Part shown: one piece after another, positions 1-64,000 of the stretch
Position numbering within the stretch: position 1 is the first letter of the stretch
Layout: every line of letters starts with the position of its first letter
Source of the DNA: Methanocaldococcus fervens AG86
GTDB lineage: Archaea > AGJL01 > Methanococci > Methanococcales > Methanocaldococcaceae
Assembly: GCF_000023985.1 (NCBI RefSeq)
Contig: NC_013156.1
Span: 1,104,363 to 1,168,362 of the forward strand
Length of the DNA stretch: 64,000 nt
Direction: 5' to 3'
The notes under the pieces: model-generated
The model's database searches: none
The model's input: only the letters and a program-made list of their open reading frames with translations
Told to the model about the DNA's origin: nothing
Made by a program: the position numbers and the translations under genes

Positions 1-620
1 TTTGTTGCCAACAATTTTAATTTACCAAGTTTTTTAACAATCTCTCTAATTTTTTTATTCTCCAAAATTTTATCTGCTAACTTTATCCTATCCTCTGGAG
101 ATAAGAGCTTTTTATCTCCCAAGCCTTTACCAAAATTTTCAACCGCATCAAACCCCTGTAAAACTTCAGAAACCTCTTCAGAAATTTCTTTCATTGTTTC
201 CTTGGCAGTTTCTTTTAATTTATCTTCCAACCCCTCCCCATTTCCATCAGATATAAATTTCTTCAACTCTTTATTTAGGTTTTTAAGCTTTAGATTTTCA
301 AAAAATTTCTCACAGAACATTATTGTCGCAGTTCCAGCATTCATCTCATCCAATTCAGTAAAAAGCTTACTTTTTTCATATTCAATATTTTTCATAGCTC
401 CCTCTAAAATTGCCTTATTTATCTTAAATCTCTCTTCTACATATTCATTGAACTCAACAACGTATTTAAAAAATGCATAAAATGTATCTTCAGCCAATTT
501 TTCATGAATAGGATGAAATTGGGAATAATATCTAAGAAGTTTTTGTAAATATTTGCTATTTTTTAGAAATCTTTCAAATGCCTTTTTATCGTAGGCATCA
601 TGCTTTATAACATTTTTCAT
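1..620 (-). CDS. N-terminal part of a vWA/CoxE-type protein, partner of MoxR (partial)
   Basis: An open frame starts at ATG 618-620 and runs off the left edge, giving about 206 residues. It begins 4 bases after the moxR stop codon, so the two are almost certainly co-transcribed and probably coupled. The visible part is highly charged and helical, with no signal peptide or membrane segment. It ends in a segment (LADKILENKKIREIVKKLG) of the kind that precedes the von Willebrand A domain in archaeal CoxE/ViaA-like proteins. In that family the vWA protein works with a MoxR/RavA AAA+ ATPase in a chaperone or metal-insertion role. The vWA domain itself lies outside the window, so the family call is inference from the neighbour and from this segment. 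Confidence 0.6.
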   Translation of the reverse strand, partial: MKNVIKHDAYDKKAFERFLKNSKYLQKLLRYYSQFHPIHEKLAEDTFYAFFKYVVEFNEYVEERFKINKAILEGAMKNIEYEKSKLFTELDEMNAGTATIMFCEKFFENLKLKNLNKELKKFISDGNGEGLEDKLKETAKETMKEISEEVSEVLQGFDAVENFGKGLGDKKLLSPEDRIKLADKILENKKIREIVKKLGKLKLLAT

Positions 621-624
621 AATA

Positions 625-1743
625 TCACTTCATAAGCCCCTCAACGTATTTTTTAAATCCTTCAACCTCTTTTAAAACATCATCAACAAGCTCATACGGT
701 TTATTTGCTTCAATTGCCTTATTTTTAACATCTTTTAATGATATAGTCATGCTGTTCAACTTCCCCAATATCTCAAGGCACTTTCTATACTCTATTCCTC
801 CTAACTTTATTCTTTCTTTGTTAATTTTTTTTATTTCGTTTATTAAGCTATCTAAAATTTCCCTCTGCTCTAATGCAAAGCCAGCAAAGTGATTGGACAA
901 TTTGAAAACCTCAACAGAAACTTTAAAGAATTCATCCGGCTCGTTCCAATATATATGCCTCAAAATGTCTAAATCATTCTCATCAGCTTTTTCTTTTCCG
1001 TTTAAATAGGCGAAGCATTTAACAGCTTTTACAGATTTTTTAAATCTTCTGTCAGATACTCTAATCCCTTCGCTCTCCAAAGCCAATTTTAGCTTAATCA
1101 AATCTTCCTTTATATTTGATATATCAACTTTTAAAGCCTCTCTCTGCATTTTTTTAACATCTTCAACATCAATTACGGTTTTTGGCTTATATTCCTCATC
1201 TAAATCAATAAGTTTCATTAAGTTTTCGTAGCTTCTTATTCCTCTGACGACTTTTCTAAATAAAAATCTATCATAAAATGCCAATAATTCATTCTCTTCT
1301 GGTAACTCGTTTGAAGCTCCGAATAAGCTTATCAAAGGAACTTTTTCAACCTTATCGCCGTTGTGATAAATCCTCTCATTAATTATTGAGAGTAAAGCGT
1401 TTAGTATAGAACTGTTTGCTTTAAAGACCTCATCTAAAAATGCTATTTCAGCGGTTGGTAAGTAACCAGAGGTTTTTCTAACGAATTTGTCATTATCTTT
1501 TAGCTCTTTAATGCTTAAAGGCCCAAACAATTCATCTTCCGTAGTGAATCTTGTTATAAGTTTTTCAAAGTATTCAGCATTTATGTGTGATGCTATAGCC
1601 CTAATTAATTGGGATTTAGCAACTCCAGGATTTCCCAAAAATACCGTATGCTCGTTAGCTAATATTGAAGTTAAAGCGATATCAATCTCCTCCCTCCTCT
1701 CCAAAAAATAAGAATTTAATTCTTTTTTTATTTTTTCAAGCAT
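625..1743 (-). CDS. MoxR/RavA-type AAA+ ATPase
   Basis: This 372-residue protein has a Walker A loop GNPGVAKSQ near residue 38, a Walker B IAFLDEVFKAN near residue 100, and a sensor-1 segment LFGASNELP. That arrangement is typical of MoxR-family AAA+ ATPases, which act as chaperones for a partner carrying a vWA domain. The C-terminal third is helical and charged, as in RavA-like members. The start ATG at 1743 has a good ribosome binding site (AGGTGAAATT). The gene follows cobJ by 8 bases and precedes a probable vWA partner by 4 bases. The true substrate of the pair is unknown; the cobJ, dys and mfnD neighbours do not settle it. Confidence 0.9.
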   Translation of the reverse strand: MLEKIKKELNSYFLERREEIDIALTSILANEHTVFLGNPGVAKSQLIRAIASHINAEYFEKLITRFTTEDELFGPLSIKELKDNDKFVRKTSGYLPTAEIAFLDEVFKANSSILNALLSIINERIYHNGDKVEKVPLISLFGASNELPEENELLAFYDRFLFRKVVRGIRSYENLMKLIDLDEEYKPKTVIDVEDVKKMQREALKVDISNIKEDLIKLKLALESEGIRVSDRRFKKSVKAVKCFAYLNGKEKADENDLDILRHIYWNEPDEFFKVSVEVFKLSNHFAGFALEQREILDSLINEIKKINKERIKLGGIEYRKCLEILGKLNSMTISLKDVKNKAIEANKPYELVDDVLKEVEGFKKYVEGLMK

Positions 1744-1751
1744 AATTTCAC

Positions 1752-2513
1752 CTAAATTTTGTATTTATTTAAATATCCCCTTGGCGTTATCATTTTGTTG
1801 TTTATGGCTTTTGTTGAAGAGTTTCCAATGATTAGTATTGTGTTCATGTCTATAAACTCCAAATACTTATCTAAGTTGCTGTAAAACTCTTTAAAATTGG
1901 TTATCAAAGCCTCTTCTTTATCTCTTCCAGCATTTTTAACTATCCCAATAACATAATTGTTGTTTTTTGCAAATTCAGCCAAGATATCAACAGCTTTTAA
2001 AAACGGCTCTTTTCTCCTTTTGCTCAATGGGTTATATATGCAAATAACAAAATCTCCTTCCAATGCACATCTAAATCTTTTTAATATTTTCTCTAATGGT
2101 GTTAATAAATCACTGAAGCTTATAACAACAAAATCATGGTTTAGTGGGCTACCCAATATTGCAGATGCCAATGAAGCGGCTGTTATTCCAGGAATAACTT
2201 TTATATCTACATTGTATCCTTTAACAGCATTTATTTCGTAAGCTAAAGAGGCTAAACCGTATATTGTTGCATCACCACTTGAAACTAAGGCAACATCTTT
2301 ATCTTTTGCCTCTTTCAATGCGTAATCAACCCTATCAATCTCTCTTGTCATGCCTGTTGTATATATTGGCTTGTTGAACCTCTCAACAAATTTTTTGTAG
2401 TTTTTGTAGCAAACAATCAAATCTACATTTTTTAAAATTTCCTCTGCCTCTTTTGTAAAATGCCTTTCACTACCACTTCCTACACCAACAACGAATAGCA
2501 TATTTTCAACCAT
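1752..2513 (-). CDS. cobJ: Precorrin-3B / cobalt-precorrin-3 C17-methyltransferase
   Basis: A SAM-dependent tetrapyrrole methyltransferase of about 253 residues that methylates C17 with ring contraction in anaerobic corrin ring synthesis. Family landmarks are the N-terminal VVGVGSGSERHFT loop, the VSSGDATIYGLASL motif and VIPGITAASLASAILGSPL, followed by the VICIYNPLSKRR segment typical of CobJ/CbiH. I place the start at the ATG of MVENMLFVVG (2513), a few bases after the dys stop; an upstream ATG in the same frame would overlap dys by about 50 bases. It sits in the mfnD-dys-cobJ-moxR operon. The family call is firm; the substrate follows from homology (MJ0813 in M. jannaschii, from memory). 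Confidence 0.9.
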   Translation of the reverse strand: MVENMLFVVGVGSGSERHFTKEAEEILKNVDLIVCYKNYKKFVERFNKPIYTTGMTREIDRVDYALKEAKDKDVALVSSGDATIYGLASLAYEINAVKGYNVDIKVIPGITAASLASAILGSPLNHDFVVISFSDLLTPLEKILKRFRCALEGDFVICIYNPLSKRRKEPFLKAVDILAEFAKNNNYVIGIVKNAGRDKEEALITNFKEFYSNLDKYLEFIDMNTILIIGNSSTKAINNKMITPRGYLNKYKI

Positions 2514-2518
2514 TACTT

Positions 2519-4415
<1,897 letters not shown>

Positions 4416-4489
4416 CTTACCACCGGATTCTATAATTTAATGAAACTTTCTAAAGTTTTTAGTCTATATATCTAATACCACTCTAACAA

Positions 4490-4655
4490 TAATTGGAGAC
4501 CTAAGAGGCATTGCCGAGCGTAGCGAGGCAATGCATCCGTTTTGATCAACGCACCATAGGACTCATGCCCTATTGGTATACCCATAAGTTTTGATCAACC
4601 TTTTCTTAAAAGGTTGTTCGAGCAACCTTTTACTAAAAGGTTGTTGCTAAAAGTT
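4490..4655. repeat. Hairpin-rich intergenic repeat, copy A
   Basis: No gene is visible between mfnD and the next gene. The stretch carries a strong hairpin at 4509-4533 (CATTGCC against GGCAATG), followed by the shoulder AATGCATCCGTTTTGATCAA at 4530-4549, and two tandem hairpins built on CAACCTTTT/AAAAGGTTG at 4596-4616 and 4623-4643. The shoulder recurs almost exactly at 51293-51310 in the second repeat element, which shows this is a dispersed family. It may also end transcripts, since the hairpins are followed by T or A runs. No coding potential, tRNA or box C/D motif was seen. Confidence 0.7.
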
Positions 4656-5543
4656 TCATTTTATTACCTTTAATATCTCTTCAGAAGCATCAGTCGGCTC
4701 TTTAAACCCTTTATAAACTTCTTTAACAACTTTCTTTATAAATTTCAATTTATTTTCCTTAATTTTACAGCTTTGAATACATAAAGGGCAGTAATTTAAA
4801 TAACTTTCATCTTTTTTAATTTTTATAGGGAATAATTCAAAAAAGTTTATAATAATCCCCCTATCATATTTAAAAACTCCACAATTTAAACAGCTTGTAA
4901 ATATATAACCTTCTATATCCTTAACAATCTTATCTTTCAAAAATCCGCATGGGAATGAGTTTATAAGAGTTTTTATTTCATCTTTTTCTAAATTTAAAGT
5001 TAAAAACTCATGCTCTATATTTTTTTCACTTAAATAATTTGAAATCTTCTCCTTAGTTTTTTGCGGAACTAAAGCTGGAAAGTCATAAGTTATTACTTTA
5101 ACATTAAAAATATTTAATAAAATATCAACAGCATATAAATCGTATTGGCATTGAACCAGATATGTAACATCTATTTTCTTTCTTGGAATTTCCTTATATA
5201 AAAAATAATTGCAGATATTTTGGAAGGCAATATCATCAAATAAGGATTTAATAGCTTTTATTCTTTTTTCAAATAAAACCTTGTCAGTGTAATCTTCAAC
5301 CCTTATAATTTCAAATCTATCCTTCATCTCTTCCCTAAGTTTTCCAACTACCCAGCCTCCAGGCCCTATAATTGTTGATTTGTCAGTTCTATTTTTTGTA
5401 TAAATGGTTAGCATCTTTCCATTTACTTCAATATCAACTATATCAAATAACGCTTTACCTAAGCCTAAATCTTCTCTAATTCTTGAAACTCTCTCTTTAA
5501 TCTCATTAATTAGCTCTAACTGCAATGATTGTTTGTCCTGCAT
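4656..5543 (-). CDS. KH-domain protein with a PP-loop (adenine nucleotide alpha hydrolase)-like domain and zinc site
   Basis: A 295-residue protein. Residues about 40-100 form a KH-like RNA-binding segment with the loop [16 protein letters not shown]. The following domain resembles PP-loop ATPases of the tRNA-thiolation type, but where the SGGxDS nucleotide loop is expected the sequence reads [13 protein letters not shown], so the classical loop is lost. The C-terminal part has a [12 protein letters not shown] segment resembling the SCxxCGxxK region of such enzymes, and [10 protein letters not shown], suggesting a zinc site. The start at 5543 overlaps the upstream decarboxylase gene by 38 bases, but a purine-rich site (GGAGAGAGGG) supports it. 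Function is not known; RNA binding is the safest inference. Confidence 0.6.
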
Positions 5544-6123
5544 AGACCCTCTCTCCTTCTTTTACTGTTACATTATAGTTGCTTGGAATTATCACAGCAG
5601 TTTGTGAGCCAAGCTTTATTTTACCAATTCTCTGTCCCATTTCAACATAATCTCCTTCTTTTAAATTTAAAGAGCATCTTCTTGCAACAAAACCTGCTAT
5701 TTGAACAACTCCAACGTAATCTGAGCCATTTTTTATTATCACTATGTTTCTTTCATTTACCTTTTCTACATCTTTTAAAAATGCTGGATAATAACCACCA
5801 TCTACATGCTCTATATATACAACTTCTCCGCTTATTGGGGCTCTATTAACATGCACATCCAACGGAGACATAAAAATGCCTACAACGTAACAACCATATG
5901 GGAAGTATTTTGAAACATTTAAGATATAGCTATTTCCATCTTTAAAAACCTCTGCTTCTCCATTTTCGTAGAATTTTATATATTCAACAGTTCCATCGGC
6001 TGGAGATAGAATGATATTATCCTCTTTTATTACATCCCTATCTGGATCTCTATAAAAATAAACAGTAAATAACAGTAGAGAACAGACAGTTACAGCAAAG
6101 AATTTCTTATATTTATTTGCCAT
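5506..6123 (-). CDS. asd: Archaetidylserine / phosphatidylserine decarboxylase proenzyme
   Basis: A pyruvoyl-dependent decarboxylase that would make archaetidylethanolamine for membrane lipids. The protein is about 205 residues with an N-terminal membrane segment ([17 protein letters not shown]). Family motifs include [26 protein letters not shown] and [14 protein letters not shown]. The serine of LGS is the expected self-cleavage site and becomes the pyruvoyl group; most relatives read LGST, here LGSQ. I place the start at the ATG of MANKYKKFF (6123), because the reconstructed frame of the upstream OB-fold gene ends exactly there with an overlapping stop. The name asd fits the short archaeal form. 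Confidence 0.85.
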
Positions 6124-6723
6124 GCTCTTCACACCATTTGCATTTTTCATAGCCTAGAGCTTTTGCATCATCTTCAGAATAAAAGTAAATTATATTTTCC
6201 TCTTTTATCCTTTTCCATATGGACAGCTTTCCAATATGTGATACTTCTTTCCATATTTTGATGCATAAATATTTGTCGGTGTTGGAGATAAATAAATATC
6301 CCTATCAAAGTTTTTCTTTTCAATTAGTTTAAAATCATCAATATTATTTAAAATTATCTCGTATTTTCCATTATATAGGGATATTTTTCCTTTAACCTCA
6401 ATATAATCTCCTTCTTTAATCATTGGATTATAACTTAGTGTATAATTTAATAGTTCTTCCCTCGTCTTACTAAAAGCAACAACATCCAAGTTTCCAGTAC
6501 CGTCGTTTATAACAATTCGTGATATATTAATAACATGCCGGTATTTATCTCTTTTAACATCCATCTTTTGGATGTAACCTTTTATAATAACGTAATCCCC
6601 TTCTTTTATCTCTGATATATGTTTTTCCTTTGGCTGAGTTGGATTTAAAAATAGCCAAGTGGTGGAAAGGATTATAAAACAAGCTAAGGCAAAGAAAATG
6701 GTATTTCTCTCCTTTAATTTCAT
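6113..6723 (-). CDS. Secreted or membrane-anchored OB-fold protein with C-terminal zinc motif, frameshifted
   Basis: The frame from ATG 6723 encodes an N-terminal hydrophobic anchor (IFFALACFIILSTTWLFL), then an OB-fold nucleic-acid-binding domain of about 90 residues (EGDYVIIKGYIQKMD to DDFKLIEKK), and it begins a zinc motif, KKYHILESCPYGKG, before a stop at 6205-6207. Shifting by one base at the A run (6211-6214) continues the protein as IKEENIIYFYSEDDAKALGY and then [11 protein letters not shown], ending at 6113. This completes the H...C...CxxC site common at the C terminus of such proteins. One extra A would restore the frame. It may be a real mutation, a -1 frameshift or a base-calling error. 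The role is unknown; extracellular DNA binding is possible. Confidence 0.75.
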
Positions 6724-6760
6724 GATATCCCAACTATGATTAAATATTAAAAAATAGTTT

Positions 6761-7624
6761 TTATTCAACAATTGCCGATGCGTAACCAACAACTGCTGAA
6801 TAATCTCCAGTCATATCCCCAGATGTTGCATAAGCCAATAATTTAGATTTTTCAGCCCCCAAAGTTTTCATAGCTTTTAGCATAGCTATTACTGGTCCAT
6901 AACCGCACATTGATATGTTGTAATTTACAACATCTTCATATAACGCTCTTTCATCCATCTCTAGGATATCTTTAATAACAATTGCATCTTTTTTTGAAGC
7001 AACTTCTTGGGGTTCGTAGTGGGTCAAATCAGAGGAGGCGATGATAACAACCCTCCTATTTAGTTCCATGGCAATTTTAGCTATAAAGTAACCAACCTCC
7101 ACAGCGGTTTCATAATCTTGTAGCATCATGGTTATAGGGACTATTCTAAATTTGGCAATATTCAACAACTCTAAATGCTTTAAAAATGGTAATTGAACCT
7201 CTATGGAATGCTCGTTTAAATGGGCTGTTTCATCTAAATCAATAATTTCACATTTCTTCCAAAGTTCATCAATAAATTCTTCGTCAGTTTTTACATCTCC
7301 AAGGGGAGTTCTCCAAATTCCATCCATTACACTAACTCCAGAACCTAAACCAGTATGATTTGGACCTAAAATAACTGCAGTAATCTCTTCAAGAGCATCA
7401 ACTCTTTTTGATAATTCATAGTAGGAATGGGCTTTTATAGGGCCTGAATAGATGTATCCTGCATGAGGACAGAGCAAACCGACAGGTTTTTTATAATTTC
7501 CATGAACAGGCATTGATTTGGGGCCATATTTGTGTAAATAACACTGCTCAATCATATCTATGAGTTCATCAGGATGTGAAGGATAAAACAATCCAGAAAC
7601 TGCGGGATATCTAATTTTATTCAT
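6761..7624 (-). CDS. MEMO1 family protein (AmmeMemoRadiSam protein B)
   Basis: A 287-residue protein of the MEMO family, related in fold to class III extradiol dioxygenases. Visible family residues are [44 protein letters not shown] and [17 protein letters not shown]. The conserved histidines match the putative metal pocket. In many archaea it is encoded with an AMMECR1 protein and a radical SAM enzyme, but neither is beside it here. It starts at 7624 (AGGGGGAAATT upstream) and is divergent from the small DUF5320 gene, with an AT-rich control region between them. It corresponds to MJ0403 from memory. No biochemical activity is established for archaeal members. Confidence 0.92.
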
Positions 7625-7681
7625 AATTTCCCCCTAATAAATTTGTTAAATATCTCAATATATATTACAATTGTCCTTTTT

Positions 7682-7762
7682 TGTTTATATAGTTATTTGT
7701 GCATTTTTGTGGCACTAATATAAACAAAACCAAAAGTTTTTTATATTTTTACACATATGTGT
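7682..7762. promoter_or_regulatory. Divergent promoter region with palindromic operator candidate
   Basis: Between the MEMO gene and the DUF5320 gene there is an inverted repeat TGTTTATAT (7682-7690) / ATATAAACA (7718-7726), each arm of which can serve as a TATA element. For the rightward gene, a BRE-like ACCAAAAG (about 7729-7736) precedes TTTATATT at about 7740-7747. Immediately downstream, at 7751-7762, lies a perfect 12-base palindrome ACACATATGTGT, between the TATA box and the expected transcription start. That is where archaeal repressors usually bind. The promoter reading is fairly secure; the operator role is inference. Confidence 0.55.
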
Positions 7763-7789
7763 GTTATTAGAGAAAGTGAGGTGATACCT

Positions 7790-8110
7790 ATGTTTGGATG
7801 GGGAAGAGGATGGTTTGGTAGAGGTAGGAGATTCTGGAGATATTACCCAGTTGAGAGAGTTGGAGGCAGATACAGATACGTAGGACCTTGCAGATGTGGT
7901 TTAGGACCACATGCATTCTATGTTGATGAAAAAACTGGAGCTTTAGTCCATGCATGGGATTTATATAGAGGTTATCCAGGATATACATATGATTTAGATG
8001 AAAAGAGATATTTAGAGGAAGTTATAAAAGAGTTAGAAGAAGAGAAAAAAATGTTAGAGGAAGAATTAGCAAAAATTAAAAAAAGATTGGATGAATTAAA
8101 GAAAGAATAA
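7790..8110 (+). CDS. DUF5320-type small protein with C-terminal coiled coil
   Basis: A 106-residue protein. The N-terminal third is rich in Gly, Arg and Trp (MFGWGRGWFGRGRRFW), the middle has CRCGLGPHAFYVDEKTG with paired cysteines and a histidine, and the last 45 residues are a long charged coiled coil. This layout is that of the DUF5320 family, whose members are often encoded with iron-sulfur or nitrogenase-accessory-like proteins. The start is the ATG at 7790, preceded by GGTGATACCT; an earlier in-frame ATG at 7757 lacks a binding site and lies in the operator palindrome. It is followed after 9 bases by a zinc-ribbon protein gene, clearly one operon. Function unknown. Confidence 0.75.
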   Translation: MFGWGRGWFGRGRRFWRYYPVERVGGRYRYVGPCRCGLGPHAFYVDEKTGALVHAWDLYRGYPGYTYDLDEKRYLEEVIKELEEEKKMLEEELAKIKKRLDELKKE

Positions 8111-8119
8111 AGTGATACA

Positions 8120-8320
8120 ATGGAAATGAAAAGATTTTTATGTGCAAAATGTCAAAAAGTCATAGAAGTTCCTTATGGAGTTCCAAAACCAGATGTTTGC
8201 CCCTACTGTGGAGCTCCAGCAACGTTTATCCATAGGATTGACGCTGGGGGGAGGGGATTAGGTCCTGGAAGAGGTAGAAGATGCGGAATGAGGATGATGG
8301 GAAGGTTTGTCAGGGAGTAA
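8120..8320 (+). CDS. Small zinc-ribbon protein
   Basis: A 66-residue protein with two CxxC knuckles, CAKCQ near residue 8 and CPYCG near residue 27, spaced as in rubredoxin-like or zinc-ribbon folds. A Gly/Arg-rich tail (GGRGLGPGRGRRCG) follows. It starts 9 bases after the DUF5320 gene, with GTGAT upstream, so they are co-expressed. The cysteine pattern supports one tetrahedral zinc or iron site. A role as an electron carrier or a nucleic-acid-binding tail is possible but not shown by the sequence. Confidence 0.75.
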   Translation: MEMKRFLCAKCQKVIEVPYGVPKPDVCPYCGAPATFIHRIDAGGRGLGPGRGRRCGMRMMGRFVRE

Positions 8321-8401
8321 TTTCTATTTCTTTTTTAAATGTTATATTTATTAATTCGAATATTTAAATTAAATTTTTTAAAAAAATAATGAAATAGGGC
8401 T

Positions 8402-9223
8402 TTATTTTTTTCTAATCTCTTTTAATGCCTCTTCAACATCAGCATTTTCATGAACTATTTTGCAAACAGCTCTTGTTATACCTACAACATCATCGTGCTG
8501 GAATATGTTTCTACCAACTGCTACACCAGCAGCACCAGCTTCCATGGCATCTTTAATCATCTGTAAAAACTCCTCATCTGTGTTAGTTTTTGGACCTCCA
8601 GCAACAACAACTGGAGCTGGACAACCTCTAACAACTTCCCTAAATGAATCAACATCTCCTGTATAGCTTGTTTTAACAATATCAGCTCCTAATTCAGCTC
8701 CCAATCTTGCTGCGTGAGCAACTAATTCAGGGTCCCTTTCATTTTGAATGTGTTTTCCTCTCGGATACATCATAGCAATTAAAGGCATTCCCCAGTATTC
8801 GCATGTTTCAGCTATCATACCCAAATCTCTGTATGCTTCCCAATCTTCATCTGAACCAACATTTACATGAACTGAAACAGCGTCAGCTCCCATTCTAATA
8901 GCTTCTTCAACAGTTGTAACAATAACCTTCTTCAATGGATTTGGAGATATTGCTGTTCCTCCTGATAAGTGGATGATTAAACCAACATCTTTGCCATAAC
9001 CTCTATGCCCATGCCTGACAATTCCTTTATGTAAGAGAACAGCGTTAGCTCCTCCTTCAGCAACATCATTTACTGTTTTTTTCATATCGATAAGCCCTTT
9101 AATTGGACCGTTAGAAACTCCATGATCCATTGGAACTATAACGGTTCTTTCACTTTCTCTATTGAATATCCTCTCTAATCTTACAAGTTTTCCAAGATTT
9201 TTTATATCTTTAAACAACTCCAT
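8402..9223 (-). CDS. aroA': 2-amino-3,7-dideoxy-D-threo-hept-6-ulosonate synthase
   Basis: A 273-residue class I aldolase of the archaeal FBA/DhnA family. The M. jannaschii enzyme (MJ0400, from memory) makes the seven-carbon precursor that replaces DAHP in the archaeal shikimate route. Signature segments are [17 protein letters not shown] at the N terminus, [22 protein letters not shown] with the Schiff-base lysine, and [16 protein letters not shown] with the phosphate-binding loop [13 protein letters not shown]. It lies divergent from the phosphohexomutase gene, with about 100 AT-rich bases between them holding promoters for both. True fructose-bisphosphate aldolase activity is the main alternative within this family. 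Confidence 0.92.
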
Positions 9224-9323
9224 ACTCTCACATTTTAACTTTTAATGATATTATTAAATAAGAGTTAAGACTTAATATAAAGTTATCTATCAATATTTAA
9301 TATTTATGTTTGTGGTGATTTTT

Positions 9324-10658
9324 ATGGTATTTAAAGCTTATGATATTAGAGGGGTTTATGGTAAGGAGTTGGATGAAGGCTTTGCGTATTCTTTAGGAAA
9401 ATGTTTGGGGGAAAAGTTTGAAAATAAGAAGGTATTGGTTGGGAATGATGTAAGAATTGGTTCTAAAGGGCTTTTACCGTATTTTATAGTTGGTTTAAAA
9501 GAGTATGCTGATGTATTTTATGCTGGAACTATCTCAACACCTTTAATGTATTTTGGAACTAAGGGGAAATATGATTTGGGGGTTATATTAACAGCCTCTC
9601 ACAATCCTCCTGAATATACTGGCTTTAAAATGTGTGACAAACAAGCTATACCATTATCTCCTGTGGAAGAGATAAAGCCAATATTTAAAAAATATAATTT
9701 GACAGAAAGTGTTAGAGAAGAGGCTAAAAATCTAAAATTGGATGATATTAAAGTTGATATTGTAGAGGATTATAAAAAGTTCTTTTTAAAGAGATGTAAT
9801 ACCTCTGATAGAAAAATAGCTGTTGATTTTGCTAATGGAGCTACAACCATAGCTGAGAAAGAGATTTTAAGTGATTTACTTAACAATGCTATCTTTATAA
9901 ACGATTATCCTGATGGCAATTTCCCTGCTCATCAGCCAGACACATTAAAGATGGAATGTTTAAAAGATATAATAAGGGCTGTGAAAGAAAATAATTGTGA
10001 GTTAGGTTTAATCTTTGATGGGGATGGGGATAGGTTAGGAATTGTTGACGAAAATGGTAGCGTTTTAAGAGGGGATATACTAACAGCTATAATTGCAAAG
10101 GAAATTTTAAAAGAAAAGCCAAATGCTAAGATTGTTTATGATTTGAGATGTTCTAAAGTATTTCTAGAGATTATTGAAGAGTATGGAGGAGAAGCAATAA
10201 AAAGTAGGGTAGGTCATTATTTCATTAAAAAGTTGATGCATGAAGTGGATGCTGAATTTGCTGGAGAGTTGAGTAATCACTTCTACTTTAAAGAAATTGG
10301 TTATTTTGAAAGCCCGTTGTTGGCTTTAAACTATATCTTAAAAGCTATGGATGAAGAAAATAAAGCATTATCTGAGTTAAATAAGGAGTTTAACAAATAT
10401 CCACACAGTGGGGAGATAAACTTTAGAGTTAAAGATCAAAAATACATTATGGATAAGATAAAAGAATATTTCAAAGATTGCGAGCTCGAGGAATTGGATG
10501 GTATCTCAATTTACTGCAAAAACTTCTGGTTTAACTTGAGACCTTCGAATACTGAGCCGTTGTTAAGATTAAATTTAGAGGCTGATAACTATGAAATAAT
10601 GAAGGAGAAGGTTGAAGAGATTAAAAAATTGATTTCAGAGCTTGATAAATCTCTATAA
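9324..10658 (+). CDS. Phosphomannomutase / phosphoglucomutase
   Basis: A 444-residue alpha-D-phosphohexomutase that interconverts hexose-1- and 6-phosphates for sugar nucleotide and glycan synthesis. The active-site serine lies in LTASHNPPEYTGFK, the magnesium loop is FDGDGDRLGIVD, the sugar-binding loop is FAGELSNHFYFKE, and the phosphate-binding loop is RPSNTEPLLRL. The start is the ATG at 9324, preceded by GGTGATTTTT; an in-frame ATG at 9306 has no binding site. The length fits archaeal PMM/PGM proteins. Which sugar is preferred cannot be told from sequence. Its stop is about 100 bases before the initiator tRNA gene. Confidence 0.92.
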   Translation: MVFKAYDIRGVYGKELDEGFAYSLGKCLGEKFENKKVLVGNDVRIGSKGLLPYFIVGLKEYADVFYAGTISTPLMYFGTKGKYDLGVILTASHNPPEYTGFKMCDKQAIPLSPVEEIKPIFKKYNLTESVREEAKNLKLDDIKVDIVEDYKKFFLKRCNTSDRKIAVDFANGATTIAEKEILSDLLNNAIFINDYPDGNFPAHQPDTLKMECLKDIIRAVKENNCELGLIFDGDGDRLGIVDENGSVLRGDILTAIIAKEILKEKPNAKIVYDLRCSKVFLEIIEEYGGEAIKSRVGHYFIKKLMHEVDAEFAGELSNHFYFKEIGYFESPLLALNYILKAMDEENKALSELNKEFNKYPHSGEINFRVKDQKYIMDKIKEYFKDCELEELDGISIYCKNFWFNLRPSNTEPLLRLNLEADNYEIMKEKVEEIKKLISELDKSL

Positions 10659-10691
10659 TAAATTTCATAATTGTGTCATTAATATGCACAA

Positions 10692-10710
10692 ATCCAAAAC
10701 ATTTATATAC
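10692..10710 (+). promoter_or_regulatory. TATA/BRE promoter of the initiator tRNA gene
   Basis: A BRE-like CCAAAAC is followed by TTTATATA (about 10702-10709), a strong archaeal promoter core. Transcription should start near 10733, giving a short leader before the mature tRNA 5' end at 10756. A T-rich stretch after 10835 is the likely terminator. Confidence 0.65.
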
Positions 10711-10755
10711 AACTTTTTAATTATAGAAATTGTGCCTATTTTAGTAGGTTAAAGA

Positions 10756-10834
10756 AGCGGGGTAGGGTAGCCAGGTCCATCCCGCCGGGCTCATAACCCG
10801 GAGATCGGAGGTTCAAATCCTCCCCCCGCTACCA
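10756..10834 (+). tRNA. Initiator tRNA-Met (CAT), CCA encoded
   Basis: A full cloverleaf can be drawn. The acceptor stem pairs AGCGGGG (10756-10762) with CCCCGCT (10824-10830), the discriminator is A10831, and CCA is encoded at 10832-10834. The anticodon stem-loop is CCGGG-CTCATAA-CCCGG with anticodon CAT, and the T arm is GGAGG-TTCAAAT-CCTCC. The A1:U72 closing pair together with three G:C pairs in the anticodon stem are the marks of an archaeal initiator tRNA and not an elongator tRNA-Met. No intron is present. It stands alone between a sugar mutase gene and a convergent hypothetical gene. Confidence 0.95.
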
Positions 10835-10880
10835 TTTTATTTTAGAATGCAATATTAATAAATTTAAATATATTGTTTAT

Positions 10881-11363
10881 TTAAACCTCTACAGTTAGAG
10901 GAATAGCCTCCTCTATAATGGCAATCTGCTTTTTTAATATCTCTTCATACCTATTTTTTAATATTTGCAAAGCTTTATAGGCTGATTTTCCATTTAAATA
11001 CATAACTTCTTCTTTTCCTCTCTCAATGTATTTAACATAAGCCACATTCTCATCAAAACTTACTGTTAGAGATATAAACTTACAGGAACTTAAAATATCT
11101 TTCAACATCCCCTCATAAATATTTTTTCCGCAGAATAGGTTTAATTTAGCTATCTCCTTCATATCTTCATCTTCTAAGAGCTGTTCTATCTTTTCATACT
11201 CATAGATAATTAATTCTAAATTATCAACCAATTCTTTAAAACTTTCAGCCCTTTCAATTAAACAAATAAATTTAATCTCAATTTTTCCTTTTCCTTTCCA
11301 TCTCCACTCTCTATTTTTCCATTCATTAATTTTTTTCTTAATTTCTTCAATATTAAATTCCAT
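10881..11363 (-). CDS. Hypothetical cytoplasmic protein
   Basis: A 160-residue, charged, mainly helical protein with no signal peptide, membrane segment or recognised motif. The N terminus is rich in Lys, Glu and Trp (KINEWKNREWRWKGKGK), and the middle holds LNLFCGKNIYEG. The start at 11363 has a clear GGTGAAATC upstream. It is divergent from the metallo-beta-lactamase-fold gene, with about 60 bases between the two starts. I do not recognise the family. Its good ribosome binding site and normal codon use show it is a real gene. Confidence 0.6.
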   Translation of the reverse strand: MEFNIEEIKKKINEWKNREWRWKGKGKIEIKFICLIERAESFKELVDNLELIIYEYEKIEQLLEDEDMKEIAKLNLFCGKNIYEGMLKDILSSCKFISLTVSFDENVAYVKYIERGKEEVMYLNGKSAYKALQILKNRYEEILKKQIAIIEEAIPLTVEV

Positions 11364-11425
11364 GATTTCACCGAAACCGTAAGATATTTATCCACAAATG
11401 CGGGAAATAGTTAATGGGTGATATT

Positions 11426-12196
11426 GTGATTAAGATACTGGTTGATAACACTGCCTATAAAAAATTTTTTGCCCAACATGGATTTTCAGCTTTGGTAGAA
11501 GTTAATAATAAGAGAATTTTGTTTGATGCTGGACAAAATCCTAAAGTTTTGGAAGAAAACTTAAAATTGTTCAATGAAAAAGAAGGATTTGATTATATTG
11601 TTTTATCTCATGGGCATTACGACCATTGCGATGGATTAAAATATGTTATAGATAACGATTTAATCAATGGAAAGGTTATAGCTCACAAAGATGCATTCTT
11701 AGATAAATACGCTGGCGATAGGTATATAGGAATTGATAAAGAAATAAAAAATTACCTATTAAAAAAAGCTGATTTGGAGATTGTTGAAAAACCTTATAAG
11801 ATAGATAAAGATGTTATTGTTTCTGGCTATATTCCAAGAGAGCATAGTTATGAAATGGAAGAGTTCCAATGCATTAGAGATGGAAAGAAGGTTAAGGATG
11901 ATATAAACGATGATATGTTTTTAATAGCCAAAGGAGTTTTAATTACTGGTTGTTCTCATAGCGGAATTATAAATGTGGTTGAATACGGAAAAAAATTGAG
12001 TGAAATTAAGGGGGTTTTAGGGGGCTTTCATTTGGTAGGTGTTTCAGAAGAATATTTAAATAAGGTTTTAGATTATTTTAAATCCCAAGATTTCTGGTTT
12101 ATGCCTATGCACTGCACAGGATTTAAAGCTTTAACAAAGCTTTCTCAATTAAAAAACTTTGTTTATGGGCATGTTGGTAGAGTTATTGAGATTTAG
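11426..12196 (+). CDS. Metallo-beta-lactamase-fold hydrolase, dihydropterin synthase-like
   Basis: A protein of about 256 residues with the family metal motif LSHGHYDHCDGL near residue 60, a further histidine at GCSHSGIINVVEYGK, and FHLVGVS and MPMHCTGFKA at the C terminus. This subgroup (COG1237) includes an M. jannaschii enzyme proposed to act in methanopterin synthesis, condensing a pterin diphosphate with ribofuranosylaminobenzene phosphate. I place the start at the GTG at 11426, because the GGTGAT site (11417-11422) overlaps the in-frame ATG at 11414. The exact substrate is inference. The CDF transporter follows after 9 bases, so the two probably share a transcript. Confidence 0.75.
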   Translation: MIKILVDNTAYKKFFAQHGFSALVEVNNKRILFDAGQNPKVLEENLKLFNEKEGFDYIVLSHGHYDHCDGLKYVIDNDLINGKVIAHKDAFLDKYAGDRYIGIDKEIKNYLLKKADLEIVEKPYKIDKDVIVSGYIPREHSYEMEEFQCIRDGKKVKDDINDDMFLIAKGVLITGCSHSGIINVVEYGKKLSEIKGVLGGFHLVGVSEEYLNKVLDYFKSQDFWFMPMHCTGFKALTKLSQLKNFVYGHVGRVIEI

Positions 12197-12205
12197 GGGC
12201 TTATC

Positions 12206-13066
12206 ATGAGAGAAGTAGAAAAGCCTTTAATTTTAAGTATTGTTGGAAATGTGTTGTTGGGATTAATAAAAATAATTATTGGTTATGTTTATTCAAGTAT
12301 ATCCCTAATTTCTGATGGAGTGCATTCATTATCTGATGTTATAACGAGCGTTATAGCAATTGTTGGAGTGAAAATATCTTCAAAACCAGCAGATGAATCT
12401 CATCCTTATGGACATTCAAGATTTGAATGCCTATTTTCTTTTTTTATTGGTTTGGCTTTGTTCTTCACGGCTTATGAGATTGGTAAGTTTGCAGTGGAGA
12501 GAATTATCTATGGAGAGGTAATTGAAGTAAATGCAATAATGGTTTTAGTTGCTATTTTATCCATAGTAGTTAAAGAGCTTATGACGAGATATTCATTATA
12601 TGTTGGGAAAAAGCTGAATAACCAGCTTTTAATTGCTGATGCTTATCACCATAGGAGCGATGCTTTAAGTAGTGTTGTTGTTTTAATTGGTTTGTTGTTG
12701 CAGAAATTTGGCATATATTATGGAGATGCTATAGCTGGGATAATATTAGCTTTTATGATTGCGAAGGTGGCGGCTGATATATGCCTAACAAATATGCACT
12801 ACTTAACTGGAAGAGCTCCAGGTGCTGAGTTCTTTGAGTCTATTAAGAAAGAGGCTTTAAGTGTGGATAAGGTTATTGGAGTACATGACATAAAAGCTCA
12901 TTATGTTGGGCCTAAAATCCACGTTGAGTTGCATGTTGAAGTTCCATCAAACATTTCAGCAAGAGAGATGCACGATATTGAGGTTGAAGTTAAAAATAGA
13001 TTGGAAAGCTTAGATAATGTTGAGAGGGCTTATGTTCATGTGGATATTGTGGATTGGTATTTTTAA
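12206..13066 (+). CDS. Cation diffusion facilitator (CDF) metal transporter
   Basis: A 286-residue protein with about six membrane helices and a cytoplasmic C-terminal domain of about 80 residues. Metal-site residues are visible as SLISDGVHSLSDV (helix 2), ADESHPYGHSRFE (loop after helix 3) and IADAYHHRSDALSS (helix 5), the usual Asp/His pairs of zinc, iron or manganese exporters. The C-terminal domain has KAHYVGPKIHVELHVEVP, typical of the dimerising metal-sensing fold. It follows the metallo-hydrolase gene closely and converges on a methyltransferase gene. The preferred metal cannot be read from the sequence; zinc or iron(II) is likely from the family. Confidence 0.92.
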   Translation: MREVEKPLILSIVGNVLLGLIKIIIGYVYSSISLISDGVHSLSDVITSVIAIVGVKISSKPADESHPYGHSRFECLFSFFIGLALFFTAYEIGKFAVERIIYGEVIEVNAIMVLVAILSIVVKELMTRYSLYVGKKLNNQLLIADAYHHRSDALSSVVVLIGLLLQKFGIYYGDAIAGIILAFMIAKVAADICLTNMHYLTGRAPGAEFFESIKKEALSVDKVIGVHDIKAHYVGPKIHVELHVEVPSNISAREMHDIEVEVKNRLESLDNVERAYVHVDIVDWYF

Positions 13067-13075
13067 TCTTTATTT

Positions 13076-13915
13076 TTACTCTTTAGGTTTTATAGCTACA
13101 ACTCCTAATGCATTCTCAACCCTTCTTACATTTACAAACCCAACCTTTCTCAATCTCTCCATAACTCCCCTTTGCAAATCCTTTCCCCTATATTTCTTTC
13201 CTGGGTTGCCCACATAATGAAACAATCTCCCTCCGGGCTTTAAGACTCTAAAAATTTCCTTATAAAATTCTTCACTGTATAAATGTCCAGCTAAGCTAAA
13301 TCGTGGAGGGTCGTGAATAACAACATCAAACTCCTCATCTTTAAAATTCTTAATTACATCAAAGGCATCTCCCAAAATAATTTTAATGTTTCCTTTAAAT
13401 AGATCTTCACTATATGGATTTATTTTAGCCAATTCTAAAACATTTGGATTTTTTTCTATTGTTATAACTTCAGCCCCTCTTCTAAAAGCCTCTATGGCAG
13501 TATATCCCAAACCCATACATGTATCTAAAACCTTTTCCCCTTTCTTCACTTTTACAGAGTTTATTTTATTCAGAGTGTCTTCGTAGGGGTTGATATCTTT
13601 AGTTCTGTGCATCCTTATTCCATTTATCTCAATTGTTGGTGGAATCGTTGGCACTAACTTGTAATATCCGTTGTTTGATATTGCAGCTTTGAAAACCTCT
13701 CCATCCTTTATAAAGTATATATGCCCTTCATCTTTGGCTATCTTTTTTAGAATATCAAAGTTAATCTCACCTTCAGGGAATCTTGCTACTTCTCTTTCCC
13801 TATCTATGATTATTTTTTCCTTTTTTTCTGTTTTATTCAAATCCAAATTTAAAAAAATCTCTTCATTTTGTGAATTTAATATTTTTTTAGCTGTTTCTGA
13901 TGTTAAATAATTCAT
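13076..13915 (-). CDS. SAM-dependent methyltransferase, COG2521-like
   Basis: A 279-residue protein. The SAM-binding motif I is VLDTCMGLGYTAIEA near residue 135, motif II includes VITIEKNPNVLELA, and the catalytic-type motif IV is VVIHDPPRFSLAG, with a DPP(R/Y) that often marks nitrogen or RNA methylation. The C-terminal part carries VLKPGGRLFHYVGNPG. The N-terminal 110 residues form a separate domain (HIYFIKDGEVFKAAI) that may bind RNA. The start at 13915 is preceded by GGTGTTATC. The substrate is unknown; an RNA target is the most plausible. Confidence 0.75.
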   Translation of the reverse strand: MNYLTSETAKKILNSQNEEIFLNLDLNKTEKKEKIIIDREREVARFPEGEINFDILKKIAKDEGHIYFIKDGEVFKAAISNNGYYKLVPTIPPTIEINGIRMHRTKDINPYEDTLNKINSVKVKKGEKVLDTCMGLGYTAIEAFRRGAEVITIEKNPNVLELAKINPYSEDLFKGNIKIILGDAFDVIKNFKDEEFDVVIHDPPRFSLAGHLYSEEFYKEIFRVLKPGGRLFHYVGNPGKKYRGKDLQRGVMERLRKVGFVNVRRVENALGVVAIKPKE

Positions 13916-14106
13916 GATAACACCAAAAATTACATTTATGCTAAGTTTTAAAATATCGATTGAACCTACATAAGGATAAACACAAAAACATTATCAATTA
14001 TTATTGCCCAATCTATTAACTAAGGGTATCTTTATAATTATTGTTTATATTTACCATGTTTGTATTTTTATATTTGAGTTATTTGATATTTATTTTGGTG
14101 AGTTTC

Positions 14107-14832
14107 ATGGAACTTGAAGAAAAGTTAAAAGAAATTGCTAAAAAAGCAAAAAAAGGAGGTAAGGATGATTTAGCCGATAGAGTAAAAAATTTAGAAAAAG
14201 TTGCAATTAAGCTATATAACAATTTTAAATCAGAGTCTCAGCCTAACGAAAAAACAATAGAACAAGAACAACACGAGAACGAGATAGAACAACATCCTAA
14301 TCAATATTTTGACAAAATAGAGGAAATTAATAATAAATTGGATAAAATTCTCGATATTATTGGCAATAACAAAAATTGCGAAAAAATTGAAAATTTATTA
14401 AAGGAAATATTGGCTAAATTTGACGAGCTAAAATATACAAATCTTTCAGAAGAGGCTATAAATAAGATTTCAGATAAGGTTAAGCAAATATACGATTCAT
14501 CAAAAATGGAGTTGATGGAGAAGTTGGATACAATAATAGAAAGAATAAACGACTATTCTTCAAAATTGGATAGATTATCAGATGGCGTTGACGATATTTC
14601 TAATAAAATTGATACAATCTCGGAGAAAATCAAAGATTTGTTGGATATTGGTGGGGTTAAGGTAGTTGATATTATAAAACTAATAAAAGAAATTTATAAG
14701 GGAATTGATGAAATAAAAAAGATTTTAAATAGTTCTGATGATGAAAATATCGATAAAGCTATTGATATTGTTGACGAGCTGAATAGCAAAATAGACAACT
14801 ATATTGAAGAAATTGAAAAAGAATTAAGCTAA
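14107..14832 (+). CDS. Coiled-coil protein of unknown function
   Basis: A protein of about 241 residues that is almost wholly helical coiled coil, with repeating KLDKILDII, KLDTIIERIND and KIDTISEKIKDLL heptads, and rich in Lys, Glu, Asp and Ile. I place the start at the ATG at 14107, preceded by TTGGTGAGTTTC. An in-frame ATG at 14041 would add a very hydrophobic segment (FVFLYLSYLIFILVSF) that could be a membrane anchor, but it has no binding site and overlaps the promoter region. There are no catalytic motifs. It resembles methyl-accepting or SMC-like coils only in composition. The gene stands alone and converges on cyuA. Confidence 0.65.
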   Translation: MELEEKLKEIAKKAKKGGKDDLADRVKNLEKVAIKLYNNFKSESQPNEKTIEQEQHENEIEQHPNQYFDKIEEINNKLDKILDIIGNNKNCEKIENLLKEILAKFDELKYTNLSEEAINKISDKVKQIYDSSKMELMEKLDTIIERINDYSSKLDRLSDGVDDISNKIDTISEKIKDLLDIGGVKVVDIIKLIKEIYKGIDEIKKILNSSDDENIDKAIDIVDELNSKIDNYIEEIEKELS

Positions 14833-14844
14833 AATAAAAAATTT

Positions 14845-15999
14845 TTAGATTTTTCTTTTCAATATCTCAATTATCTCATTATCTACGAGCTTCATCGCTT
14901 GCCCAATTTTTCCAATATTCTCTATACACTCTTTAAAATCTTTTCCAACAATTCCGTTTGTGTATGGAACTTTTGAGTGTAAAGATAAATAAATGGCAAA
15001 AACTCCTGAGGCAATTTTTAAGGCACAGCCAATTTTCCCTCCATCACAAACAATACCTGGAAGATTTGCTGTAAAACTTTTAATGCTCTCCTCAATTTTA
15101 TCAGTTCCAAATATGTAATAAGCTAAAGCAGAAACAGCTCCAATTCCACCTCTATTCACACATCCGCACATTGCTGAGATGTAAGATGAATAATAGGCTG
15201 AGTATATGGTTGTTAGGGCAGATAAAGTTATAGATTTAATTAGTTTTTCTTCATCACTTCCTTTTATTTCATCATAGGCAATTATTGGCAATGTGGCTGT
15301 TAATCCCATATTTCCACTACCAGCAATAGCCATAGCTGGTTTATTAGCCCCAATCATCCTATTATAAACTGCAGAAACTGTTTTTTTAAGCATGTAATTT
15401 AGAATTTCATCATTTATATCTAAATTAACAAAATCTTCTGGAACTTCAGGTGTTGAGAGATTTTTGTTAGTTTCTATTGTTTCTTTTATAAGTTTAACAA
15501 CATCTTCAGGAATATCATCACTATAATCAATGAAATCTTTGAGAGTTAGATTTTTATAGGCGTTTTTTAAATTTTCAGGCATAGATTTTCCAGAATGGCT
15601 TCCTTTAGTTTCAGCCTCATATAATTTATCGGCTTTTATAATTACTTTACAGTAGACATCTGAGTTAATTACTTCAATTTTCAATTTACCCTCTATGAAT
15701 TTTTCTAATTCTTCATCATATTTTATATCTTTGAATACTTCGAGTTTATTATCTTTATTTCCTAATAATCCGCCAACAACTGCTGGTAATATGCCAAATT
15801 TGCCAGTATTTGGAACTCCAACAGAAAATGCATTTTTAAATGTTCCTTTATCCAATGTTAATTTTATTTCTTTTATTGAATAAACATCTTCTGGTTTTGC
15901 CTTAGCTACAGTGTATCCTATTAACCCAACTTCAGTGCAACCCAACGCTTTAACAACTTCATTTTTTAAAACTTCTGTTATTAACTTTTTTTTATCCAT
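14845..15999 (-). CDS. cyuA: L-cysteine desulfidase (iron-sulfur)
   Basis: A 384-residue UPF0597-family enzyme that converts cysteine to pyruvate, ammonia and sulfide; the M. jannaschii enzyme (MJ1025, from memory) is a characterised oxygen-labile 4Fe-4S protein. The cluster-binding cysteines appear to be those in KALGCTEVG near the N terminus, AMCGCVNRGG, and VCDGGKIGCALK near the C terminus. The glycine-rich IAGSGNMGLTATLP is also conserved. The start is the ATG at 15999, preceded by GGTGGCTATC. The binding site overlaps the end of the upstream trpF gene, so the genes are coupled. It probably supplies sulfide or controls cysteine level. Confidence 0.92.
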   Translation of the reverse strand: MDKKKLITEVLKNEVVKALGCTEVGLIGYTVAKAKPEDVYSIKEIKLTLDKGTFKNAFSVGVPNTGKFGILPAVVGGLLGNKDNKLEVFKDIKYDEELEKFIEGKLKIEVINSDVYCKVIIKADKLYEAETKGSHSGKSMPENLKNAYKNLTLKDFIDYSDDIPEDVVKLIKETIETNKNLSTPEVPEDFVNLDINDEILNYMLKKTVSAVYNRMIGANKPAMAIAGSGNMGLTATLPIIAYDEIKGSDEEKLIKSITLSALTTIYSAYYSSYISAMCGCVNRGGIGAVSALAYYIFGTDKIEESIKSFTANLPGIVCDGGKIGCALKIASGVFAIYLSLHSKVPYTNGIVGKDFKECIENIGKIGQAMKLVDNEIIEILKRKI

Positions 16000-16012
16000 G
16001 ATAGCCACCATT

Positions 16013-16681
16013 TTAAATCTTTTTGATTATTTCTAAAAACTCATCAACTTTTTTTAAATTCTTCTTTCCTCCATAATCTTCCAACGATGATGATACATCA
16101 ATGGCATAAGGTTTAACTGTATTTACAGCCTCTAAAACATTGTCTTTGTTTAAACCGCCTGCTAAAATTAAAGGTTTTTCTAATAATTCCCTCAACTTCT
16201 TAGAAACTTCCCAATGGTGTGTTTTTCCTTCAAGTTTTATTTTTTCTATTTTTGTATCAACCAAAATTGCATCAACGTATTTTTCATAATCTTTAGCAGT
16301 ATTTAACAACGTTTTAAAATCAATCTCTTCATCTTTAGGTATATGAATAACTTTAATAATATCAGCGTTTAAATTGCCATTATTTTTTAAATTCCTTAGC
16401 TCTTTAACAAAATCTAAGCTTTCAAATCCATGTAGTTGTATGGCATTTGGTTTTAAAGCGTTATAAACTTCCAAAACCTCATCTATACTATTTGGCATTA
16501 AAACTGAAACTAATGAGGTGAATGGAGCAACATATTTCTTTAACTCTAATGCCTTATCTAAGGATATTTTTCTTGGGGTTTTTACTGGGACATCTATTAT
16601 AACTCCAACTGCATGGACTTTTTTTGATATATACAGCATATCTTCTTTATTGGTAATTCCACAAATTTTTACTTTAACCAA
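16013..16681 (-). CDS. trpF: Phosphoribosylanthranilate isomerase
   Basis: A 222-residue (beta/alpha)8 enzyme of tryptophan synthesis that isomerises N-(5-phosphoribosyl)anthranilate. The general base cysteine lies in VKICGITNKEDM, and the general acid aspartate in AILVDTKIEK; the phosphate loops are PLILAGGLNKDNV and AIDVSSSLED. The start is TTG at 16681, chosen because AGGTGA sits six bases upstream and overlaps the earlier in-frame GTG. It lies between a CBS-domain gene and cyuA on the same strand and is away from other trp genes. Confidence 0.93.
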   Translation of the reverse strand: MVKVKICGITNKEDMLYISKKVHAVGVIIDVPVKTPRKISLDKALELKKYVAPFTSLVSVLMPNSIDEVLEVYNALKPNAIQLHGFESLDFVKELRNLKNNGNLNADIIKVIHIPKDEEIDFKTLLNTAKDYEKYVDAILVDTKIEKIKLEGKTHHWEVSKKLRELLEKPLILAGGLNKDNVLEAVNTVKPYAIDVSSSLEDYGGKKNLKKVDEFLEIIKKI

Positions 16682-16700
16682 ATTTTTCACCTTTTAACAT

Positions 16701-17231
16701 TTAGCCTTCATTTTTTGCCTTGTTTTTTATTTTTACTTTTTCTTTATCTTTCTCTTTTAGAGGTAATTTTTTATTATCTTCAGTAACTTCATCGATAATT
16801 TTTAGTAAGTAATCTACGAGTTCTTTTAAAGTAGCGATAATCTCGGGAGTGACTTTCATTATATCGTTTTCAGTTATCACTCCTATAATTTCTCCTTTCT
16901 CATCTACAATAAACAGCTCTTTAACTCCACGATCTCTCATAATTCTTAAGGCTTCATCAATTGGAGTATCTGGTGGAATAATAACTAACTTATCAGAAGC
17001 AATATCTTCTATTTTAACTTTATCTGGGGGTAATTTTTTGATTAATACTTTATTTATTAAATCTTCATCTGTAGCTACTCCAATACGTTCCTTATTAGGT
17101 TTTCCACGTATTACAAGAACAGATGGCATATCATCTTTAACCATAAGTTTTGCTACATCGTATACTGATATATCTCCGCTAACTATTATTGGCTCTCTCA
17201 TGATAAGTAAAACTGGAATATTTCCAGGCAT
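16701..17231 (-). CDS. CBS-domain pair protein
   Basis: A 176-residue protein with two CBS motifs: residues about 12-70 (MREPIIVSGDISVYDVAKLM) and about 75-135 (DKLVIIPPDTPIDEALRIM, then GEIIGVITENDIMK). Such pairs bind adenosine nucleotides or SAM and report cell energy or methyl status to a partner. The tail of about 40 residues is Lys/Glu-rich and probably disordered. The start at 17231 has GTGGGGAATAAAA upstream. It heads the CBS-trpF-cyuA run, but nothing shows it regulates those enzymes. It matches MJ0450 from memory. Confidence 0.88.
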   Translation of the reverse strand: MPGNIPVLLIMREPIIVSGDISVYDVAKLMVKDDMPSVLVIRGKPNKERIGVATDEDLINKVLIKKLPPDKVKIEDIASDKLVIIPPDTPIDEALRIMRDRGVKELFIVDEKGEIIGVITENDIMKVTPEIIATLKELVDYLLKIIDEVTEDNKKLPLKEKDKEKVKIKNKAKNEG

Positions 17232-17497
17232 TTTTATTCCCCACTGTATATTAATTATAAATAAAATTTTTTTGTTATTTTTATCATATTTGTTGTTTTC
17301 GATATTGATGATTAAACTTTAAACAGTATAGAGTTTATTTCTTTGAAAAACTTTTCTTTTAAATTATTATAAGTGAACCCAAAAATATATAAAGTTGTGT
17401 GTAAAAGAAGTTAACATAATTTTATTAACAATTTTATATGCCATATAAATAATTAGTATTACTATATTATAAAATAAATATTAAAAAGTGTGATAAT
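17232..17497. promoter_or_regulatory. AT-rich divergent intergenic region with promoters
   Basis: These 266 bases separate the CBS gene from the chelatase gene. Rightward TATA-like elements are AAATATATAAAG (about 17382-17393) and TTTATATGCCATATAAAT (about 17433-17450), the latter a near palindrome. A TGATGATT at about 17306 looks like a C box, but no D box or terminal stem follows. I see no gene or structured RNA here. Confidence 0.4.
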
Positions 17498-18598
17498 ATG
17501 CAATATATTTATCCATTCACTGCAATCGTTGGACAGGAGAAGATGAAGAAGGCTTTAATTTTAAATGCAATAAATCCAAAGATTGGTGGAGTTTTAATTA
17601 GAGGAGAGAAGGGAACAGCAAAATCCACTGCTGTTAGAGCTTTAGCTGATTTACTTCCAGAGATTGAAGTTGTTGAAGGCTGTTCATTCAACTGCGACCC
17701 TAATGGAGAGCTGTGTGATATCTGCAAAGAAAAGAAGGATAAAGGAGGATTAAAAATAACAAAAAAGAAAATGAAAGTTGTTAATCTTCCAATAGGGGCT
17801 ACTGAAGATAGAGTTATTGGAACTTTAGATATAGAGAAAGCAATAAAAGAAGGAATTAAAGCATTGGAGCCAGGTATTTTGGCAGAGGCAAATAGAAACA
17901 TCCTATACATTGATGAAGTTAATTTGTTAGATGACCATATAGTTGATGTTCTATTGGATGCTGCAGCAATGGGGTGGAATATTATTGAAAGGGAAGGAGT
18001 TAAGATAAAGCATCCTTCAAGATTCATATTAGTTGGAACTATGAACCCTGAAGAAGGAGAGCTGAGACCTCAAATTTTAGATAGGTTTGGTTTAATGGTT
18101 GATGTTGAGGGATTAACTGATATTAAGGATAGAGTAGAGGTTATAAAGAGAGTTGAAGAATTTAATAATAATCCAGAGGAATTTTACAAAAAATTTGAAG
18201 AAGAGCAAAATAAATTAAGAGAGAAGATAATTAAAGCGAGAGAAATTTTAAAAGATGTTGAGATTAGCGATGAACTCTTAGAATTTATATCTAAAGTTTG
18301 TATTGAATTGGGAATTCAAACCAATAGGGCGGATATAACGGTTGTTAGAACTGCTAAGGCGTTGGCAGCCTACAACGGAAGAACAAAGGTAACTTTGGAT
18401 GATGTTAAAGAGGCGATGGAGTTAGCTCTTCCACATAGAATGAGGAGAAAACCGTTTGAACCACCACAATTAAATAAGGAAAAATTAGAGCAGATGATTA
18501 ATGAATTTGAGCAACAAATAAATAAAAATGAAGAAGAGAAAGAAAAAGAGGAAAAAAAGGAAAATAATGACGTAAAAAAAAAAACAAGAATAAATTAA
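17498..18598 (+). CDS. chlI: ChlI-like AAA+ chelatase subunit (zero-frame product)
   Basis: A 366-residue AAA+ protein of the magnesium/cobalt chelatase I family. It has Walker [17 protein letters not shown] near residue 36, Walker [16 protein letters not shown] near residue 140, sensor 1 [19 protein letters not shown] and the arginine-finger region [11 protein letters not shown]. Cys-rich [15 protein letters not shown] (near residue 68) may bind a metal and is seen in methanogen homologues. After residue 335 the protein becomes Glu/Lys-rich and ends just after an 11-A run. A -1 shift there continues into a vWA domain. The zero-frame product would serve as the small chelatase subunit, working with cobN, which converges on the locus. 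Confidence 0.9.
18574..18584 (+). other. Poly-A (A11) -1 frameshift site in chlD
   Basis: Eleven consecutive A residues follow GT. The zero frame reads GTA AAA AAA AAA ACA and stops at TAA 18596-18598. A -1 slip re-reads one A, giving AAA AAC AAG, and the frame then stays open to 19542 through a vWA domain. The vWA frame has no convincing start of its own with a GGTGA site before 18802. Frameshifted chlD genes making both chelatase subunits are described in the literature for organisms with cobN. Confidence 0.75.
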
Positions 18599-19542
18599 AT
18601 AATGAATCAAATAATAATGAGAATAATAATCCAAATAATGAACATGAAAATAATAATCAAAACCAAGATGAAAATACTGGAGATTTTGAGCAAACATTTG
18701 GTATAGATGAGAGCGTTAAAGTTAATCCAAAACTTATACAATTCAAGATTAAAGATAACATCCACAGATATAGCTCTGGAAGGCATATTAAAAGCTACAG
18801 CATGAGAGGGAGATACATTAAATTTAAACCTGCAAATGATAAAATCGTTGATATTGCCTTTGATGCAACATTTAGAAGAGCCGCTATTCACCAAAAAAAG
18901 AGAAGAGAGAAAGCAAATAAAAAATTAGCTATATATTTGGAGAGAGAAGACATCGTCGAGAAAGTTAGGCAGAGGAAGATATCTTCCCACATATTGTTTG
19001 TTGTAGATGCAAGTGGTTCAATGGGAGCTATGAAAAGGATGGAAGCCGCTAAAGGGGCTATAATATCCCTACTCTTAGATGCTTATCAAAAAAGGAATAA
19101 AATTGGAATGATTGCATTTAGAAAAGATAGGGCTGAGCTTATTTTACCTTTTACATCTTCAGTAGAGCTTGGGGAAAAACTACTAAAAGATTTACCAACA
19201 GGGGGAAAAACTCCTTTAGCTGATGCGTTTATAAAAAGTTATGAGGTTTTTGATAGGGAAATAAGGAAAAATCCTAATATTATCCCAATAATGATTGTGA
19301 TAAGTGATTTTAAACCAAATGTGGCTGTTAAAGGAGATTACATTAAAGAGGTTTTTGATGCATGTGAGAAGATAGTTGAAAAAGGAATTAACGTTGTATT
19401 AATTGACACAGAACCACAATCCTTTATAAAAATTGGAATTGGAAAAGAAATAGCTGATAGATTTGGATTTAAATATTACAAAATAGAAGAATTGAGCAAA
19501 GATAAGCTCTTGGATATTTGTAAGGGTTTTGTAGAATATTAG
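18583..19542 (+). CDS. chlD: ChlD vWA portion, reached by -1 frameshift from chlI
   Basis: In the -1 frame the protein continues for about 319 residues. First comes an Asn-rich linker at 18583-18700 ([20 protein letters not shown]), then a bridging segment [17 protein letters not shown], then a vWA domain. The metal-ion-dependent adhesion site is intact: VVDASGSMG near 19009, the threonine in [10 protein letters not shown] and the aspartate in VISDFKPN. The fusion with the ChlI part would be about 681 residues, normal for ChlD. Low-complexity linkers between the AAA+ and vWA parts are usual in this family. The stop overlaps the cobN stop region on the other strand by 4 bases. A separate translation start at 18802 (ATGAGAGGG) is possible but lacks a binding site. 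Confidence 0.85.
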
Positions 19543-22500
19543 AGTTTTTCTTCAACCATTCCCTCTATTTCCAAATATTTTTTTCTAAGCTTTTCTTTCA
19601 TCTCATCCTCAGCGTTCCACATTCCTCTTTCTATAGCTTCTAACAACCTTTCAGTTATATTTAATAAAGCATAAGGATTGTTTTCTTTGAAGAATTCTTC
19701 CATTTCCTTATCAAAAACATATTTTTCAGCTATCTTTTCGTACATCCAATCATCTATTATATCTGAAGTGGCATCCCATGCAAACATATTATCTATATAC
19801 TTTGAGAAATCTGAAGCCCCTTTGTACCCATGCCTTTTCATTCCTTCAATCCACTTTGGATTCATTATCTTTGTTCTAAATATCTCTTTACCTTCCTCTT
19901 TTAAATGTTTGGTTCTTACATTGTTTGGATTTGACGTATCTCCAACATAGCTAACTGGTTTCTTCCCTGAAAAGTGAGTTACAGCGGCAATTAAACCCCC
20001 ATGATAACTGTTGAAGTCATCTCCTTCAAATATATCCCATTCTTGGCTATCTTCATTTTTAACTGTAAGCTCAATCTTAGATAACCTATTTATAAACTCG
20101 TCCTTAGCCTCAACTCCATAGATGCCCTTTCCATAAGCGTAGCCTCCCCATTCTACATACACTTTAGCAAAATCCTCTATTGATTTCCAGTTTTTCTCAT
20201 CTATTAAATGGGAAACTCCAGCTCCGTAACATCCCGGTTTATCGCTGAATATCCTAAACAAAGATGTTTTTTTAGCATTTTCTTCATCAATCCCTTTCTT
20301 TATCTTTTCTTCAACCTCATCTTTATAATGTTTTTTTACAAAGTTCATTTCATCCGGCTCATCTAAATTAGCAACAATTCTTATAGCTTCGTCTATAAGC
20401 TCAATAACATTTGGGAATGCATCCCTAAACAACCCAGAAACTCTTAAAGTAACGTCAATTCTCGGTCTTTTTAATTCTTCTAAAGGAATAACCTCTAAGC
20501 CAACAACTCTTCCCATCTTATTCCAGACCGGCTTAACTCCTAACAAATATAAAATCTCCCCTATATCATCCCCTTTTGTCCTCATAGTTGGGGAGCCCCA
20601 GACAATAACGCCTATATACTCTGGATACTTCCCTTCTTCCTTTAAATATTTCTCAATCAACTGCTCAGCCAATATTTTTCCCATTTCATAGGCTGACTTT
20701 GTAGGAATCTCCTGTGGATTGCATGAATAGAAGTTTCTTCCAGTAGGTAGGCAGTTTATATCTTTAGTTGGAGCTCCAGCAACTTTTGGAGGAATGTAAA
20801 AGCCCTCCAATGCATTTACTGCATTTATAATCTCTTCATCAACCCTCATTAGGTTTTTATAAATTTCTGATACAGTTTTTAAAACCTCTTTTAATTTTGA
20901 GTTTATTTTTACTGTTTTTAACTCATCAATTTTATTTTCATCAAAGTTGTATTTCATATATTCCTTTAACAAATTCAATCCAATTTCATTTATTTTGTCC
21001 AATATTTTGTGATTTTTACCTTTATTTTCATTCAATTCTTTCCAATCGTATCCCAAAATTTCAGATAAAATCTCTAAGTAGTTAAATTGGTATCTAACAA
21101 TCATAAAGAGCATGTTAATTAATCTATCTCCTTCCAAAGAGACTCCCATTATGTGTAATCCATCGTTTATCTGCCTATTTTTCAAAACCTCTAAGTAATC
21201 GTGGATTTTGTTTAAAAGTTTTTCAAAGTTTTTGTCATTAATTTCCTCATCTATATTTTTTCCATCCAACAAATCTTCATCCAATTTTAGCTCTTTAATC
21301 TTATTTAAAATCTCTTTCTTTAAAAATTCTTTTTTCTCTTTATTTTCTGTTTCATAATAATCATCTATATTCTTTTCTAACTCTGCTAAATCCTCATAAA
21401 GCTCAGACATAGTCATTGGAGGTATTAAATGGCTTATGATTGTTGCATAAGCTCTCCTCTTCGCCTGAGTTCCTTCTCCAGGGTTATTTACGATAAATGG
21501 ATAGATGTTTGGAAGTTCCATACAGATGTCGGGATAGCATTCATTAGATAAGCCGATAGACTTCCCAGGAAGCCATTCTAAGTTTCCGTGTTTTCCTATG
21601 TGCATAATTGCATCTGCCTTAAAAACATCCTTAATCCATTTATAAAATGCTATATAGTAGTGAGTTGGAGGTAAATCTGGAGAGTGATATGTGGCTGAAG
21701 GATTTTCTCCAAATCCTCTTGGTGGCTGAACTGAGATAAAGACATTTCCGTTGATTATTCCGGGAATTATTAAGCGGTTATTAAAGTTCATAACTTCTCC
21801 TGGAATTTCTCCCCAATTTTTTATTAATTCTTTTTTAACCTTTTCAGGTAGAGAGTTGAACCACTTTTCATAATCTTCTTTTTTAACTTTACCTACAGCT
21901 TTTTTTATCATCTCCTCAGTTAAAAACCTCTTATCGTTTGTTGCATAGTTCAGCATCTTTTTTATCAACTCAGTTCCATTTTCTGGAATTTCATCGACTA
22001 TAAAGCCCCTCTTTTTCATCTCCTTCAAAATATTTACAACACTCTCTGGACTATCCAAACCAAACGCACTTGCTATTTTATCATTTCTTGGAGGGTAGTT
22101 GTGGAATATTATGGCTATTTTTTTATCTTTATTTTGCTTTAATTTTAGATTTGCATATTTTAGAGCTAAATCGACTATCTTCTCAGCTCTATCTCTTATT
22201 GATTTATATTTAATAATTGGAACTCCAACATCCCCATCTTTTATCTTTTCCTTTCCACCAATTGGAAAGTGTATTATAGCTCCATCAAACTCTGGCATCG
22301 CCATTCCTATTATCAAATCAATTGGATTTAAGCCAGAAACTGAATTTTTCCAATCTTCAATAAATCCAGTTGATATAATTCCCTGCAGTATTGGAACATT
22401 CAACTCCTTTAAAAACTCTGGTTCATCCTTTAACAACTCTGCCTTAACCCCCATTGATAGTGTGAACATGGTAGTGTTTATTAAAGCATGGATTATTGGC

Positions 22501-23216
22501 TTTCCATCCTTATAGAAATATCTTTTAAATGTCTCCAAAGTTCCTATAGAGCCGAGTTCATTCTTTAAATGGGAACAAAAAACAGCTATTGGAATCCCTC
22601 CCTTTTTCTCAATGATTTCAATTAAATCATCAACATAATCAATATTGTTTGCCACAAACCAATTTCTATAAAATAGGATTCCTATAACTGGTTTATTTAA
22701 ATCTGTTTTCAACTCTTTTAAGTAATCATTCAAAGTTTCAAAATACTTTCGTTTGTAATAAATTCCCTGCCAAGGCATTGGTTTTGGCTCATCATATTTT
22801 ATATCCAAATTTCCAAACTTATTTGCCAAATATAGAAGGAGATTTTTATAGTTGTAGATGCCTTCATAACCCAAATATTTGAAGACTTTATTTTTTACCT
22901 CATCATCTACAGTTCTATCCTTCTCTAAATCCGGATGAACCTCTGATACTGTTGGTAGGGGTAAAAATGGGATGTTATGTTTTTTACAAAACTCAGCCAA
23001 TTCGTTGTAATATTTAAATACATTATTTCCTCCCATAAGTTTTGTAAAAACAATATTTGCATCTTTGATAAATTCTAAAAATTCTTTAAACTCTTCTCTG
23101 CTACATTTATAATCCAATATTTTAAATTCAATGCTGTATTTTTTAACCTCTTTGTATGTCTCCTCAAAAACTAAGTCATCACTATCAACCGTTGAAACAA
23201 AACCTATCTTTACCAT
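19539..23216 (-). CDS. cobN: Cobaltochelatase large subunit CobN
   Basis: A protein of about 1225 residues, the length of CobN/ChlH large subunits, which bind the tetrapyrrole and insert the metal with help from ChlI/ChlD-type subunits. Conserved blocks include AIIFHNYPPRNDKIASAFG, VFISVQPPRGFGENPSATYHS, IMHIGKHGNLEWLPGK, VIVWGSPTMRTKGDDI and YGAGVSHLIDEKNW. I place the start at the ATG at 23216 (GGTGATGTTA upstream); the in-frame GTG at 23228 overlaps the binding site. It converges with the frameshifted chlD. Methanogens make corrin by the early-cobalt route with a small chelatase, so the metal and tetrapyrrole used here are uncertain; cobalt or nickel are the candidates. Confidence 0.92.
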   Translation of the reverse strand: MVKIGFVSTVDSDDLVFEETYKEVKKYSIEFKILDYKCSREEFKEFLEFIKDANIVFTKLMGGNNVFKYYNELAEFCKKHNIPFLPLPTVSEVHPDLEKDRTVDDEVKNKVFKYLGYEGIYNYKNLLLYLANKFGNLDIKYDEPKPMPWQGIYYKRKYFETLNDYLKELKTDLNKPVIGILFYRNWFVANNIDYVDDLIEIIEKKGGIPIAVFCSHLKNELGSIGTLETFKRYFYKDGKPIIHALINTTMFTLSMGVKAELLKDEPEFLKELNVPILQGIISTGFIEDWKNSVSGLNPIDLIIGMAMPEFDGAIIHFPIGGKEKIKDGDVGVPIIKYKSIRDRAEKIVDLALKYANLKLKQNKDKKIAIIFHNYPPRNDKIASAFGLDSPESVVNILKEMKKRGFIVDEIPENGTELIKKMLNYATNDKRFLTEEMIKKAVGKVKKEDYEKWFNSLPEKVKKELIKNWGEIPGEVMNFNNRLIIPGIINGNVFISVQPPRGFGENPSATYHSPDLPPTHYYIAFYKWIKDVFKADAIMHIGKHGNLEWLPGKSIGLSNECYPDICMELPNIYPFIVNNPGEGTQAKRRAYATIISHLIPPMTMSELYEDLAELEKNIDDYYETENKEKKEFLKKEILNKIKELKLDEDLLDGKNIDEEINDKNFEKLLNKIHDYLEVLKNRQINDGLHIMGVSLEGDRLINMLFMIVRYQFNYLEILSEILGYDWKELNENKGKNHKILDKINEIGLNLLKEYMKYNFDENKIDELKTVKINSKLKEVLKTVSEIYKNLMRVDEEIINAVNALEGFYIPPKVAGAPTKDINCLPTGRNFYSCNPQEIPTKSAYEMGKILAEQLIEKYLKEEGKYPEYIGVIVWGSPTMRTKGDDIGEILYLLGVKPVWNKMGRVVGLEVIPLEELKRPRIDVTLRVSGLFRDAFPNVIELIDEAIRIVANLDEPDEMNFVKKHYKDEVEEKIKKGIDEENAKKTSLFRIFSDKPGCYGAGVSHLIDEKNWKSIEDFAKVYVEWGGYAYGKGIYGVEAKDEFINRLSKIELTVKNEDSQEWDIFEGDDFNSYHGGLIAAVTHFSGKKPVSYVGDTSNPNNVRTKHLKEEGKEIFRTKIMNPKWIEGMKRHGYKGASDFSKYIDNMFAWDATSDIIDDWMYEKIAEKYVFDKEMEEFFKENNPYALLNITERLLEAIERGMWNAEDEMKEKLRKKYLEIEGMVEEKL

Positions 23217-23327
23217 TAACATCACCACATATATTAAAGAAAATCTTAACTAACTTAATATTATCTTTAACATTATTTAATTAATGCTCTTTTTATCATT
23301 TTTTATAATAAAAAATTGGTGAATAAT

Positions 23328-24170
23328 ATGAAATATTTGATATTGAAGATAACAAATAGATGTAATTTGAACTGCATTTATTGCTATGTAAATAACAAAG
23401 ATAACAAAGATATGGATTTTAAAACAGCTAAAAACGCTATAGATTATCTACTAAGCTTAGATAATAAAATAAAGATACAATTCACTGGAGGGGAGCCGTT
23501 ATTAAATTTTAAGTTAATAGAAAAAGTTGTTGATTACTGTGATAATCTCAACGCTAATATTAGCTATGCAATTCAAACAAACGGAACTTTGATAACTAAA
23601 AAAATAGCTAAAAGGATTAAAGAGCTTGATATAAAAGTTGGGGTTAGTATAGATGGATTGGAGATAAATGATATTTTAAGACCTTACAAAAATAGAAAAT
23701 CATCAACGTTAGATACTTTAAAGGGATTATATATTTTAAAATCTTACAATATCCCTTTTGGCATAACAGCAGTGGTAACAAATAAAAATTTGCCTTATTT
23801 AGAAGATTTTGTTAAATATTTGATAGCGTTTGGTGTAAAAAGTATAAGTTTTGATTTATTAAAGCCAAAGAAAAGAGAGTATTTAAATTTAATGCCAGAT
23901 ATTAAGGAGTTTAACAAATTATTGGGGAAGTTAAAAGTTTATCCAATTTATATAAAGAATTTACAAAAAAGACCTAAAAATAAATACTGCTATCTAAACT
24001 CTGGAGATTTGTTATTTGTTAATGAATTTGGAGACATTTACTTATGCCCAACTTTAGAAGGTTTTTTATGCTTAGGAAATATAAACAAAGATAAAGTTAA
24101 ATTGCCAAAAATTGAATGTAATAAATGCTATGCACGGGAATTTTTAATAAAAAATGTTAAAAATATTTAG
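23328..24170 (+). CDS. Radical SAM protein with SPASM-like C-terminal cysteines
   Basis: A 280-residue protein with the radical SAM cluster motif TNRCNLNCIYCYVNN near residue 9 (CxxxCxxC), the SAM-binding FTGGEPLLNF, and IQTNGTLI and VSIDGLEIND as in SPASM/twitch enzymes. The C-terminal part has KYCYLNSGDLLFVNEFGDIYLCP and IECNKCYA, enough cysteines for an auxiliary iron-sulfur cluster. Such enzymes often modify peptides, but no short precursor gene was found nearby. The start is the ATG at 23328 after GGTGAATAAT. It overlaps the end of the convergent methyltransferase gene by 4 bases. Substrate unknown. Confidence 0.85.
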   Translation: MKYLILKITNRCNLNCIYCYVNNKDNKDMDFKTAKNAIDYLLSLDNKIKIQFTGGEPLLNFKLIEKVVDYCDNLNANISYAIQTNGTLITKKIAKRIKELDIKVGVSIDGLEINDILRPYKNRKSSTLDTLKGLYILKSYNIPFGITAVVTNKNLPYLEDFVKYLIAFGVKSISFDLLKPKKREYLNLMPDIKEFNKLLGKLKVYPIYIKNLQKRPKNKYCYLNSGDLLFVNEFGDIYLCPTLEGFLCLGNINKDKVKLPKIECNKCYAREFLIKNVKNI

Positions 24171-25261
24171 CTCTTCTCGATAACTAAAATTCCATTACCC
24201 AATCTATCTATTTTAAACTCATATCCTAATGATTTAAGAGCATCTACGATATCTTTCTCTGAATAATATCCTACAAATCTCTTATTCAATCTATTGTAAA
24301 ATTCAAAAACATCTTTGTAAATATTTTCATTTTTGCCAACTATAAACTCCTCTGAAATGAATATTTTTCCACCACTGTATATGGAAGATACCATATTATT
24401 TAAAAACTGCTTTAAAGATGGAGCGTATTTCATTGTATGTGTGCATATGACATAATCATATTTTTCTTTAGGAATTACTTCATTGAAATCTATATTTTTA
24501 AGGTCATATGAGTCATGATATAGCCTTTTAATCCTACTTTCTGCAATCTGTAAGAGCCCTTTGGATATATCAACTCCCATGTAGTAACCTTTTGGATACA
24601 CTATATCCATAAAGTATTTAGGAGATCTTGAACCACATCCAACATCTAATATGTAATCCTCCCCCCCGATCTTTAAATAATCACTCGCAATCTCTCTGCA
24701 AAATGCATAATATGGGCTACTTAATATCATATCCCAAATATCAGGGTCTTTTTTAAAGCTTATGGCAATCTTTGGATGATTGTAGCTTATTAGAGCGTAT
24801 CTTGACACATGGGTTATAAAATTATATTTCATTACATAATCGCTAATGATTTTATCAAATTTTGGCATTTTTATAGTTAGCTCAAAATCGTCGTTTATTT
24901 TAATTTTATCGTCATCGTATTTTAAAATTCCTAATTTTAGAGCTGTTTTTATATAGTCGAGGATAAACTGTTTATTTGGGTATTTAACTAATGATGGAAT
25001 TTCTTCAAGTTTTGGATGATACTTTGCAATTATTGGGAAGATACCAAACTCTACACCCTGTTTTATGAATGTAACAAGCAATTCATAGTTTAAATACTCT
25101 ACAGTACTATCAATCATTTCTATTTTCTTTTTTAGTTTTGTCTCTGATGGAACTATGTCGTTTACGACTTCACTAATGATTTCTTCCAATGCTGACACGT
25201 TATTATTCATTTCAAAAGAATTTTCAACCAAATTTTCAATTTTTGCTGAATCAAATTTCAT
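24167..25261 (-). CDS. SAM-dependent methyltransferase
   Basis: A 364-residue protein. The first 160 residues are helical and may hold a winged-helix or dimerisation domain, as in O-methyltransferases. The class I SAM fold follows, with motif I YILDVGCGSRSPKYF near residue 205, MGVDISKGLLQIAESRIK, YDYVICTHTMKY and a post-motif GGKIFISEEF. The start is the ATG at 25261, preceded by GGTGGTAATT. It is directly downstream of a small winged-helix gene, whose stop overlaps the binding site, so they are coupled. The substrate cannot be named. Confidence 0.8.
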   Translation of the reverse strand: MKFDSAKIENLVENSFEMNNNVSALEEIISEVVNDIVPSETKLKKKIEMIDSTVEYLNYELLVTFIKQGVEFGIFPIIAKYHPKLEEIPSLVKYPNKQFILDYIKTALKLGILKYDDDKIKINDDFELTIKMPKFDKIISDYVMKYNFITHVSRYALISYNHPKIAISFKKDPDIWDMILSSPYYAFCREIASDYLKIGGEDYILDVGCGSRSPKYFMDIVYPKGYYMGVDISKGLLQIAESRIKRLYHDSYDLKNIDFNEVIPKEKYDYVICTHTMKYAPSLKQFLNNMVSSIYSGGKIFISEEFIVGKNENIYKDVFEFYNRLNKRFVGYYSEKDIVDALKSLGYEFKIDRLGNGILVIEKS

Positions 25262-25263
25262 AA

Positions 25264-25599
25264 TTACCACCTTAAAGATTCTATAATATCACTATCTTGG
25301 TCTTTTAGGGTTTCAACTATCTTCTTCCCGTAATCTGTTAGTTTGTAGATTTTCATCCCTCCCCTTTCTATACATTCAACCAAACCTAATTCTATAAGGG
25401 AAAAATGACCATTATATCGTCCATTCATACCTTTTAGGCATCCAAGTACATTACTTGGGTCGGATTTAACCTTTCTTGATATTTCTGAGAGATAAGTGCC
25501 ATAGGGATACATATTATAAAGCAGATACAGAATCTTTTTTCTTAACTTACTTTTATTTAGCGATCGGATAATCATAGGATCTATAAACACTAAGCTCAT
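25264..25599 (-). CDS. Winged-helix DNA-binding protein, possible archaellum regulator (EarA-like)
   Basis: A 111-residue protein with a winged helix-turn-helix: KLRKKILYLLYNMYPYGTYL, then SEISRKVKSDPSNVLGCLKG as recognition region, and GLVECIERGGMKIYKLTDYG as the wing. Size and fold fit archaeal transcription factors. Its place about 2.5 kb from flaK, together with TACATA boxes upstream of flaB1, makes the euryarchaeal archaellum activator EarA a reasonable candidate, but I cannot confirm orthology by reading. The start has GGTGAAAAC upstream. It is followed by a coupled methyltransferase gene. Confidence 0.65.
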   Translation of the reverse strand: MSLVFIDPMIIRSLNKSKLRKKILYLLYNMYPYGTYLSEISRKVKSDPSNVLGCLKGMNGRYNGHFSLIELGLVECIERGGMKIYKLTDYGKKIVETLKDQDSDIIESLRW

Positions 25600-25633
25600 G
25601 TTTTCACCATAATATATGAAGTATTATTTGTAG

Positions 25634-28186
25634 TTATCCGAATATTCCAAAAATTGCAGAAGTTATGCCGCCTATTACTCCAAATATCCTATCAAATATT
25701 GACATATTTTGAGAATTGACTTCATTTAACTTATTTTCTTGAAAATTTTTAGGAATTTTTTCCATTTTGTTATTTAGATATGATTTCGCTATATTTTCGT
25801 TATATTCTAACGAATTATCTATTTTTTTATTTTCATTTTCTTCACTTTTATTTATTTTAACAGACGTTGATTTTTTTAGGATTACAGGAACTTTTTCATT
25901 ATTGAAAATGGCAAAATCGTTAATTTTAACATATAATGTTATGTTGTAAGTTCCATTTTCTAAATTATTCAAATTTAGAGGAATTTTTAGCTCTTTTTCA
26001 GATTTTGGATAAACATTAGTTTGGTAAATGGAGCTTTTATAATGGATATTTGAACCTTCCCTAATTTCAACCCAATACTGAACTGTTAAATTCACTGGAA
26101 ACTTGTCATTTCTGATTTTTGCAGATAAAAAGCTACTGTTATAGCTTAAATCTTCAATATTTATTGGGGAAATAACTTCAGTAACTACATGCATTCCAGT
26201 AGGTATTTTATTTCCTAATACATCTATTTCCGAGTATCTTCCAACTTTGTAATAGCTTGGAATTTTAACTAAATGGATTCCATGACCTTCCGTGTAGATG
26301 ATGTCAACATTCTCAACAGATTTTGGGATTATATGAACTAAAGTGTATCCTTCAAATCCTTCCTCGAAGAAGATTGGAAATGCTATTTCAACTTCTGAAT
26401 AGTTGTTTAATTTTACTGTTTTAACGTCACTTTTTGCTCTAACATTTCCATCTCTGTCAACAACTTCAACCCACACATCACATTTAACTTCAGAGTTTAT
26501 TTTGTTTCTAATCTTAACTAAACAAGTGTTATTAAATCCTGCGACTGGTTTGGCTGAATATATTCCCCCACAACCTTTTACCACGTTTATTCTTCCTAGC
26601 AATAAGGTGTTATTGTATTCTACTTTCACAACATCTACTGGAAATGTTGCAAAAAAGTGAGTTATGCTTGTATATTCTTTAGCCCCTCTTTCAACTGAAA
26701 CTGTTATTTTTAAATCCCCGTTCACTTCTTTGTAAAATGTTATAGGGACATTTATTTCCTTAACTTCATGAGCCTTTATAATGAATGGAATTTCTTTAGT
26801 GTAATTTGCTATTCCTTTTTCAAAATCATCGTCTATGGTAATTTTCCCTGATAATGTTTTATTGTAGATATTTTTTATAATAATGGTCATATTATACTCT
26901 TTTCCTGCCAATACGTATCCACCAATATCAGAAACTTTATTAATTTTCTCATCACATGGTAGAATTATTTTTTCAATAACTACTGGCGAGACAGCTTTAG
27001 GATTTATGTTAATGCTGTAAGATTCTTCGAAAGTTAGGGTATTAACATCTACAGGATTTACAGATACTTCTACGTTTTTATTACCTTTTTTTGTATATAT
27101 TGGAACCATTACTTCTTCAGTTTCTTCCTTTTCTATGTCAATTAATTTGCTAAAGACTTTATTATCGTATCTAACCGTTAAATTGGCTACAACATCCTTA
27201 TCATATTTGTTTTCCAAAGTAATTTTTAAAATAGACAGTGTTGGGTCATCTTCAACGTAATATCTTGGTAATATATCTTCTTCTTGTAAATATTTGTCCG
27301 ATAAAGCATCTTCTATTTCATCATCCAAAATATCTGCTGATTTATAAAAATCTTTTACGATATCTGAAGTATTTTCATCAATCTTTTTGTAAAGCTCTAC
27401 ATCCTTTACAACCACTGGGAAGTAATAGTATTTTTCTACACCATTATGTTCGTAGTATATTCCGCTCTCATCTCTCCTTTGAACAGTTTCTTCAATTCCT
27501 TCAACAGAATGAGTAACATTCATTACCTCTACATTTGTTTCAATTGTAAATTTTTCTTTATCAAGGATAATTTTAGGTACTTTAATTGATAATTCTACCT
27601 CTTCTCCAAAAGGAATGTATACTGTTTTAAAATTGTCTTTACCATCGTAAATTACATTATCCCCATCTTTTACATTTATCCAAACTTTGGCAATATAATC
27701 ACTTTTTGCGGTAGGATTACTCTTTAAAACTACATCAAACCAGTTAGAATAGCAAACTTCAGAATTTCCAATATCATATGATTCCTGACAAGTTACATTT
27801 TTAACATCTATTGGGAAGTACTGCCTCACTTTAATTGTTTTTGAAGCGATAGTTTTTCCATTTTCAATTAAGGATATCTTGGCATCATGCTCTTCGTCAT
27901 CACTAACTGGAACTCTCACTTCAACGATTTTTTCTACATGACTATTTGGTGGTAGAGGTATTAAGCTAGACTCCCAACTTTTTCCTTCACATTCTACTCT
28001 AATTACAATATCATGCTCATATTCATCTTTATTTACAATTCCCAAATATAGAATTTGTTCACTAATATCTACGTGAATTATTGGTGAATTTGGTGGATCA
28101 TAAGGTGACCATACTTTATATACGCTAACATCAGCAAATACTGCTGGCAATAATAAAAGTAAAATTATTAAAGTTATTTTTTTCAT
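25634..28186 (-). CDS. Large secreted surface protein with repeated beta-sandwich domains
   Basis: An 850-residue protein with a classical signal peptide (MKKITLIILLLLLPAVFADV). The body is a series of roughly 100-150-residue segments with the pattern typical of CARDB/Ig-like beta domains, for example LGIVNKDEYEHDIVIRVE, LENKYDKDVVANLTVRYD, IIKNIYNKTLSGKITID and VKIRNKINSEVKCDVWVE, each an 'added force to a bond' sandwich with alternating hydrophobics. The last 20 residues are hydrophobic (IFGVIGGITSAIFGIFG) and may anchor it. It is divergent from flaK and matches a gene beside the archaellum operon in M. jannaschii (MJ0903, from memory). The function is unknown; a cell-surface or S-layer-associated role is likely. 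Confidence 0.8.
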   Translation of the reverse strand: MKKITLIILLLLLPAVFADVSVYKVWSPYDPPNSPIIHVDISEQILYLGIVNKDEYEHDIVIRVECEGKSWESSLIPLPPNSHVEKIVEVRVPVSDDEEHDAKISLIENGKTIASKTIKVRQYFPIDVKNVTCQESYDIGNSEVCYSNWFDVVLKSNPTAKSDYIAKVWINVKDGDNVIYDGKDNFKTVYIPFGEEVELSIKVPKIILDKEKFTIETNVEVMNVTHSVEGIEETVQRRDESGIYYEHNGVEKYYYFPVVVKDVELYKKIDENTSDIVKDFYKSADILDDEIEDALSDKYLQEEDILPRYYVEDDPTLSILKITLENKYDKDVVANLTVRYDNKVFSKLIDIEKEETEEVMVPIYTKKGNKNVEVSVNPVDVNTLTFEESYSININPKAVSPVVIEKIILPCDEKINKVSDIGGYVLAGKEYNMTIIIKNIYNKTLSGKITIDDDFEKGIANYTKEIPFIIKAHEVKEINVPITFYKEVNGDLKITVSVERGAKEYTSITHFFATFPVDVVKVEYNNTLLLGRINVVKGCGGIYSAKPVAGFNNTCLVKIRNKINSEVKCDVWVEVVDRDGNVRAKSDVKTVKLNNYSEVEIAFPIFFEEGFEGYTLVHIIPKSVENVDIIYTEGHGIHLVKIPSYYKVGRYSEIDVLGNKIPTGMHVVTEVISPINIEDLSYNSSFLSAKIRNDKFPVNLTVQYWVEIREGSNIHYKSSIYQTNVYPKSEKELKIPLNLNNLENGTYNITLYVKINDFAIFNNEKVPVILKKSTSVKINKSEENENKKIDNSLEYNENIAKSYLNNKMEKIPKNFQENKLNEVNSQNMSIFDRIFGVIGGITSAIFGIFG

Positions 28187-28367
28187 CAGTATCTCCCCTG
28201 TAAATTTAAGTTACAAGGATATATAATAAATGTAATAACATTAATTTATATTTAGCTATATTATTTATGATATTATTTTGTTAGTATAGTATAAATCTGT
28301 TAGCACAAATTTATTTCTACATTTATCGAAATCTAAAATCTTTGATTTAAAAATATAGGGGGAGATA

Positions 28368-29075
28368 ATGATAAATTTCGCTGTTGGGGCAATAGGATTG
28401 TTGATAGCTTCAATTTATGATTTGAAATGTAGGGAGATTGAGGATTATATTTGGATTTCAATGGTTATTTTTGGATTTTTGTATAGTGGATGCTTATCAT
28501 TTGTTTTTCACGATTCGATATATGTTTTTCAGTCTTTTGTTGGGTTTATAGTTTGTTTCTTTTTAGGATTTTTCATGTTTCTGTTGGGTATGGGTGGTGG
28601 AGATGGAAAGCTATTAATGGGAATTGGAGCGTTGGTCCCAAAATATGGTATGCCAATATACACGCCATTGGGTATAATTTTAAATTATCATCCTTATATT
28701 CCATCTTTTCCAATAATGGTGATTATTAATGCAATATTTTTCTCCATAGTAATTCCAATAATTGTATTTCTAAAAAATATCATTAGAGGGGTTAAGCCGA
28801 AAACAAAAAAAGAATTTATGTGCATGTTCCTTGGAGAAAAAATGAGAGTTTCTGAAGCTATGAAAAAAGAGAGGCTTATTCTTGGAAATCAGGAGAATTT
28901 GAAATTATTGCCGAGTGCTGAAGAGGATTATAATTTTTCAAATTTTGATGAAAATGAGGAAATTTGGGTGACTCCAGCGATACCATTTGTTGTGCCAATG
29001 TTTTTATCTTATCTCATAACGCCGATTATTGGAGATAAAATTATTGATGTTGTTTTATCTCTTTTCGGCCTTTAA
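28368..29075 (+). CDS. flaK: Prearchaellin peptidase FlaK
   Basis: A 235-residue membrane aspartyl protease that cleaves class III signal peptides from archaellins before assembly. The two catalytic aspartates are visible in SIYDLKCREIEDY near residue 20 and in the GxGD motif LGMGGGDGKLLMG near residue 80. About six membrane helices surround them, with a cytoplasmic loop (residues about 140-200) before the last helix. The start at 28368 follows GGGGGAGATA. It is convergent with flaJ, with 8 bases between stops. The substrates flaB1-3 are encoded about 7 kb away on the other strand. Confidence 0.92.
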   Translation: MINFAVGAIGLLIASIYDLKCREIEDYIWISMVIFGFLYSGCLSFVFHDSIYVFQSFVGFIVCFFLGFFMFLLGMGGGDGKLLMGIGALVPKYGMPIYTPLGIILNYHPYIPSFPIMVIINAIFFSIVIPIIVFLKNIIRGVKPKTKKEFMCMFLGEKMRVSEAMKKERLILGNQENLKLLPSAEEDYNFSNFDENEEIWVTPAIPFVVPMFLSYLITPIIGDKIIDVVLSLFGL

Positions 29076-29083
29076 AAATATTT

Positions 29084-30760
29084 TTAGTATATTGGAACTG
29101 ATAAACCCAATATCTGTGAGACTATTAACTTTGTTATATACGCCACAATAGAACATATCCAAAGTATTACAACAAAGTGTAATAAAGATACATAATTATG
29201 TCCTCCATCCATTATTTTGATTAGTACTGCTGAAATTGCTGAATAAACAATTAGTGAGCCAAATATTATGTATTCAACAGTTTTTGAGTCAGTTATTGGG
29301 GCAATGTGCAATATTTGGATAACTGTCTCTGGAATGCTTAGTGATGTATATAGATCGCTAACCATCTTGGCAACTCCCAACGAAGCAAATAATGCTAAAG
29401 CTAAACCCCCACCAAGACCGTAAATAACTCCAGCAAATTGCTGAACACTCTGATATTTAGATTTTCTTAACTGCACTATTTTACGGAAATTGTTACTTAT
29501 TATTTCGGCAGCCATTTTCGGTTCTCCTCCAAAATATATACATCGTGAAAACATATCGGAAAATAGCTGTATGAGATAGCTGCAAGATTCAAGACCAAAA
29601 AATCTCCAAGATTTGTTTTGATCAATATTTAAGGCCAATCTTTTGTACAACCTTTTGATATCTTTAGTTAATGGACCAAAGTCATGGTTTGAGAGATATT
29701 CCAAAGATTCAACCATCCCTCCCCCTTTAGCACTTACAGAATCTCCTAAAGATCTTAAAAAATCAGGAAATACTGATTCCTTTCTTTTTACTTTTTCTTC
29801 CTCTCTTAATGCTACAACCCCTCCAATAGCCAGTGGCGTAAATCCCAAGGCTGTTAGTATCATATAAGGTATTTTATAGAATGGAGATAACCCAATGTAT
29901 TTAGCCCACGCAAGGAATATTAAAGATATTATAGTTAATATAACGGAGAATATCACCCATTTCCTAAGCATTAAATCAGTTTCTGTGGGTTTTTCCCCTG
30001 TATGCCACAATCTATCAAAAGGCAGTTTATTCTTTATTACAATAACGATGAGTAATTCAACACCAAAAAATGCAAACAATGCGAGGGTCGCCATAAATAC
30101 AAAATCGTAAGGTATCAAATATGGAACTAAAATTGAAAATGCTAAGAAAAACGCAACAGATGTCATTGCACTAACATATAACTCTTTGTATAAATCAAGA
30201 GAATATAACATCCTCCTGTAAAATGCAGCATAATCATCCATAACGATGTCTTGCTCCTTTATTAAAAACTCCTTAAGTTCTTCACCACTATCTAATGCAT
30301 AAGCCAATCTATCCAAAAAATCTGCAAATTCACTACTAGGGGTTCTTTGAGCTAAAAATCTACAAGCTTCGGCTAATGAACGCCCCCATGTGTTTGTTAG
30401 AACATATAATTTTTCAGATTCTTTTGCCAGTTCTCCAAGCTCTTCTTTTTCTTCTGAAAGTATTCTTAATAAATCTTTTCTATTTAAATCAGTTATTGAC
30501 AAAGTTCCAAATTTTGTTATAAATATGTGTAATCTTTCATTTATTTTATTTTTTTGAGAATCTAAAACAATGTAAGGATAACCAATTGCACTGGCAAGTA
30601 TTATAATTGGTAAAGTTAAATATAGATACAATGTAATTCCACTAAAAAACATGAAGCCAAATATAATTAGTATAATAGATGCAATAACGGCAGGCAATAC
30701 AATTTTTAGTAAATAATCTCTGGGCTTGAGCCCAATTCTTGGTAGTAAATCTAATACCAC
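29084..30760 (-). CDS. flaJ: Archaellum platform membrane protein FlaJ
   Basis: A 558-residue polytopic membrane protein with about nine helices and two large cytoplasmic, basic loops, one from about residue 60 to 180 and one from about 300 to 440. This is the TadC/GspF-like scaffold on which archaellins assemble and to which FlaI docks. Landmarks are LAEACRFLAQRTPSSEFADF and SVSAKGGGMVESLEYLS, both of the duplicated T2SSF domain. The start is GTG at 30760, after GAGGTGGTTATT. It is the last gene of the archaellum operon. Confidence 0.93.
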   Translation of the reverse strand: MVLDLLPRIGLKPRDYLLKIVLPAVIASIILIIFGFMFFSGITLYLYLTLPIIILASAIGYPYIVLDSQKNKINERLHIFITKFGTLSITDLNRKDLLRILSEEKEELGELAKESEKLYVLTNTWGRSLAEACRFLAQRTPSSEFADFLDRLAYALDSGEELKEFLIKEQDIVMDDYAAFYRRMLYSLDLYKELYVSAMTSVAFFLAFSILVPYLIPYDFVFMATLALFAFFGVELLIVIVIKNKLPFDRLWHTGEKPTETDLMLRKWVIFSVILTIISLIFLAWAKYIGLSPFYKIPYMILTALGFTPLAIGGVVALREEEKVKRKESVFPDFLRSLGDSVSAKGGGMVESLEYLSNHDFGPLTKDIKRLYKRLALNIDQNKSWRFFGLESCSYLIQLFSDMFSRCIYFGGEPKMAAEIISNNFRKIVQLRKSKYQSVQQFAGVIYGLGGGLALALFASLGVAKMVSDLYTSLSIPETVIQILHIAPITDSKTVEYIIFGSLIVYSAISAVLIKIMDGGHNYVSLLHFVVILWICSIVAYITKLIVSQILGLSVPIY

Positions 30761-30770
30761 AATAACCACC

Positions 30771-32414
30771 TCAAATTGAGAATGGAAGCCCTTCCAAACC
30801 TTTTTCGTAAAATGCCCATATTATATCCCTAACTTGATAATAATCGAAAATTTCTCTTGCTATCATTTCTTCCAATATTCTTGCTCTCAATTCCAACTCA
30901 TTGTAAATATCTCTTGGATCTTCATACCCTGCTGCCTTAGCTATCTTTTCCTCTAAAACATAACTGTTATTTCTACCTGTAAATACATGCCTATCTTTAT
31001 CGGGCTCCCATTGGAATACAGCTCTTGTAATAACTCCATCAACTTCTTTATAGTATCCTTCGATTTCTTCAATTGTAACTACTCTTCTCAAAACCTTACC
31101 TCTCTGATAAACTGCCAATTGAAATACAGCAACGTTTAGGTTGTCCATAAATGTTAGTGGAACGTTAATAGGGTCTCCATTCAATCTCTGTATCATCTTT
31201 CTTACATTGGCTGCGTGGAATGTTGATAAAACTGGGTGTCCAGTCTGCATAGCTTGGAATGCAACAGCTGCCTCAACACTTCTAATCTCTCCAACGATGA
31301 TATAGTTAGGTCTTGACCTCAATGCAGCTCTTAGCAAGTCAAACAGCGTAACTCTACTCTCTTCTGGACCTCTTTCCCTTGTAATCAATTGCTGCCATAC
31401 TGGGTGGGGTGGTTTAACCTCTGGAGTATCTTCACAGGAGAATATCTTAGAGTCTGGTTTTATAAATGGCAAAATTGCGTTTAATGTTGTAGTTTTACCT
31501 GAAGCGGTTTCCCCACATATAAAGATACTCATTCCATACTCTAAACACAACCATAAATATGCTGCAATCTCTGTAGAAAATGTCCCCCAACTAATGAGCT
31601 GTGTAATGCTAATAGGAACATCTGTAAATTTCCTAATGGTAAATGATGACCCTTTTGGAGAAACATCTGTAGAGAAAACGATGTTAACTCTTGAACCATC
31701 TGGTAAAGCTCCATCAACTATTGGATGAGCATCTGAGACGGGTCTACCCATTCTTTCTCCAATGTTTTTTAAATAATCAGCCAACTCAATATCGTCTTCC
31801 CATGTAATATTGGTAGGTAACATTCCAAAAATCTTATGAACAACGTGACAGTTTTTTGGTCCAATAACGTGAATATCTTCTAAATAAGGATCTCTGGCGA
31901 TAGGTTCAAGATTTCCTAACCCTATCAAATCTCTCTTTAATATATAAATGTACTTTTTCCTCTCTTCTGGAGTAATTTTAATTTTATTATCTACAAATTT
32001 AAAAAATCTTTTGAAGAACCCTTCTTTTTCTTGAGCTTCAGTAACCTTTGTACATTGATCAAACAGTCTAATCAAAACTTCTTCAAATTCTTCCACACTT
32101 TTAGGGGTCTCTTCATATGGAGCAAGTTCCAAAATTCTATTTAATATCATTTTATATTTTAGCTTCTCTTCAGGAGTCTCTAATCTAGGTTCAATAACTA
32201 TATACTTTGTTTTAGTTTCTGGAGTCCCAAATATGTGGATAAATATTGGATCTCCAATTGGATAGATGATGTTAGGGTATTTTAATTCTTTTAATTCTCT
32301 TGAAAGTGATGTTAAGAAGTCGGGAATTCTCATATAGACTCTTTTAAAATTTTCAACGTATTTTCGTAAATGTGGATTCCTATTCATTGCTTCTCTTAAT
32401 TCTGCTTCACTCAT
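30771..32414 (-). CDS. flaI: Archaellum motor and assembly ATPase FlaI
   Basis: A 547-residue secretion-type (PilT/VirB11) ATPase. Walker A is FICGETASGKTTTLNAI near residue 300, an Asp box follows at IFSCEDTPEVKPPHP, Walker B is NYIIVGEIRSVEAAV and the His box is MQTGHPVLSTFHAANV. It supplies energy for filament assembly and rotation, working with FlaH on the cytoplasmic face of FlaJ. The start is the ATG at 32414 after GGTGATAATA. Length and motif order are normal. Confidence 0.95.
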   Translation of the reverse strand: MSEAELREAMNRNPHLRKYVENFKRVYMRIPDFLTSLSRELKELKYPNIIYPIGDPIFIHIFGTPETKTKYIVIEPRLETPEEKLKYKMILNRILELAPYEETPKSVEEFEEVLIRLFDQCTKVTEAQEKEGFFKRFFKFVDNKIKITPEERKKYIYILKRDLIGLGNLEPIARDPYLEDIHVIGPKNCHVVHKIFGMLPTNITWEDDIELADYLKNIGERMGRPVSDAHPIVDGALPDGSRVNIVFSTDVSPKGSSFTIRKFTDVPISITQLISWGTFSTEIAAYLWLCLEYGMSIFICGETASGKTTTLNAILPFIKPDSKIFSCEDTPEVKPPHPVWQQLITRERGPEESRVTLFDLLRAALRSRPNYIIVGEIRSVEAAVAFQAMQTGHPVLSTFHAANVRKMIQRLNGDPINVPLTFMDNLNVAVFQLAVYQRGKVLRRVVTIEEIEGYYKEVDGVITRAVFQWEPDKDRHVFTGRNNSYVLEEKIAKAAGYEDPRDIYNELELRARILEEMIAREIFDYYQVRDIIWAFYEKGLEGLPFSI

Positions 32415-32436
32415 TATTATCACCAAAAATTAAGAA

Positions 32437-33129
32437 TTATGCAACAGAAGCAATCTCAACAGCAATACCAATTTTAGGTTCTACTCTAAACACGATACTT
32501 TTTTGATATGGTCCGGGAGCTATATTATATTTCAGTATTTTAGCCAAGTTCTTCAAACTTCCAGCAAATGTATATATTTCTGTTTTTATTAATATTGTTG
32601 CAGAGGTTCTTATTACTGTTAAAACCGATTCTGGTAGTTCTTTTGGATTTATTGTGCAAATTATTATTTTCTTTAAAGCTGTAATTCTCTTAAAAAAAGC
32701 CATTAAATCATTGACATTAACTTCACTAGCGTCGTTTGCTATCAATGCAGATAAAGAATCAAATATAATAACGTCTTTTTCATAAAACGCCCTAGTTTCC
32801 ATAACTTTTTTTAAAAATCCATCCTTTTTTTTATTATCTGCAATTAGTGGATAAACCGGGATATATAACAAAGCTCCAGACAATAATTTTTTGTTAATAG
32901 AATAATCTAAGGAATTCATCTGTTTTATAAATTCTAATGTTGTGAGTTGGGTAGAAACGTAAGTTACTGAATGCCTATTCTGTAAAAAACCGTAAGTTAA
33001 TCTTTGGCATAGTACAGATTTACCTGTACTTTCCTCTCCTTCAATTATTATTAGGCTACCATATGGAATACCACCCCCTATTCTTTTATCCAAATCATCT
33101 CTACTTAAATCAATTCTTGCTATATTCAT
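32437..33129 (-). CDS. flaH: Archaellum ATP-binding protein FlaH
   Basis: A 230-residue KaiC/RecA-fold protein. Walker A is IEGEESTGKSVLCQRL near residue 30, and a Walker B-like VIIFDSLSALIAND follows, without the catalytic glutamate usual in RecA ATPases; FlaH binds ATP and regulates FlaI. The start is the ATG at 33129 with AGGTGAGGATT upstream. It sits between flaG and flaI with short spacers. Confidence 0.93.
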   Translation of the reverse strand: MNIARIDLSRDDLDKRIGGGIPYGSLIIIEGEESTGKSVLCQRLTYGFLQNRHSVTYVSTQLTTLEFIKQMNSLDYSINKKLLSGALLYIPVYPLIADNKKKDGFLKKVMETRAFYEKDVIIFDSLSALIANDASEVNVNDLMAFFKRITALKKIIICTINPKELPESVLTVIRTSATILIKTEIYTFAGSLKNLAKILKYNIAPGPYQKSIVFRVEPKIGIAVEIASVA

Positions 33130-33147
33130 AATCCTCACCTAAAAAAC

Positions 33148-33603
33148 TTAGGAGATGTATCCCCTAATGACCCTTGAAATTCCAGAATCAGATACTACCT
33201 TTATTTTATGATATCCGGTTTCGTTGTAATTTACATCAATTTCTCCAACATCTCCAGGATATAACGTATTGCTTTCAGGATTTGATAATTGCTTAGTATC
33301 GCTGATTTCAACAATATTTCCATCAATAATCACTGTAAATGAGTCATCAGTAAATATAATGGGGTCTTTGCCCGTATTTTTAATATAAATTATAGTTATG
33401 CCAGCTGAAGAGTTTCTTGGTATACTTCCTGGGTCGTTTATGATCTCGAAATCTTGCGATAGTTTAGTGGATAACTCATCACCTTTTTTCCCAATATTTA
33501 CAGAGATTTTATAGGTAGAGGTTGTTAAAATCCCTGCAACAAATGCGGCAATTAACAATACAGCAACGAACATAATTATTTCAGATAGCGCACTTGATGC
33601 CAA
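33148..33603 (-). CDS. flaG: Archaellum stator protein FlaG
   Basis: A 151-residue protein with one N-terminal membrane helix (IIMFVAVLLIAAFVAGILT) and an extracytoplasmic beta-sandwich domain. With FlaF it forms the stator that ties the motor to the S-layer. The start is TTG at 33603, supported by GGTGATTTAA. The N-terminal segment resembles a class III prepilin but has no basic residues before the helix, as usual for FlaG. Confidence 0.9.
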   Translation of the reverse strand: MASSALSEIIMFVAVLLIAAFVAGILTTSTYKISVNIGKKGDELSTKLSQDFEIINDPGSIPRNSSAGITIIYIKNTGKDPIIFTDDSFTVIIDGNIVEISDTKQLSNPESNTLYPGDVGEIDVNYNETGYHKIKVVSDSGISRVIRGYIS

Positions 33604-33688
33604 TTAAATCACCTTAAAACTACGAAATCATTTCTTAATGGATTTAATTTTTTAGAAATAAATAATAAATTATGCAGGGGTCGCCAAT

Positions 33689-34105
33689 TTAACTCAGGGA
33701 ATAGAAATACTTATTGCCATTATCTGAGATGATGCATATTCTATTAGGGGTGGGCCAATTAACAATTATTGTTATATTATCAAGAGGTACTAAATAATCT
33801 TTTTGTGGATAGTAGGAGATATTTTCTTCTGGAACTACGCTACCGTTAAATAACACACTAAATTTTCTCGGTTCAACGACAACTGAACCGTTGTTATATA
33901 TTGTTATATTTGTTTGTGAAGCACTACTCTTAACATTGGTAATTACCAACTTCTCATGCAATTTATCATTTAAATGGGAATAATAGGATTCGTGTGCATT
34001 ATAGATGGTCTCATAATGACTATCTACTGTTGTATAAAGGTATGCTCCACATATAAGCAATGCAATAACCATTACTGTTGCTCCTACTACTGAACTAAAT
34101 CCCAT
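33689..34105 (-). CDS. flaF: Archaellum stator protein FlaF
   Basis: A 138-residue protein with an N-terminal membrane helix (VVGATVMVIALLICGAYLY) and an extracellular beta domain (LVITNVKSSASQTNITIYNNG). FlaF binds the S-layer and pairs with FlaG. Its start overlaps the flaE stop by 11 bases, so translation is coupled. An 85-base gap before flaG carries only AT-rich sequence with no clear promoter. Confidence 0.9.
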   Translation of the reverse strand: MGFSSVVGATVMVIALLICGAYLYTTVDSHYETIYNAHESYYSHLNDKLHEKLVITNVKSSASQTNITIYNNGSVVVEPRKFSVLFNGSVVPEENISYYPQKDYLVPLDNITIIVNWPTPNRICIISDNGNKYFYSLS

Positions 34106-34499
34106 AGAACTGTTCAGCCCCCTTCTTTATTTTTCTTAACTCCCATTCAATTTTATCAAGCAATTCTGCAGATATTTTCTTTCCATTCAATCTTTCAATA
34201 AATAACAATGATATTATATGATCCGCAATATTTAATTTTCCTGAACCATCAACTAAATTTTCTTCATCAACCTTAATACCCTTTAGGTATTTTAATAATT
34301 TTGTCAATGCTTTATCACCTAACCAACCAAGCATGTAATAGAATTCCAATACATCAGGTACGTTTTCAGAGCCTACTCTTTCACATAAGTATTCTAACCA
34401 CTTCAATGCCAATATTATTGCAATAGGATCATCGTCAGATATATCTTCTAATTTAGCAGGTTTGTGAATCTCCAATATTGCTGATGTCATTGCATCCAT
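34095..34499 (-). CDS. flaE: Archaellum accessory protein FlaE
   Basis: A 134-residue cytoplasmic protein that resembles the C-terminal domain of FlaD: both contain a hydrophobic core like ILALKWLEYLCERVG / LIFKWLEFLIGKVG followed by NVPDVLEFYYMLGWLGDKAL / NLPDVLDYYNKIGWISDKVI. Together with FlaC and FlaD it forms the cytoplasmic ring that connects the motor to chemotaxis via CheF. The start is the ATG at 34499, preceded by AAGGAGGTG. Confidence 0.92.
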   Translation of the reverse strand: MDAMTSAILEIHKPAKLEDISDDDPIAIILALKWLEYLCERVGSENVPDVLEFYYMLGWLGDKALTKLLKYLKGIKVDEENLVDGSGKLNIADHIISLLFIERLNGKKISAELLDKIEWELRKIKKGAEQFYGI

Positions 34500-34534
34500 T
34501 TGAAACACCTCCTTAACAAATCTTTTTTTGATGA

Positions 34535-35443
34535 TTAGATTGATTGTAGTTCTTCAGCCCATTTTTTTATTCTTCTAATTTCAATTTCTAACATTTCAAG
34601 AGTTTCAGGGTTTATTGGATTACCTGCAAGCTTTTCAATATACATTAATGACATTATATGGTCACTTGGGGATAACTTATCTTTTGGCCTTACCTCTTCT
34701 GTATCAAATACAATTCTCATATTTTTGGTAAACTTCAATAATTTTAGTATAACTTTGTCGGATATCCATCCAATTTTGTTATAGTAGTCTAAAACATCAG
34801 GCAAATTTTTAATGCCTACTTTACCAATCAAAAATTCCAACCATTTGAATATCAATGTCATAGAGACTGCATCTTCAGGGATATCGTTAAGTATATATTG
34901 CTTTTCTTCTTCAATAGGTTCCATGGAACTTCCCTCCTCAATAGGTTCTTCAGGGATTTCTTTTATTTCCAAGACCTCTTCTTCTACTACTTTTTCAATT
35001 TCTTCAGGTTCTTTTACCTCTTTTTTAACTTCTTCTTTTTCTTCCTCCACTTTTGTACTTTCTGTCTCCTCTTCAACAGCTTCTTCAGTTTTTTCAGCAG
35101 TTTCAGGTTTCAATTCCTCTGAGAGTTTGGTTGAAGCAGTCATTGTAGCAAGCTTCATTATGGTATCGAGTTTTTGCTCAAGACTCTGAAGTTTTTTATT
35201 AAGCTCTTCAGTTTTGTCTTCTTTTCTTTTAGATAGGACTTCAGTAATTCTCTCTACGATTTTATCAAGCTGGCTTTTGGTAACTCTTTTACCTCTTAAA
35301 TTATTTTTTAGTAGTATTATGACGAAAGAAGGTAATTTTGATTTTAAGTTATCTAAATATTCTTCAATTTCATCTTCAGTAAGTATTTCCTCATCAGAGA
35401 TTATAGGAATCGATGACATTTCATTCATTGTTTTTTGTATCAT
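34535..35443 (-). CDS. flaD: Archaellum accessory protein FlaD
   Basis: A 302-residue protein in three parts: a helical N-terminal domain (SKLPSFVIILLKNNLRGKRV), a very acidic Glu-rich low-complexity linker at about residues 110-190, and a C-terminal FlaD/E domain homologous to FlaE. The start at 35443 has GGGGAGGATACCC upstream and overlaps the flaC stop by about 20 bases. The acidic linker explains the strongly biased open frame on the opposite strand, which is not a gene. Confidence 0.92.
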   Translation of the reverse strand: MIQKTMNEMSSIPIISDEEILTEDEIEEYLDNLKSKLPSFVIILLKNNLRGKRVTKSQLDKIVERITEVLSKRKEDKTEELNKKLQSLEQKLDTIMKLATMTASTKLSEELKPETAEKTEEAVEEETESTKVEEEKEEVKKEVKEPEEIEKVVEEEVLEIKEIPEEPIEEGSSMEPIEEEKQYILNDIPEDAVSMTLIFKWLEFLIGKVGIKNLPDVLDYYNKIGWISDKVILKLLKFTKNMRIVFDTEEVRPKDKLSPSDHIMSLMYIEKLAGNPINPETLEMLEIEIRRIKKWAEELQSI

Positions 35444-36016
35444 GGGTATCCTCCCCGGACACTGACTTTATAATCTCTTCCTCCAATACATCTTCAATTA
35501 TCCCCTCAAGATCAATATCAAGCTGATTTAAGTACAATGAACCCAATATTATTAGGTCATTTGTTAACTCTTCAACAGTTTTTTTAAGCCTTTTATAGTC
35601 AGTTTCTAACCTTTCAAGTTTTTCTAAACTCGTTGCGGTTATTTTTGAAACACCAATAAACGGGTTAATTTGGTTTGAAACTACTTCATAGAGGGCCATT
35701 ATATCTTGAAGGTTTTCGTTGATCTTATTGATCTCTATCCTTAGCATCTCATTTTCTTTTCTTAAGTTGTTGAGTGAAGATTCAAATCTTGGTAATCTCG
35801 ATTCAATGTCATTGATTTTTGCCATTAAACCTTCAGTAGTTTCTGTCAGCTCTCTAACGGTTCGTTCAAGTTCATCGTATTTGTCAATATCTTCAAACTC
35901 TTCAAGAGTCATTTCATCAATAGAAAGTTCATCTGTTTCAGTTTGTTCTTGTTTTTTTTTAATTTTAAATTAGATAGCTTGTTTTTTATTGATTCAATAA
36001 TATCTTTTACCCCCAT
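35421..36016 (-). CDS. flaC: Archaellum accessory protein FlaC, interrupted by a -1 shift at A9
   Basis: The natural start is ATG 36016 (GGTGAACCTTT upstream). The zero frame gives MGVKDIIESIKNKLSN and then, after a run of nine A (35952-35960 on this strand), meets TGA at 35909-35911. A -1 shift at TTA AAA AAA AAC gives KKKQEQTETDELSIDEMTL and joins the remaining 163 residues, a coiled coil (RTVRELTETTEGLMAKIND) plus the conserved C-terminal FlaC segment. The joined protein is about 198 residues, close to FlaC in related species. The downstream part alone could start at 35912, but no binding site is there. A AAA AAC is a classic slippery heptamer; an assembly error in the A run would give the same picture. 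Confidence 0.85.
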
Positions 36017-36061
36017 AAAGGTTCACCTAACCCAAGTGTTTAAAAAAATTTATTGGACCAA

Positions 36062-36745
36062 TTATTGAAGTGGCACGACATTTTCAGTAAATACTGATGG
36101 AGCTATAAACTCAATAATACCTGAAGCTCCATATTCTGGAATAACTTCTCCATAAACCTTGTCTCTTGGGGATATTGGCATTTCTATTGCACTTAAATTA
36201 ATTGCAATTGCTACTTTATCCCCAAAGTTTATGGTTGGATGCTCAACATTACTTGCTGAACCATCTGCATCCTGTAACACAATTACACCAAATGATACAT
36301 TGTTATTTGACTGAGCGGTTGTTAAATCGTTCCAGAAAGTGTTTAAGTTGGAATTATCTGTTCCAAATATATCTTTAGTTCCATTATTTCCACAATCTGC
36401 CAGTAATCCAGAATATACTAAAGATGCCTTTTTATTTCCATTTGATATCACAACTATTGTTGATGATAAATCAACTTCATCTCCAACATTTGGGGATACA
36501 AATATAACCAAATCCTCTATTGTAGATGTATTTGGGGCATATCCTACAACTTTAATTACTTGGAGTCCGCTTGCCACTTGTTTAGTAGTTTCTTGACCTA
36601 CCCTTGCAGCCTTGTGCTGGAGGTTGGCTGCCGTGTTTATAATGACTGCCGCTGCAACTGCAGCGACTAATACTAAAGCGATGAAAATGATAAGCGTACC
36701 TATACCAACTGCCCCTCGACGGCTTTTAATATATTTCAACAACAT
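36062..36745 (-). CDS. flaB3: Archaellin FlaB3
   Basis: A 227-residue filament protein with a class III signal peptide: a short basic leader MLLKYIKSRRG, cleavage after that glycine, then the conserved helix AVGIGTLIIFIALVLVAA. The globular part is less like FlaB1 and FlaB2, and in M. jannaschii-type archaea the third archaellin builds the hook-like proximal segment. The start is the ATG at 36745 after GAGGTGGCCATAT. Two N-x-S/T sites suggest N-glycosylation. Confidence 0.93.
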   Translation of the reverse strand: MLLKYIKSRRGAVGIGTLIIFIALVLVAAVAAAVIINTAANLQHKAARVGQETTKQVASGLQVIKVVGYAPNTSTIEDLVIFVSPNVGDEVDLSSTIVVISNGNKKASLVYSGLLADCGNNGTKDIFGTDNSNLNTFWNDLTTAQSNNNVSFGVIVLQDADGSASNVEHPTINFGDKVAIAINLSAIEMPISPRDKVYGEVIPEYGASGIIEFIAPSVFTENVVPLQ

Positions 36746-36800
36746 ATATGGCCACCTCAATTTAAAATAACTTTAAAATTAAAAAAAATTAATATTGGGC

Positions 36801-37457
36801 TTATTGTAGCTGTATTACTTCCTGATCTCCTAAGTATGTTGCAGGTGTTGTGAATTCAATAACAGCTGGAGCACCAAACTCTGGAACTACTGAACCAGTT
36901 ACTGTTGTTCTTGGTTTCAAGTCAAGACTTATCTTTGAAGCATTTATTGTTAAAGCAACGATATCTCCTTTGTTAATTACAGGTGTTATATTCTTACATG
37001 AATCATCTGCATCTTGTAAGACAATTATTCCAAATTCTCCAGAACTTAAATTCCATGCTGGTAATGATGTATTGGTAACTTCTCCTCCGTTATCTAAGTC
37101 GTTCCAAGCTGCAGCTCCTTTATATTTCAATACAGCTTTCTTATTACCATCTGTAATTAATATCTTAGTTTGATTTAAATCAATTGGAGCACTTCCAGCG
37201 TTTGGAGTTATGTAGATTGCTAAGTAATTAACAGTGGAGTTGTTGTGTATTCCGATTACCTGAAGTGTTGATAAACCACTTGCTACTTGTTCTGTACTTT
37301 CCTTACCTGTAGCCATTGCTTTTTGTTGCAAGAACCCACTTGTGTTAATTAAGACTGCTGCTGCAACTGCAGCGACTAAGACCATAGCTATGAAGACTAT
37401 TAAGGTTCCTATACCTGTAGCCCCTTTCTTACCCTTCAAGAACTCGAGAAGTTTCAT
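36801..37457 (-). CDS. flaB2: Archaellin FlaB2
   Basis: A 218-residue archaellin. The leader [12 protein letters not shown] is followed by the mature N-terminal helix [18 protein letters not shown]. The first 161 bases of the gene are identical to those of flaB1, which points to recent gene conversion. Several N-x-S/T sequons (NNSTVN, NTSLP, NASKI) fit N-glycosylation. The start at 37457 has GGTGATACAA. It is the second gene of the operon. Confidence 0.95.
   Translation of the reverse strand: MKLLEFLKGKKGATGIGTLIVFIAMVLVAAVAAAVLINTSGFLQQKAMATGKESTEQVASGLSTLQVIGIHNNSTVNYLAIYITPNAGSAPIDLNQTKILITDGNKKAVLKYKGAAAWNDLDNGGEVTNTSLPAWNLSSGEFGIIVLQDADDSCKNITPVINKGDIVALTINASKISLDLKPRTTVTGSVVPEFGAPAVIEFTTPATYLGDQEVIQLQ
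37297..37457 (-). repeat. 161-base direct repeat: 5' part of flaB2
   Basis: This segment, from the flaB2 start codon inward, is identical base for base to 37989-38149 in flaB1. Outside it the genes diverge quickly, including at third codon positions. The identity covers the signal peptide and assembly helix. Confidence 0.85.
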
Positions 37458-37507
37458 TTGTATCACCTAAATAGTTTATTTTGGTTGGGTTAATTAAATC
37501 GGAATGC

Positions 37508-38149
37508 TTATTGTAATTCGATAACTTTTTGTGTGTATGCGGCTGGTGTGGTGAACTGTATAACAGCTGGAGCTCCGAATTCTGGCTGATATTGTCCTGA
37601 AACTTCTTTTCTTGTAGGTATTGGATTACCAAATACTTGGCTTACATCAACTAATAAGACAGCGATATCTCCCTTGTTAATAACTCCATTTGATAATGAA
37701 CCGTCAGCGTCTTGGATAACTCCTACAACATATGAAGAACTGTCTGCTGAACTCCAATTACCTACACTGAATATGTCAGTTGCTCCCAATGTCTCAGTTG
37801 TAGCTGTACTGTAGTTTAAAACATGTGATTCTCCATCATAGATTAAGAACAATTTTGCCTGCTTTAAATCAATTGGAGCACTTCCAGCGTTTGGAGCTAT
37901 GTAGATAGCAAGTTTGTCAATACCGTTACTTCCATCATAGTGTCCTGTTACTCCCATGCACATTAATCCACTTGCTACTTGCTCAGTGCTTTCCTTACCT
38001 GTAGCCATTGCTTTTTGTTGCAAGAACCCACTTGTGTTAATTAAGACTGCTGCTGCAACTGCAGCGACTAAGACCATAGCTATGAAGACTATTAAGGTTC
38101 CTATACCTGTAGCCCCTTTCTTACCCTTCAAGAACTCGAGAAGTTTCAT
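37508..38149 (-). CDS. flaB1: Archaellin FlaB1
   Basis: A 213-residue archaellin, the first gene of the operon, processed by FlaK after [12 protein letters not shown]. The hydrophobic N-terminal helix drives polymerisation; the C-terminal domain is exposed. The start at 38149 has GGTGATACGAT. The promoter and TACATA boxes lie upstream to 38374. The 5' 161 bases match flaB2 exactly. Confidence 0.95.
37989..38149 (-). repeat. 161-base direct repeat: 5' part of flaB1
   Basis: Second copy of the repeat described for flaB2. The copies are 692 bases apart in the same orientation, so recombination between them could delete or fuse an archaellin gene. Confidence 0.85.
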
Positions 38150-38219
38150 ATCGTATCACCTAATATGTTAACTCTATATTGTTACAATATGCCCCAACAC
38201 AATTTCCCCTATACAACCT

Positions 38220-38374
38220 CCAATCCACTCCGATATATACTGTAATTTTCTTAAAATATATTTTTTTTGCGTAATACATTGTGCATTCGGTTTTATCGGT
38301 GTTTATGTAGTAATTTATGTAGGTAGGTGGACAATAGTCGAATTTTAAATAATTGATTAACGTAGTATTATGTA
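38220..38374 (-). promoter_or_regulatory. flaB1 promoter with three TACATA boxes
   Basis: On the minus strand a TATA-like ATATATTTTAAG (about 38250-38262), after an A-rich BRE, lies about 100 bases before flaB1; a second possible element is GTATATATCGG (about 38230-38240). Upstream are three exact TACATA boxes, at 38304-38309, 38316-38321 (12 bases apart) and 38369-38374, read on the minus strand. This hexamer is the reported binding site of the archaellum activator EarA in Methanococcus, upstream of the BRE. The most upstream box is also within the 5' region of the divergent UPF0148 gene. Confidence 0.6.
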
Positions 38375-38399
38375 TTATTAAAAATAATTTGGTGAAATC

Positions 38400-38723
38400 A
38401 TGGATGATGAAATATTAAAAACTCTATCTAATGAATTGTTAAATGGGGCAAGAATGCTTTCAACTCACTGTAAAAAATGTGGTTGTCCATTATTTGAAAA
38501 AAATGGGGAAATTTACTGTCCAATATGTAAAAAATTTGAAATTGATTCTGAAAGTGAAAAATATGCTGAAGATGAATTAAATTTAAATGTTGATGGTGTT
38601 TTAAATGAGAAAATAAATTATTTAGTGAATAAACTAAAAGATGAAGATGAAGTTGGCAGAATCAAAGAAATAGGCGAAGCTTTATATATATTAATCAAAA
38701 TCAAAAAGAAGATAAAAGAATAA
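38400..38723 (+). CDS. UPF0148 / autoantigen p27-like zinc-ribbon protein
   Basis: A 107-residue protein with one zinc ribbon near residue 25: CKKCGCPLFEKNGEIYCPIC (two CxxC knuckles 15 residues apart). The rest is acidic and helical. This matches the UPF0148 family, whose eukaryotic relative is Sjogren's syndrome/scleroderma autoantigen 1. The start at 38400 has GGTGAAATC. It is divergent from flaB1. The function is unknown; links to RNA or chromosome segregation have been proposed for relatives. Confidence 0.85.
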   Translation: MDDEILKTLSNELLNGARMLSTHCKKCGCPLFEKNGEIYCPICKKFEIDSESEKYAEDELNLNVDGVLNEKINYLVNKLKDEDEVGRIKEIGEALYILIKIKKKIKE

Positions 38724-38736
38724 AAATCTTATTTCG

Positions 38737-39234
38737 TTATTTCCTTCTCTTCTTTAATCTTGATTTAACCATTTTTCTCTTTAAAGGCCTTCCACAAATT
38801 TCGCATATATCTCCTTCATAATCCGCTGGATATAGTTTTTTACAACCCTCACAAACTTTCCTCCAAATAAAATCTTTATCTGTTGGTTTGAAAGCTATTC
38901 CTTTAACTTCAATGTTTAATTTTTTAGCAACATTTTGAATACCGTAATCGTCAGTGTATAGTATAGCGTTTAAATCCAAAGCTAACGCTAACACACCAAT
39001 ATCTTGTTTAGATAGATTATCTCCAGTTTTTTTAACAACTTCCTCAACCTTTTTTATAGATTCTTTACTTGGGCTCATTATCTTCAATTTTCCAAAATTC
39101 AATGCCTGCTCAACAATAATTTTTTTTGACACTATCTCTTCTAAAACTTCTGGGGTTGTGTAATGCTCTCCCTCCTCTATAACTGGATTATAGCCGTGAA
39201 TAATTGCTGAAGCATCCAACACCTTAATGTTCAT
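38737..39234 (-). CDS. nob1: Endoribonuclease Nob1 (PIN domain, zinc ribbon)
   Basis: A 165-residue protein with an N-terminal PIN domain: the catalytic acids are in KVLDASAIIHG, TTPEVLEEIV, LSKQDIGVLALAL and ILYTDDYGIQ. A C-terminal zinc ribbon CEGCKKLYPADYEGDICEIC is followed by a Lys/Arg-rich tail. Nob1 cleaves the 3' end of pre-16S rRNA during small-subunit maturation. The start at 39234 follows GGTGTGAGATT. Its domain order separates it from toxin-type VapC proteins, which lack the ribbon. Confidence 0.93.
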   Translation of the reverse strand: MNIKVLDASAIIHGYNPVIEEGEHYTTPEVLEEIVSKKIIVEQALNFGKLKIMSPSKESIKKVEEVVKKTGDNLSKQDIGVLALALDLNAILYTDDYGIQNVAKKLNIEVKGIAFKPTDKDFIWRKVCEGCKKLYPADYEGDICEICGRPLKRKMVKSRLKKRRK

Positions 39235-39304
39235 AATCTCACACTAATTGTTAAATAATAACTGGTTTAAATAAATTAAAGAATAAACCTTATGGGTGAA
39301 GTTT

Positions 39305-40231
39305 ATGATAACAACAGTTGTTGGTAGCTATCCAGTAGTTAAAAAAGAAGAAACTTTCTTAGATAAAATAAAAAAAACATTGGGAGTTTATGACGAACAT
39401 AAATACGCCATTGAAAGAGCTGTTAAAGATCAAATTAAAGCTGGAGTTGATATTATAAGTGATGGGCAGGTTAGGGGAGATATGGTTGAGATTTTTACAA
39501 ACAATATGTATGGATTTGAAGGAAAGAGAGTAATTGGTAGAGTAGAGTTTATAAAGCCAATAACAGTTAAAGATATTTTATATGCTAAAAATATGGCTAA
39601 AAAATTAAATCCTAATGTTGAAGTTAAAGGAATTATTACAGGACCTTGCACAATTGCTTCATCTGTTAGGGTTGAGGGATATTATTCAGATAATAAGGAT
39701 GAAAAATTAATTTACGATATTGCCAAAGCACTTAGGAGGGAGGTTGAGGCATTAAAAAATCACGTTCCAATAATACAGATTGATGAACCAATTTTATCAA
39801 CTGGCTTGTATGATTTTGATGTAGCAAGAAAGGCTATAGACATTATTGTTAAAGGTTTAGATGTTACTTTTGCAATGCATGTATGTGGAAACGTTTATAA
39901 CATTATTGATGAGCTAAATAAATTTAATGTAGATATTTTAGACCATGAATTTGCTTCAAATAGGAAAAATTTGGATATTTTGGAATGTATAGAAAAGAAA
40001 GTTGGGTTTGGATGCGTAAATACAAAAGTTAAAAGTGTTGAAAGTGTTGATGAAATAAAGAGCTTGATAGAAGAGGGATTTGAGATATTAAAAAATAATG
40101 AAAAGCTGAATAAAAACTTATCTGAAAATATTCTAATAGATCCTGATTGTGGTATGAGGTTGTTGCCAATAGATGTAGCTTTTAATAAATTAAAAAATAT
40201 GGTTGAGGCAACTAAATTAATAAAAATTTAA
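39305..40231 (+). CDS. Methionine synthase, MetE C-terminal-type (methanogen core enzyme)
   Basis: A 308-residue single-domain version of the cobalamin-independent MetE barrel. In methanogens this enzyme takes the methyl group from methylcobalamin to homocysteine. Zinc ligands are visible at MHVCGNVYN and DPDCGMRLLP, and the substrate pocket at ITGPCTIASS and IQIDEPILS. The start is the ATG at 39305, preceded by GGGTGAAGTTT; an earlier in-frame GTG overlaps the binding site. It converges with the pilin cluster, overlapping the last gene of that cluster by 4 bases. Confidence 0.9.
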   Translation: MITTVVGSYPVVKKEETFLDKIKKTLGVYDEHKYAIERAVKDQIKAGVDIISDGQVRGDMVEIFTNNMYGFEGKRVIGRVEFIKPITVKDILYAKNMAKKLNPNVEVKGIITGPCTIASSVRVEGYYSDNKDEKLIYDIAKALRREVEALKNHVPIIQIDEPILSTGLYDFDVARKAIDIIVKGLDVTFAMHVCGNVYNIIDELNKFNVDILDHEFASNRKNLDILECIEKKVGFGCVNTKVKSVESVDEIKSLIEEGFEILKNNEKLNKNLSENILIDPDCGMRLLPIDVAFNKLKNMVEATKLIKI

Positions 40232-41280
40232 TTTTCTTCTATTAATGGTTTATATCCTACCGAACCCCAACTACTATCTGTTTTATTTGTGTATAAGCCA
40301 ATTATGGAGTAAGAGCCGTTATTAACAAATATGTATTTTCCTTCTTCCCCATAGTACATTAGATTTTTTGATTTTTTCTCTTTGTAGTCTGGATTAGCAT
40401 ATTCTTCACTAATGGTGGTATTATATATATCACCTATATTAACAATCGACTCATTTTGCCTATCAATTGTTGTTGTTGAATTATATAATAGGAGCATTTG
40501 GTTGTTATTGAGTAGTTGACCTTTATTGCATTCTACCAAAATCAATGATTTTTCATCACTTCCATTTCTCCACATTAGTACCTTATAGGGCAAAAGGACG
40601 TAATCATTTCCAATAATCCTAATTTCTACTGGTGATGAAGGATTGTGCATGTGACTATAATCAAAATTTGTGCTGTCTAGCTGTATTATACAATGTATAT
40701 TGTCACCAACATTTGGGAGATCAGTTACAGTTATAATCCTATAATAACCCCAAGTGTAGTAGAATTCATTTAAATAAACGTATGGGTCTGGAATTCTTGA
40801 TAATTTCACATTTTTATTTATATTTAAGGTTCTTGAAGCCCATAATTCTCCATTGTTTAATTTCTTTTTATACTCAATGTATGCTGTAAGTCTAACATTA
40901 ACAACTTCGGGTTCTGCTGTTGAACGAATATTTACGGAACTTATGCTATATGAGATGTTTTCATTTCCTTTTAGATAGTTTAAGGAGTTGCTAGCTTCAT
41001 TTTTAATATATTCTGTTATGTATGTTAAGGCATCCTCTGAATTATCAAAAAATTTTCTTTCATTCATTATCTTGTAGCTTGCATTTACAAATGCATCATT
41101 AACAATTTTATCGATATTTCTTTCTAAGGTATTTACCATATTATCATAATTTAAATCTGCTTTTTTTATTGTTATCTCATCCTCTACAGCCTTTATTTTG
41201 TATTCAATAGTTGAATAAAATACAGCTGAGATAACGAACATTAGCAAAACCAATATTATTGCATTTTGTGAGAAATACAT
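40228..41280 (-). CDS. Membrane-anchored surface protein of the pilin/archaeosortase cluster
   Basis: A 350-residue protein with an N-terminal membrane helix (AIILVLLMFVISAVFYS) and a long extracellular part. Residues about 20-110 are helical (EDEITIKKADLNYDNMVN), the rest is beta-rich and has several N-x-S/T sequons. It looks like a minor pilin or adhesin but lacks the class III consensus. The start is the ATG at 41280 (AGAGGGATTATTT); the in-frame ATG at 41304 lies within the upstream gene. It is the last gene of the cluster. The family is not recognised. Confidence 0.7.
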   Translation of the reverse strand: MYFSQNAIILVLLMFVISAVFYSTIEYKIKAVEDEITIKKADLNYDNMVNTLERNIDKIVNDAFVNASYKIMNERKFFDNSEDALTYITEYIKNEASNSLNYLKGNENISYSISSVNIRSTAEPEVVNVRLTAYIEYKKKLNNGELWASRTLNINKNVKLSRIPDPYVYLNEFYYTWGYYRIITVTDLPNVGDNIHCIIQLDSTNFDYSHMHNPSSPVEIRIIGNDYVLLPYKVLMWRNGSDEKSLILVECNKGQLLNNNQMLLLYNSTTTIDRQNESIVNIGDIYNTTISEEYANPDYKEKKSKNLMYYGEEGKYIFVNNGSYSIIGLYTNKTDSSWGSVGYKPLIEEN

Positions 41281-41293
41281 AAATAATCCCTCT

Positions 41294-41824
41294 TTAGTTT
41301 CCAAATACTCGTAATTTAACTTTTGATGAGGTTATGTTTCTTGATAAATAAACCGGCAAGTGAATTTTATATTGTTTATAATCTTGACAGTTATATGCCT
41401 CATTCCAATCCAAAAATCTCTTATCTGAGATGTCTATGCTGTTTTCATCTCCATAAATTACATACCAACCTTCTTTTCTGTTTAACGTTAATATTACTAA
41501 AACTTCAACGGTGTTATTATAACTCCCACTTTTGTTAATCAGCAAATTTTCATCAATATACAATTCATAATGCTTTAATGGAATTCTATCCTCTAAAAGT
41601 TTCTTAGCTTCATCAGTTCTATTAAAATAATACAAAAGAACAGTGTTTTCTAAAGTTCCATCTTCAGATAGATGTTCCATTGTTGCTAGGCCTTTATCAA
41701 AAATATAATCGGTTTTTATGGCATCAACGTAGTTGTTATTATGTTCAACAACAGAAACTGTCCAATAAGCCATTCCAATGAGTAAAATTGCAGTTCCAAT
41801 AACTAAATCTATAGTGTTAATCAT
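41294..41824 (-). CDS. Small membrane-anchored surface protein
   Basis: A 176-residue protein with one N-terminal helix (IDLVIGTAILLIGMAYWTV) and an extracellular domain rich in charged and aromatic residues. The start ATG overlaps the upstream stop as ATGA (41821-41824), a clear sign of coupling. No domain is recognised. The helix without basic leader is like those of minor pilins. Confidence 0.7.
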   Translation of the reverse strand: MINTIDLVIGTAILLIGMAYWTVSVVEHNNNYVDAIKTDYIFDKGLATMEHLSEDGTLENTVLLYYFNRTDEAKKLLEDRIPLKHYELYIDENLLINKSGSYNNTVEVLVILTLNRKEGWYVIYGDENSIDISDKRFLDWNEAYNCQDYKQYKIHLPVYLSRNITSSKVKLRVFGN

Positions 41825-42705
41825 GATCCCACCAATATGGTGACATTTCTCGGAGATAATGTTAGATAGTAAAAGTTAGCACTATCGTTAGTTTCTATTG
41901 TGAATTCCACGGGATAAGTGGTATTTAAGCTCAATATCCTAATTTCATTTATTCCTTTCTTTAAATTAGGAGTTATTCCAATATCTTTAGATGTTGAGTT
42001 TAATTCTTTTTTGTATATTTGCCCATTCACGGTGAATGTTACATTAAAACTAAGCTCTTCATTATTGGAGATAATCCTTGCAGAAGCGTTTATAATCTTT
42101 TTATCTACTTCAAAGTATATATGGTCCCCATTACACCCATAAACTTTTACTTCTGTTGTATTTTTTGTAACTCCAGTAATTTTTGGAATATAGAGGTTTT
42201 CATTAAAGTAAACTAAGGTACTATAACCACCTGAGGAATTTGGCAATGTAAAATCTGTTACAACGTTTGAGTATACCGAGAAATATTCTTCATTACTGAA
42301 ATTAAATTCTATTCTATTTAGATTAAAGTTATTATTCCCTGAGGCGACTTCATCTAACGTTTCATCGTATTCATTGGGGAGGGTTATAAAATAAAATCCA
42401 TTTAACTCCTCAGTAAAATTATTACATGGATCAAATATTTTCTCATTTAATTTTATTTTATTGGTGAAGTTTTCAATGTAATCTTCGTTATAGCTCCCAG
42501 GGAAATCGTATTTTTTCAAAAATAAATCTTTCAACAACAATATCTTATGAAATTTTTCAGTATCTTTCTTTTCTTCTAAAGATGCCAATATATTGTAATT
42601 GTAAGTTGTATATCCCAAATAAAAAATGCCCATAAAAATAAAAGCAATTATAACCGCCTCATAAGTGAATACATAACCTTTATTTGATTTGAGCTTTTTT
42701 AACAT
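41821..42705 (-). CDS. Pilin-like surface protein with class III-type N terminus
   Basis: A 294-residue protein whose N terminus MLKKLKSNKGYVFTYEAVII resembles a class III signal: basic leader ending in KG, then a helix with the conserved glutamate at position +7 or so. The Q-x-S-x-E pattern is changed to Y-V-F-T-Y-E. The extracellular part is beta-rich with many N-x-S/T sequons (NFTNK, NFTEE, NLNRI, NSTSK). The upstream neighbour is the archaeosortase gene. It probably ends up in a pilus or pilus-tip structure after cleavage by a prepilin peptidase. Confidence 0.7.
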   Translation of the reverse strand: MLKKLKSNKGYVFTYEAVIIAFIFMGIFYLGYTTYNYNILASLEEKKDTEKFHKILLLKDLFLKKYDFPGSYNEDYIENFTNKIKLNEKIFDPCNNFTEELNGFYFITLPNEYDETLDEVASGNNNFNLNRIEFNFSNEEYFSVYSNVVTDFTLPNSSGGYSTLVYFNENLYIPKITGVTKNTTEVKVYGCNGDHIYFEVDKKIINASARIISNNEELSFNVTFTVNGQIYKKELNSTSKDIGITPNLKKGINEIRILSLNTTYPVEFTIETNDSANFYYLTLSPRNVTILVGS

Positions 42706-42755
42706 AATATCACATGTTTGTAATTTATAAATTTATATTTCTTTTAGGTTTATTA

Positions 42756-43235
42756 TTATTTATCTATTAAGTTAATTTTGATATTTTTTACGATTCCTAC
42801 TTTTATTAATATTCTTACCCAGATGATATTTAAAATTAAAACAGTAGGAAAGATAATAAAACTTATCATATCATGTATGAGGGAATAGTTTGTTAGATGT
42901 GCATTTTTTAGGATAAGGATTATCCTCAATATATTTATGAGATTTATTACCAATATTCCAAAACTTGAATATATTAGTTTATATTTCATTGGAGTCTTTG
43001 GCGTAGCAAATACATAAGCTAAAAACAAAGACATTTCAAAGGAGCATGTGCATGCTGGAATTATAGAAAATAACGTTTTGTTATAGATTATGATATTATC
43101 AAAATAATAGGCATTCAAAATAAGTCCTACAATCACTGCTAAATATCTGGATATTTCAAATTCAAAAATTTTTAAAAAAAGATAGATTAAAGGTAATAAA
43201 ATAAGGAAATTTATCAAATATCTTTTATTTTCCAT
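42756..43235 (-). CDS. Archaeosortase/exosortase-family transpeptidase
   Basis: A 159-residue membrane protein with about five helices. The three residues that define the family are in order: Cys62 in the segment PACTCSFEM, Arg104 in NLINILRIIL and His121 in SLIHDMISF. Cys acts as nucleophile, Arg and His complete the site. Archaeosortases cleave C-terminal Pro-rich sorting signals and attach the protein to a lipid. It is shorter than ArtA but similar to the compact subgroup in methanogens. The start overlaps the preceding small pilin gene by 11 bases. The likely substrate is the PKD protein two genes upstream. Confidence 0.75.
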   Translation of the reverse strand: MENKRYLINFLILLPLIYLFLKIFEFEISRYLAVIVGLILNAYYFDNIIIYNKTLFSIIPACTCSFEMSLFLAYVFATPKTPMKYKLIYSSFGILVINLINILRIILILKNAHLTNYSLIHDMISFIIFPTVLILNIIWVRILIKVGIVKNIKINLIDK

Positions 43236-43452
43236 TTGCGGTAACCTCTTTTACCTTATCTACTTGTTGCATGACTTTATTGTTGGTAGCAATTTCTCCA
43301 GAAACACTAATTTCTTTGGCAGTTGTTGATGATGTTTTTACAGTTTTCAAATAATAAAATCCAACTATTGAAGCTGTAGCGATAATACCAGCTAATAACA
43401 AAGCAAATTCTAAGCTAATCTGACCTTTATTTGAAAATATTTTTTTAAACAT
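43225..43452 (-). CDS. Short pilin with class III signal peptide
   Basis: A 75-residue protein: leader [10 protein letters not shown], then the perfect class III motif [17 protein letters not shown], and a short hydrophilic tail with Ser/Thr and Lys. This is the form of a major type IV-like pilin processed by an EppA-type peptidase. It overlaps the archaeosortase start by 11 bases and follows the PKD gene with an 8-base overlap. In mature form it would have about 65 residues. Confidence 0.85.
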
Positions 43453-46400
43453 GTTTCCACCTTGATATTTGAATAATAATTATTACAGTGGTTATAAACA
43501 TTAAGATTTTAATTGGTATTGGAATTGGAATACTTTTTTTATTTTCACCAATTGAGACAAATCTTACTGTTGAGTCACTGTATCCATCATCATCCACAAC
43601 AGTTAATCTTGCAGTATATACACCTTTTTTAGTATAGATGTGGCTGGTTTTTGGATTGGGCGGATGTTCATAAGTTCCATTTACAGAAATAATTGTTCCA
43701 TCTCCAAAGTCCCATATATATTTTACAATTTTTCCATCAATGTCGTAGGATTCCGAAGCATCGAAATATACCATAGTCCCATTTATTGTAAAATTAAATT
43801 TTGCTATTGGAGGATAGTTTCCTTCTCCCTTAACCAATACTATTTTTGATATGGAATCTTTCAAACCTATATTATTCCAAACAATTAATTTTACAACATA
43901 TATTCCTTCTTTTGTGTATTTATGCAATGGATTTTTTTGTGTTGATGTCGTTCCATCTCCAAAGTTCCACAGCCATTTAACTATATTTCCAGGATTGGAT
44001 ATTGATCTATCTACAAAATTTATATTTTGATCAACTACGACCATAGAAGGGCCTTCAAAATCTGCTTTAATGTAATATACGGTTATTGTTTTTGACATTA
44101 TGGATGATGCATTTAATTCATCGTAAACTGTAAGACTCACGTTATAAACACCCTCTTCCTTATACACATGAGTTACTATTGGATCGGTAGTTTCTATAAC
44201 TTCTCCATCTCCAAAATCCCATCTGTATAATTTAATAGCCCCTTCTGGATCGTAAGAAGATAACGCATTAAATATAACCTCCTCATTAACTTTTGGATGT
44301 TTTGGAGAATACATGAATTCAGCAGTAGGGAGAGAGTTTCTAACTTCAAAGTTAACTTCAATGGAATTTTTATCGCCCATTCCATCCCAAACAGTCAGTA
44401 TTGTAGTATAATTGCCAATGTTAAATTTATGTGATACTGTTTTTAACTCATTTGATGAATAATTCCAAACAAGAGCTCCAGAAGAATTATAAACCGTTAA
44501 GTTGAATCCATAGATTTTTGCCATTGGTGAACTTGGAGGTATAGTATAGTTGCCTATTATATTACCATAGGAATTATATTCAGGAATATTCCTACTAGCA
44601 TCTGGGTCGTAGGTATTTAATGGATTGAAAAATATTGTATCCTTATAGCTTGCAGGATTTGGATAAATATAGAGTTTAGCTATTGGATTTTTGTTGTCAA
44701 TTATATAAACTGTTTTCATATTTTTTGCGGTATATACTTTCATATAGATTGGATAAACCCCTTCTGAAGTATATGTATGATTGAATGAATATGGTGAAGT
44801 TTTAGGCCTTATCCAAATACTACTGCCATCTCCAAAATATATATAATGCCGTAACCTTGCCCAAGATGCAGGTTCCATTATTGTTATGTTAATTGGATAG
44901 TTTGTAGGAGCCAATGTAGGAGAGGCATAAATTTGAGGATAACTACTATAACCCCCAACTCCAATTGGTGGAGGAATTCCAACTTCTATATTCCCATTTT
45001 CATCTATAACAAATACATGAGGATAATACAAACCCCTTGAGGAATATCTATGTGTAGGAGATTTTTCAAATGAAAATGTTCCATCTCCAAAACACCACAT
45101 TATGAATATTGGATTTCCATAAGGTGAGCAGTCAAATTCAACATTTTCATTTACATTAACTTCTGTTGGAGTAGCAGTTGCTGTTATATCAATATAATAG
45201 CCATCTTTTAGCTTTACATTCAATTTTGGTGTTGAAACTACATCTGAATAATAATACAAATTAACAGTATGATTTTCTTTAATATATTCGTAATCATAAG
45301 ATGTTTTGTCATGGGATACTGATGGATAAAAATTATATCTTGTATTTCCCACATCATCCACAACTATAAAGTTGAGAGTATCTGACTTCCACCAACTACC
45401 TGACCCATAACTCATCCAGAAAAATGGCCACATAAATGGGAATTTATATCTATGGTATGCAGGAGTAAAATAATCTTTATATGTATAGTAAGTTTCTGTT
45501 CCATCACCAAAATCCCACTTCCAATATAATCCCCAAGCTCCTGACATTTCAAACTTAATACTATCATCAACCCGGTATGTTACTTTATAAGGGTCAGTAT
45601 ATGCATTTCCTCTATTGTCGTTATCGTTTCCAGAACTATTATATACATAAGTATAAGCCTCTCCATTATAATGGCTTGGTCCAGTAACCCAGTAAATATA
45701 ACCTCCTCTCTGTCTTTTTACTTTAATTCCTTCATCCAAATAGCCGACCATTACTCTACCAAAATAATCAACAACCAGAACCCTTGGATAATATATTCCA
45801 GGTCTGTCATATACGTGGATAGGAGATTTTTCAAATGAAAATGTTCCATCTCCAAAACTCCAAACATTAAATATAATATGCCTACTAACTGAATAATTAA
45901 ATTTAACGATATCTCCTTCAACAATCTCATTTTTATTAGCATTTACTGTTACCTTCTCAGTATCTACATCTAGTCCAATAAATTTCATGTTTATGGTATT
46001 TTCTGAGTAATATTTTACAATAACAGTGTTGTTTACACTATTGTAATAGATGTCCCAGCTTGTTTTTGAGTTTGACGGGCTGCCATTAAATATATATTTG
46101 GTTGTCTGCACATCCCCAACAACAAGCCAGTTATAAGTTAATGATTTTGAATATCCTGTATTATTCAAATAGCCACACCAAGCTACTGGGTAAGGGAAGG
46201 GAAATTCATAAACATGTGTTATTTCCCTGTAATTTCCATAATCAGTTTCAGTTAAATCTCCAAAATCCCATTTTATAGCACCATTCTCTAAGGTCTCATT
46301 AGCTATAGAATCGGGGGCTAAAGCTTCAAATCTTATTGTATCATTTACATTATATGTGATAATGTAGGGATTAGTATTTGAGTCTCCAGAACTGTTCGTT

Positions 46401-46501
46401 ATATTCATAGTGTTCGGATGAATTTGGATTATATATCCGTTTGATAATGTTAATGCTAAAAATAAACTAAATAATAGAATTATTAAAGATTTGATATGCA
46501 T
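43445..46501 (-). CDS. PKD-repeat surface protein with archaeosortase-like sorting tail
   Basis: A protein of about 1018 residues. It has a signal peptide ([18 protein letters not shown]) and eight PKD-type FGD motifs, among them [56 protein letters not shown] and WDFGDGTI. The N-terminal half contains two long similar units of about 260 residues each, the second beginning near residue 270. The C terminus is a three-part tail: Pro-rich [10 protein letters not shown], a membrane helix [14 protein letters not shown], and basic SRWKHV. That is how archaeosortase substrates end. The start is the ATG at 46501 after GGTGAGATT. Many N-x-S/T sites are present. Likely an abundant cell-surface or adhesion protein. 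Confidence 0.85.
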
Positions 46502-46520
46502 AATCTCACCATAATATTGA

Positions 46521-46958
46521 TTAGCTAACATTTACTTCTATTTTTTTTGAGACATAAACCGTTCTTCCATTTATATTTGTAGTTATGACTATATTATTCC
46601 CTATGTCTACATTTGAAGGGCTCACATACCCTCCAATTGTAACTCCATTTTCATTGGGAGTGAATGTTACGACTGTGTCACCATAGACATTAATTTTTTT
46701 ATTTGAAATTGTTATTTCATAATCAATAGAACCTATAGGTTTTAATATATAAAATATTGTTTTATTAGTTGTATAAGCAAGGATTGCGTAGTTTTCAAAT
46801 GTATCTGCTATACTGTGCATCCTATCCACAATTAAAGCATCTGTTGTGCTATTTGAAAATTTAAGCTCCACATTATATAAAAATAGAGAAACTAACATTA
46901 AAAACATCATTGCAAGTATGAAATCTAATGATATCTGTCCTTTTTCTGTTTTGAACAT
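46521..46958 (-). CDS. Pilin-like protein with class III signal peptide
   Basis: A 145-residue protein with leader MFKTEKG followed by [20 protein letters not shown], a class III signal with Asp replacing the usual Glu. The extracellular part is beta-rich and may form one Ig-like domain ([19 protein letters not shown]). It is the first gene of the cluster, upstream of the PKD gene. A promoter is probable in the AT-rich 46959-47050 region. Confidence 0.8.
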
Positions 46959-47126
46959 ATTTAAACCCCACTAAATTTAGTGTTATAATATAATTTTTTG
47001 GTCAAATTGATATATAAAAATTAACAATAAAATAATATTAATTAATCTATTTATTTAAATTCATAAATATTAATTAAATAAAAAATAAATTTGAAATATT
47101 AAAAAGAAGTTATTTATTCAGAGGAG

Positions 47127-48755
47127 TTAAAATTCATCACCTCCCATGTCCCCTCCTTCTCCTCCTTTCTCATCTCCCTTAACTTTCTCAGCAGCTATGA
47201 CGTCATCAATTCTTAAGAGCATGACTGATGCTTCTGTAGCTGAGTCAATTGCTTGTGTTTTAACTTTCAATGGTTCAACAACTCCTTTTTCTAACATGTT
47301 GACAACTTCTCCTTCGAAGACGTCTAATCCACAAACTTCTCCGCCTTCTTTCTCGTGAGCAGCTCTTAACTTAACGAGCATGTCAATTGGGTCTAATCCT
47401 GAGTTCTCAGCTAATGTTCTTGGAATGACTTCTAATGCATCAGCGAATGCTCTAACTGCTAACTGCTCTCTTCCAGCAACTGTTTCAGCGAATTTTCTTA
47501 ATCTCTTAGCTAATTCTATTTCAGTAGCTCCCCCACCAGCAACAATCTTACCTTCTTCTAATGCACACTTAACAACTCCAATTGCATCATCAATTGCTCT
47601 TGCAACTTCTTCAACAACGTGCTCTGTTGAACCTCTTGCTAAGATTGTTACTGCCTTTGGATGCTTGCACTGTTCGACGAATATCATTGCATCTCCAGCA
47701 ACTTTTCTCTCTTCAACTAATCCTGCCTCTCCTAAGTCTTCTGGTGTTAAGTCGTCAATGTTTGTGATGATTTTTGCTCCTGTTGCCTTAGCTAATTTCT
47801 CCATGTCTGATTTCTTAACTCTTCTTACTGCTAAGATTCCTTTCTTAGCTAAGTAGTGCTGAGCTAAGTCATCAATTCCTTTTTGGCAGAATACAACGTT
47901 AGCTCCTGTGGCAGCTATCTTCTCAACCATATCTTTAATCATTTTTTCTTCTTGCTCAATGAACTCCATTAACTTAGTTGGGTCAGTAATTCTTATTTCT
48001 GCATCAGTTTCAGTTTCTTTAACTTCAATTGGGCAGTTTAATAATGCAATTTTAGCATTTTCAACTTTCTTTGGCATTTGTGGGTTGACTCTCTCCTTGT
48101 CTACAACAACCCCTCTAATTAAGGTTGTTTCTTCAATTGGAGCTCCTTCCTTCTTCTCAACTTTAATTAAGTCCTTATCAACTTTTCCAGTTTCTTCATC
48201 GACAACAGCTCTAACTGCCTCAACAACAATTTCAGCTAACTGTTCTCTTGCTTTCTCTGCTCCTTTACCGGTAATTGATGTCATTGCAATTTTCTTTAAC
48301 ATTTCTGTATTTTCTGGTTTAATTTCTTTAGCTATTGTTTTTAATTCTTCAATTGCCTTGTTTCTTGCTAATTCGTAACCGTTAATTATAACTGATGGGT
48401 GGATGTTTTGATCTAACAACTCTTCAGCTTTTCTTAACAACTCTCCAGCAATAACTACTGCTGTTGTTGTACCGTCCCCAACTTCTTTCTCTTGAGTTTT
48501 AGCAACTTCTATTAACATCTTAGCAGCGGGATGCTCAACACTCATTTCTTTTAATATTGTAACCCCATCGTTTGTAACAACAATGTCTCCTAATTCATCA
48601 ACTAACATTTTGTCCATTCCTTTTGGACCTAATGTTGTTCTGACTGTCTCAGCGATAATTCTACCTGCTAAGATGTTCATTCTTTGAGCATCTCTTCCAA
48701 CGTATCTCTTAACATTTTGTGGTAAGACTACTATTGGTGTACCTGCCATTGCCAT
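47127..48755 (-). CDS. thsA: Thermosome subunit (group II chaperonin)
   Basis: A 542-residue chaperonin. Landmarks are [18 protein letters not shown], the ATPase motif [34 protein letters not shown] and the Gly/Met-rich end [12 protein letters not shown]. The start is the ATG of MAMAGTPIV at 48755, preceded by GAGGTGATTAGA. A strong promoter is upstream. Only one subunit gene is present, as in M. jannaschii, so a homo-oligomeric ring is expected. Confidence 0.97.
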
Positions 48756-48808
48756 TCTAATCACCTCGGGTTGTTACCTTATTCGGTATGTATATGTTAA
48801 TGGAATTC

Positions 48809-48824
48809 TATATAAACTTTTTGG
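48809..48824 (-). promoter_or_regulatory. Thermosome promoter (BRE-TATA)
   Basis: Read on the minus strand, a BRE-like CCAAAAAG is directly followed by TTTATATA. Transcription should begin about 25 bases downstream, near 48785, leaving a leader of about 30 bases. The strength of both elements fits a highly expressed chaperonin gene. Confidence 0.7.
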
Positions 48825-48969
48825 TTTTGTGCAGGGTTAATTCAACAGCAATATAAGCGAATATAAAAATATTTTTGAGATTAAATAAATATCTCGCAAA
48901 CAAAGATTTATAAGATATGGGCACATTTAATTAACAAAATAATTTAACAAATTTGTAAGGATGATAGTG

Positions 48970-50211
48970 ATGTTTCAAAAACCGAGAGGGACGAGGGATT
49001 TTTTACCAGAAGAGATGAAGAAAAGGAGGTTTATTGAAAATAAGTTGAGAGAAGTTTTTGAAAGATATGGGTATAAGGAGATATTAACACCAACCTTTGA
49101 AAGCTTTGAATTAATAGCTAAAAAAACAGGAGAAGAAATTAGAAAGCAGTTGTATGTCTTTAAAGATCATGGCGGGAGAGAGATGGCTTTAAGGCCTGAA
49201 ATGACATCCCCAGTAGTTAGATTCTATTTAAACGAATTGAAGAATTTACAGAAGCCGTTGAGATTGTATTATTTTGCCAACTGCTTTAGGTATGAAAGAC
49301 CTCAGGCAGGGAGATTTAGGGAGTTTTGGCAGATGGGTTGTGAGTTAATAGGATGTGAAAACCCAATAGCGGATGCTGAGGTATTAAACTTAGCAATGGA
49401 TGGTCTAATAAATATTAATTTAGATTTTGACGTCCATATAGGTCATTTGGGAGTTTTAAAAGGTGTTTTAGAGAAATTTAATGTTAGTGAGGAAGAGGAG
49501 GTTAAAATAAGAAGGTTAATAGATAAAGAGGATTACGATAATTTGGAAGCTTATTTAACTCAAATATTGGGAGAGGAAAAAAAGGAGTTAATATTTGAAA
49601 TATTAAAGTTTAAAGGAGGTAGGGAAGTTTTGGATGAGTTAAGAGAGATATTAAAGGACTTTCCAAAATCAATAGAGGCAATAAATAATTTAGAGGAAAT
49701 TTTGGAGTTTGTTATTCATGACAAATATACAATAAATCTTGGAATTGCGAGGGGTTTAGATTACTACACGGGAATGGTATTTGAGATATATGGGAAAAAA
49801 GGAGCTAAGCAAATATGCGGTGGAGGAAGATATGATAACTTAATTGAGACATTTGGAGGAGAGCCCACACCAGCTGTAGGTTTTGCTTACGGGTTTGATA
49901 GAATTATGATGAATATCGACGATTTAGAGATTGAGGAAGAAACCATCTTAGTTATTCCAGTAAAAAAAGATAAGGAATTGATTAAAAAATCATTAATTAT
50001 AGCTGATAAGTTAAGAAAATCTGGAAAAATTGTAGAATTTGAAATTATGGGTAGGAAGTTAAGAAAAGCTTTAGATTATGCAAATTCAAGAGGATTTAAG
50101 AAGGTAATTATTGTTGGAGAGAAGGAGCTTAATGAAGGAAAGGTAACTTTAAAGGATATGATTACAGGTGAGCAGAGATTGGTTAAAATAGATGAGTTGG
50201 CAAACCTCTAA
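48970..50211 (+). CDS. hisS: Histidyl-tRNA synthetase
   Basis: A 413-residue class II synthetase. Motif 1 region [15 protein letters not shown], motif 2 [16 protein letters not shown], the His-specific loops [15 protein letters not shown] and [14 protein letters not shown], and the anticodon domain ([15 protein letters not shown]) are all present. The start is the ATG of MFQKPRG at 48970; an upstream in-frame ATG at 48961 overlaps the binding site. TATA-like ATTTATAAG lies about 60 bases upstream. Confidence 0.96.
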
Positions 50212-50241
50212 TTAAATTTATAATTTTTTCTCGGGATTTTT

Positions 50242-51108
50242 ATGGTGAAGATAACAATCTTATCCCCAGAAGGAAAGAGTTGCAGTGTATGGAGCTTAAA
50301 ACATGAGATTGAAAAATTAGGGGCTGAGTGCGATATATTTTTACTATCAAATCCAGAAACATTAATGACTCATGATTTCAAATTAGATACGGATTTAATT
50401 CATTCAAGATGTGGTATAGGGGATTATTTTGATAGACTAACGCTCTACTCTTGGCAGTTTATAAATGCATTGGAGATTGAGGGCTTTAAATTTGTTAATC
50501 CAATTAAAACTCTCTACCTCACATCAGACAAATTTAAATGTATAAAATTACTTACAAAAAATAAAATAAATGTCCCAAAAACAGCTTTAATTAGGGATTA
50601 TGAGGATGCAGTCAAATTTATTGAAAAATACAATCTAAGTTTTCCAGTGGTTGTGAAAAATTCTTTCTCAAAGTGTGGTTTAAAGGTGTTTATGGCAAAA
50701 AATCATGATGAATTAAAGGAACTTACAAAAAATGCTATCTGGGAAGGGAAGCTAATTCAAGAATTCGTTGATTTTAAAGAGAATGGCTTATATAAGGATA
50801 TGAGAATATTGGTTGTTGATGGAGAAGTTGTAGGGGGATATAGGAGAGTTAGTAAAGATTTTAGGACAAACCTTTATTTAGGAAATGCCGTTGAAAAATT
50901 AAATATAGATGAGGAGCTTAAGGAGCTTGCTTTAAAATGTGCTGAGTTATCTAACGCTATAATATTAGGCGTAGATATACTACCAACAAAAGACAACTAT
51001 TACGTTATAGAGCTCAACTCCTCTCCAGGAACTAAAGGTTTTAGAAGTATAGGAATAAATGCAGATAAAAAGATAGCCGAAGCTTTAGTCAAATATGCAA
51101 AATCCTAA
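50242..51108 (+). CDS. cofF: Coenzyme gamma-F420-2:alpha-L-glutamate ligase
   Basis: A 288-residue RimK-type ATP-grasp ligase. The ATP-grasp core shows FPVVVKNSFSKCGLKVFMA, KLIQEFVDF, RILVVDGEVVGGYRR and the metal-binding YVIELNSSPGTKGFRSIG. CofF caps coenzyme F420-2 with an alpha-linked glutamate (MJ1001, from memory). The start is the ATG at 50242, 30 bases after hisS. A ribosomal S6 or other peptide ligase is the alternative within the RimK family. Confidence 0.85.
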   Translation: MVKITILSPEGKSCSVWSLKHEIEKLGAECDIFLLSNPETLMTHDFKLDTDLIHSRCGIGDYFDRLTLYSWQFINALEIEGFKFVNPIKTLYLTSDKFKCIKLLTKNKINVPKTALIRDYEDAVKFIEKYNLSFPVVVKNSFSKCGLKVFMAKNHDELKELTKNAIWEGKLIQEFVDFKENGLYKDMRILVVDGEVVGGYRRVSKDFRTNLYLGNAVEKLNIDEELKELALKCAELSNAIILGVDILPTKDNYYVIELNSSPGTKGFRSIGINADKKIAEALVKYAKS

Positions 51109-51112
51109 TAAG

Positions 51113-51350
51113 AGACATTATGTGGACCTAAGTCCTCTTTATCATAGGGATTCTTTAATTAAGAGGCATATGAAGGGCTGAAAGCCCTTCCTCAGCATAG
51201 GGCTTTGCCCTATTGTATACTCAGAGCGGGCTTCACTACGTTCAGCCCCACTGTAATCTAAGAGGTATTATGAGGGGCTTTTAGCCCCTCCTTAATGCAT
51301 CCATTTTGATGAAACTTTTTCTAAAAGTTTCTTCTAAAAGATTCATGGTG
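51113..51350. repeat. Hairpin-rich intergenic repeat, copy B
   Basis: No gene is present between cofF and dacZ. The stretch holds a chain of hairpins: AAGGGCTGAAAGCCCTT (51173-51189), ATAGGGCTTTGCCCTAT (51197-51213), GGGCT...AGCCC around 51228-51248, and GAGGGGCTTTTAGCCCCTC (51272-51290). Two similar shoulders (TTAAGAGGCATATGA and CTAAGAGGTATTATGA) precede hairpins, and the last is followed by AATGCATCCATTTTGAT, as in copy A. The shoulders are conserved while the hairpin sequence varies. Its last part (AACTTTTTCTAAAAGTT) forms a further hairpin just before dacZ. Confidence 0.7.
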
Positions 51351-51355
51351 AGTTA

Positions 51356-52291
51356 ATGGTTGCCAAGCATATAATAAAGCATGGGCTCGAATTGGCTTAT
51401 GACATTAAGGCAGATGCATTTATGATATTTACTGAAACTGGAAAATCTTATGAGCTTTTAAAACCATTATTGAAAAAGGATAACAATTTAAAAAAATTGA
51501 AAATACTCGATAAAGTCGATAAAGTGATACACAAGGATATAAAAATAATTGTTGCCACCCCAAACGAAACAACGTATAAAAAAATTAGCCATGAAGGTGA
51601 AATAAACATCTACCCTTTATTTATCAAGCATAGGGAAGATAATAGGTGTATGATAATAAGTAGTGGTATTGTTCACGCCCTTAAGAGGGATATATTAAAG
51701 GAAAACCATAGGATTGTTGCAGTGGTTGGAGAACCAAAAGTTCCTGGAAAATTAGATACAATAATGGTTGTTAATGTAAAAGACCATGTGAAAGAATTAA
51801 CCTTATATAAACTCTTTGAAACATTAGATGAAAAACAGAGGAAAACATTGAAAGAAGTTTTGAAATTAGCAATGGAAATTGGAAGAGAGGGGAGAGAAGG
51901 AAAGGGAGTGGGAACGATATTTGTTATTGGAGATACGTTAAATGTTATGAACATGTCAAAACCTTTAATATTAAACCCATTTGCTGGACATAACGCAAGT
52001 ATATTTGATGAAAACGTAAAAGGAACTATAAAAGAGCTTTCATCAATAGATGGGGCATTTATAATTACAGATGATGGAAAAGTTGTTTCTGCAGGTAGAT
52101 TTTTGGAGACAAAAGGAGAGATTGAAATACCAAAAGGTTTGGGAGCGAGACATGTTGCTGCTGCAGGAATAACAAAAAATACAAATGCAATAGCTGTAAC
52201 TGTATCTCAAAGTGGTGGGATAGTTAGAATATTTAAAGATGGAAAGATTGTTTTTGAAACAGATCCAAGAGCAAATATAGTGATTGTTTAA
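51356..52291 (+). CDS. dacZ: Diadenylate cyclase DacZ (c-di-AMP synthase)
   Basis: A 311-residue protein. The C-terminal half is a DisA_N/DAC domain with the catalytic DGA motif in SSIDGAFIITDDG and the RH motif in GLGARHVAAAGIT, both intact. The N-terminal 130 residues form an archaeal-specific alpha/beta domain resembling pyruvate kinase C-terminal folds. It makes c-di-AMP from two ATP; archaeal DacZ controls osmotic balance. The start at 51356 has GGTGAGTTA. The homoaconitase gene follows after 9 bases, hence co-transcription. Confidence 0.92.
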   Translation: MVAKHIIKHGLELAYDIKADAFMIFTETGKSYELLKPLLKKDNNLKKLKILDKVDKVIHKDIKIIVATPNETTYKKISHEGEINIYPLFIKHREDNRCMIISSGIVHALKRDILKENHRIVAVVGEPKVPGKLDTIMVVNVKDHVKELTLYKLFETLDEKQRKTLKEVLKLAMEIGREGREGKGVGTIFVIGDTLNVMNMSKPLILNPFAGHNASIFDENVKGTIKELSSIDGAFIITDDGKVVSAGRFLETKGEIEIPKGLGARHVAAAGITKNTNAIAVTVSQSGGIVRIFKDGKIVFETDPRANIVIV

Positions 52292-52300
52292 GGTGATAGA

Positions 52301-53563
52301 TTGACATTAATAGAGGAGATATTATCAAAAAAAGTAGGATATGAGGTTTGTGCAGGAGATAGTATTGAGGTTAAAGTAGATTTAGCCATGACACACGATG
52401 GAACAACACCTTTAACCTACAAAGCTTTAAAAGAAATGGGAGATGGGGTTTGGGATAATGAAAAAATTGTTATTGCCTTTGACCATAATGTTCCAGCAAA
52501 TACTGTTAAAGCCGCTGAAATGCAAAAATTAGTTTTAGAATTTGTTAAAAGATTTAACATCAAACATTTCCATAAAGGTGGAGAAGGAATTTGCCATCAA
52601 ATATTGGCTGAAAACTATGTTTTACCAAACATGTTTGTAGCTGGAGGGGATAGCCACACATGTACACATGGAGCTTTTGGAGCTTTTGCAACTGGCTTTG
52701 GGGCAACTGACATGGCTTACATTTATGCAACAGGAGAGGCGTGGATTAAAGTCCCTAAAACAATTAGAGTTGACATTGTTGGGAAAAATGAAAATATCTC
52801 TGCCAAAGACATTGTTTTGAGAGTTTGTAAAGAGATTGGAAGGAGAGGAGCTACCTATATGGCTATTGAATACGGTGGAGAAGTTGTTAAGAGGATGAAT
52901 ATGGATGGAAGATTAACGTTGTGTAATATGGCAATAGAGATGGGAGGGAAAACTGGAGTTATAGAGGCTGATGAAATAACCTATAACTACTTAAAAAATG
53001 AAAGAGGGCTTTCAGATGAAAAAATTGCTGAACTAAAAAAAGAAAGAATAACGGTAAATAAGGATGAAGCAAACTATTATAGGGAGATAGAGATTGACAT
53101 AACAGATATGGAGGAGCAAGTGGCTGTTCCTCATCACCCAGACAATGTAAAACCAGTTAGTGAAGTTGAAGGAACTGAAATAAATCAGGTTTTTATTGGA
53201 AGCTGTACAAATGGAAGGTTGAGTGATTTAAGGGAAGCAGCTAAATATCTAAAAGGGGGAAAAGTTCATAAAGATGTTAAATTAATAGTTATCCCAGCGT
53301 CAAAAAAGGTATTTTTGCAAGCGTTAAGAGAGGGGTTGATTGAGACATTTATCAAAGCTGGGGCTATGATTTGCACGCCTGGATGTGGCCCCTGCTTAGG
53401 AGCTCATCAAGGAGTTTTAGCTGAAGGGGAGGTTTGTTTATCAACTACAAATAGAAACTTTAGGGGAAGAATGGGGCATATAAACAGTTATATTTATTTA
53501 GCTTCACCAAAAGTTGCTGCAATAAGTGCAGTTAAAGGATACATAACAAATAAATTAGATTAA
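52301..53563 (+). CDS. hacA: Methanogen homoaconitase large subunit
   Basis: A 420-residue aconitase-type subunit that takes part in 2-oxosuberate synthesis for coenzyme B. The 4Fe-4S cluster cysteines are in FIGSCTNGRL and ICTPGCGPCLGAHQG; AGGDSHTCTHGAFGAF is also diagnostic. The start is TTG at 52301, supported by AGGTGATAGA and the absence of any other start. A leucine-pathway isopropylmalate isomerase (LeuC) is very similar; the MJ1003 match from memory favours HacA. The small subunit is not in the window. Confidence 0.88.
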   Translation: MTLIEEILSKKVGYEVCAGDSIEVKVDLAMTHDGTTPLTYKALKEMGDGVWDNEKIVIAFDHNVPANTVKAAEMQKLVLEFVKRFNIKHFHKGGEGICHQILAENYVLPNMFVAGGDSHTCTHGAFGAFATGFGATDMAYIYATGEAWIKVPKTIRVDIVGKNENISAKDIVLRVCKEIGRRGATYMAIEYGGEVVKRMNMDGRLTLCNMAIEMGGKTGVIEADEITYNYLKNERGLSDEKIAELKKERITVNKDEANYYREIEIDITDMEEQVAVPHHPDNVKPVSEVEGTEINQVFIGSCTNGRLSDLREAAKYLKGGKVHKDVKLIVIPASKKVFLQALREGLIETFIKAGAMICTPGCGPCLGAHQGVLAEGEVCLSTTNRNFRGRMGHINSYIYLASPKVAAISAVKGYITNKLD

Positions 53564-53608
53564 GTGCATAGATAATTAATGCAAATTAAAAAATTTTTTT
53601 GGGATACT

Positions 53609-54256
53609 ATGAAAGTAAGAGATTTAATGGACAAGAATTTTGCTAAAATATATTTAGATGAAACTGTTGAAGATGCAATAAATCTATTAAAAAAGAAGAA
53701 AAGATACTCAGCACCAATTGTTGATAAAGAAGATAAGTTAGTTGGTTGGATAACCGCTTTAGAGTTGTTGGGGATTTCAGAAAAGGATTTCAAAAAGCCA
53801 ATAACTGAGTTTATGAGACCTGTTGATGAGGTTATTACCGTATATGAAGATGATGAGGCAAGAGATGTTGTTTTAAAATTCGTTAAGTATAAGGTAGTGA
53901 GCATTCCAGTTTTAACAAGGGATGGTAGAGTTATTGGAATGGTTAGAAACTGCGATGTTGTCAAAACATTAGCTAAGCTTTATGAAATCCCAGTGTATAA
54001 GATATTTAAGGAATTGCAAAGCCATATTGGGGATATAACTTGGGAAGAGTTAATGGAAGCAGCTGCAGTAGTAACAAAGAGGATGACTGGAGAAGATATA
54101 ACTCCAAAGGAATACGAAGATAGGATTAAAAAAACAACATTTGGAAAGGCGATATGGGCTTGTGGTGGATTAGAGAACTTCTTTGCTGGGTTAATTGAAA
54201 TAGGAATGGTAGCTTTGGCAAGAAAATTAGCAAAAAGAAGGAAGGGGGTCGAATGA
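53609..54256 (+). CDS. Two-CBS-domain protein with C-terminal extension
   Basis: A 215-residue protein. Two CBS motifs, MKVRDLMDKNFAKIYLDE and EFMRPVDEVITVYEDDE, are followed by about 90 residues of a distinct domain (HIGDITWEELMEAAAVVTKRM, TTFGKAIWACGGLENFF) seen in methanogen homologues. I place the start at the ATG 53609, where the CBS motif begins; an in-frame ATG at 53579 adds ten residues. CBS pairs bind adenosine ligands. It overlaps the next gene by 4 bases. The role is not known. Confidence 0.82.
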   Translation: MKVRDLMDKNFAKIYLDETVEDAINLLKKKKRYSAPIVDKEDKLVGWITALELLGISEKDFKKPITEFMRPVDEVITVYEDDEARDVVLKFVKYKVVSIPVLTRDGRVIGMVRNCDVVKTLAKLYEIPVYKIFKELQSHIGDITWEELMEAAAVVTKRMTGEDITPKEYEDRIKKTTFGKAIWACGGLENFFAGLIEIGMVALARKLAKRRKGVE

Positions 54257-54657
54257 AAATAGAAGAGGAGATAAAAAATATAATAGAAAGGAAAGATTAT
54301 GATTTCTGGAAATTTTTAAAAAAGGCTTATGAACATAATGTAAAATTGGATATTGGACACTTTATTCTTTTGAATATTCTTATTGGTGTTAATGATTTAT
54401 ACAATAAACTATCTACGAAGTTCGGAGAAGAAGAAGCAAGAAAAATATTGGAAAAAAATAAAATATTTGCCAAAAACTCTGATTTTATATCTGGAGAGTT
54501 TCTAAAAGATTACATTGATAGGAAGAGTAGAGTGGCTGTTCATAATAGGATAAAAGATTTAAAAACTCTTGGATTCAAAATAGAAAGCAAATCAGGACCA
54601 TTTGGGGGTTATAAAATAGTTGGATATCCAAAATGGTTTTTAGAAGATGAAGAATAA
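54253..54657 (+). CDS. Hypothetical protein with winged-helix-like C terminus
   Basis: A 134-residue protein starting within the stop region of the CBS gene (ATGA overlap). The last 50 residues, SRVAVHNRIKDLKTLGFKIE followed by SGPFGGYKIVGYP, look like a winged helix in which a glycine-rich wing follows the recognition helix. The first part is helical. Coupling with the CBS protein suggests a sensor-effector pair. The specific target is unknown. Confidence 0.65.
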   Translation: MKIEEEIKNIIERKDYDFWKFLKKAYEHNVKLDIGHFILLNILIGVNDLYNKLSTKFGEEEARKILEKNKIFAKNSDFISGEFLKDYIDRKSRVAVHNRIKDLKTLGFKIESKSGPFGGYKIVGYPKWFLEDEE

Positions 54658-54721
54658 AAAAACTTTTTATTTTTTTATTTTTTAAAGTTTTAAAAAAGAA
54701 AAGAAAAAAGAATTTTTAGCC

Positions 54722-55183
54722 TTATGCTTGCTCGACCAATAATCTTGCTGTTTCTGGTGTGTATCTCCAATCTGATGGTAAGACTCCTCTTGACTTGTAG
54801 TATTTAACCAATCTTCTAATCTTTGATTCAATTAACTGTAAACCTCTTTTTGAATGTAAGTCTTTTGGATGCTGTTCTAAGTGTTTTCTTAAATTAACAG
54901 CTCTTCTCATTAAGTTCAATAAATCTTCTGGAACTTTTGGGTACAAGCCATGTTCTTTCATTATTTTGCTGATTTTTTTACCAGTAATTAATTTGACATC
55001 TGGAATTCCGTAAGTATCTCTTAATATTAAACCAATCTGTGCTGACTGGTAACCTTTCTTAGCTAACTCTACTACTAACTCCTCTACTTGCTCCGGTGTG
55101 TATTGGACCCATTCAGGAACTTCTTTCCTGACGGGTCTCTTTGAACCGGAGCGACCTCTTTTTCTTGCGTGCATTCTTGCCAT
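54722..55183 (-). CDS. rps15: 30S ribosomal protein S15
   Basis: A 153-residue archaeal S15 (S13e) protein. It has the basic N-terminal extension [35 protein letters not shown], and the conserved S15 core DPKDL-like segment [19 protein letters not shown] followed by [14 protein letters not shown]. It binds helix 22 of 16S rRNA. The start is the ATG at 55183 with GGGTGATAAA upstream; an upstream in-frame ATG has no site. Confidence 0.96.
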
Positions 55184-55348
55184 TTTATCACCCGATGGTC
55201 GCCAGTCCAAAGAGACCTGGCTTGTTTTCAATTTAATTTGTCAATTTATTTTTATACATGGTAATCTTTTTATTGTATAAGCTATTAAAATATATCCGCT
55301 TTTAATGAACATTCATTAAAGGAGTATTTATAATTTTTGGTGAGTATC

Positions 55349-56092
55349 ATGTTATTGAAAATAGAGGATTTGCATGTTCATAGGGGGAACAGAGAGATTT
55401 TAAAAGGCGTAAATTTAGAGGTAAATGAAAATGAGATTCATGCCATCATAGGGCCAAATGGAGCGGGAAAATCAACTTTAGCTTATACATTAATGGGAGT
55501 TTCAGGATATAAGCCAACTAAGGGTAGGATAATATTTAAAGGTGTAGACATAACAGATAAAAGCATCACTGAGAGAGCGAGAATGGGAATGACTTTGGCT
55601 TGGCAGGAACCTGCAAGATTTGAAGGAATTAAAGTTAAAAACTATTTAATGCTTGGGATGAATGAAAAATATAGAAAAGATAAGGAAACGGCAGAGGAAA
55701 AGATTAGGGAAGCTTTAAAATTGGTAAATTTAGACCCAGATAAGTACTTGGATAGGTATGTTGATGAAACACTAAGTGGAGGAGAGAGAAAGAGGATAGA
55801 GTTGGCTTCAATTGTATGTATGGAGCCAGATTTGGCAATATTGGATGAGCCAGATAGCGGGATAGATATTGTGTCATTTGATGAGATTAAGAGAGTTTTT
55901 GACTATTTAAAAGAAAGAGGATGTTCTTTATTGGTTGTTACACATAGAGAGGAGTTAGCTGAACATGCTGATAGAGCCTCTTTAATCTGTGCTGGAGAGG
56001 TCGTAAAGAGTGGGGATCCAAGAGAAGTTGGAGAGTTCTACAAGAAAAAATGTGGAAAATGCTATAAAAAAGTCCCTGAAGAAATGGAATAA
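55349..56092 (+). CDS. sufC: Fe-S cluster assembly ATPase SufC
   Basis: A 247-residue ABC-type ATPase. Walker A is IIGPNGAGKSTLAY, the ABC signature is ETLSGGERKRIELAS, and Walker B is LAILDEPDSGIDI. As in other archaea it pairs with one SufB-like scaffold to build Fe-S clusters. The start is the ATG at 55349 (GGTGAGTATC). The divergent rps15 promoter lies between. sufB follows after about 30 bases. Confidence 0.94.
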   Translation: MLLKIEDLHVHRGNREILKGVNLEVNENEIHAIIGPNGAGKSTLAYTLMGVSGYKPTKGRIIFKGVDITDKSITERARMGMTLAWQEPARFEGIKVKNYLMLGMNEKYRKDKETAEEKIREALKLVNLDPDKYLDRYVDETLSGGERKRIELASIVCMEPDLAILDEPDSGIDIVSFDEIKRVFDYLKERGCSLLVVTHREELAEHADRASLICAGEVVKSGDPREVGEFYKKKCGKCYKKVPEEME

Positions 56093-56121
56093 TATAAAAT
56101 AAACAAATTATGAGTGAGATT

Positions 56122-57072
56122 ATGAGCATTAAAGAAGAATTAATGGAAATAATTGAGGCAATAAAATACACGTCTGAAAAACCTGAAGAGATTGTGCATG
56201 GAAAAGGTCCAAGAATGATAGTTAAGGAGAGCAAAATTGTTGATGTGAAGGGGGATGAAGGCATTATATTGGATGGAAAAGAAGAAGATGGAAAAATAAA
56301 GGCAAAAATTGTTGTTAAAAAAGGGTACAAATTTGAATATCCAATTCACATGTGTTTTGGGATAACTGAAGAGAATATCTCCCAAATTATAGATGTTGAG
56401 ATCATCTTAGAGGAGGATAGTTCAATCACTTTAATGTCTCACTGTTCTTTCCCGAAGGGTAAGGGAATTAAGCATATAATGAACGGTATCATAAAAATAG
56501 GAAAGAATGCAAAGTTTTCTTACAATGAATTCCACTATCATGGTATGGATGGAGATATATTGGTTAAACCAACGGTAAAAGTTGAAGTTGAAGAAGGAGG
56601 AGTTTATATATCAAACTTTACATTGACAAAAGGGAGAATTGGAAAATTGGATATAGATCAGGAGATTGTTGCTAAAAAAGATGCGATAATTGATATAACG
56701 ACAAGAACTTATGCTATAAAAGAAGATGTTGTTAATATAAATGAAGTAGTTAAATTGAATGGAGAAAGTGCTAAATGTATTATGAAGAGTAGAGGAGCTG
56801 CGATGGATAACTCCAAAGTGACATTAAACTTAAAAATTGAAGGAAACGCTCCATACAGCAAAGGGCATATTGACTGTGCTGAAATTGTTAAAGGAAATGC
56901 TGAAGTTGAATCTATACCGATAGTTGTTGTTAGAGATGACAGGGCGAGAATAACTCACGAAGCTGCTATTGGAAGTGTTGATAAAAAGCAGTTAGAAACT
57001 CTGATGGCTAAAGGGTTGGACGAGGATGAAGCAACCGAGATAATTGTTAAAGGAATGATAGGGGAAATTTAA
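56122..57072 (+). CDS. sufB: Fe-S cluster assembly scaffold SufB/SufD
   Basis: A 316-residue SufBD-family protein, shorter than bacterial SufB (about 480) and typical of archaea. The right-handed beta-helix core includes MSHCSFPKGKGIKHIMNG, NEFHYHGMDGDILVKP and the conserved C-terminal HEAAIGSVDKKQLETLMA. The start is the ATG of MSIKEELME at 56122, preceded by GTGAGATT. Its stop overlaps the start of the P-type ATPase gene as TAATG, so that gene belongs to the suf transcript. Confidence 0.92.
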   Translation: MSIKEELMEIIEAIKYTSEKPEEIVHGKGPRMIVKESKIVDVKGDEGIILDGKEEDGKIKAKIVVKKGYKFEYPIHMCFGITEENISQIIDVEIILEEDSSITLMSHCSFPKGKGIKHIMNGIIKIGKNAKFSYNEFHYHGMDGDILVKPTVKVEVEEGGVYISNFTLTKGRIGKLDIDQEIVAKKDAIIDITTRTYAIKEDVVNINEVVKLNGESAKCIMKSRGAAMDNSKVTLNLKIEGNAPYSKGHIDCAEIVKGNAEVESIPIVVVRDDRARITHEAAIGSVDKKQLETLMAKGLDEDEATEIIVKGMIGEI

Positions 57073-59618
57073 TGTCAATCAAATATTTATCCGATGAGGA
57101 AGCTAAGAAAAGATTAAAGGAATTCGGATATAATGAAATATCTCCTCCTAAAAAGGGCACTTTTTTAAAAATATTTTTTAATCAACTTATAAATCCAATG
57201 ATTTATATATTGTTAATTGCTGCTTTCATTTCACACCTTGTTGGCGATGTGTTTAGTTTTTGGTTTATCATCTCAATAATCACCTTTATAATATTAATTG
57301 GATTTATTTTGGAGTATAAAGGAGAAAAAGCTGTAGAAGCGTTAAAAAAATTTGTTAAAACAGAGGTTAAAGTTTTAAGAGATGGAGTTGTTAAAAAAAT
57401 AGATGCTAAAGAAGTAGTTCCCGGAGATGTTGTTATTTTAGAGGCTGGAGATAAGGTTCCAGCTGATGGTGAGATTTTAGAAGAAATGAATTTAAAAGTT
57501 GATGAATCCCTTTTGACTGGAGAAAGTTTGCCAGTGGAGAAAAAAGTTGGAGATGAAATATTTGCTGGAACTTTGGTAGTGAATGGAAAATGCAAAGTTC
57601 TTATAACAAAAACTGGAAGGAATACAAAAATTGGACAAATCTCCAAATATGTAGAGGCTCCTGAAGAAAAAACACCACTACAGCAAAAAATAGACACTTT
57701 GGTAAAACAGCTCTCTATTTTGGCATTTTTTATAACCGCATTAATTTTTATATTTGGATTGTTTTTTAGCTCCTCGATATACTCTATTTTAATGACAGCA
57801 TTGGCCATCTCTGTTGGAACTATTCCAGAAGCTCTTCCTTTAGTTTTAACCATAACTCTTGCCTATGGAATGTACAACATGGCTAAAAGTAATGCGATAG
57901 TAAAGAGGATGGTAGCTGCTGAAACTCTTGGCTCAGTTACAGTTATTTGCACAGATAAAACTGGAACATTAACAAAAAATCAAATGCATGTGGAGAAAAT
58001 CTATACAAATGGAAAAATCTATGATGCAAATTCCATAGATACAAAAAAAGATAAAGCTTTAGAATTTTTATTAAAAATAGGTGTCTTATGTAACAATGCT
58101 GAATTAAAATCTGAAGATAAGGTTATTGGAGATCCTACAGAAGGAGCTCTTTTAATTTTAGGACATAAGGAAAATATGTTAAAAGATGGGCTTGAAAAAG
58201 ATTATGAGAGAGTTTATGAAATCCTATTTACATCAGAGAGAAAGATGATGACAACAATCCATAAACACAATGAAAAATATTTTGTTTTTTCTAAAGGTGC
58301 TACTGAAGTCATTTTAAATAAATGCAGGTATATTCTCAAAGAAAATAGGATAGAGGAGATGTCTAAAAAAGATGTTGAAGAAATATTGAAAGTGAATAAC
58401 AAATTAGCTAGTGAAGCCTATAGAGTTTTATCTTTAGCCTATAAAGAGATGGATAATTTTAGTAAAGATAAAAATGAGGTTGAGAAAGATCTAATCTTTG
58501 TTGGATTGATTGGAATGGCTGATGCACTAAAAGAAAATGTAAAAGAGGCTATAGAACTTTGTAAAAGGCTTGGAGTTAAAGTGGCGATGATTACTGGAGA
58601 CAATCCAATCACAGCTAAAGCGATAGCTAAGAGATTGGGAATATATGAGGAGAGAAAAATAGAATTTGAGGTAGAGGATAAGCTTTTAGAGATTATTAAA
58701 GATGGAATAATTACTGGAGATGAGTTGGAGAGGATGAGTGATGAAGAATTTGAGAAAGTTGTTGATTATATCAATATATATGCGAGAACTCTACCAGAAC
58801 AAAAACTTAGGATTGTCAATGCATTAAAAAAGAAAGGACATGTTGTAGCTATGACCGGAGATGGAGTTAATGACGCCCCAGCTTTAAAAAAGGCAGATAT
58901 TGGTGTAGCAATGGGGAGCGGGAGTGATGTGGCTAAAGAAGCGAGTGATTTAATATTACAAGATGACAACTTTTCCACTATAGTTGAGGCAATAAGAATT
59001 GGAAGAACGATTTACAATAACATTAAATCTTTCACATCCTATTTTGTTTCAACAAATTATTGCGAGGTGTTTTTAATTTTAATGTCCATATTTTTACTTG
59101 GAGCTGATTATCTTCCATTACTGGCTACGCATATATTGATAATAAATATGATCGCTGAAGACCTTCCAGCTGTAACAATAGGCTTAGATTTTAGTGGAAC
59201 TGGTTATAAAAAACCTATAAGTCCTAAAGAGAAAATATTTGGGAAGAAGGAGCTGATATTATCATTTGGATTGGCAATTTCTATGGCTTTTGTATTATAT
59301 TCAATTTATGTTGTTAATCTCAGCTATATGGAAAAGGCGAGAGCTATTTTATTCTCATCCTTTATTTCTATGCTGATTGCAAACACGTTAAACTTTAAGG
59401 TTAAGGGTTCAATATTTAACATAAATGTTAAAAATAGACTTTTAATATTTTCAACATTTACAATCTTTTTAATACTGCTAATTTTGATTTATACACCATT
59501 AAATACCTATCTTGGATTTGCTCCACTGGCATTTGGAGATTGGATTTATCCTATAATATCATTTATTTTAACACTGGCAATAGGTGAAATTTTAAAAAGG
59601 ATTTATACTAAGTTTTAA
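57072..59618 (+). CDS. P-type cation-transporting ATPase (P2/P3-like)
   Basis: An 848-residue pump with ten predicted membrane helices. Motifs in order are VDESLLTGESLPVEKK (actuator), GTIPEALPLVLT (helix 4), ICTDKTGTLTKNQM (phosphorylated Asp), VFSKGATEVILN, KVAMITGDNPITA and AMTGDGVNDAPALKKADIGVAMG. Calcium-pump-like ligands are partly present: the Glu of PEALP, Asn and Glu in STNYCEVFLI (helix 5) and Asn in IINMIAEDLPAVTIG (helix 6), where the usual T-D pair is A-E. This suggests a P2-type Ca or related pump and not a standard H+-ATPase. The start overlaps the sufB stop (TAATG). The ion is uncertain. Confidence 0.88.
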   Translation: MSIKYLSDEEAKKRLKEFGYNEISPPKKGTFLKIFFNQLINPMIYILLIAAFISHLVGDVFSFWFIISIITFIILIGFILEYKGEKAVEALKKFVKTEVKVLRDGVVKKIDAKEVVPGDVVILEAGDKVPADGEILEEMNLKVDESLLTGESLPVEKKVGDEIFAGTLVVNGKCKVLITKTGRNTKIGQISKYVEAPEEKTPLQQKIDTLVKQLSILAFFITALIFIFGLFFSSSIYSILMTALAISVGTIPEALPLVLTITLAYGMYNMAKSNAIVKRMVAAETLGSVTVICTDKTGTLTKNQMHVEKIYTNGKIYDANSIDTKKDKALEFLLKIGVLCNNAELKSEDKVIGDPTEGALLILGHKENMLKDGLEKDYERVYEILFTSERKMMTTIHKHNEKYFVFSKGATEVILNKCRYILKENRIEEMSKKDVEEILKVNNKLASEAYRVLSLAYKEMDNFSKDKNEVEKDLIFVGLIGMADALKENVKEAIELCKRLGVKVAMITGDNPITAKAIAKRLGIYEERKIEFEVEDKLLEIIKDGIITGDELERMSDEEFEKVVDYINIYARTLPEQKLRIVNALKKKGHVVAMTGDGVNDAPALKKADIGVAMGSGSDVAKEASDLILQDDNFSTIVEAIRIGRTIYNNIKSFTSYFVSTNYCEVFLILMSIFLLGADYLPLLATHILIINMIAEDLPAVTIGLDFSGTGYKKPISPKEKIFGKKELILSFGLAISMAFVLYSIYVVNLSYMEKARAILFSSFISMLIANTLNFKVKGSIFNINVKNRLLIFSTFTIFLILLILIYTPLNTYLGFAPLAFGDWIYPIISFILTLAIGEILKRIYTKF

Positions 59619-59624
59619 TATAAA

Positions 59625-59684
59625 TTGGCGATGATGAGAATTTCGCTATCTGATTTGTGATGACTACCCCCGCGGCTGAGCCAA
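59625..59684 (+). ncRNA. C/D box small RNA (2'-O-methylation guide)
   Basis: Box C is ATGATGA (59631-59637), D' is CTGA (59650-59653), C' is GTGATGA (59657-59663) and D is CTGA (59676-59679). Both guide spacers are exactly 12 nt, as in archaeal sRNAs. A perfect terminal stem TTGGC (59625-59629) / GCCAA (59680-59684) closes the kink-turn. The D' guide GAATTTCGCTAT pairs with 23S rRNA GUAGCGAAAUUC (around E. coli 1930-1941) with one G-U pair; the N+5 rule predicts methylation at C1934. I did not find the target of the D guide CTACCCCCGCGG. It lies 6 bases after the ATPase stop, in its 3' UTR, and 5 bases from the tfrA stop. Confidence 0.9.
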
Positions 59685-59689
59685 ACTTT

Positions 59690-61312
59690 TTAAAGGTTTT
59701 TTAAAATTTCATCAACATTATAATCTAACTTTTCAAACCACATTTTTTCTCCTTTTATAATAATATTTCCTCTCCATTTTTCATCAGTTTCTGGGAAATC
59801 TTCCCTATAATGAGCTCCTCTACTCTCCTCCCTATATAGGGCAGATTTTGTAACTAACTGGGCAACAACAACCATATTTTTTAATTCAAAGTATTTTTGC
59901 AAATCAACAACCCCATTAACTTTAACATCTCCCACATTTTTCTCAATTTTATCAATTTTTTCTAAAGCCTTTTTTAACCCCTCTTCATTCCTAATAATGG
60001 ATACGTAATCCCACATGGTCTTTTTTAAGTCTTCTATTAAGCTATAAATTTTTAAATTTCCATCTAATCCTTTTATTTCATCCAATATGTTGTTAATATC
60101 TTCCTCACAATCTACAAATTCAAACTCGTTATTTTCCACAAATTCTTTGGCAGATTTCCCTGCAATAGCACCGAATACTTGAGTATCAGCTAAGGCATTT
60201 CCTCCCAATCTATTTGCTCCATGAACTCCTCCAGTAACTTCTCCACAGGCAAAAAGTCCAATTATACTTGTCTCGCATTTTTCATTAATCCTTAGTCCTC
60301 CCATAAAGTGGTGTGCAGTAGGAGAAACAATCATCGGCTCCTTCCTAATATCAATTCCAACCCTTAAAAACTGCTTTAACATTGTCTCCAACTTTTTTTC
60401 AATAACTTCAGCTGGTAAATGGGAGACATCTAAATAAACTCCCCCATTAACCCCCCTACCCTCTTGAATCTCCCTATAAATAGCTCTTGCAACAACATCC
60501 CTTGTTGATAACTCCATCCTCTCTTTATCGTATCTTGCCATAAACCTTTCTTTGTTTTTGTTGTATAATATTCCCCCTTCTCCTCTAACTGCCTCAGTAA
60601 CTAAAATTCCAGTTCCTACCATCCCTGTTGGATGAAATTGAACCATTTCCATATCTATGAGTTCAGCTCCTTCATTGTATGCTATTGCAAAACCATCTCC
60701 TGTTTTTTGTATTGGATTTGAGGTTATAGGGTAGAGTTGTCCAGCTCCTCCAGTGGCTAATATTGTTGCCTTTGCAAATATTGGGAATATTTCCCCTGTT
60801 TTCAAATCCAAAAATATGGCTCCATAGCATCTATTATCTTTGACAATTAACTTTATTGCCGTAACTTCTTCTAAAATCTTAACTCTTTCAAATTTTGATA
60901 TGTATTCCATTAAACCTCTCATTATCTCGTGTCCTGTTCTATCCCCACAGTAGCATGTTCTGTTAAAACTCTGCCCACCAAATGGTCTTTGAGCTATAAA
61001 GCCATCTTCATTTCTATCAAAGAGAGCTCCAAACTTCTCTAAATTTAAAAGTTCTTTTGGTGAGTTTTTAACTAAAATCTCAACCAACTTTGAATTGTTT
61101 ATAAATCCTCCACCTTTAACGGTGTCATAAAAATGCTTTTTAAAGCTATCTTTTGGATTAAAAACTGCGTTATAGCCACCCTCAGCCATAACTGTACAGC
61201 CACTTTTTCCAAACAATCCTTTAACGGCTATTATAACATTTTTATCTCTACACTCTATCGCAGCCCTTGCAGCGGCTCCTCCTCCACCTATGATTAGTAT
61301 ATCAGTTTTCAT
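59690..61312 (-). CDS. tfrA: Thiol:fumarate reductase subunit A / succinate dehydrogenase-type flavoprotein
   Basis: A 540-residue flavoprotein. The FAD-binding start is TDILIIGGGGAAARAAIE; substrate-site residues are in VQFHPTGMVGTG, EAVRGEGGILYN, TAHHFMGGLRIN and HGANRLGGNALADTQVFG. In methanogens TfrA reduces fumarate with coenzymes M and B as electron donors, forming the heterodisulfide. TfrB is not adjacent. The start is the ATG at 61312 (TTTGGTGGTAAA). The gene is downstream of frhB, with about 125 bases between them. Confidence 0.92.
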   Translation of the reverse strand: MKTDILIIGGGGAAARAAIECRDKNVIIAVKGLFGKSGCTVMAEGGYNAVFNPKDSFKKHFYDTVKGGGFINNSKLVEILVKNSPKELLNLEKFGALFDRNEDGFIAQRPFGGQSFNRTCYCGDRTGHEIMRGLMEYISKFERVKILEEVTAIKLIVKDNRCYGAIFLDLKTGEIFPIFAKATILATGGAGQLYPITSNPIQKTGDGFAIAYNEGAELIDMEMVQFHPTGMVGTGILVTEAVRGEGGILYNKNKERFMARYDKERMELSTRDVVARAIYREIQEGRGVNGGVYLDVSHLPAEVIEKKLETMLKQFLRVGIDIRKEPMIVSPTAHHFMGGLRINEKCETSIIGLFACGEVTGGVHGANRLGGNALADTQVFGAIAGKSAKEFVENNEFEFVDCEEDINNILDEIKGLDGNLKIYSLIEDLKKTMWDYVSIIRNEEGLKKALEKIDKIEKNVGDVKVNGVVDLQKYFELKNMVVVAQLVTKSALYREESRGAHYREDFPETDEKWRGNIIIKGEKMWFEKLDYNVDEILKNL

Positions 61313-61438
61313 TTTACCACCAAAAAATAGGATTAGCATTAAGATATTTAAAAGTTATAAATTCAAAATAATATGAAAAATAAAAATTTCCAAATTCTAT
61401 AAATTAAAATTCTAAAAAAAAGAAAAATAGAAAAAGGT

Positions 61439-62287
61439 TTAGTATGGAACTGGTAAGCCAAGCTCTTTTCTATGCTCGATTTCTTTTGCATTCTTTTCTT
61501 TCTTCTGTAATGCTAATTTTTCAACTAATCCTAAACCTGGCTTAACCTCTTCAATTGGTTTAACTTCTAAGTACCCATCTTCAACCATTTTGTTGAATAT
61601 CTCTTCTCCTTTAGCTGTTCTTATAAACACTGTGCTCCATCCATCTGGGCTTCCAACTGAACCTGTTGAGATATCTGCTAACTCTGCTGTATAATCTGTA
61701 CAGACGTGACATGCGATTTGTTCGTAAGGATGGGTTTCTTTTAATTTAACTGTTTTTGTTTCTCCCCATCTTGTGTAAACCCAGAATTTACCTTTTCCAA
61801 TATCCATTTTAACAACATCTTCCATTTTAACTCCGCAGTGTTCCTCAACAATTAATTTTAATCCATTGTATGGGAAGTTCTCCATACAGAAGATTCCAAT
61901 AACTAAGGCAATTTTATCTGGAACATGTCTAAATCCAACTGGATATTTCATTAACTTTCTTATAGCTCTAACTTGGCATGGAGTTCCTACAACTCCAATC
62001 TTTTCACAACCGTATTCTCTAACTGCACTTTTTAATACTGAGATGTTTGGACAGACAGTATATTTTGTTCCTGCAGCTTCTAAAACTTCTTCTGGTGTTG
62101 TAGCAACTTTAGGAACTGCCTGGAATTCTCCAGCGTTATCTGCAACTACAACTCCATCCAATAGATTGTTCTCTAACCCATAAATAAATGCTGTTGAAAC
62201 AATTCCACCATCTTGTGATTTCTTTAAGACTTCTTTCAATGTACTTCTTGCTGAAACTACTTTTTTATAAGCTCCGAAAGGGTTCAT
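61439..62287 (-). CDS. frhB: F420-reducing hydrogenase beta subunit
   Basis: A 282-residue iron-sulfur flavoprotein that transfers electrons to F420. It has [47 protein letters not shown] and [15 protein letters not shown], the cysteines of which hold a 4Fe-4S cluster, and the end region with [12 protein letters not shown]-type residues. The start is the ATG at 62287 after GAGGTGGAATAGG. It is the last gene of frhADGB. Confidence 0.95.
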
Positions 62288-62321
62288 CCTATTCCACCTC
62301 AAAAAATTATAATTTTATTTT

Positions 62322-63005
62322 TTATTCAATCTTTTCAATTAACCCTGGGAACCTAATTCTTGGACATTGGACAGAGCAGGCTCCACACTTGATGCAGAGT
62401 TCTTTTAAGATATTTGGTCTTCCATCTAACATCTCTATAGCTCTTGTTGGACATGCTGAAGCACAGGTTCCACAACCCATACAGAGGGATTTGTTAACAA
62501 CTTTGGAAATGACATCACATCCACATGCTTCGCTTCCCAACTCTGCAAACTCTGCAAATGGTTGTAAGTATTCCATATCCCCGTTTAAAGCCGCTGTTAT
62601 AACTGAAACAATTGCTTCAGGTGAAGGAGGGCAACCAGGGATTGCTAAATCCACTTTAATAACTTCAGTTAATGGAGAGAATGAGCTGTGAACAGGTTTT
62701 GACATTTGGTTTCCTTTACAGTATCTTGTAACCCCACCTGTTGCTGCACAAGCTCCTAAAGCTACAACGATCTTTGCCTTCTTTCTAACTTCTTCAGCTA
62801 CCTCTAAAGAGTGGTGGTCATCTAAGCAGACAGAACCTTCAACTAATGCTATATCACATTCAGGAATCTCTCTTGCGTCAGCTAAGGTTTGGCAGTAAAC
62901 TAACTCAATTGAATTTAAAACATCTAAAAGCTTTTCATACGTATCTGCTAAAGAAACTAAACATCCACAACAACTACATAACTGAACGTGGGCAACTTTA
63001 ACCAC
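62322..63005 (-). CDS. frhG: F420-reducing hydrogenase gamma (small) subunit
   Basis: A 227-residue small subunit. The N-terminal [44 protein letters not shown] and [14 protein letters not shown] coordinate the proximal clusters, and two ferredoxin-type motifs [16 protein letters not shown] and [13 protein letters not shown] bind 4Fe-4S clusters. The start is GTG at 63005; an earlier in-frame GTG is part of the GAGGTGAT site. It overlaps the frhD stop region. Confidence 0.95.
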
Positions 63006-63006
63006 T

Positions 63007-63546
63007 TTAATCACCTCTTAGTTCTCTAAGAATCATCTCAACTGCTTTATCAACGGCCTTTTCAACTTCTTCACTAAGCCCAATGTAAACGTCTGGCTCT
63101 GAGATATACTTAGCTTGACAGCCAACGACCTTAACTTCTATGTTGTATTTTTCAGCAACTTCCCTTAGTAAAGGAGCTAAAGGCCAGTCGTGGGAATCTA
63201 ATCTATTATATTTTGGGTTTGGTAGTTCATTTTTTTCAATTATTTTTATTTCTCCAGGTTTTAGCCCCCAATCAATCACATCAACAACAATTATCTTTTT
63301 AGTTTTGGAGTTTTCGTCTATTAATGTTAAAACTTGTTGGGGAGCTCCAGCTCCAGCATCAACTAAAGCAATTTTTTCTTTTTCTTCATCTGTCAATATT
63401 TTGTTTAGTTTTTCAATAACATGAACGCTAAATCCGTCATCAGCAAATAATATATTCCCACAAGCCAATACCATAACTTCTTTTTTTAAATATGAAGGAG
63501 TTAAGTCAAATAATTCATCGTCTTGAATTTCTGTTCCAGCTTTCAT
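63007..63546 (-). CDS. frhD: F420-reducing hydrogenase maturation protease
   Basis: A 179-residue HyaD/HycI-family protease. Nickel-sensing residues lie in [49 protein letters not shown] and [16 protein letters not shown]. It removes the C-terminal extension from the large subunit FrhA once the Ni-Fe site is built. The start at 63546 has a weak site; an internal ATG at MVLACGN is possible but would delete conserved residues of the operon family. It precedes frhG by a stop/start overlap. Confidence 0.92.
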
Positions 63547-63623
63547 GGTTTCATTCGTCTTATTTTTTAAGGTTTAATTTTAAGTTTAGGGAAGCAATAT
63601 TTTCCTCACGAAAGGCTTTTTAT

Positions 63624-63657
63624 GCCTCTCGGGTCCCTTTCGGGTTCCCCTTGAGGC
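63624..63657 (-). ncRNA. Archaeal SECIS element in the frhA 3' UTR
   Basis: On the minus strand a hairpin begins 1 base after the frhA stop codon. An outer stem GCCTC/GAGGC closes the motif, an internal asymmetric loop contains AA on one side and GA on the other, an upper stem of G and C residues follows (AAGGGGAACCC against GGGACCCGA), and the tip is GAAA. This is the form of the archaeal selenocysteine insertion element, which is located in 3' UTRs. It directs recoding of the TGA at 63734-63736. Confidence 0.88.
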
Positions 63658-63658
63658 T

Positions 63659-64000
63659 TTATAACATTTTTCTTACTTCGATAACTTCTTTTGTCTCTTC
63701 ATCTTTAACTATAACGTGTGTTGCACATGAAGCTCATATGTCATAAGCTCTCATTATGACTTCAGCATACTGCTGAGGATAGCCTTCAATTGCCTTCTCA
63801 ACAATTGGGAAGTTCCATGTTGATGCCGCTATAATTCTATAGCTCTTAATTCTTCCATCTTTTCCAACTTCTGCCATGTGGGTGTTTGTAGCTCTTGGAG
63901 CTTCGTGAACTCCTATACCAAAGCCATCTTTGTATTCTACTTCAGCTCTTGTTTTTCCATTTAAGTTGAGCTCATCCAATATTTCTAAAGCTCTATAAAC
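63659..64000 (-). CDS. frhA: F420-reducing hydrogenase alpha (large) subunit, C-terminal part, selenocysteine-containing
   Basis: The C-terminal 113 or so residues of the Ni-Fe hydrogenase large subunit are visible; the gene continues beyond the window. An in-frame TGA at 63734-63736 is read as selenocysteine: the sequence is RAYDI-U-ASCATH, which matches the canonical D-P-C-x-x-C-x-x-H nickel-binding end with Sec in place of the first Cys. After it, VIVKDEETKEVIEVRKML continues to TAA at 63659-63661. The C-terminal peptide following the CxxH motif would be removed by FrhD. A SECIS hairpin lies just downstream. Upstream frhA residues include GIGVHEAPRATNTH, typical of group 3a hydrogenases. 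Confidence 0.95.

Follow-up and report, generated by a model that had tools for sequence, protein, structure and literature searches.

The archaellum operon of Methanocaldococcus fervens AG86 lies on the minus strand of the window, by which we mean the whole stretch of 64,000 nucleotides analysed here, taken from the 1,485,061-base chromosome within the 1,507,251-base genome. The archaellin genes come first in the operon and are followed by flaC, flaD, flaE, further fla genes and finally flaH, flaI and flaJ. The flaC gene opens at an ATG at 36016, preceded by the ribosome-binding site AGGTGA (35 codons plus TGA at 35909-36016 for the reading frame, 36023-36028 for the site, both on the minus strand), and either GGTG(A/G) or GGGGAT is found 5' of the start in all 26 flaC genes compared. 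The N-terminus encoded in this zero frame, MGVKDIIESIKNKLSNLKLKK, is a conserved amphipathic peptide, and the tail that follows the A run described below is not conserved. The body of the gene, which consists of an acidic linker and then the FlaC_arch coiled coil, occupies the -1 frame (35421-35951, minus strand) and matches the Pfam profile FlaC_arch (PF05377) with 75.8 bits against a curated cut-off of 27.8 (E 3.5e-21). Both parts meet at a run of nine A (35952-35960, minus strand) in the zero-frame context TTA AAA AAA AAC, in which two slippery heptamers can be read on the minus strand, A_AAA_AAA at 35954-35960 and, overlapping it, A_AAA_AAC at 35951-35957. The sole nearby ATG of the body frame (35910-35912, minus strand) overlaps the zero-frame TGA as ATGA and has no Shine-Dalgarno motif, and flaD (34535-35443, minus strand) starts within the 3' end of flaC. 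An earlier note on this DNA had placed an A9 run in this context at these positions, and had reported that the flaC start and the conserved body, down to 35421, belong to different frames; the coordinates and the context were confirmed, and the frame difference is borne out, with the zero-frame stop at 35909.

The search for FlaC among relatives covered the order Methanococcales. Ten of the 14 Methanocaldococcus genomes sampled carry flaC, and all ten show the same -1 break, so that the proposed splitting of the gene at its A run extends to every Methanocaldococcus flaC compared; an alignment of these genes, which had been suggested as a check, reveals no in-frame run in any relative within it. 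The runs themselves read A9C in six genes, A9G in three (one of them A9GA8T) and A11G in one. Despite these changes in length, and despite changes in position, the -1 phase is kept, as, measured from the ATG, the run ends after 59, 62, 65 or 68 bases, each equal to 2 modulo 3. Among the eight Methanothermococcus-type genes of the sister family, seven, which come from two genera, read ATA AAA AAA AAA TAG, an A10 run with the body again in the -1 frame. The eighth, L035 (also L005), lies on a short contig of a mixed metagenome-assembled genome (MAG) and carries A9 at the site of the A10 of its relatives, so that its body falls in the +1 phase; this allele reflects either genuine length variation or a misassembly. 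The comparison thus comprises 26 genes, 18 of them run-bearing (10 Methanocaldococcus and 8 Methanothermococcus-type) and 8 unbroken, and the break is in the -1 direction at A9-A11 in 17 of the 18, L035 being the lone exception. A homopolymer of at least nine A (A9-A11) stands at the frame change in all broken genes, every -1 case has A_AAA_AAC, A_AAA_AAG or A_AAA_AAA in the zero frame at the overlap, and the two overlapping open reading frames, the downstream one in the -1 frame, are both conserved as coding. No second, intact flaC was found in these genomes, each of which has one FlaC gene above the Pfam cut-off; the sole departure is a mixed MAG (G027) in which two contigs carry such a gene.

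In eight genomes of the order, seven of Methanococcus and one other (G014-G020 and G022), flaC is read in one frame, and no run of eight or more A is present in any of these eight genes. They encode the N-terminal peptide, the linker and the body as one protein, which can be aligned with the predicted -1 fusion product. The intact N-terminus MPNISEIIEEIKNKIKLGKKK aligns without gaps, across the junction, with the predicted -1 product of the Methanothermococcus type, MPNISEIIDEIKKKIAFGKKK, and the FlaC of Methanocaldococcus has a similar N-terminal amphipathic helix. The genomes with an unbroken flaC are probably those of mesophiles, growth temperatures having been derived from inferred species identities. 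In a FlaH-FlaI-FlaJ tree, broken flaC genes fall in the Methanocaldococcus group and among the Methanothermococcus-type genes, and the placement of G022 is weakly supported. To account for this distribution, the break must have originated twice, or originated once and moved, and the probable mesophiles must have lost it or never had it. A double origin of the device is probable, since the run occupies codons 12-14 in the Methanothermococcus type and, approximately, codons 17-22 in Methanocaldococcus.

Both flanks of the run bear marks of selection. In pairwise figures that pool related sequences, and with synonymous sites strongly diverged (pS 0.54-0.64), pN/pS is 0.38 in Methanocaldococcus and 0.11 in the Methanothermococcus type for the short stretch before the run. 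From the run to the point at which the body could first start it is 0.67 and 0.34, and over the whole body 0.23 and 0.20. These values suggest that both sides of the run are translated and constrained as protein, the constraint on the Methanocaldococcus linker (0.67) being only weak. The run is also unbroken even though, among the invariant lysine columns of the body, only 2 of 8 in Methanocaldococcus and 3 of 9 in the Methanothermococcus type are AAA in all species. The possibility that the zero-frame tail after the run serves as a functional C-terminus was rejected, as this tail is 0 to 16 residues long and its sequence varies.

Long A runs are scarce in M. fervens. Pattern searches across the 1.5 Mb genome located nine loci with an A9+ run (nine A or longer), whereas shuffles lead one to expect about 23 matches per 64 kb. 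When the coding sequence of the window was resampled synonymously with the proteins kept, ordinary coding sequence held one A9+ run against 6.0 expected, A8 runs were halved (7 versus 14.8 expected), and runs of five to seven A reached at least the expected number. Runs of nine or more A are therefore avoided, while runs of seven are not. Frame changes in the -1 direction occur at two of the nine genomic A9+ loci, flaC and chlD, both inside the window. Two further loci illustrate runs without a frame change. At L048 (G000:C1:607938-607946), an in-frame A9 stands at the very start of a response-regulator-like, cheB-like gene (MVPQKKIRVLVVDDSAFMRKV), a further motility-related gene, in which it is tolerated; at L050 (G000:C1:1103895-1103903), just beyond the window, an in-frame A9 lies late in an open frame of 442 residues.

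The second of these frame changes serves as a known comparator. The chlD gene (Mg/Co-chelatase; 17498-19542, plus strand) encodes its AAA+ part at 17498-18598 and its VWA part in the -1 frame, and the shift site is an A11 run (18574-18584, plus strand), the longest A run of the M. fervens genome. It has been established that chlD is subject to -1 frameshifting in Methanocaldococcus and Methanococcus, M. fervens being listed among the carriers (PMC3711429, PMC9227772), and chlD cassettes assayed in E. coli shifted with efficiencies of 10%, 40% and 63% at 7, 9 and 11 A (PMC3711429). The gene was surveyed in 25 genomes of the order, in two of which it was unreadable with the motifs used. Where a -1 shift could be read in a thermophile-type chlD, the base after the run is C in every gene but that of G008, almost invariably in the form NTA AAA AAA AAC. 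In three Methanococcus genes (L115, L116 and L117), the shift site is TCA AAA AAC TAG or TCA AAA AAT TAG, with six A only, and is likely to represent a purely ribosomal version. Two genes of the Methanothermococcus group, L110 (G021) and L113 (G024), appear to be fused in a single frame, with 701 and 652 residues. The likeness to flaC lies in the organisms, the direction of the shift and the cassette NTA AAA AAA AAC, shared in most thermophiles. However, chlD shifts only once its AAA+ domain is complete (about 360 codons in M. fervens), and both products can therefore be functional, whereas the flaC shift falls at codons 12-22, and what is made without it is a stub; moreover, three Methanococcus genomes retain the chlD shift and have flaC in one frame.

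Several explanations can be weighed for a break of this kind. The earlier note had left a choice between frameshifting and a miscounted run, and some sequencing platforms do miscall homopolymers, but the break recurs in ten genomes of Methanocaldococcus and in genera related to it, and the differing contexts A9C, A9G, A11G and A10T all preserve one phase. This recurrence refutes sequencing error as a general explanation and upholds the frameshifting half of that alternative. A decaying pseudogene is hard to reconcile with selection on both flanks and with FlaH, FlaI and FlaJ being intact in 20 of the 20 genomes compared, so that the chance of either artefact or decay is negligible. Homopolymers mutate easily, and the A9 of one MAG contig against the A10 of its relatives is what would be expected if run length changed during DNA replication and switched archaella on and off. 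Nevertheless, an in-frame run is absent from all 18 run-bearing genes, 17 of which share one -1 phase, and the length differences among these 17 preserve it. In addition, Methanocaldococcus villosus, a very fast swimmer (PMC3709152), has a broken flaC if G012 is correctly assigned to it by inference, and phase variation is accordingly very improbable. Hardly more credit can be given to a pair of cistrons, in which the zero-frame reading frame would be a leader peptide and an internal codon would serve, through coupling or reinitiation, as a separate start for the body. The overlap of the M. fervens TGA with the body-frame ATG at 35912 does recall coupled genes, but the other Methanocaldococcus genes in the comparison showed no ATG at this position, and coupling at this ATGA was rejected as not conserved. 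In other species the first ATG, GTG or TTG of the body frame lies 18-53 codons past the run, with a Shine-Dalgarno-like motif at the first body start in G012 only. The stretch before any possible body start remains open and under selection, and in the intact relatives peptide, linker and body form one protein; an arrangement of two cistrons is thus unlikely.

A more serious contender is slippage of RNA polymerase, which would add one A within A9-A11 and so bring a fraction of the mRNA into frame, to be read normally by the ribosome. No broken flaC gene has a run shorter than nine A, transcriptional slippage at nine A has a precedent in dnaX of Thermus thermophilus (PMC3711429), and ordinary genes contain many A7 heptamers but avoid A8-A9 runs. 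The base that follows the flaC run varies (C, G or T), as RNA polymerase slippage would allow. The A9 allele of L035, which a -1 shift would not rescue and which to that extent counts against recoding by the ribosome, could be rescued by such slippage as well. No conserved RNA stimulator was found downstream of the flaC run either, hairpins with z below -2.6 being present in 3 of 16 flaC genes and lineage-specific; a conserved downstream stimulator is, however, not obligatory at long A runs. Against the polymerase stands chlD, in which the run of the same cassette is followed by a near-invariant C and the six-A runs of the mesophiles are too short for this mechanism. The nearly invariant C and the six-A versions together point to the ribosome. 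A literature search on slippage of archaeal RNA polymerase at homopolymers yielded nothing relevant. On balance, transcriptional slippage is a real possibility that we consider somewhat improbable, and the ribosome is favoured as the slipping agent.

Judged from these sequence comparisons, flaC of thermophilic Methanococcales is very probably a recoded gene, brought into frame by a -1 event at its A run by one route or the other, with the ribosome as the favoured agent. Initiation at the ATG at 36016, behind AGGTGA, would yield about 20 residues of amphipathic helix, and a one-base backward slip at TTA AAA AAA AAC would then direct the synthesis of the remainder of FlaC in the -1 frame. On A_AAA_AAA, two lysine tRNAs could slip in tandem without any mismatch, and decoding without a slip would end after 35 residues in M. 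fervens and after 14-37 in relatives, leaving a stub. That deletion of flaC abolishes archaella in Methanococcus maripaludis has been demonstrated (PMC4187195, PMC2666748), and since M. villosus is motile although the flaC assigned to it is broken, living cells presumably read across the break. With the shift site so early in the gene (codons 12-22), and with a stub as the outcome when no shift occurs, the device would act as a gate and not as a route to two proteins. The site would gate the output of FlaC, and perhaps the translation of flaD as well, relative to the archaellins encoded just upstream. The earlier note had suggested that slip efficiency would tune FlaC dose, an idea that fits the evidence: we infer slippage at the run, with the ribosome doing most of it and the slip rate setting the dose. 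The simplest reason for the retention of such a device may be the setting of FlaC, and perhaps of the overlapping flaD, against the archaellins. It may further be proposed, tentatively and with the odds somewhat against it, that an early -1 gate in flaC evolved twice, at different codons, among the thermophilic Methanococcales and that temperature, or the condition of the translation machinery, sets the slip rate and through it the amount of FlaC and the number of archaella.

The proposed gate can be set beside several known systems. The release factor 2 gene prfB is also controlled by an early frameshift, in the +1 direction, that gates the whole product; direction, signals and sensing differ from those of flaC, for which we know of no self-sensing. 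The dnaX gene, in which transcriptional slippage occurs at A9 in T. thermophilus and A_AAA_AAG is used in E. coli, resembles flaC in run length and in its -1-type outcome (PMC3711429), but its shift provides an alternative C-terminus for a long protein, while that of flaC is required for making the protein at all. An archaeal parallel in kind, a -1 shift at an A-rich heptamer in a hyperthermophile, is fucA1 of Saccharolobus solfataricus, in which programmed -1 frameshifting at A-AAA-AAT amounts to about 10% in in vitro translation (PMC8211752). That interruption is confined to S. solfataricus strains and is accompanied by a putative stem-loop and rare codons; the flaC shift, by contrast, lacks signals of this kind and is conserved in more than one genus. 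In reviews of 2021 and 2023, fucA1 is treated as the sole demonstrated -1 frameshift in a cellular archaeal gene (PMC8211752, PMC9855744), and the former names chlD as a candidate (PMC8211752). The earlier note knew of no report of dose tuning by slip efficiency for the archaellum, and literature searches on flaC and archaellum frameshifting gave no case, although the supplementary tables of GeneTack may list one.

If this reading is true, automated annotations of flaC in these genomes are likely to be truncated or labelled as pseudogenes. The gene would represent a further archaeal case of recoding, conserved over much of an order and with a clear loss phenotype in M. maripaludis, and it would be testable in a genetically tractable relative, in which a recoded and a plain flaC could be compared for swimming. 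Translational recoding would then constitute a control point of archaeal motility.

Follow-up and report, generated by a model that had tools for sequence, protein, structure and literature searches.

An archaeosortase D/PIP-CTERM cassette within an Epd-type pilus operon of Methanocaldococcus fervens

Results

A seven-gene operon on the minus strand

The window analysed here is a stretch of 64,000 nucleotides from Methanocaldococcus fervens AG86 (contig NC_013156.1, positions 1,104,363 to 1,168,362), and the coordinates in this section and in Table 1 count from its first letter. Between positions 40228 and 46958 it carries seven genes on the minus strand, which encode, in the order of transcription, a 145-residue class III pilin, a PKD-repeat protein of about 1018 residues, a 75-residue class III pilin, a 159-residue archaeosortase, and three proteins of 294, 176 and 350 residues. 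The first-pass annotation of this DNA had described seven overlapping or abutting genes, and all of their open reading frames were recovered with the same coordinates and strand; neighbouring genes do overlap or abut, with a largest gap of 50 bp between artD and the 294-residue gene, and two starts were corrected. For the PKD gene the most likely start is ATG 46501, which is preceded by GGTGA, yields 1018 residues and leaves the upstream gene free of overlap, while the start of the last gene moves from TTG 41304 to ATG 41280 (350 residues), a position kept in relatives.

The flanks of the operon are housekeeping genes, namely a methionine-synthase-like gene on the opposite strand and a thermosome gene. 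A promoter belonging to the operon itself is likely, as predicted from an AT-rich stretch of 168 bp with a TATA-like element that lies between the first gene and the thermosome gene and was read by eye. A chance cluster is ruled out, as the gene order is kept across genera.

Table 1. Features of the operon and the matches on which their assignment is based.
Feature	Position	Strand	Length	Evidence and remarks
Operon leader (predicted)	46959..47126	-		AT-rich intergenic region, TATA-like TTTTATATATC, TGGGGT ribosome-binding-like element before the ATG; read by eye
EpdC ortholog, minor pilin with class III signal	46521..46958	-	145 aa	Motif KGQISLDF; family HMM against EpdC at M. maripaludis coordinates, E=5e-39
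PKD-repeat surface protein, N-terminal signal peptide and C-terminal PIP-CTERM	43445..46501	-	1018 aa	ORF open to 46531
PIP-CTERM sorting signal	43448..43531	-		TIGR04173, 42.7 bits (cutoff 30); single copy in the genome
Small class III pilin dedicated to the ArtD/PIP-CTERM system	43225..43452	-	75 aa	TIGR04205, 129.5 bits (cutoff 65)
Archaeosortase D (ArtD)	42756..43235	-	159 aa	TIGR04175, 227.9 bits (cutoff 125)
ArtD, predicted catalytic residues	Cys62 43050-43052; Arg104 42924-42926; His121 42873-42875	-		
DUF2341-type minor pilin/tip protein, short form	41821..42705	-	294 aa	Without DUF2341/lectin-like insert; ortholog of MMJJ_08210
EpdH ortholog, N-anchored, pilin-like	41294..41824	-	176 aa	Single copy in 32/36 genomes
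EpdI ortholog, short form	40228..41280	-	350 aa	Most of the lectin-like part lost; ORF open to TTG 41304

Archaeosortase D, its tail and its small pilin

The 159-residue protein aligns to TIGR04175 over the full length of the model (positions 1-150 of 150) and above its curated cutoff, and its place within the exosortase/archaeosortase superfamily is indicated by a TIGR04178 match over cutoff and by the Cys/Arg/His signature of this group. Cys62, Arg104 and His121, which had been singled out together with the archaeosortase assignment from this one sequence, are invariant in all 15 orthologs. The protein is predicted to be mostly helical (AlphaFold, pLDDT 87.8); searches of the PDB by sequence and by fold returned nothing informative for it, and our literature search found no biochemistry of ArtD. 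It shares its superfamily with ArtA of Haloferax volcanii, the enzyme of the PGF-CTERM system, which carries out proteolysis and lipid anchoring of surface proteins (PMC7157517), and in both systems the tail consists of a motif, a helix and a basic end. ArtA, however, has several substrates, including the S-layer glycoprotein, whereas ArtD would here have one.

This predicted substrate is the PKD protein, which combines a signal-peptide-like N-terminus with eight stretches matching Pfam PKD_4 (4.6e-83) and has orthologs in 15 genomes. That so large a protein ends in a sorting-like tail had been recognised from the sequence, and the tail, at residues 1001-1027, indeed matches TIGR04173 far above chance; the accompanying claim that its IPIPIPIK motif differs from known signals did not survive, as the tail is PIP-CTERM and a new sorting signal is thereby ruled out. 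It is the only PIP-CTERM over cutoff in the genome, the runner-up scoring 12.6 bits, and no paper on PIP-CTERM was found in the literature searched. The adjoining 75-residue protein matches TIGR04205, named in NCBIfam “class III signal peptide domain-containing protein, archaeosortase D/PIP-CTERM system-associated”. Together with the 145-residue protein, it accounts for the two clear class III pilins first noted in the operon. By these family matches, ArtD, PIP-CTERM and the small pilin are a system already catalogued in NCBIfam; since enzyme, tail and pilin are held there as one system, the core trio is known and brings no new sorting signal. All three (TIGR04175, TIGR04173 and TIGR04205) are over cutoff and adjacent in M. 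fervens, with no difference from the catalogued trio, but the NCBIfam names that we saw leave out the four Epd genes around it.

Of 36 Methanococcales genomes, which also make up the phylum-level sample, 15 have an ArtD over cutoff, and exactly these 15 have the TIGR04205 pilin over cutoff as well, with Methanocaldococcus jannaschii, used as a control genome, holding all three components. The PIP tail is over cutoff in 13 of these 15; in G008 it scores 23.6 bits, and in G012 the HMM missed a tail that is seen by eye (FSIPVPIYIHIMI). In the 21 genomes without ArtD, no PIP tail was found at E<=0.01. The trio is thus jointly present in 15/36 genomes and jointly absent from 21/36. G008 retains all three genes with the PKD gene on another contig than the pilin/ArtD pair, both away from contig ends. 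A tail without an archaeosortase had been named as the pattern that would speak against a dedicated one-enzyme, one-substrate sorting system, and at this threshold it was not found. This exceptionless co-occurrence upholds that proposal, and we regard ArtD and the PKD protein as a putative one-enzyme, one-substrate pair. A scan of genome contigs returned only four loci, two titled Methanocaldococcus, one “Methanococci archaeon” and one “archaeon”.

The four remaining genes are orthologs of Epd pilus genes

The other four proteins of the operon are, by homology, EpdC, a DUF2341-type pilin, EpdH and EpdI, orthologs of the pilus genes of Methanococcus maripaludis, and they occur in the M. maripaludis order. 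The assignment was made through genome G014, which we take as M. maripaludis JJ because its coordinates match a published insertion table: profile hits at 755516-756037 and 754401-755501 correspond to epdH and epdI, the epd coordinates coincide with MMJJ_08190-08240, and the published insertion coordinates fall within these genes. The same comparison identifies the 294-residue family with the DUF2341 gene that adjoins epdH and epdI, and the 145-residue family with EpdC. Profiles of the 176- and 350-residue families match in full in 32/36 and 33/36 genomes, including genomes without ArtD. Pfam returned nothing informative for the 145-, 176- and 294-residue proteins.

The last three proteins of the operon had been annotated as further anchored surface proteins, which holds in so far as the 176- and 350-residue proteins carry N-terminal anchors, with the prepilin cleavage motif absent, and the 294-residue protein starts with a degenerate, pilin-like N-terminus (KGYVFTYEA). 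That they are unrelated adhesins is ruled out by their identity as EpdH, EpdI and the DUF2341-type protein. EpdH has a pilin-like layout in its AlphaFold model (pLDDT 80.6), with an N-terminal helix of 51 residues (4-54) followed by a beta domain; a fold search of the PDB gave no significant match. Orthologs of the 294-residue protein exist with and without an insert of about 330 residues, the long form matching DUF2341 (4.2e-26), and the EpdI alignment has a gap at columns ~304-514 in the short form, so that M. fervens has lost the lectin-like parts which its relatives carry in both proteins. The label “lectin-like” is our own assumption, drawn from the DUF2341 match and from general knowledge of what follows this domain.

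The proposed merger of the sorting pair with a type IV-like pilus is borne out by this gene content. A transposon screen in M. maripaludis recovered strains defective in transformation with insertions in epdI, epdH, the DUF2341 gene, MMJJ_08230 and epdC (PMC10133366). According to a 2016 census of archaeal pili, whose text names neither sortases nor PKD, pili of this class have stand-alone major pilins of about 70 residues, and their DUF2341 proteins are presumed to be adhesins at the tip (PMC4858521). Compared with the Epd pilus of M. maripaludis, a clade 1 archaeal type IV pilus whose EpdC, DUF2341-type protein, EpdH and EpdI are encoded in like order, that of M. fervens differs in three respects: its locus is in two parts, with EppA-, EpdA- and EpdF-like genes elsewhere in the genome (contig C1, ~870-875 kb, a visual assignment based on gene order and N-termini); its DUF2341 protein and EpdI are without the lectin-like parts; and the position of MMJJ_08230 in M. 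maripaludis is taken by the PKD-pilin-ArtD cassette.

In nearly all genomes with ArtD the cassette occupies one and the same junction, that of epdC with the DUF2341 gene. An empty site is found in G022, of the same genus as the cassette carrier G023, where the two genes adjoin at a distance of 66 bp, and in G014-G017 the slot is occupied by MMJJ_08230 or an ortholog. In MMJJ_08230 a signal peptide is followed by a small domain and then by a tail built of KLPI, a helix and a basic end.

Shared history of the cassette

Evolutionary distances were compared by Mantel tests on distance matrices from 13 genomes. The distances of ArtD follow those of the tail (r=0.73, p=0.0002) and of the 75-residue pilin (r=0.80, p=0.0002), and show no correlation with those of the PKD body (r=0.14, p=0.20) or EpdH (r=0.17, p=0.18). 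With the adjacent PKD domain allowed for, a partial correlation between ArtD and tail persists (r=0.35, p=0.006). Within the genus (9 genomes), ArtD also correlates with the neighbouring MetE-like gene (r=0.61), and its correlation with the tail is still r=0.74 after allowing for this gene. Most genomes have the last PKD domain, tail, pilin and ArtD in one uninterrupted stretch; linkage alone might therefore yield such correlations, and we read them as support for a cassette and not as proof of coevolution between enzyme and substrate.

The ArtD tree contains two types within Methanocaldococcus, and the ArtD sequences of two carriers from one other family nest inside the type I clade, G035 being sister to G001 with support of 96/94. 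In G035 the N-terminus of the PKD protein is unrelated, and the last PKD domains and the tail are kept. The position of these sequences inside the type I clade points to a transfer of the block comprising the PKD end, pilin and ArtD between lineages.

Discussion

A sorting cassette that may serve the Epd pilus

We consider it probable that the operon joins the minor-pilin and tip half of an Epd pilus to a three-gene cassette in which ArtD clips and lipid-anchors a PKD rod that serves the pilus in adhesion or DNA capture. Gene content, homology, the co-occurrence of one enzyme with one substrate, the position of the cassette and the history that the enzyme has in common with the tail and the small pilin are the observations behind this reading. 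By analogy with ArtA of H. volcanii, we infer that ArtD cleaves the PKD protein and anchors it to lipid. The N-terminal signal would export the PKD protein and the C-terminal helix would hold it in the membrane, where ArtD would recognise the [IV]-P-[IV]-P signal; Cys62, assisted by Arg104 and His121, would then cut at the PIP motif, and the new C-terminus would be passed to a membrane lipid. The predicted outcome is a long rod of Ig-like PKD domains on the outer face of the membrane, beside the pilus base. For the last step, in which rod and pilus would cooperate in attachment or DNA capture, the genetics of M. maripaludis and the operon context suggest a role in attachment or DNA uptake. Given the loss of the lectin-like parts from its DUF2341 protein and EpdI, the M. 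fervens pilus may, speculatively, rely more on the PKD protein. It counts against this explanation that the published phenotypes stem from M. maripaludis, and that mutants without a working pilus are defective in transformation in any case.

Alternatively, ArtD and the PKD protein might provide independent surface anchoring, for an adhesin or an accessory of the S-layer, and share no more than their expression with the Epd minor pilins, having no part in the pilus, whether physical or functional. The pilus can evidently do without the cassette, as Epd genes occur in 17-18 genomes lacking ArtD, and the history of the cassette is unlike that of epdH. Furthermore, G008 has the PKD gene, the pilin/ArtD pair, epdH and epdI each on a contig of its own. 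We nevertheless hold independent anchoring to be rather unlikely, given that the cassette includes a dedicated class III pilin, that its insertion point is so constant, and that M. maripaludis and its relatives hold another protein with a sorting signal at this very junction, one that scored in the transformation screen.

Another reading is that the 75-residue pilin builds a specialised pilus of its own as major subunit, with the anchored PKD protein as its tip or base and with EpdC, EpdH and EpdI common to two filaments. The size of this pilin suits a major pilin of the class (PMC4858521), it is strictly tied to ArtD, and the genome holds several more small pilins; a second filament is rather unlikely all the same, with EpdH and EpdI present in one copy each in the genome and a second assembly machinery absent from the operon. 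That the C-terminal helix of the PKD protein serves simply to anchor it in the membrane, with another job for ArtD, is very unlikely, for although cleavage or lipid modification of an ArtD substrate was not found in the literature searched, the catalytic residues are invariant, enzyme and tail co-occur one-to-one, and tail subtype follows enzyme subtype even with the adjacent PKD domain allowed for.

ArtE and MMJJ_08230 as a proposed parallel pair

Our preferred reading, that of a cassette serving the Epd pilus, has a possible counterpart in ArtE (TIGR04124), which resembles ArtD in sequence and catalytic signature and is encoded in M. fervens ~24 kb from the ArtD of the operon. It is a separate family, as ArtD scores 53 bits against the 95-bit cutoff of TIGR04124, and has another candidate substrate, with a mostly K-x-P-[IV] tail. 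In M. maripaludis, ArtE is present and ArtD absent; eleven genomes have ArtE and epdH and lack ArtD, so that the cassette is unnecessary for a basic Epd pilus, a further point against a role in it. Like MMJJ_08230, artE scored in the transformation screen of M. maripaludis, and its deletion completely abolishes transformation, which complementation restores (PMC10133366).

We propose MMJJ_08230 as a candidate substrate of ArtE. Its relatives across the order, one of which is found in M. fervens at 484 kb of contig C1, end in P-[IV] and a helix, usually with basic residues after it, and mostly show K-x-P-[IV]; no NCBIfam model recognises a tail of this type. Searching with nothing but the short K-L-P-I tail gave mostly noise, and the informative search was that with the full-length family: by it, family and ArtE are both present in 25 genomes and both absent from 7, with 4 discordant genomes, all of <90% completeness (Fisher p=1.4e-4, shared ancestry ignored).

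On these grounds we tentatively suggest, as a generalisation that is plausible while falling a little short of probable, that proteins anchored by archaeosortases take part in the working of the Epd pilus and DNA-uptake machine of Methanococcales, in the form of ArtD and the PKD rod in Methanocaldococcus and of ArtE and the MMJJ_08230 family order-wide. Within the literature searched, a sorting cassette inside an Epd pilus operon and the parallel arrangement of ArtE and MMJJ_08230 appear to be undescribed. The transposon screen left open why an archaeosortase should be essential for natural transformation in an archaeon; a candidate answer is that the pilus operon itself encodes the proteins on which the sorting enzymes act. 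If true, this would explain the transformation loss of the M. maripaludis artE deletion and give ArtE a proposed substrate, the two forming a concrete candidate enzyme-substrate pair in a genetically tractable organism, and ArtD/PIP-CTERM, until now a set of family names, would gain a functional setting.

MMJJ_08230 has four listed insertions in the transformation screen (PMC10133366), which may be polar on the downstream epd genes. One insertion coordinate given for this gene, 753,363, is probably a misprint.

A second archaeosortase and its candidate substrates

Beyond the window, the source genome encodes a second archaeosortase, ArtE, whose gene has thiL on one side and an rRNA-methyltransferase-like gene on the other; neither neighbour encodes a substrate. 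Across Methanococcales genomes, ArtE is found together with a protein family built of a signal peptide followed by a P-[IV]-helix-basic tail, for which there is no NCBIfam model, and we consider this family a candidate ArtE substrate. Among its members is MMJJ_08230, the Methanococcus maripaludis protein encoded between epdC and the DUF2341 gene. In one genome (G009), a 505-aa open frame encoding a similar protein continues beyond the tail with more hydrophobic segments.

Variation in and around the operon

In the source genome, both the DUF2341-type protein and EpdI are devoid of a DUF2341/lectin-like segment of ~170-330 residues that is found in most of their relatives, and in the former the presence of this insert is patchy across the order Methanococcales. 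The DUF2341 gene of the M. maripaludis-coordinate genome lies in two ORFs, encoding a 58-aa pilin-like N-terminal part and a 561-aa protein, which may reflect a frameshift, an error or a real split. The PKD protein of G035, an ArtD carrier from another family, has an unrelated repeat-rich region in place of the N-terminal two thirds and retains the final PKD domains and the PIP tail. Several relatives encode larger proteins with a class III signal next to the operon, of which some are CARDB- or PKD-like; that of the source genome lies ~33 kb away from the operon, beyond the window. The window also contains a match to the C/D-box snoRNA sR39.

Coordinates of the features discussed (L, loci; C1, source contig)
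Feature	Location	Match
ArtE	C1:1171874-1172326; L073 7833-8411	TIGR04124, 219 bits
Family co-occurring with ArtE	L146 3635-4156 (C1 ~484 kb); L093 9921-10451; 24 others	
G009 ArtE-substrate-like protein	L165 1587-3104	
DUF2341-type protein	window 41821-42705	
EpdI	window 40228-41280	
Two-ORF DUF2341 gene	L093 8049-9734, 9743-9919	
G035 PKD protein	L072 7569-9902	
Larger class III-signal proteins	L081 1371-2300; L058 12026-13753; L063 432-2165; L068 1878-3380; L070 12264-13874	
snoRNA sR39	window 59627-59681	Rfam RF01122, 68.4 bits
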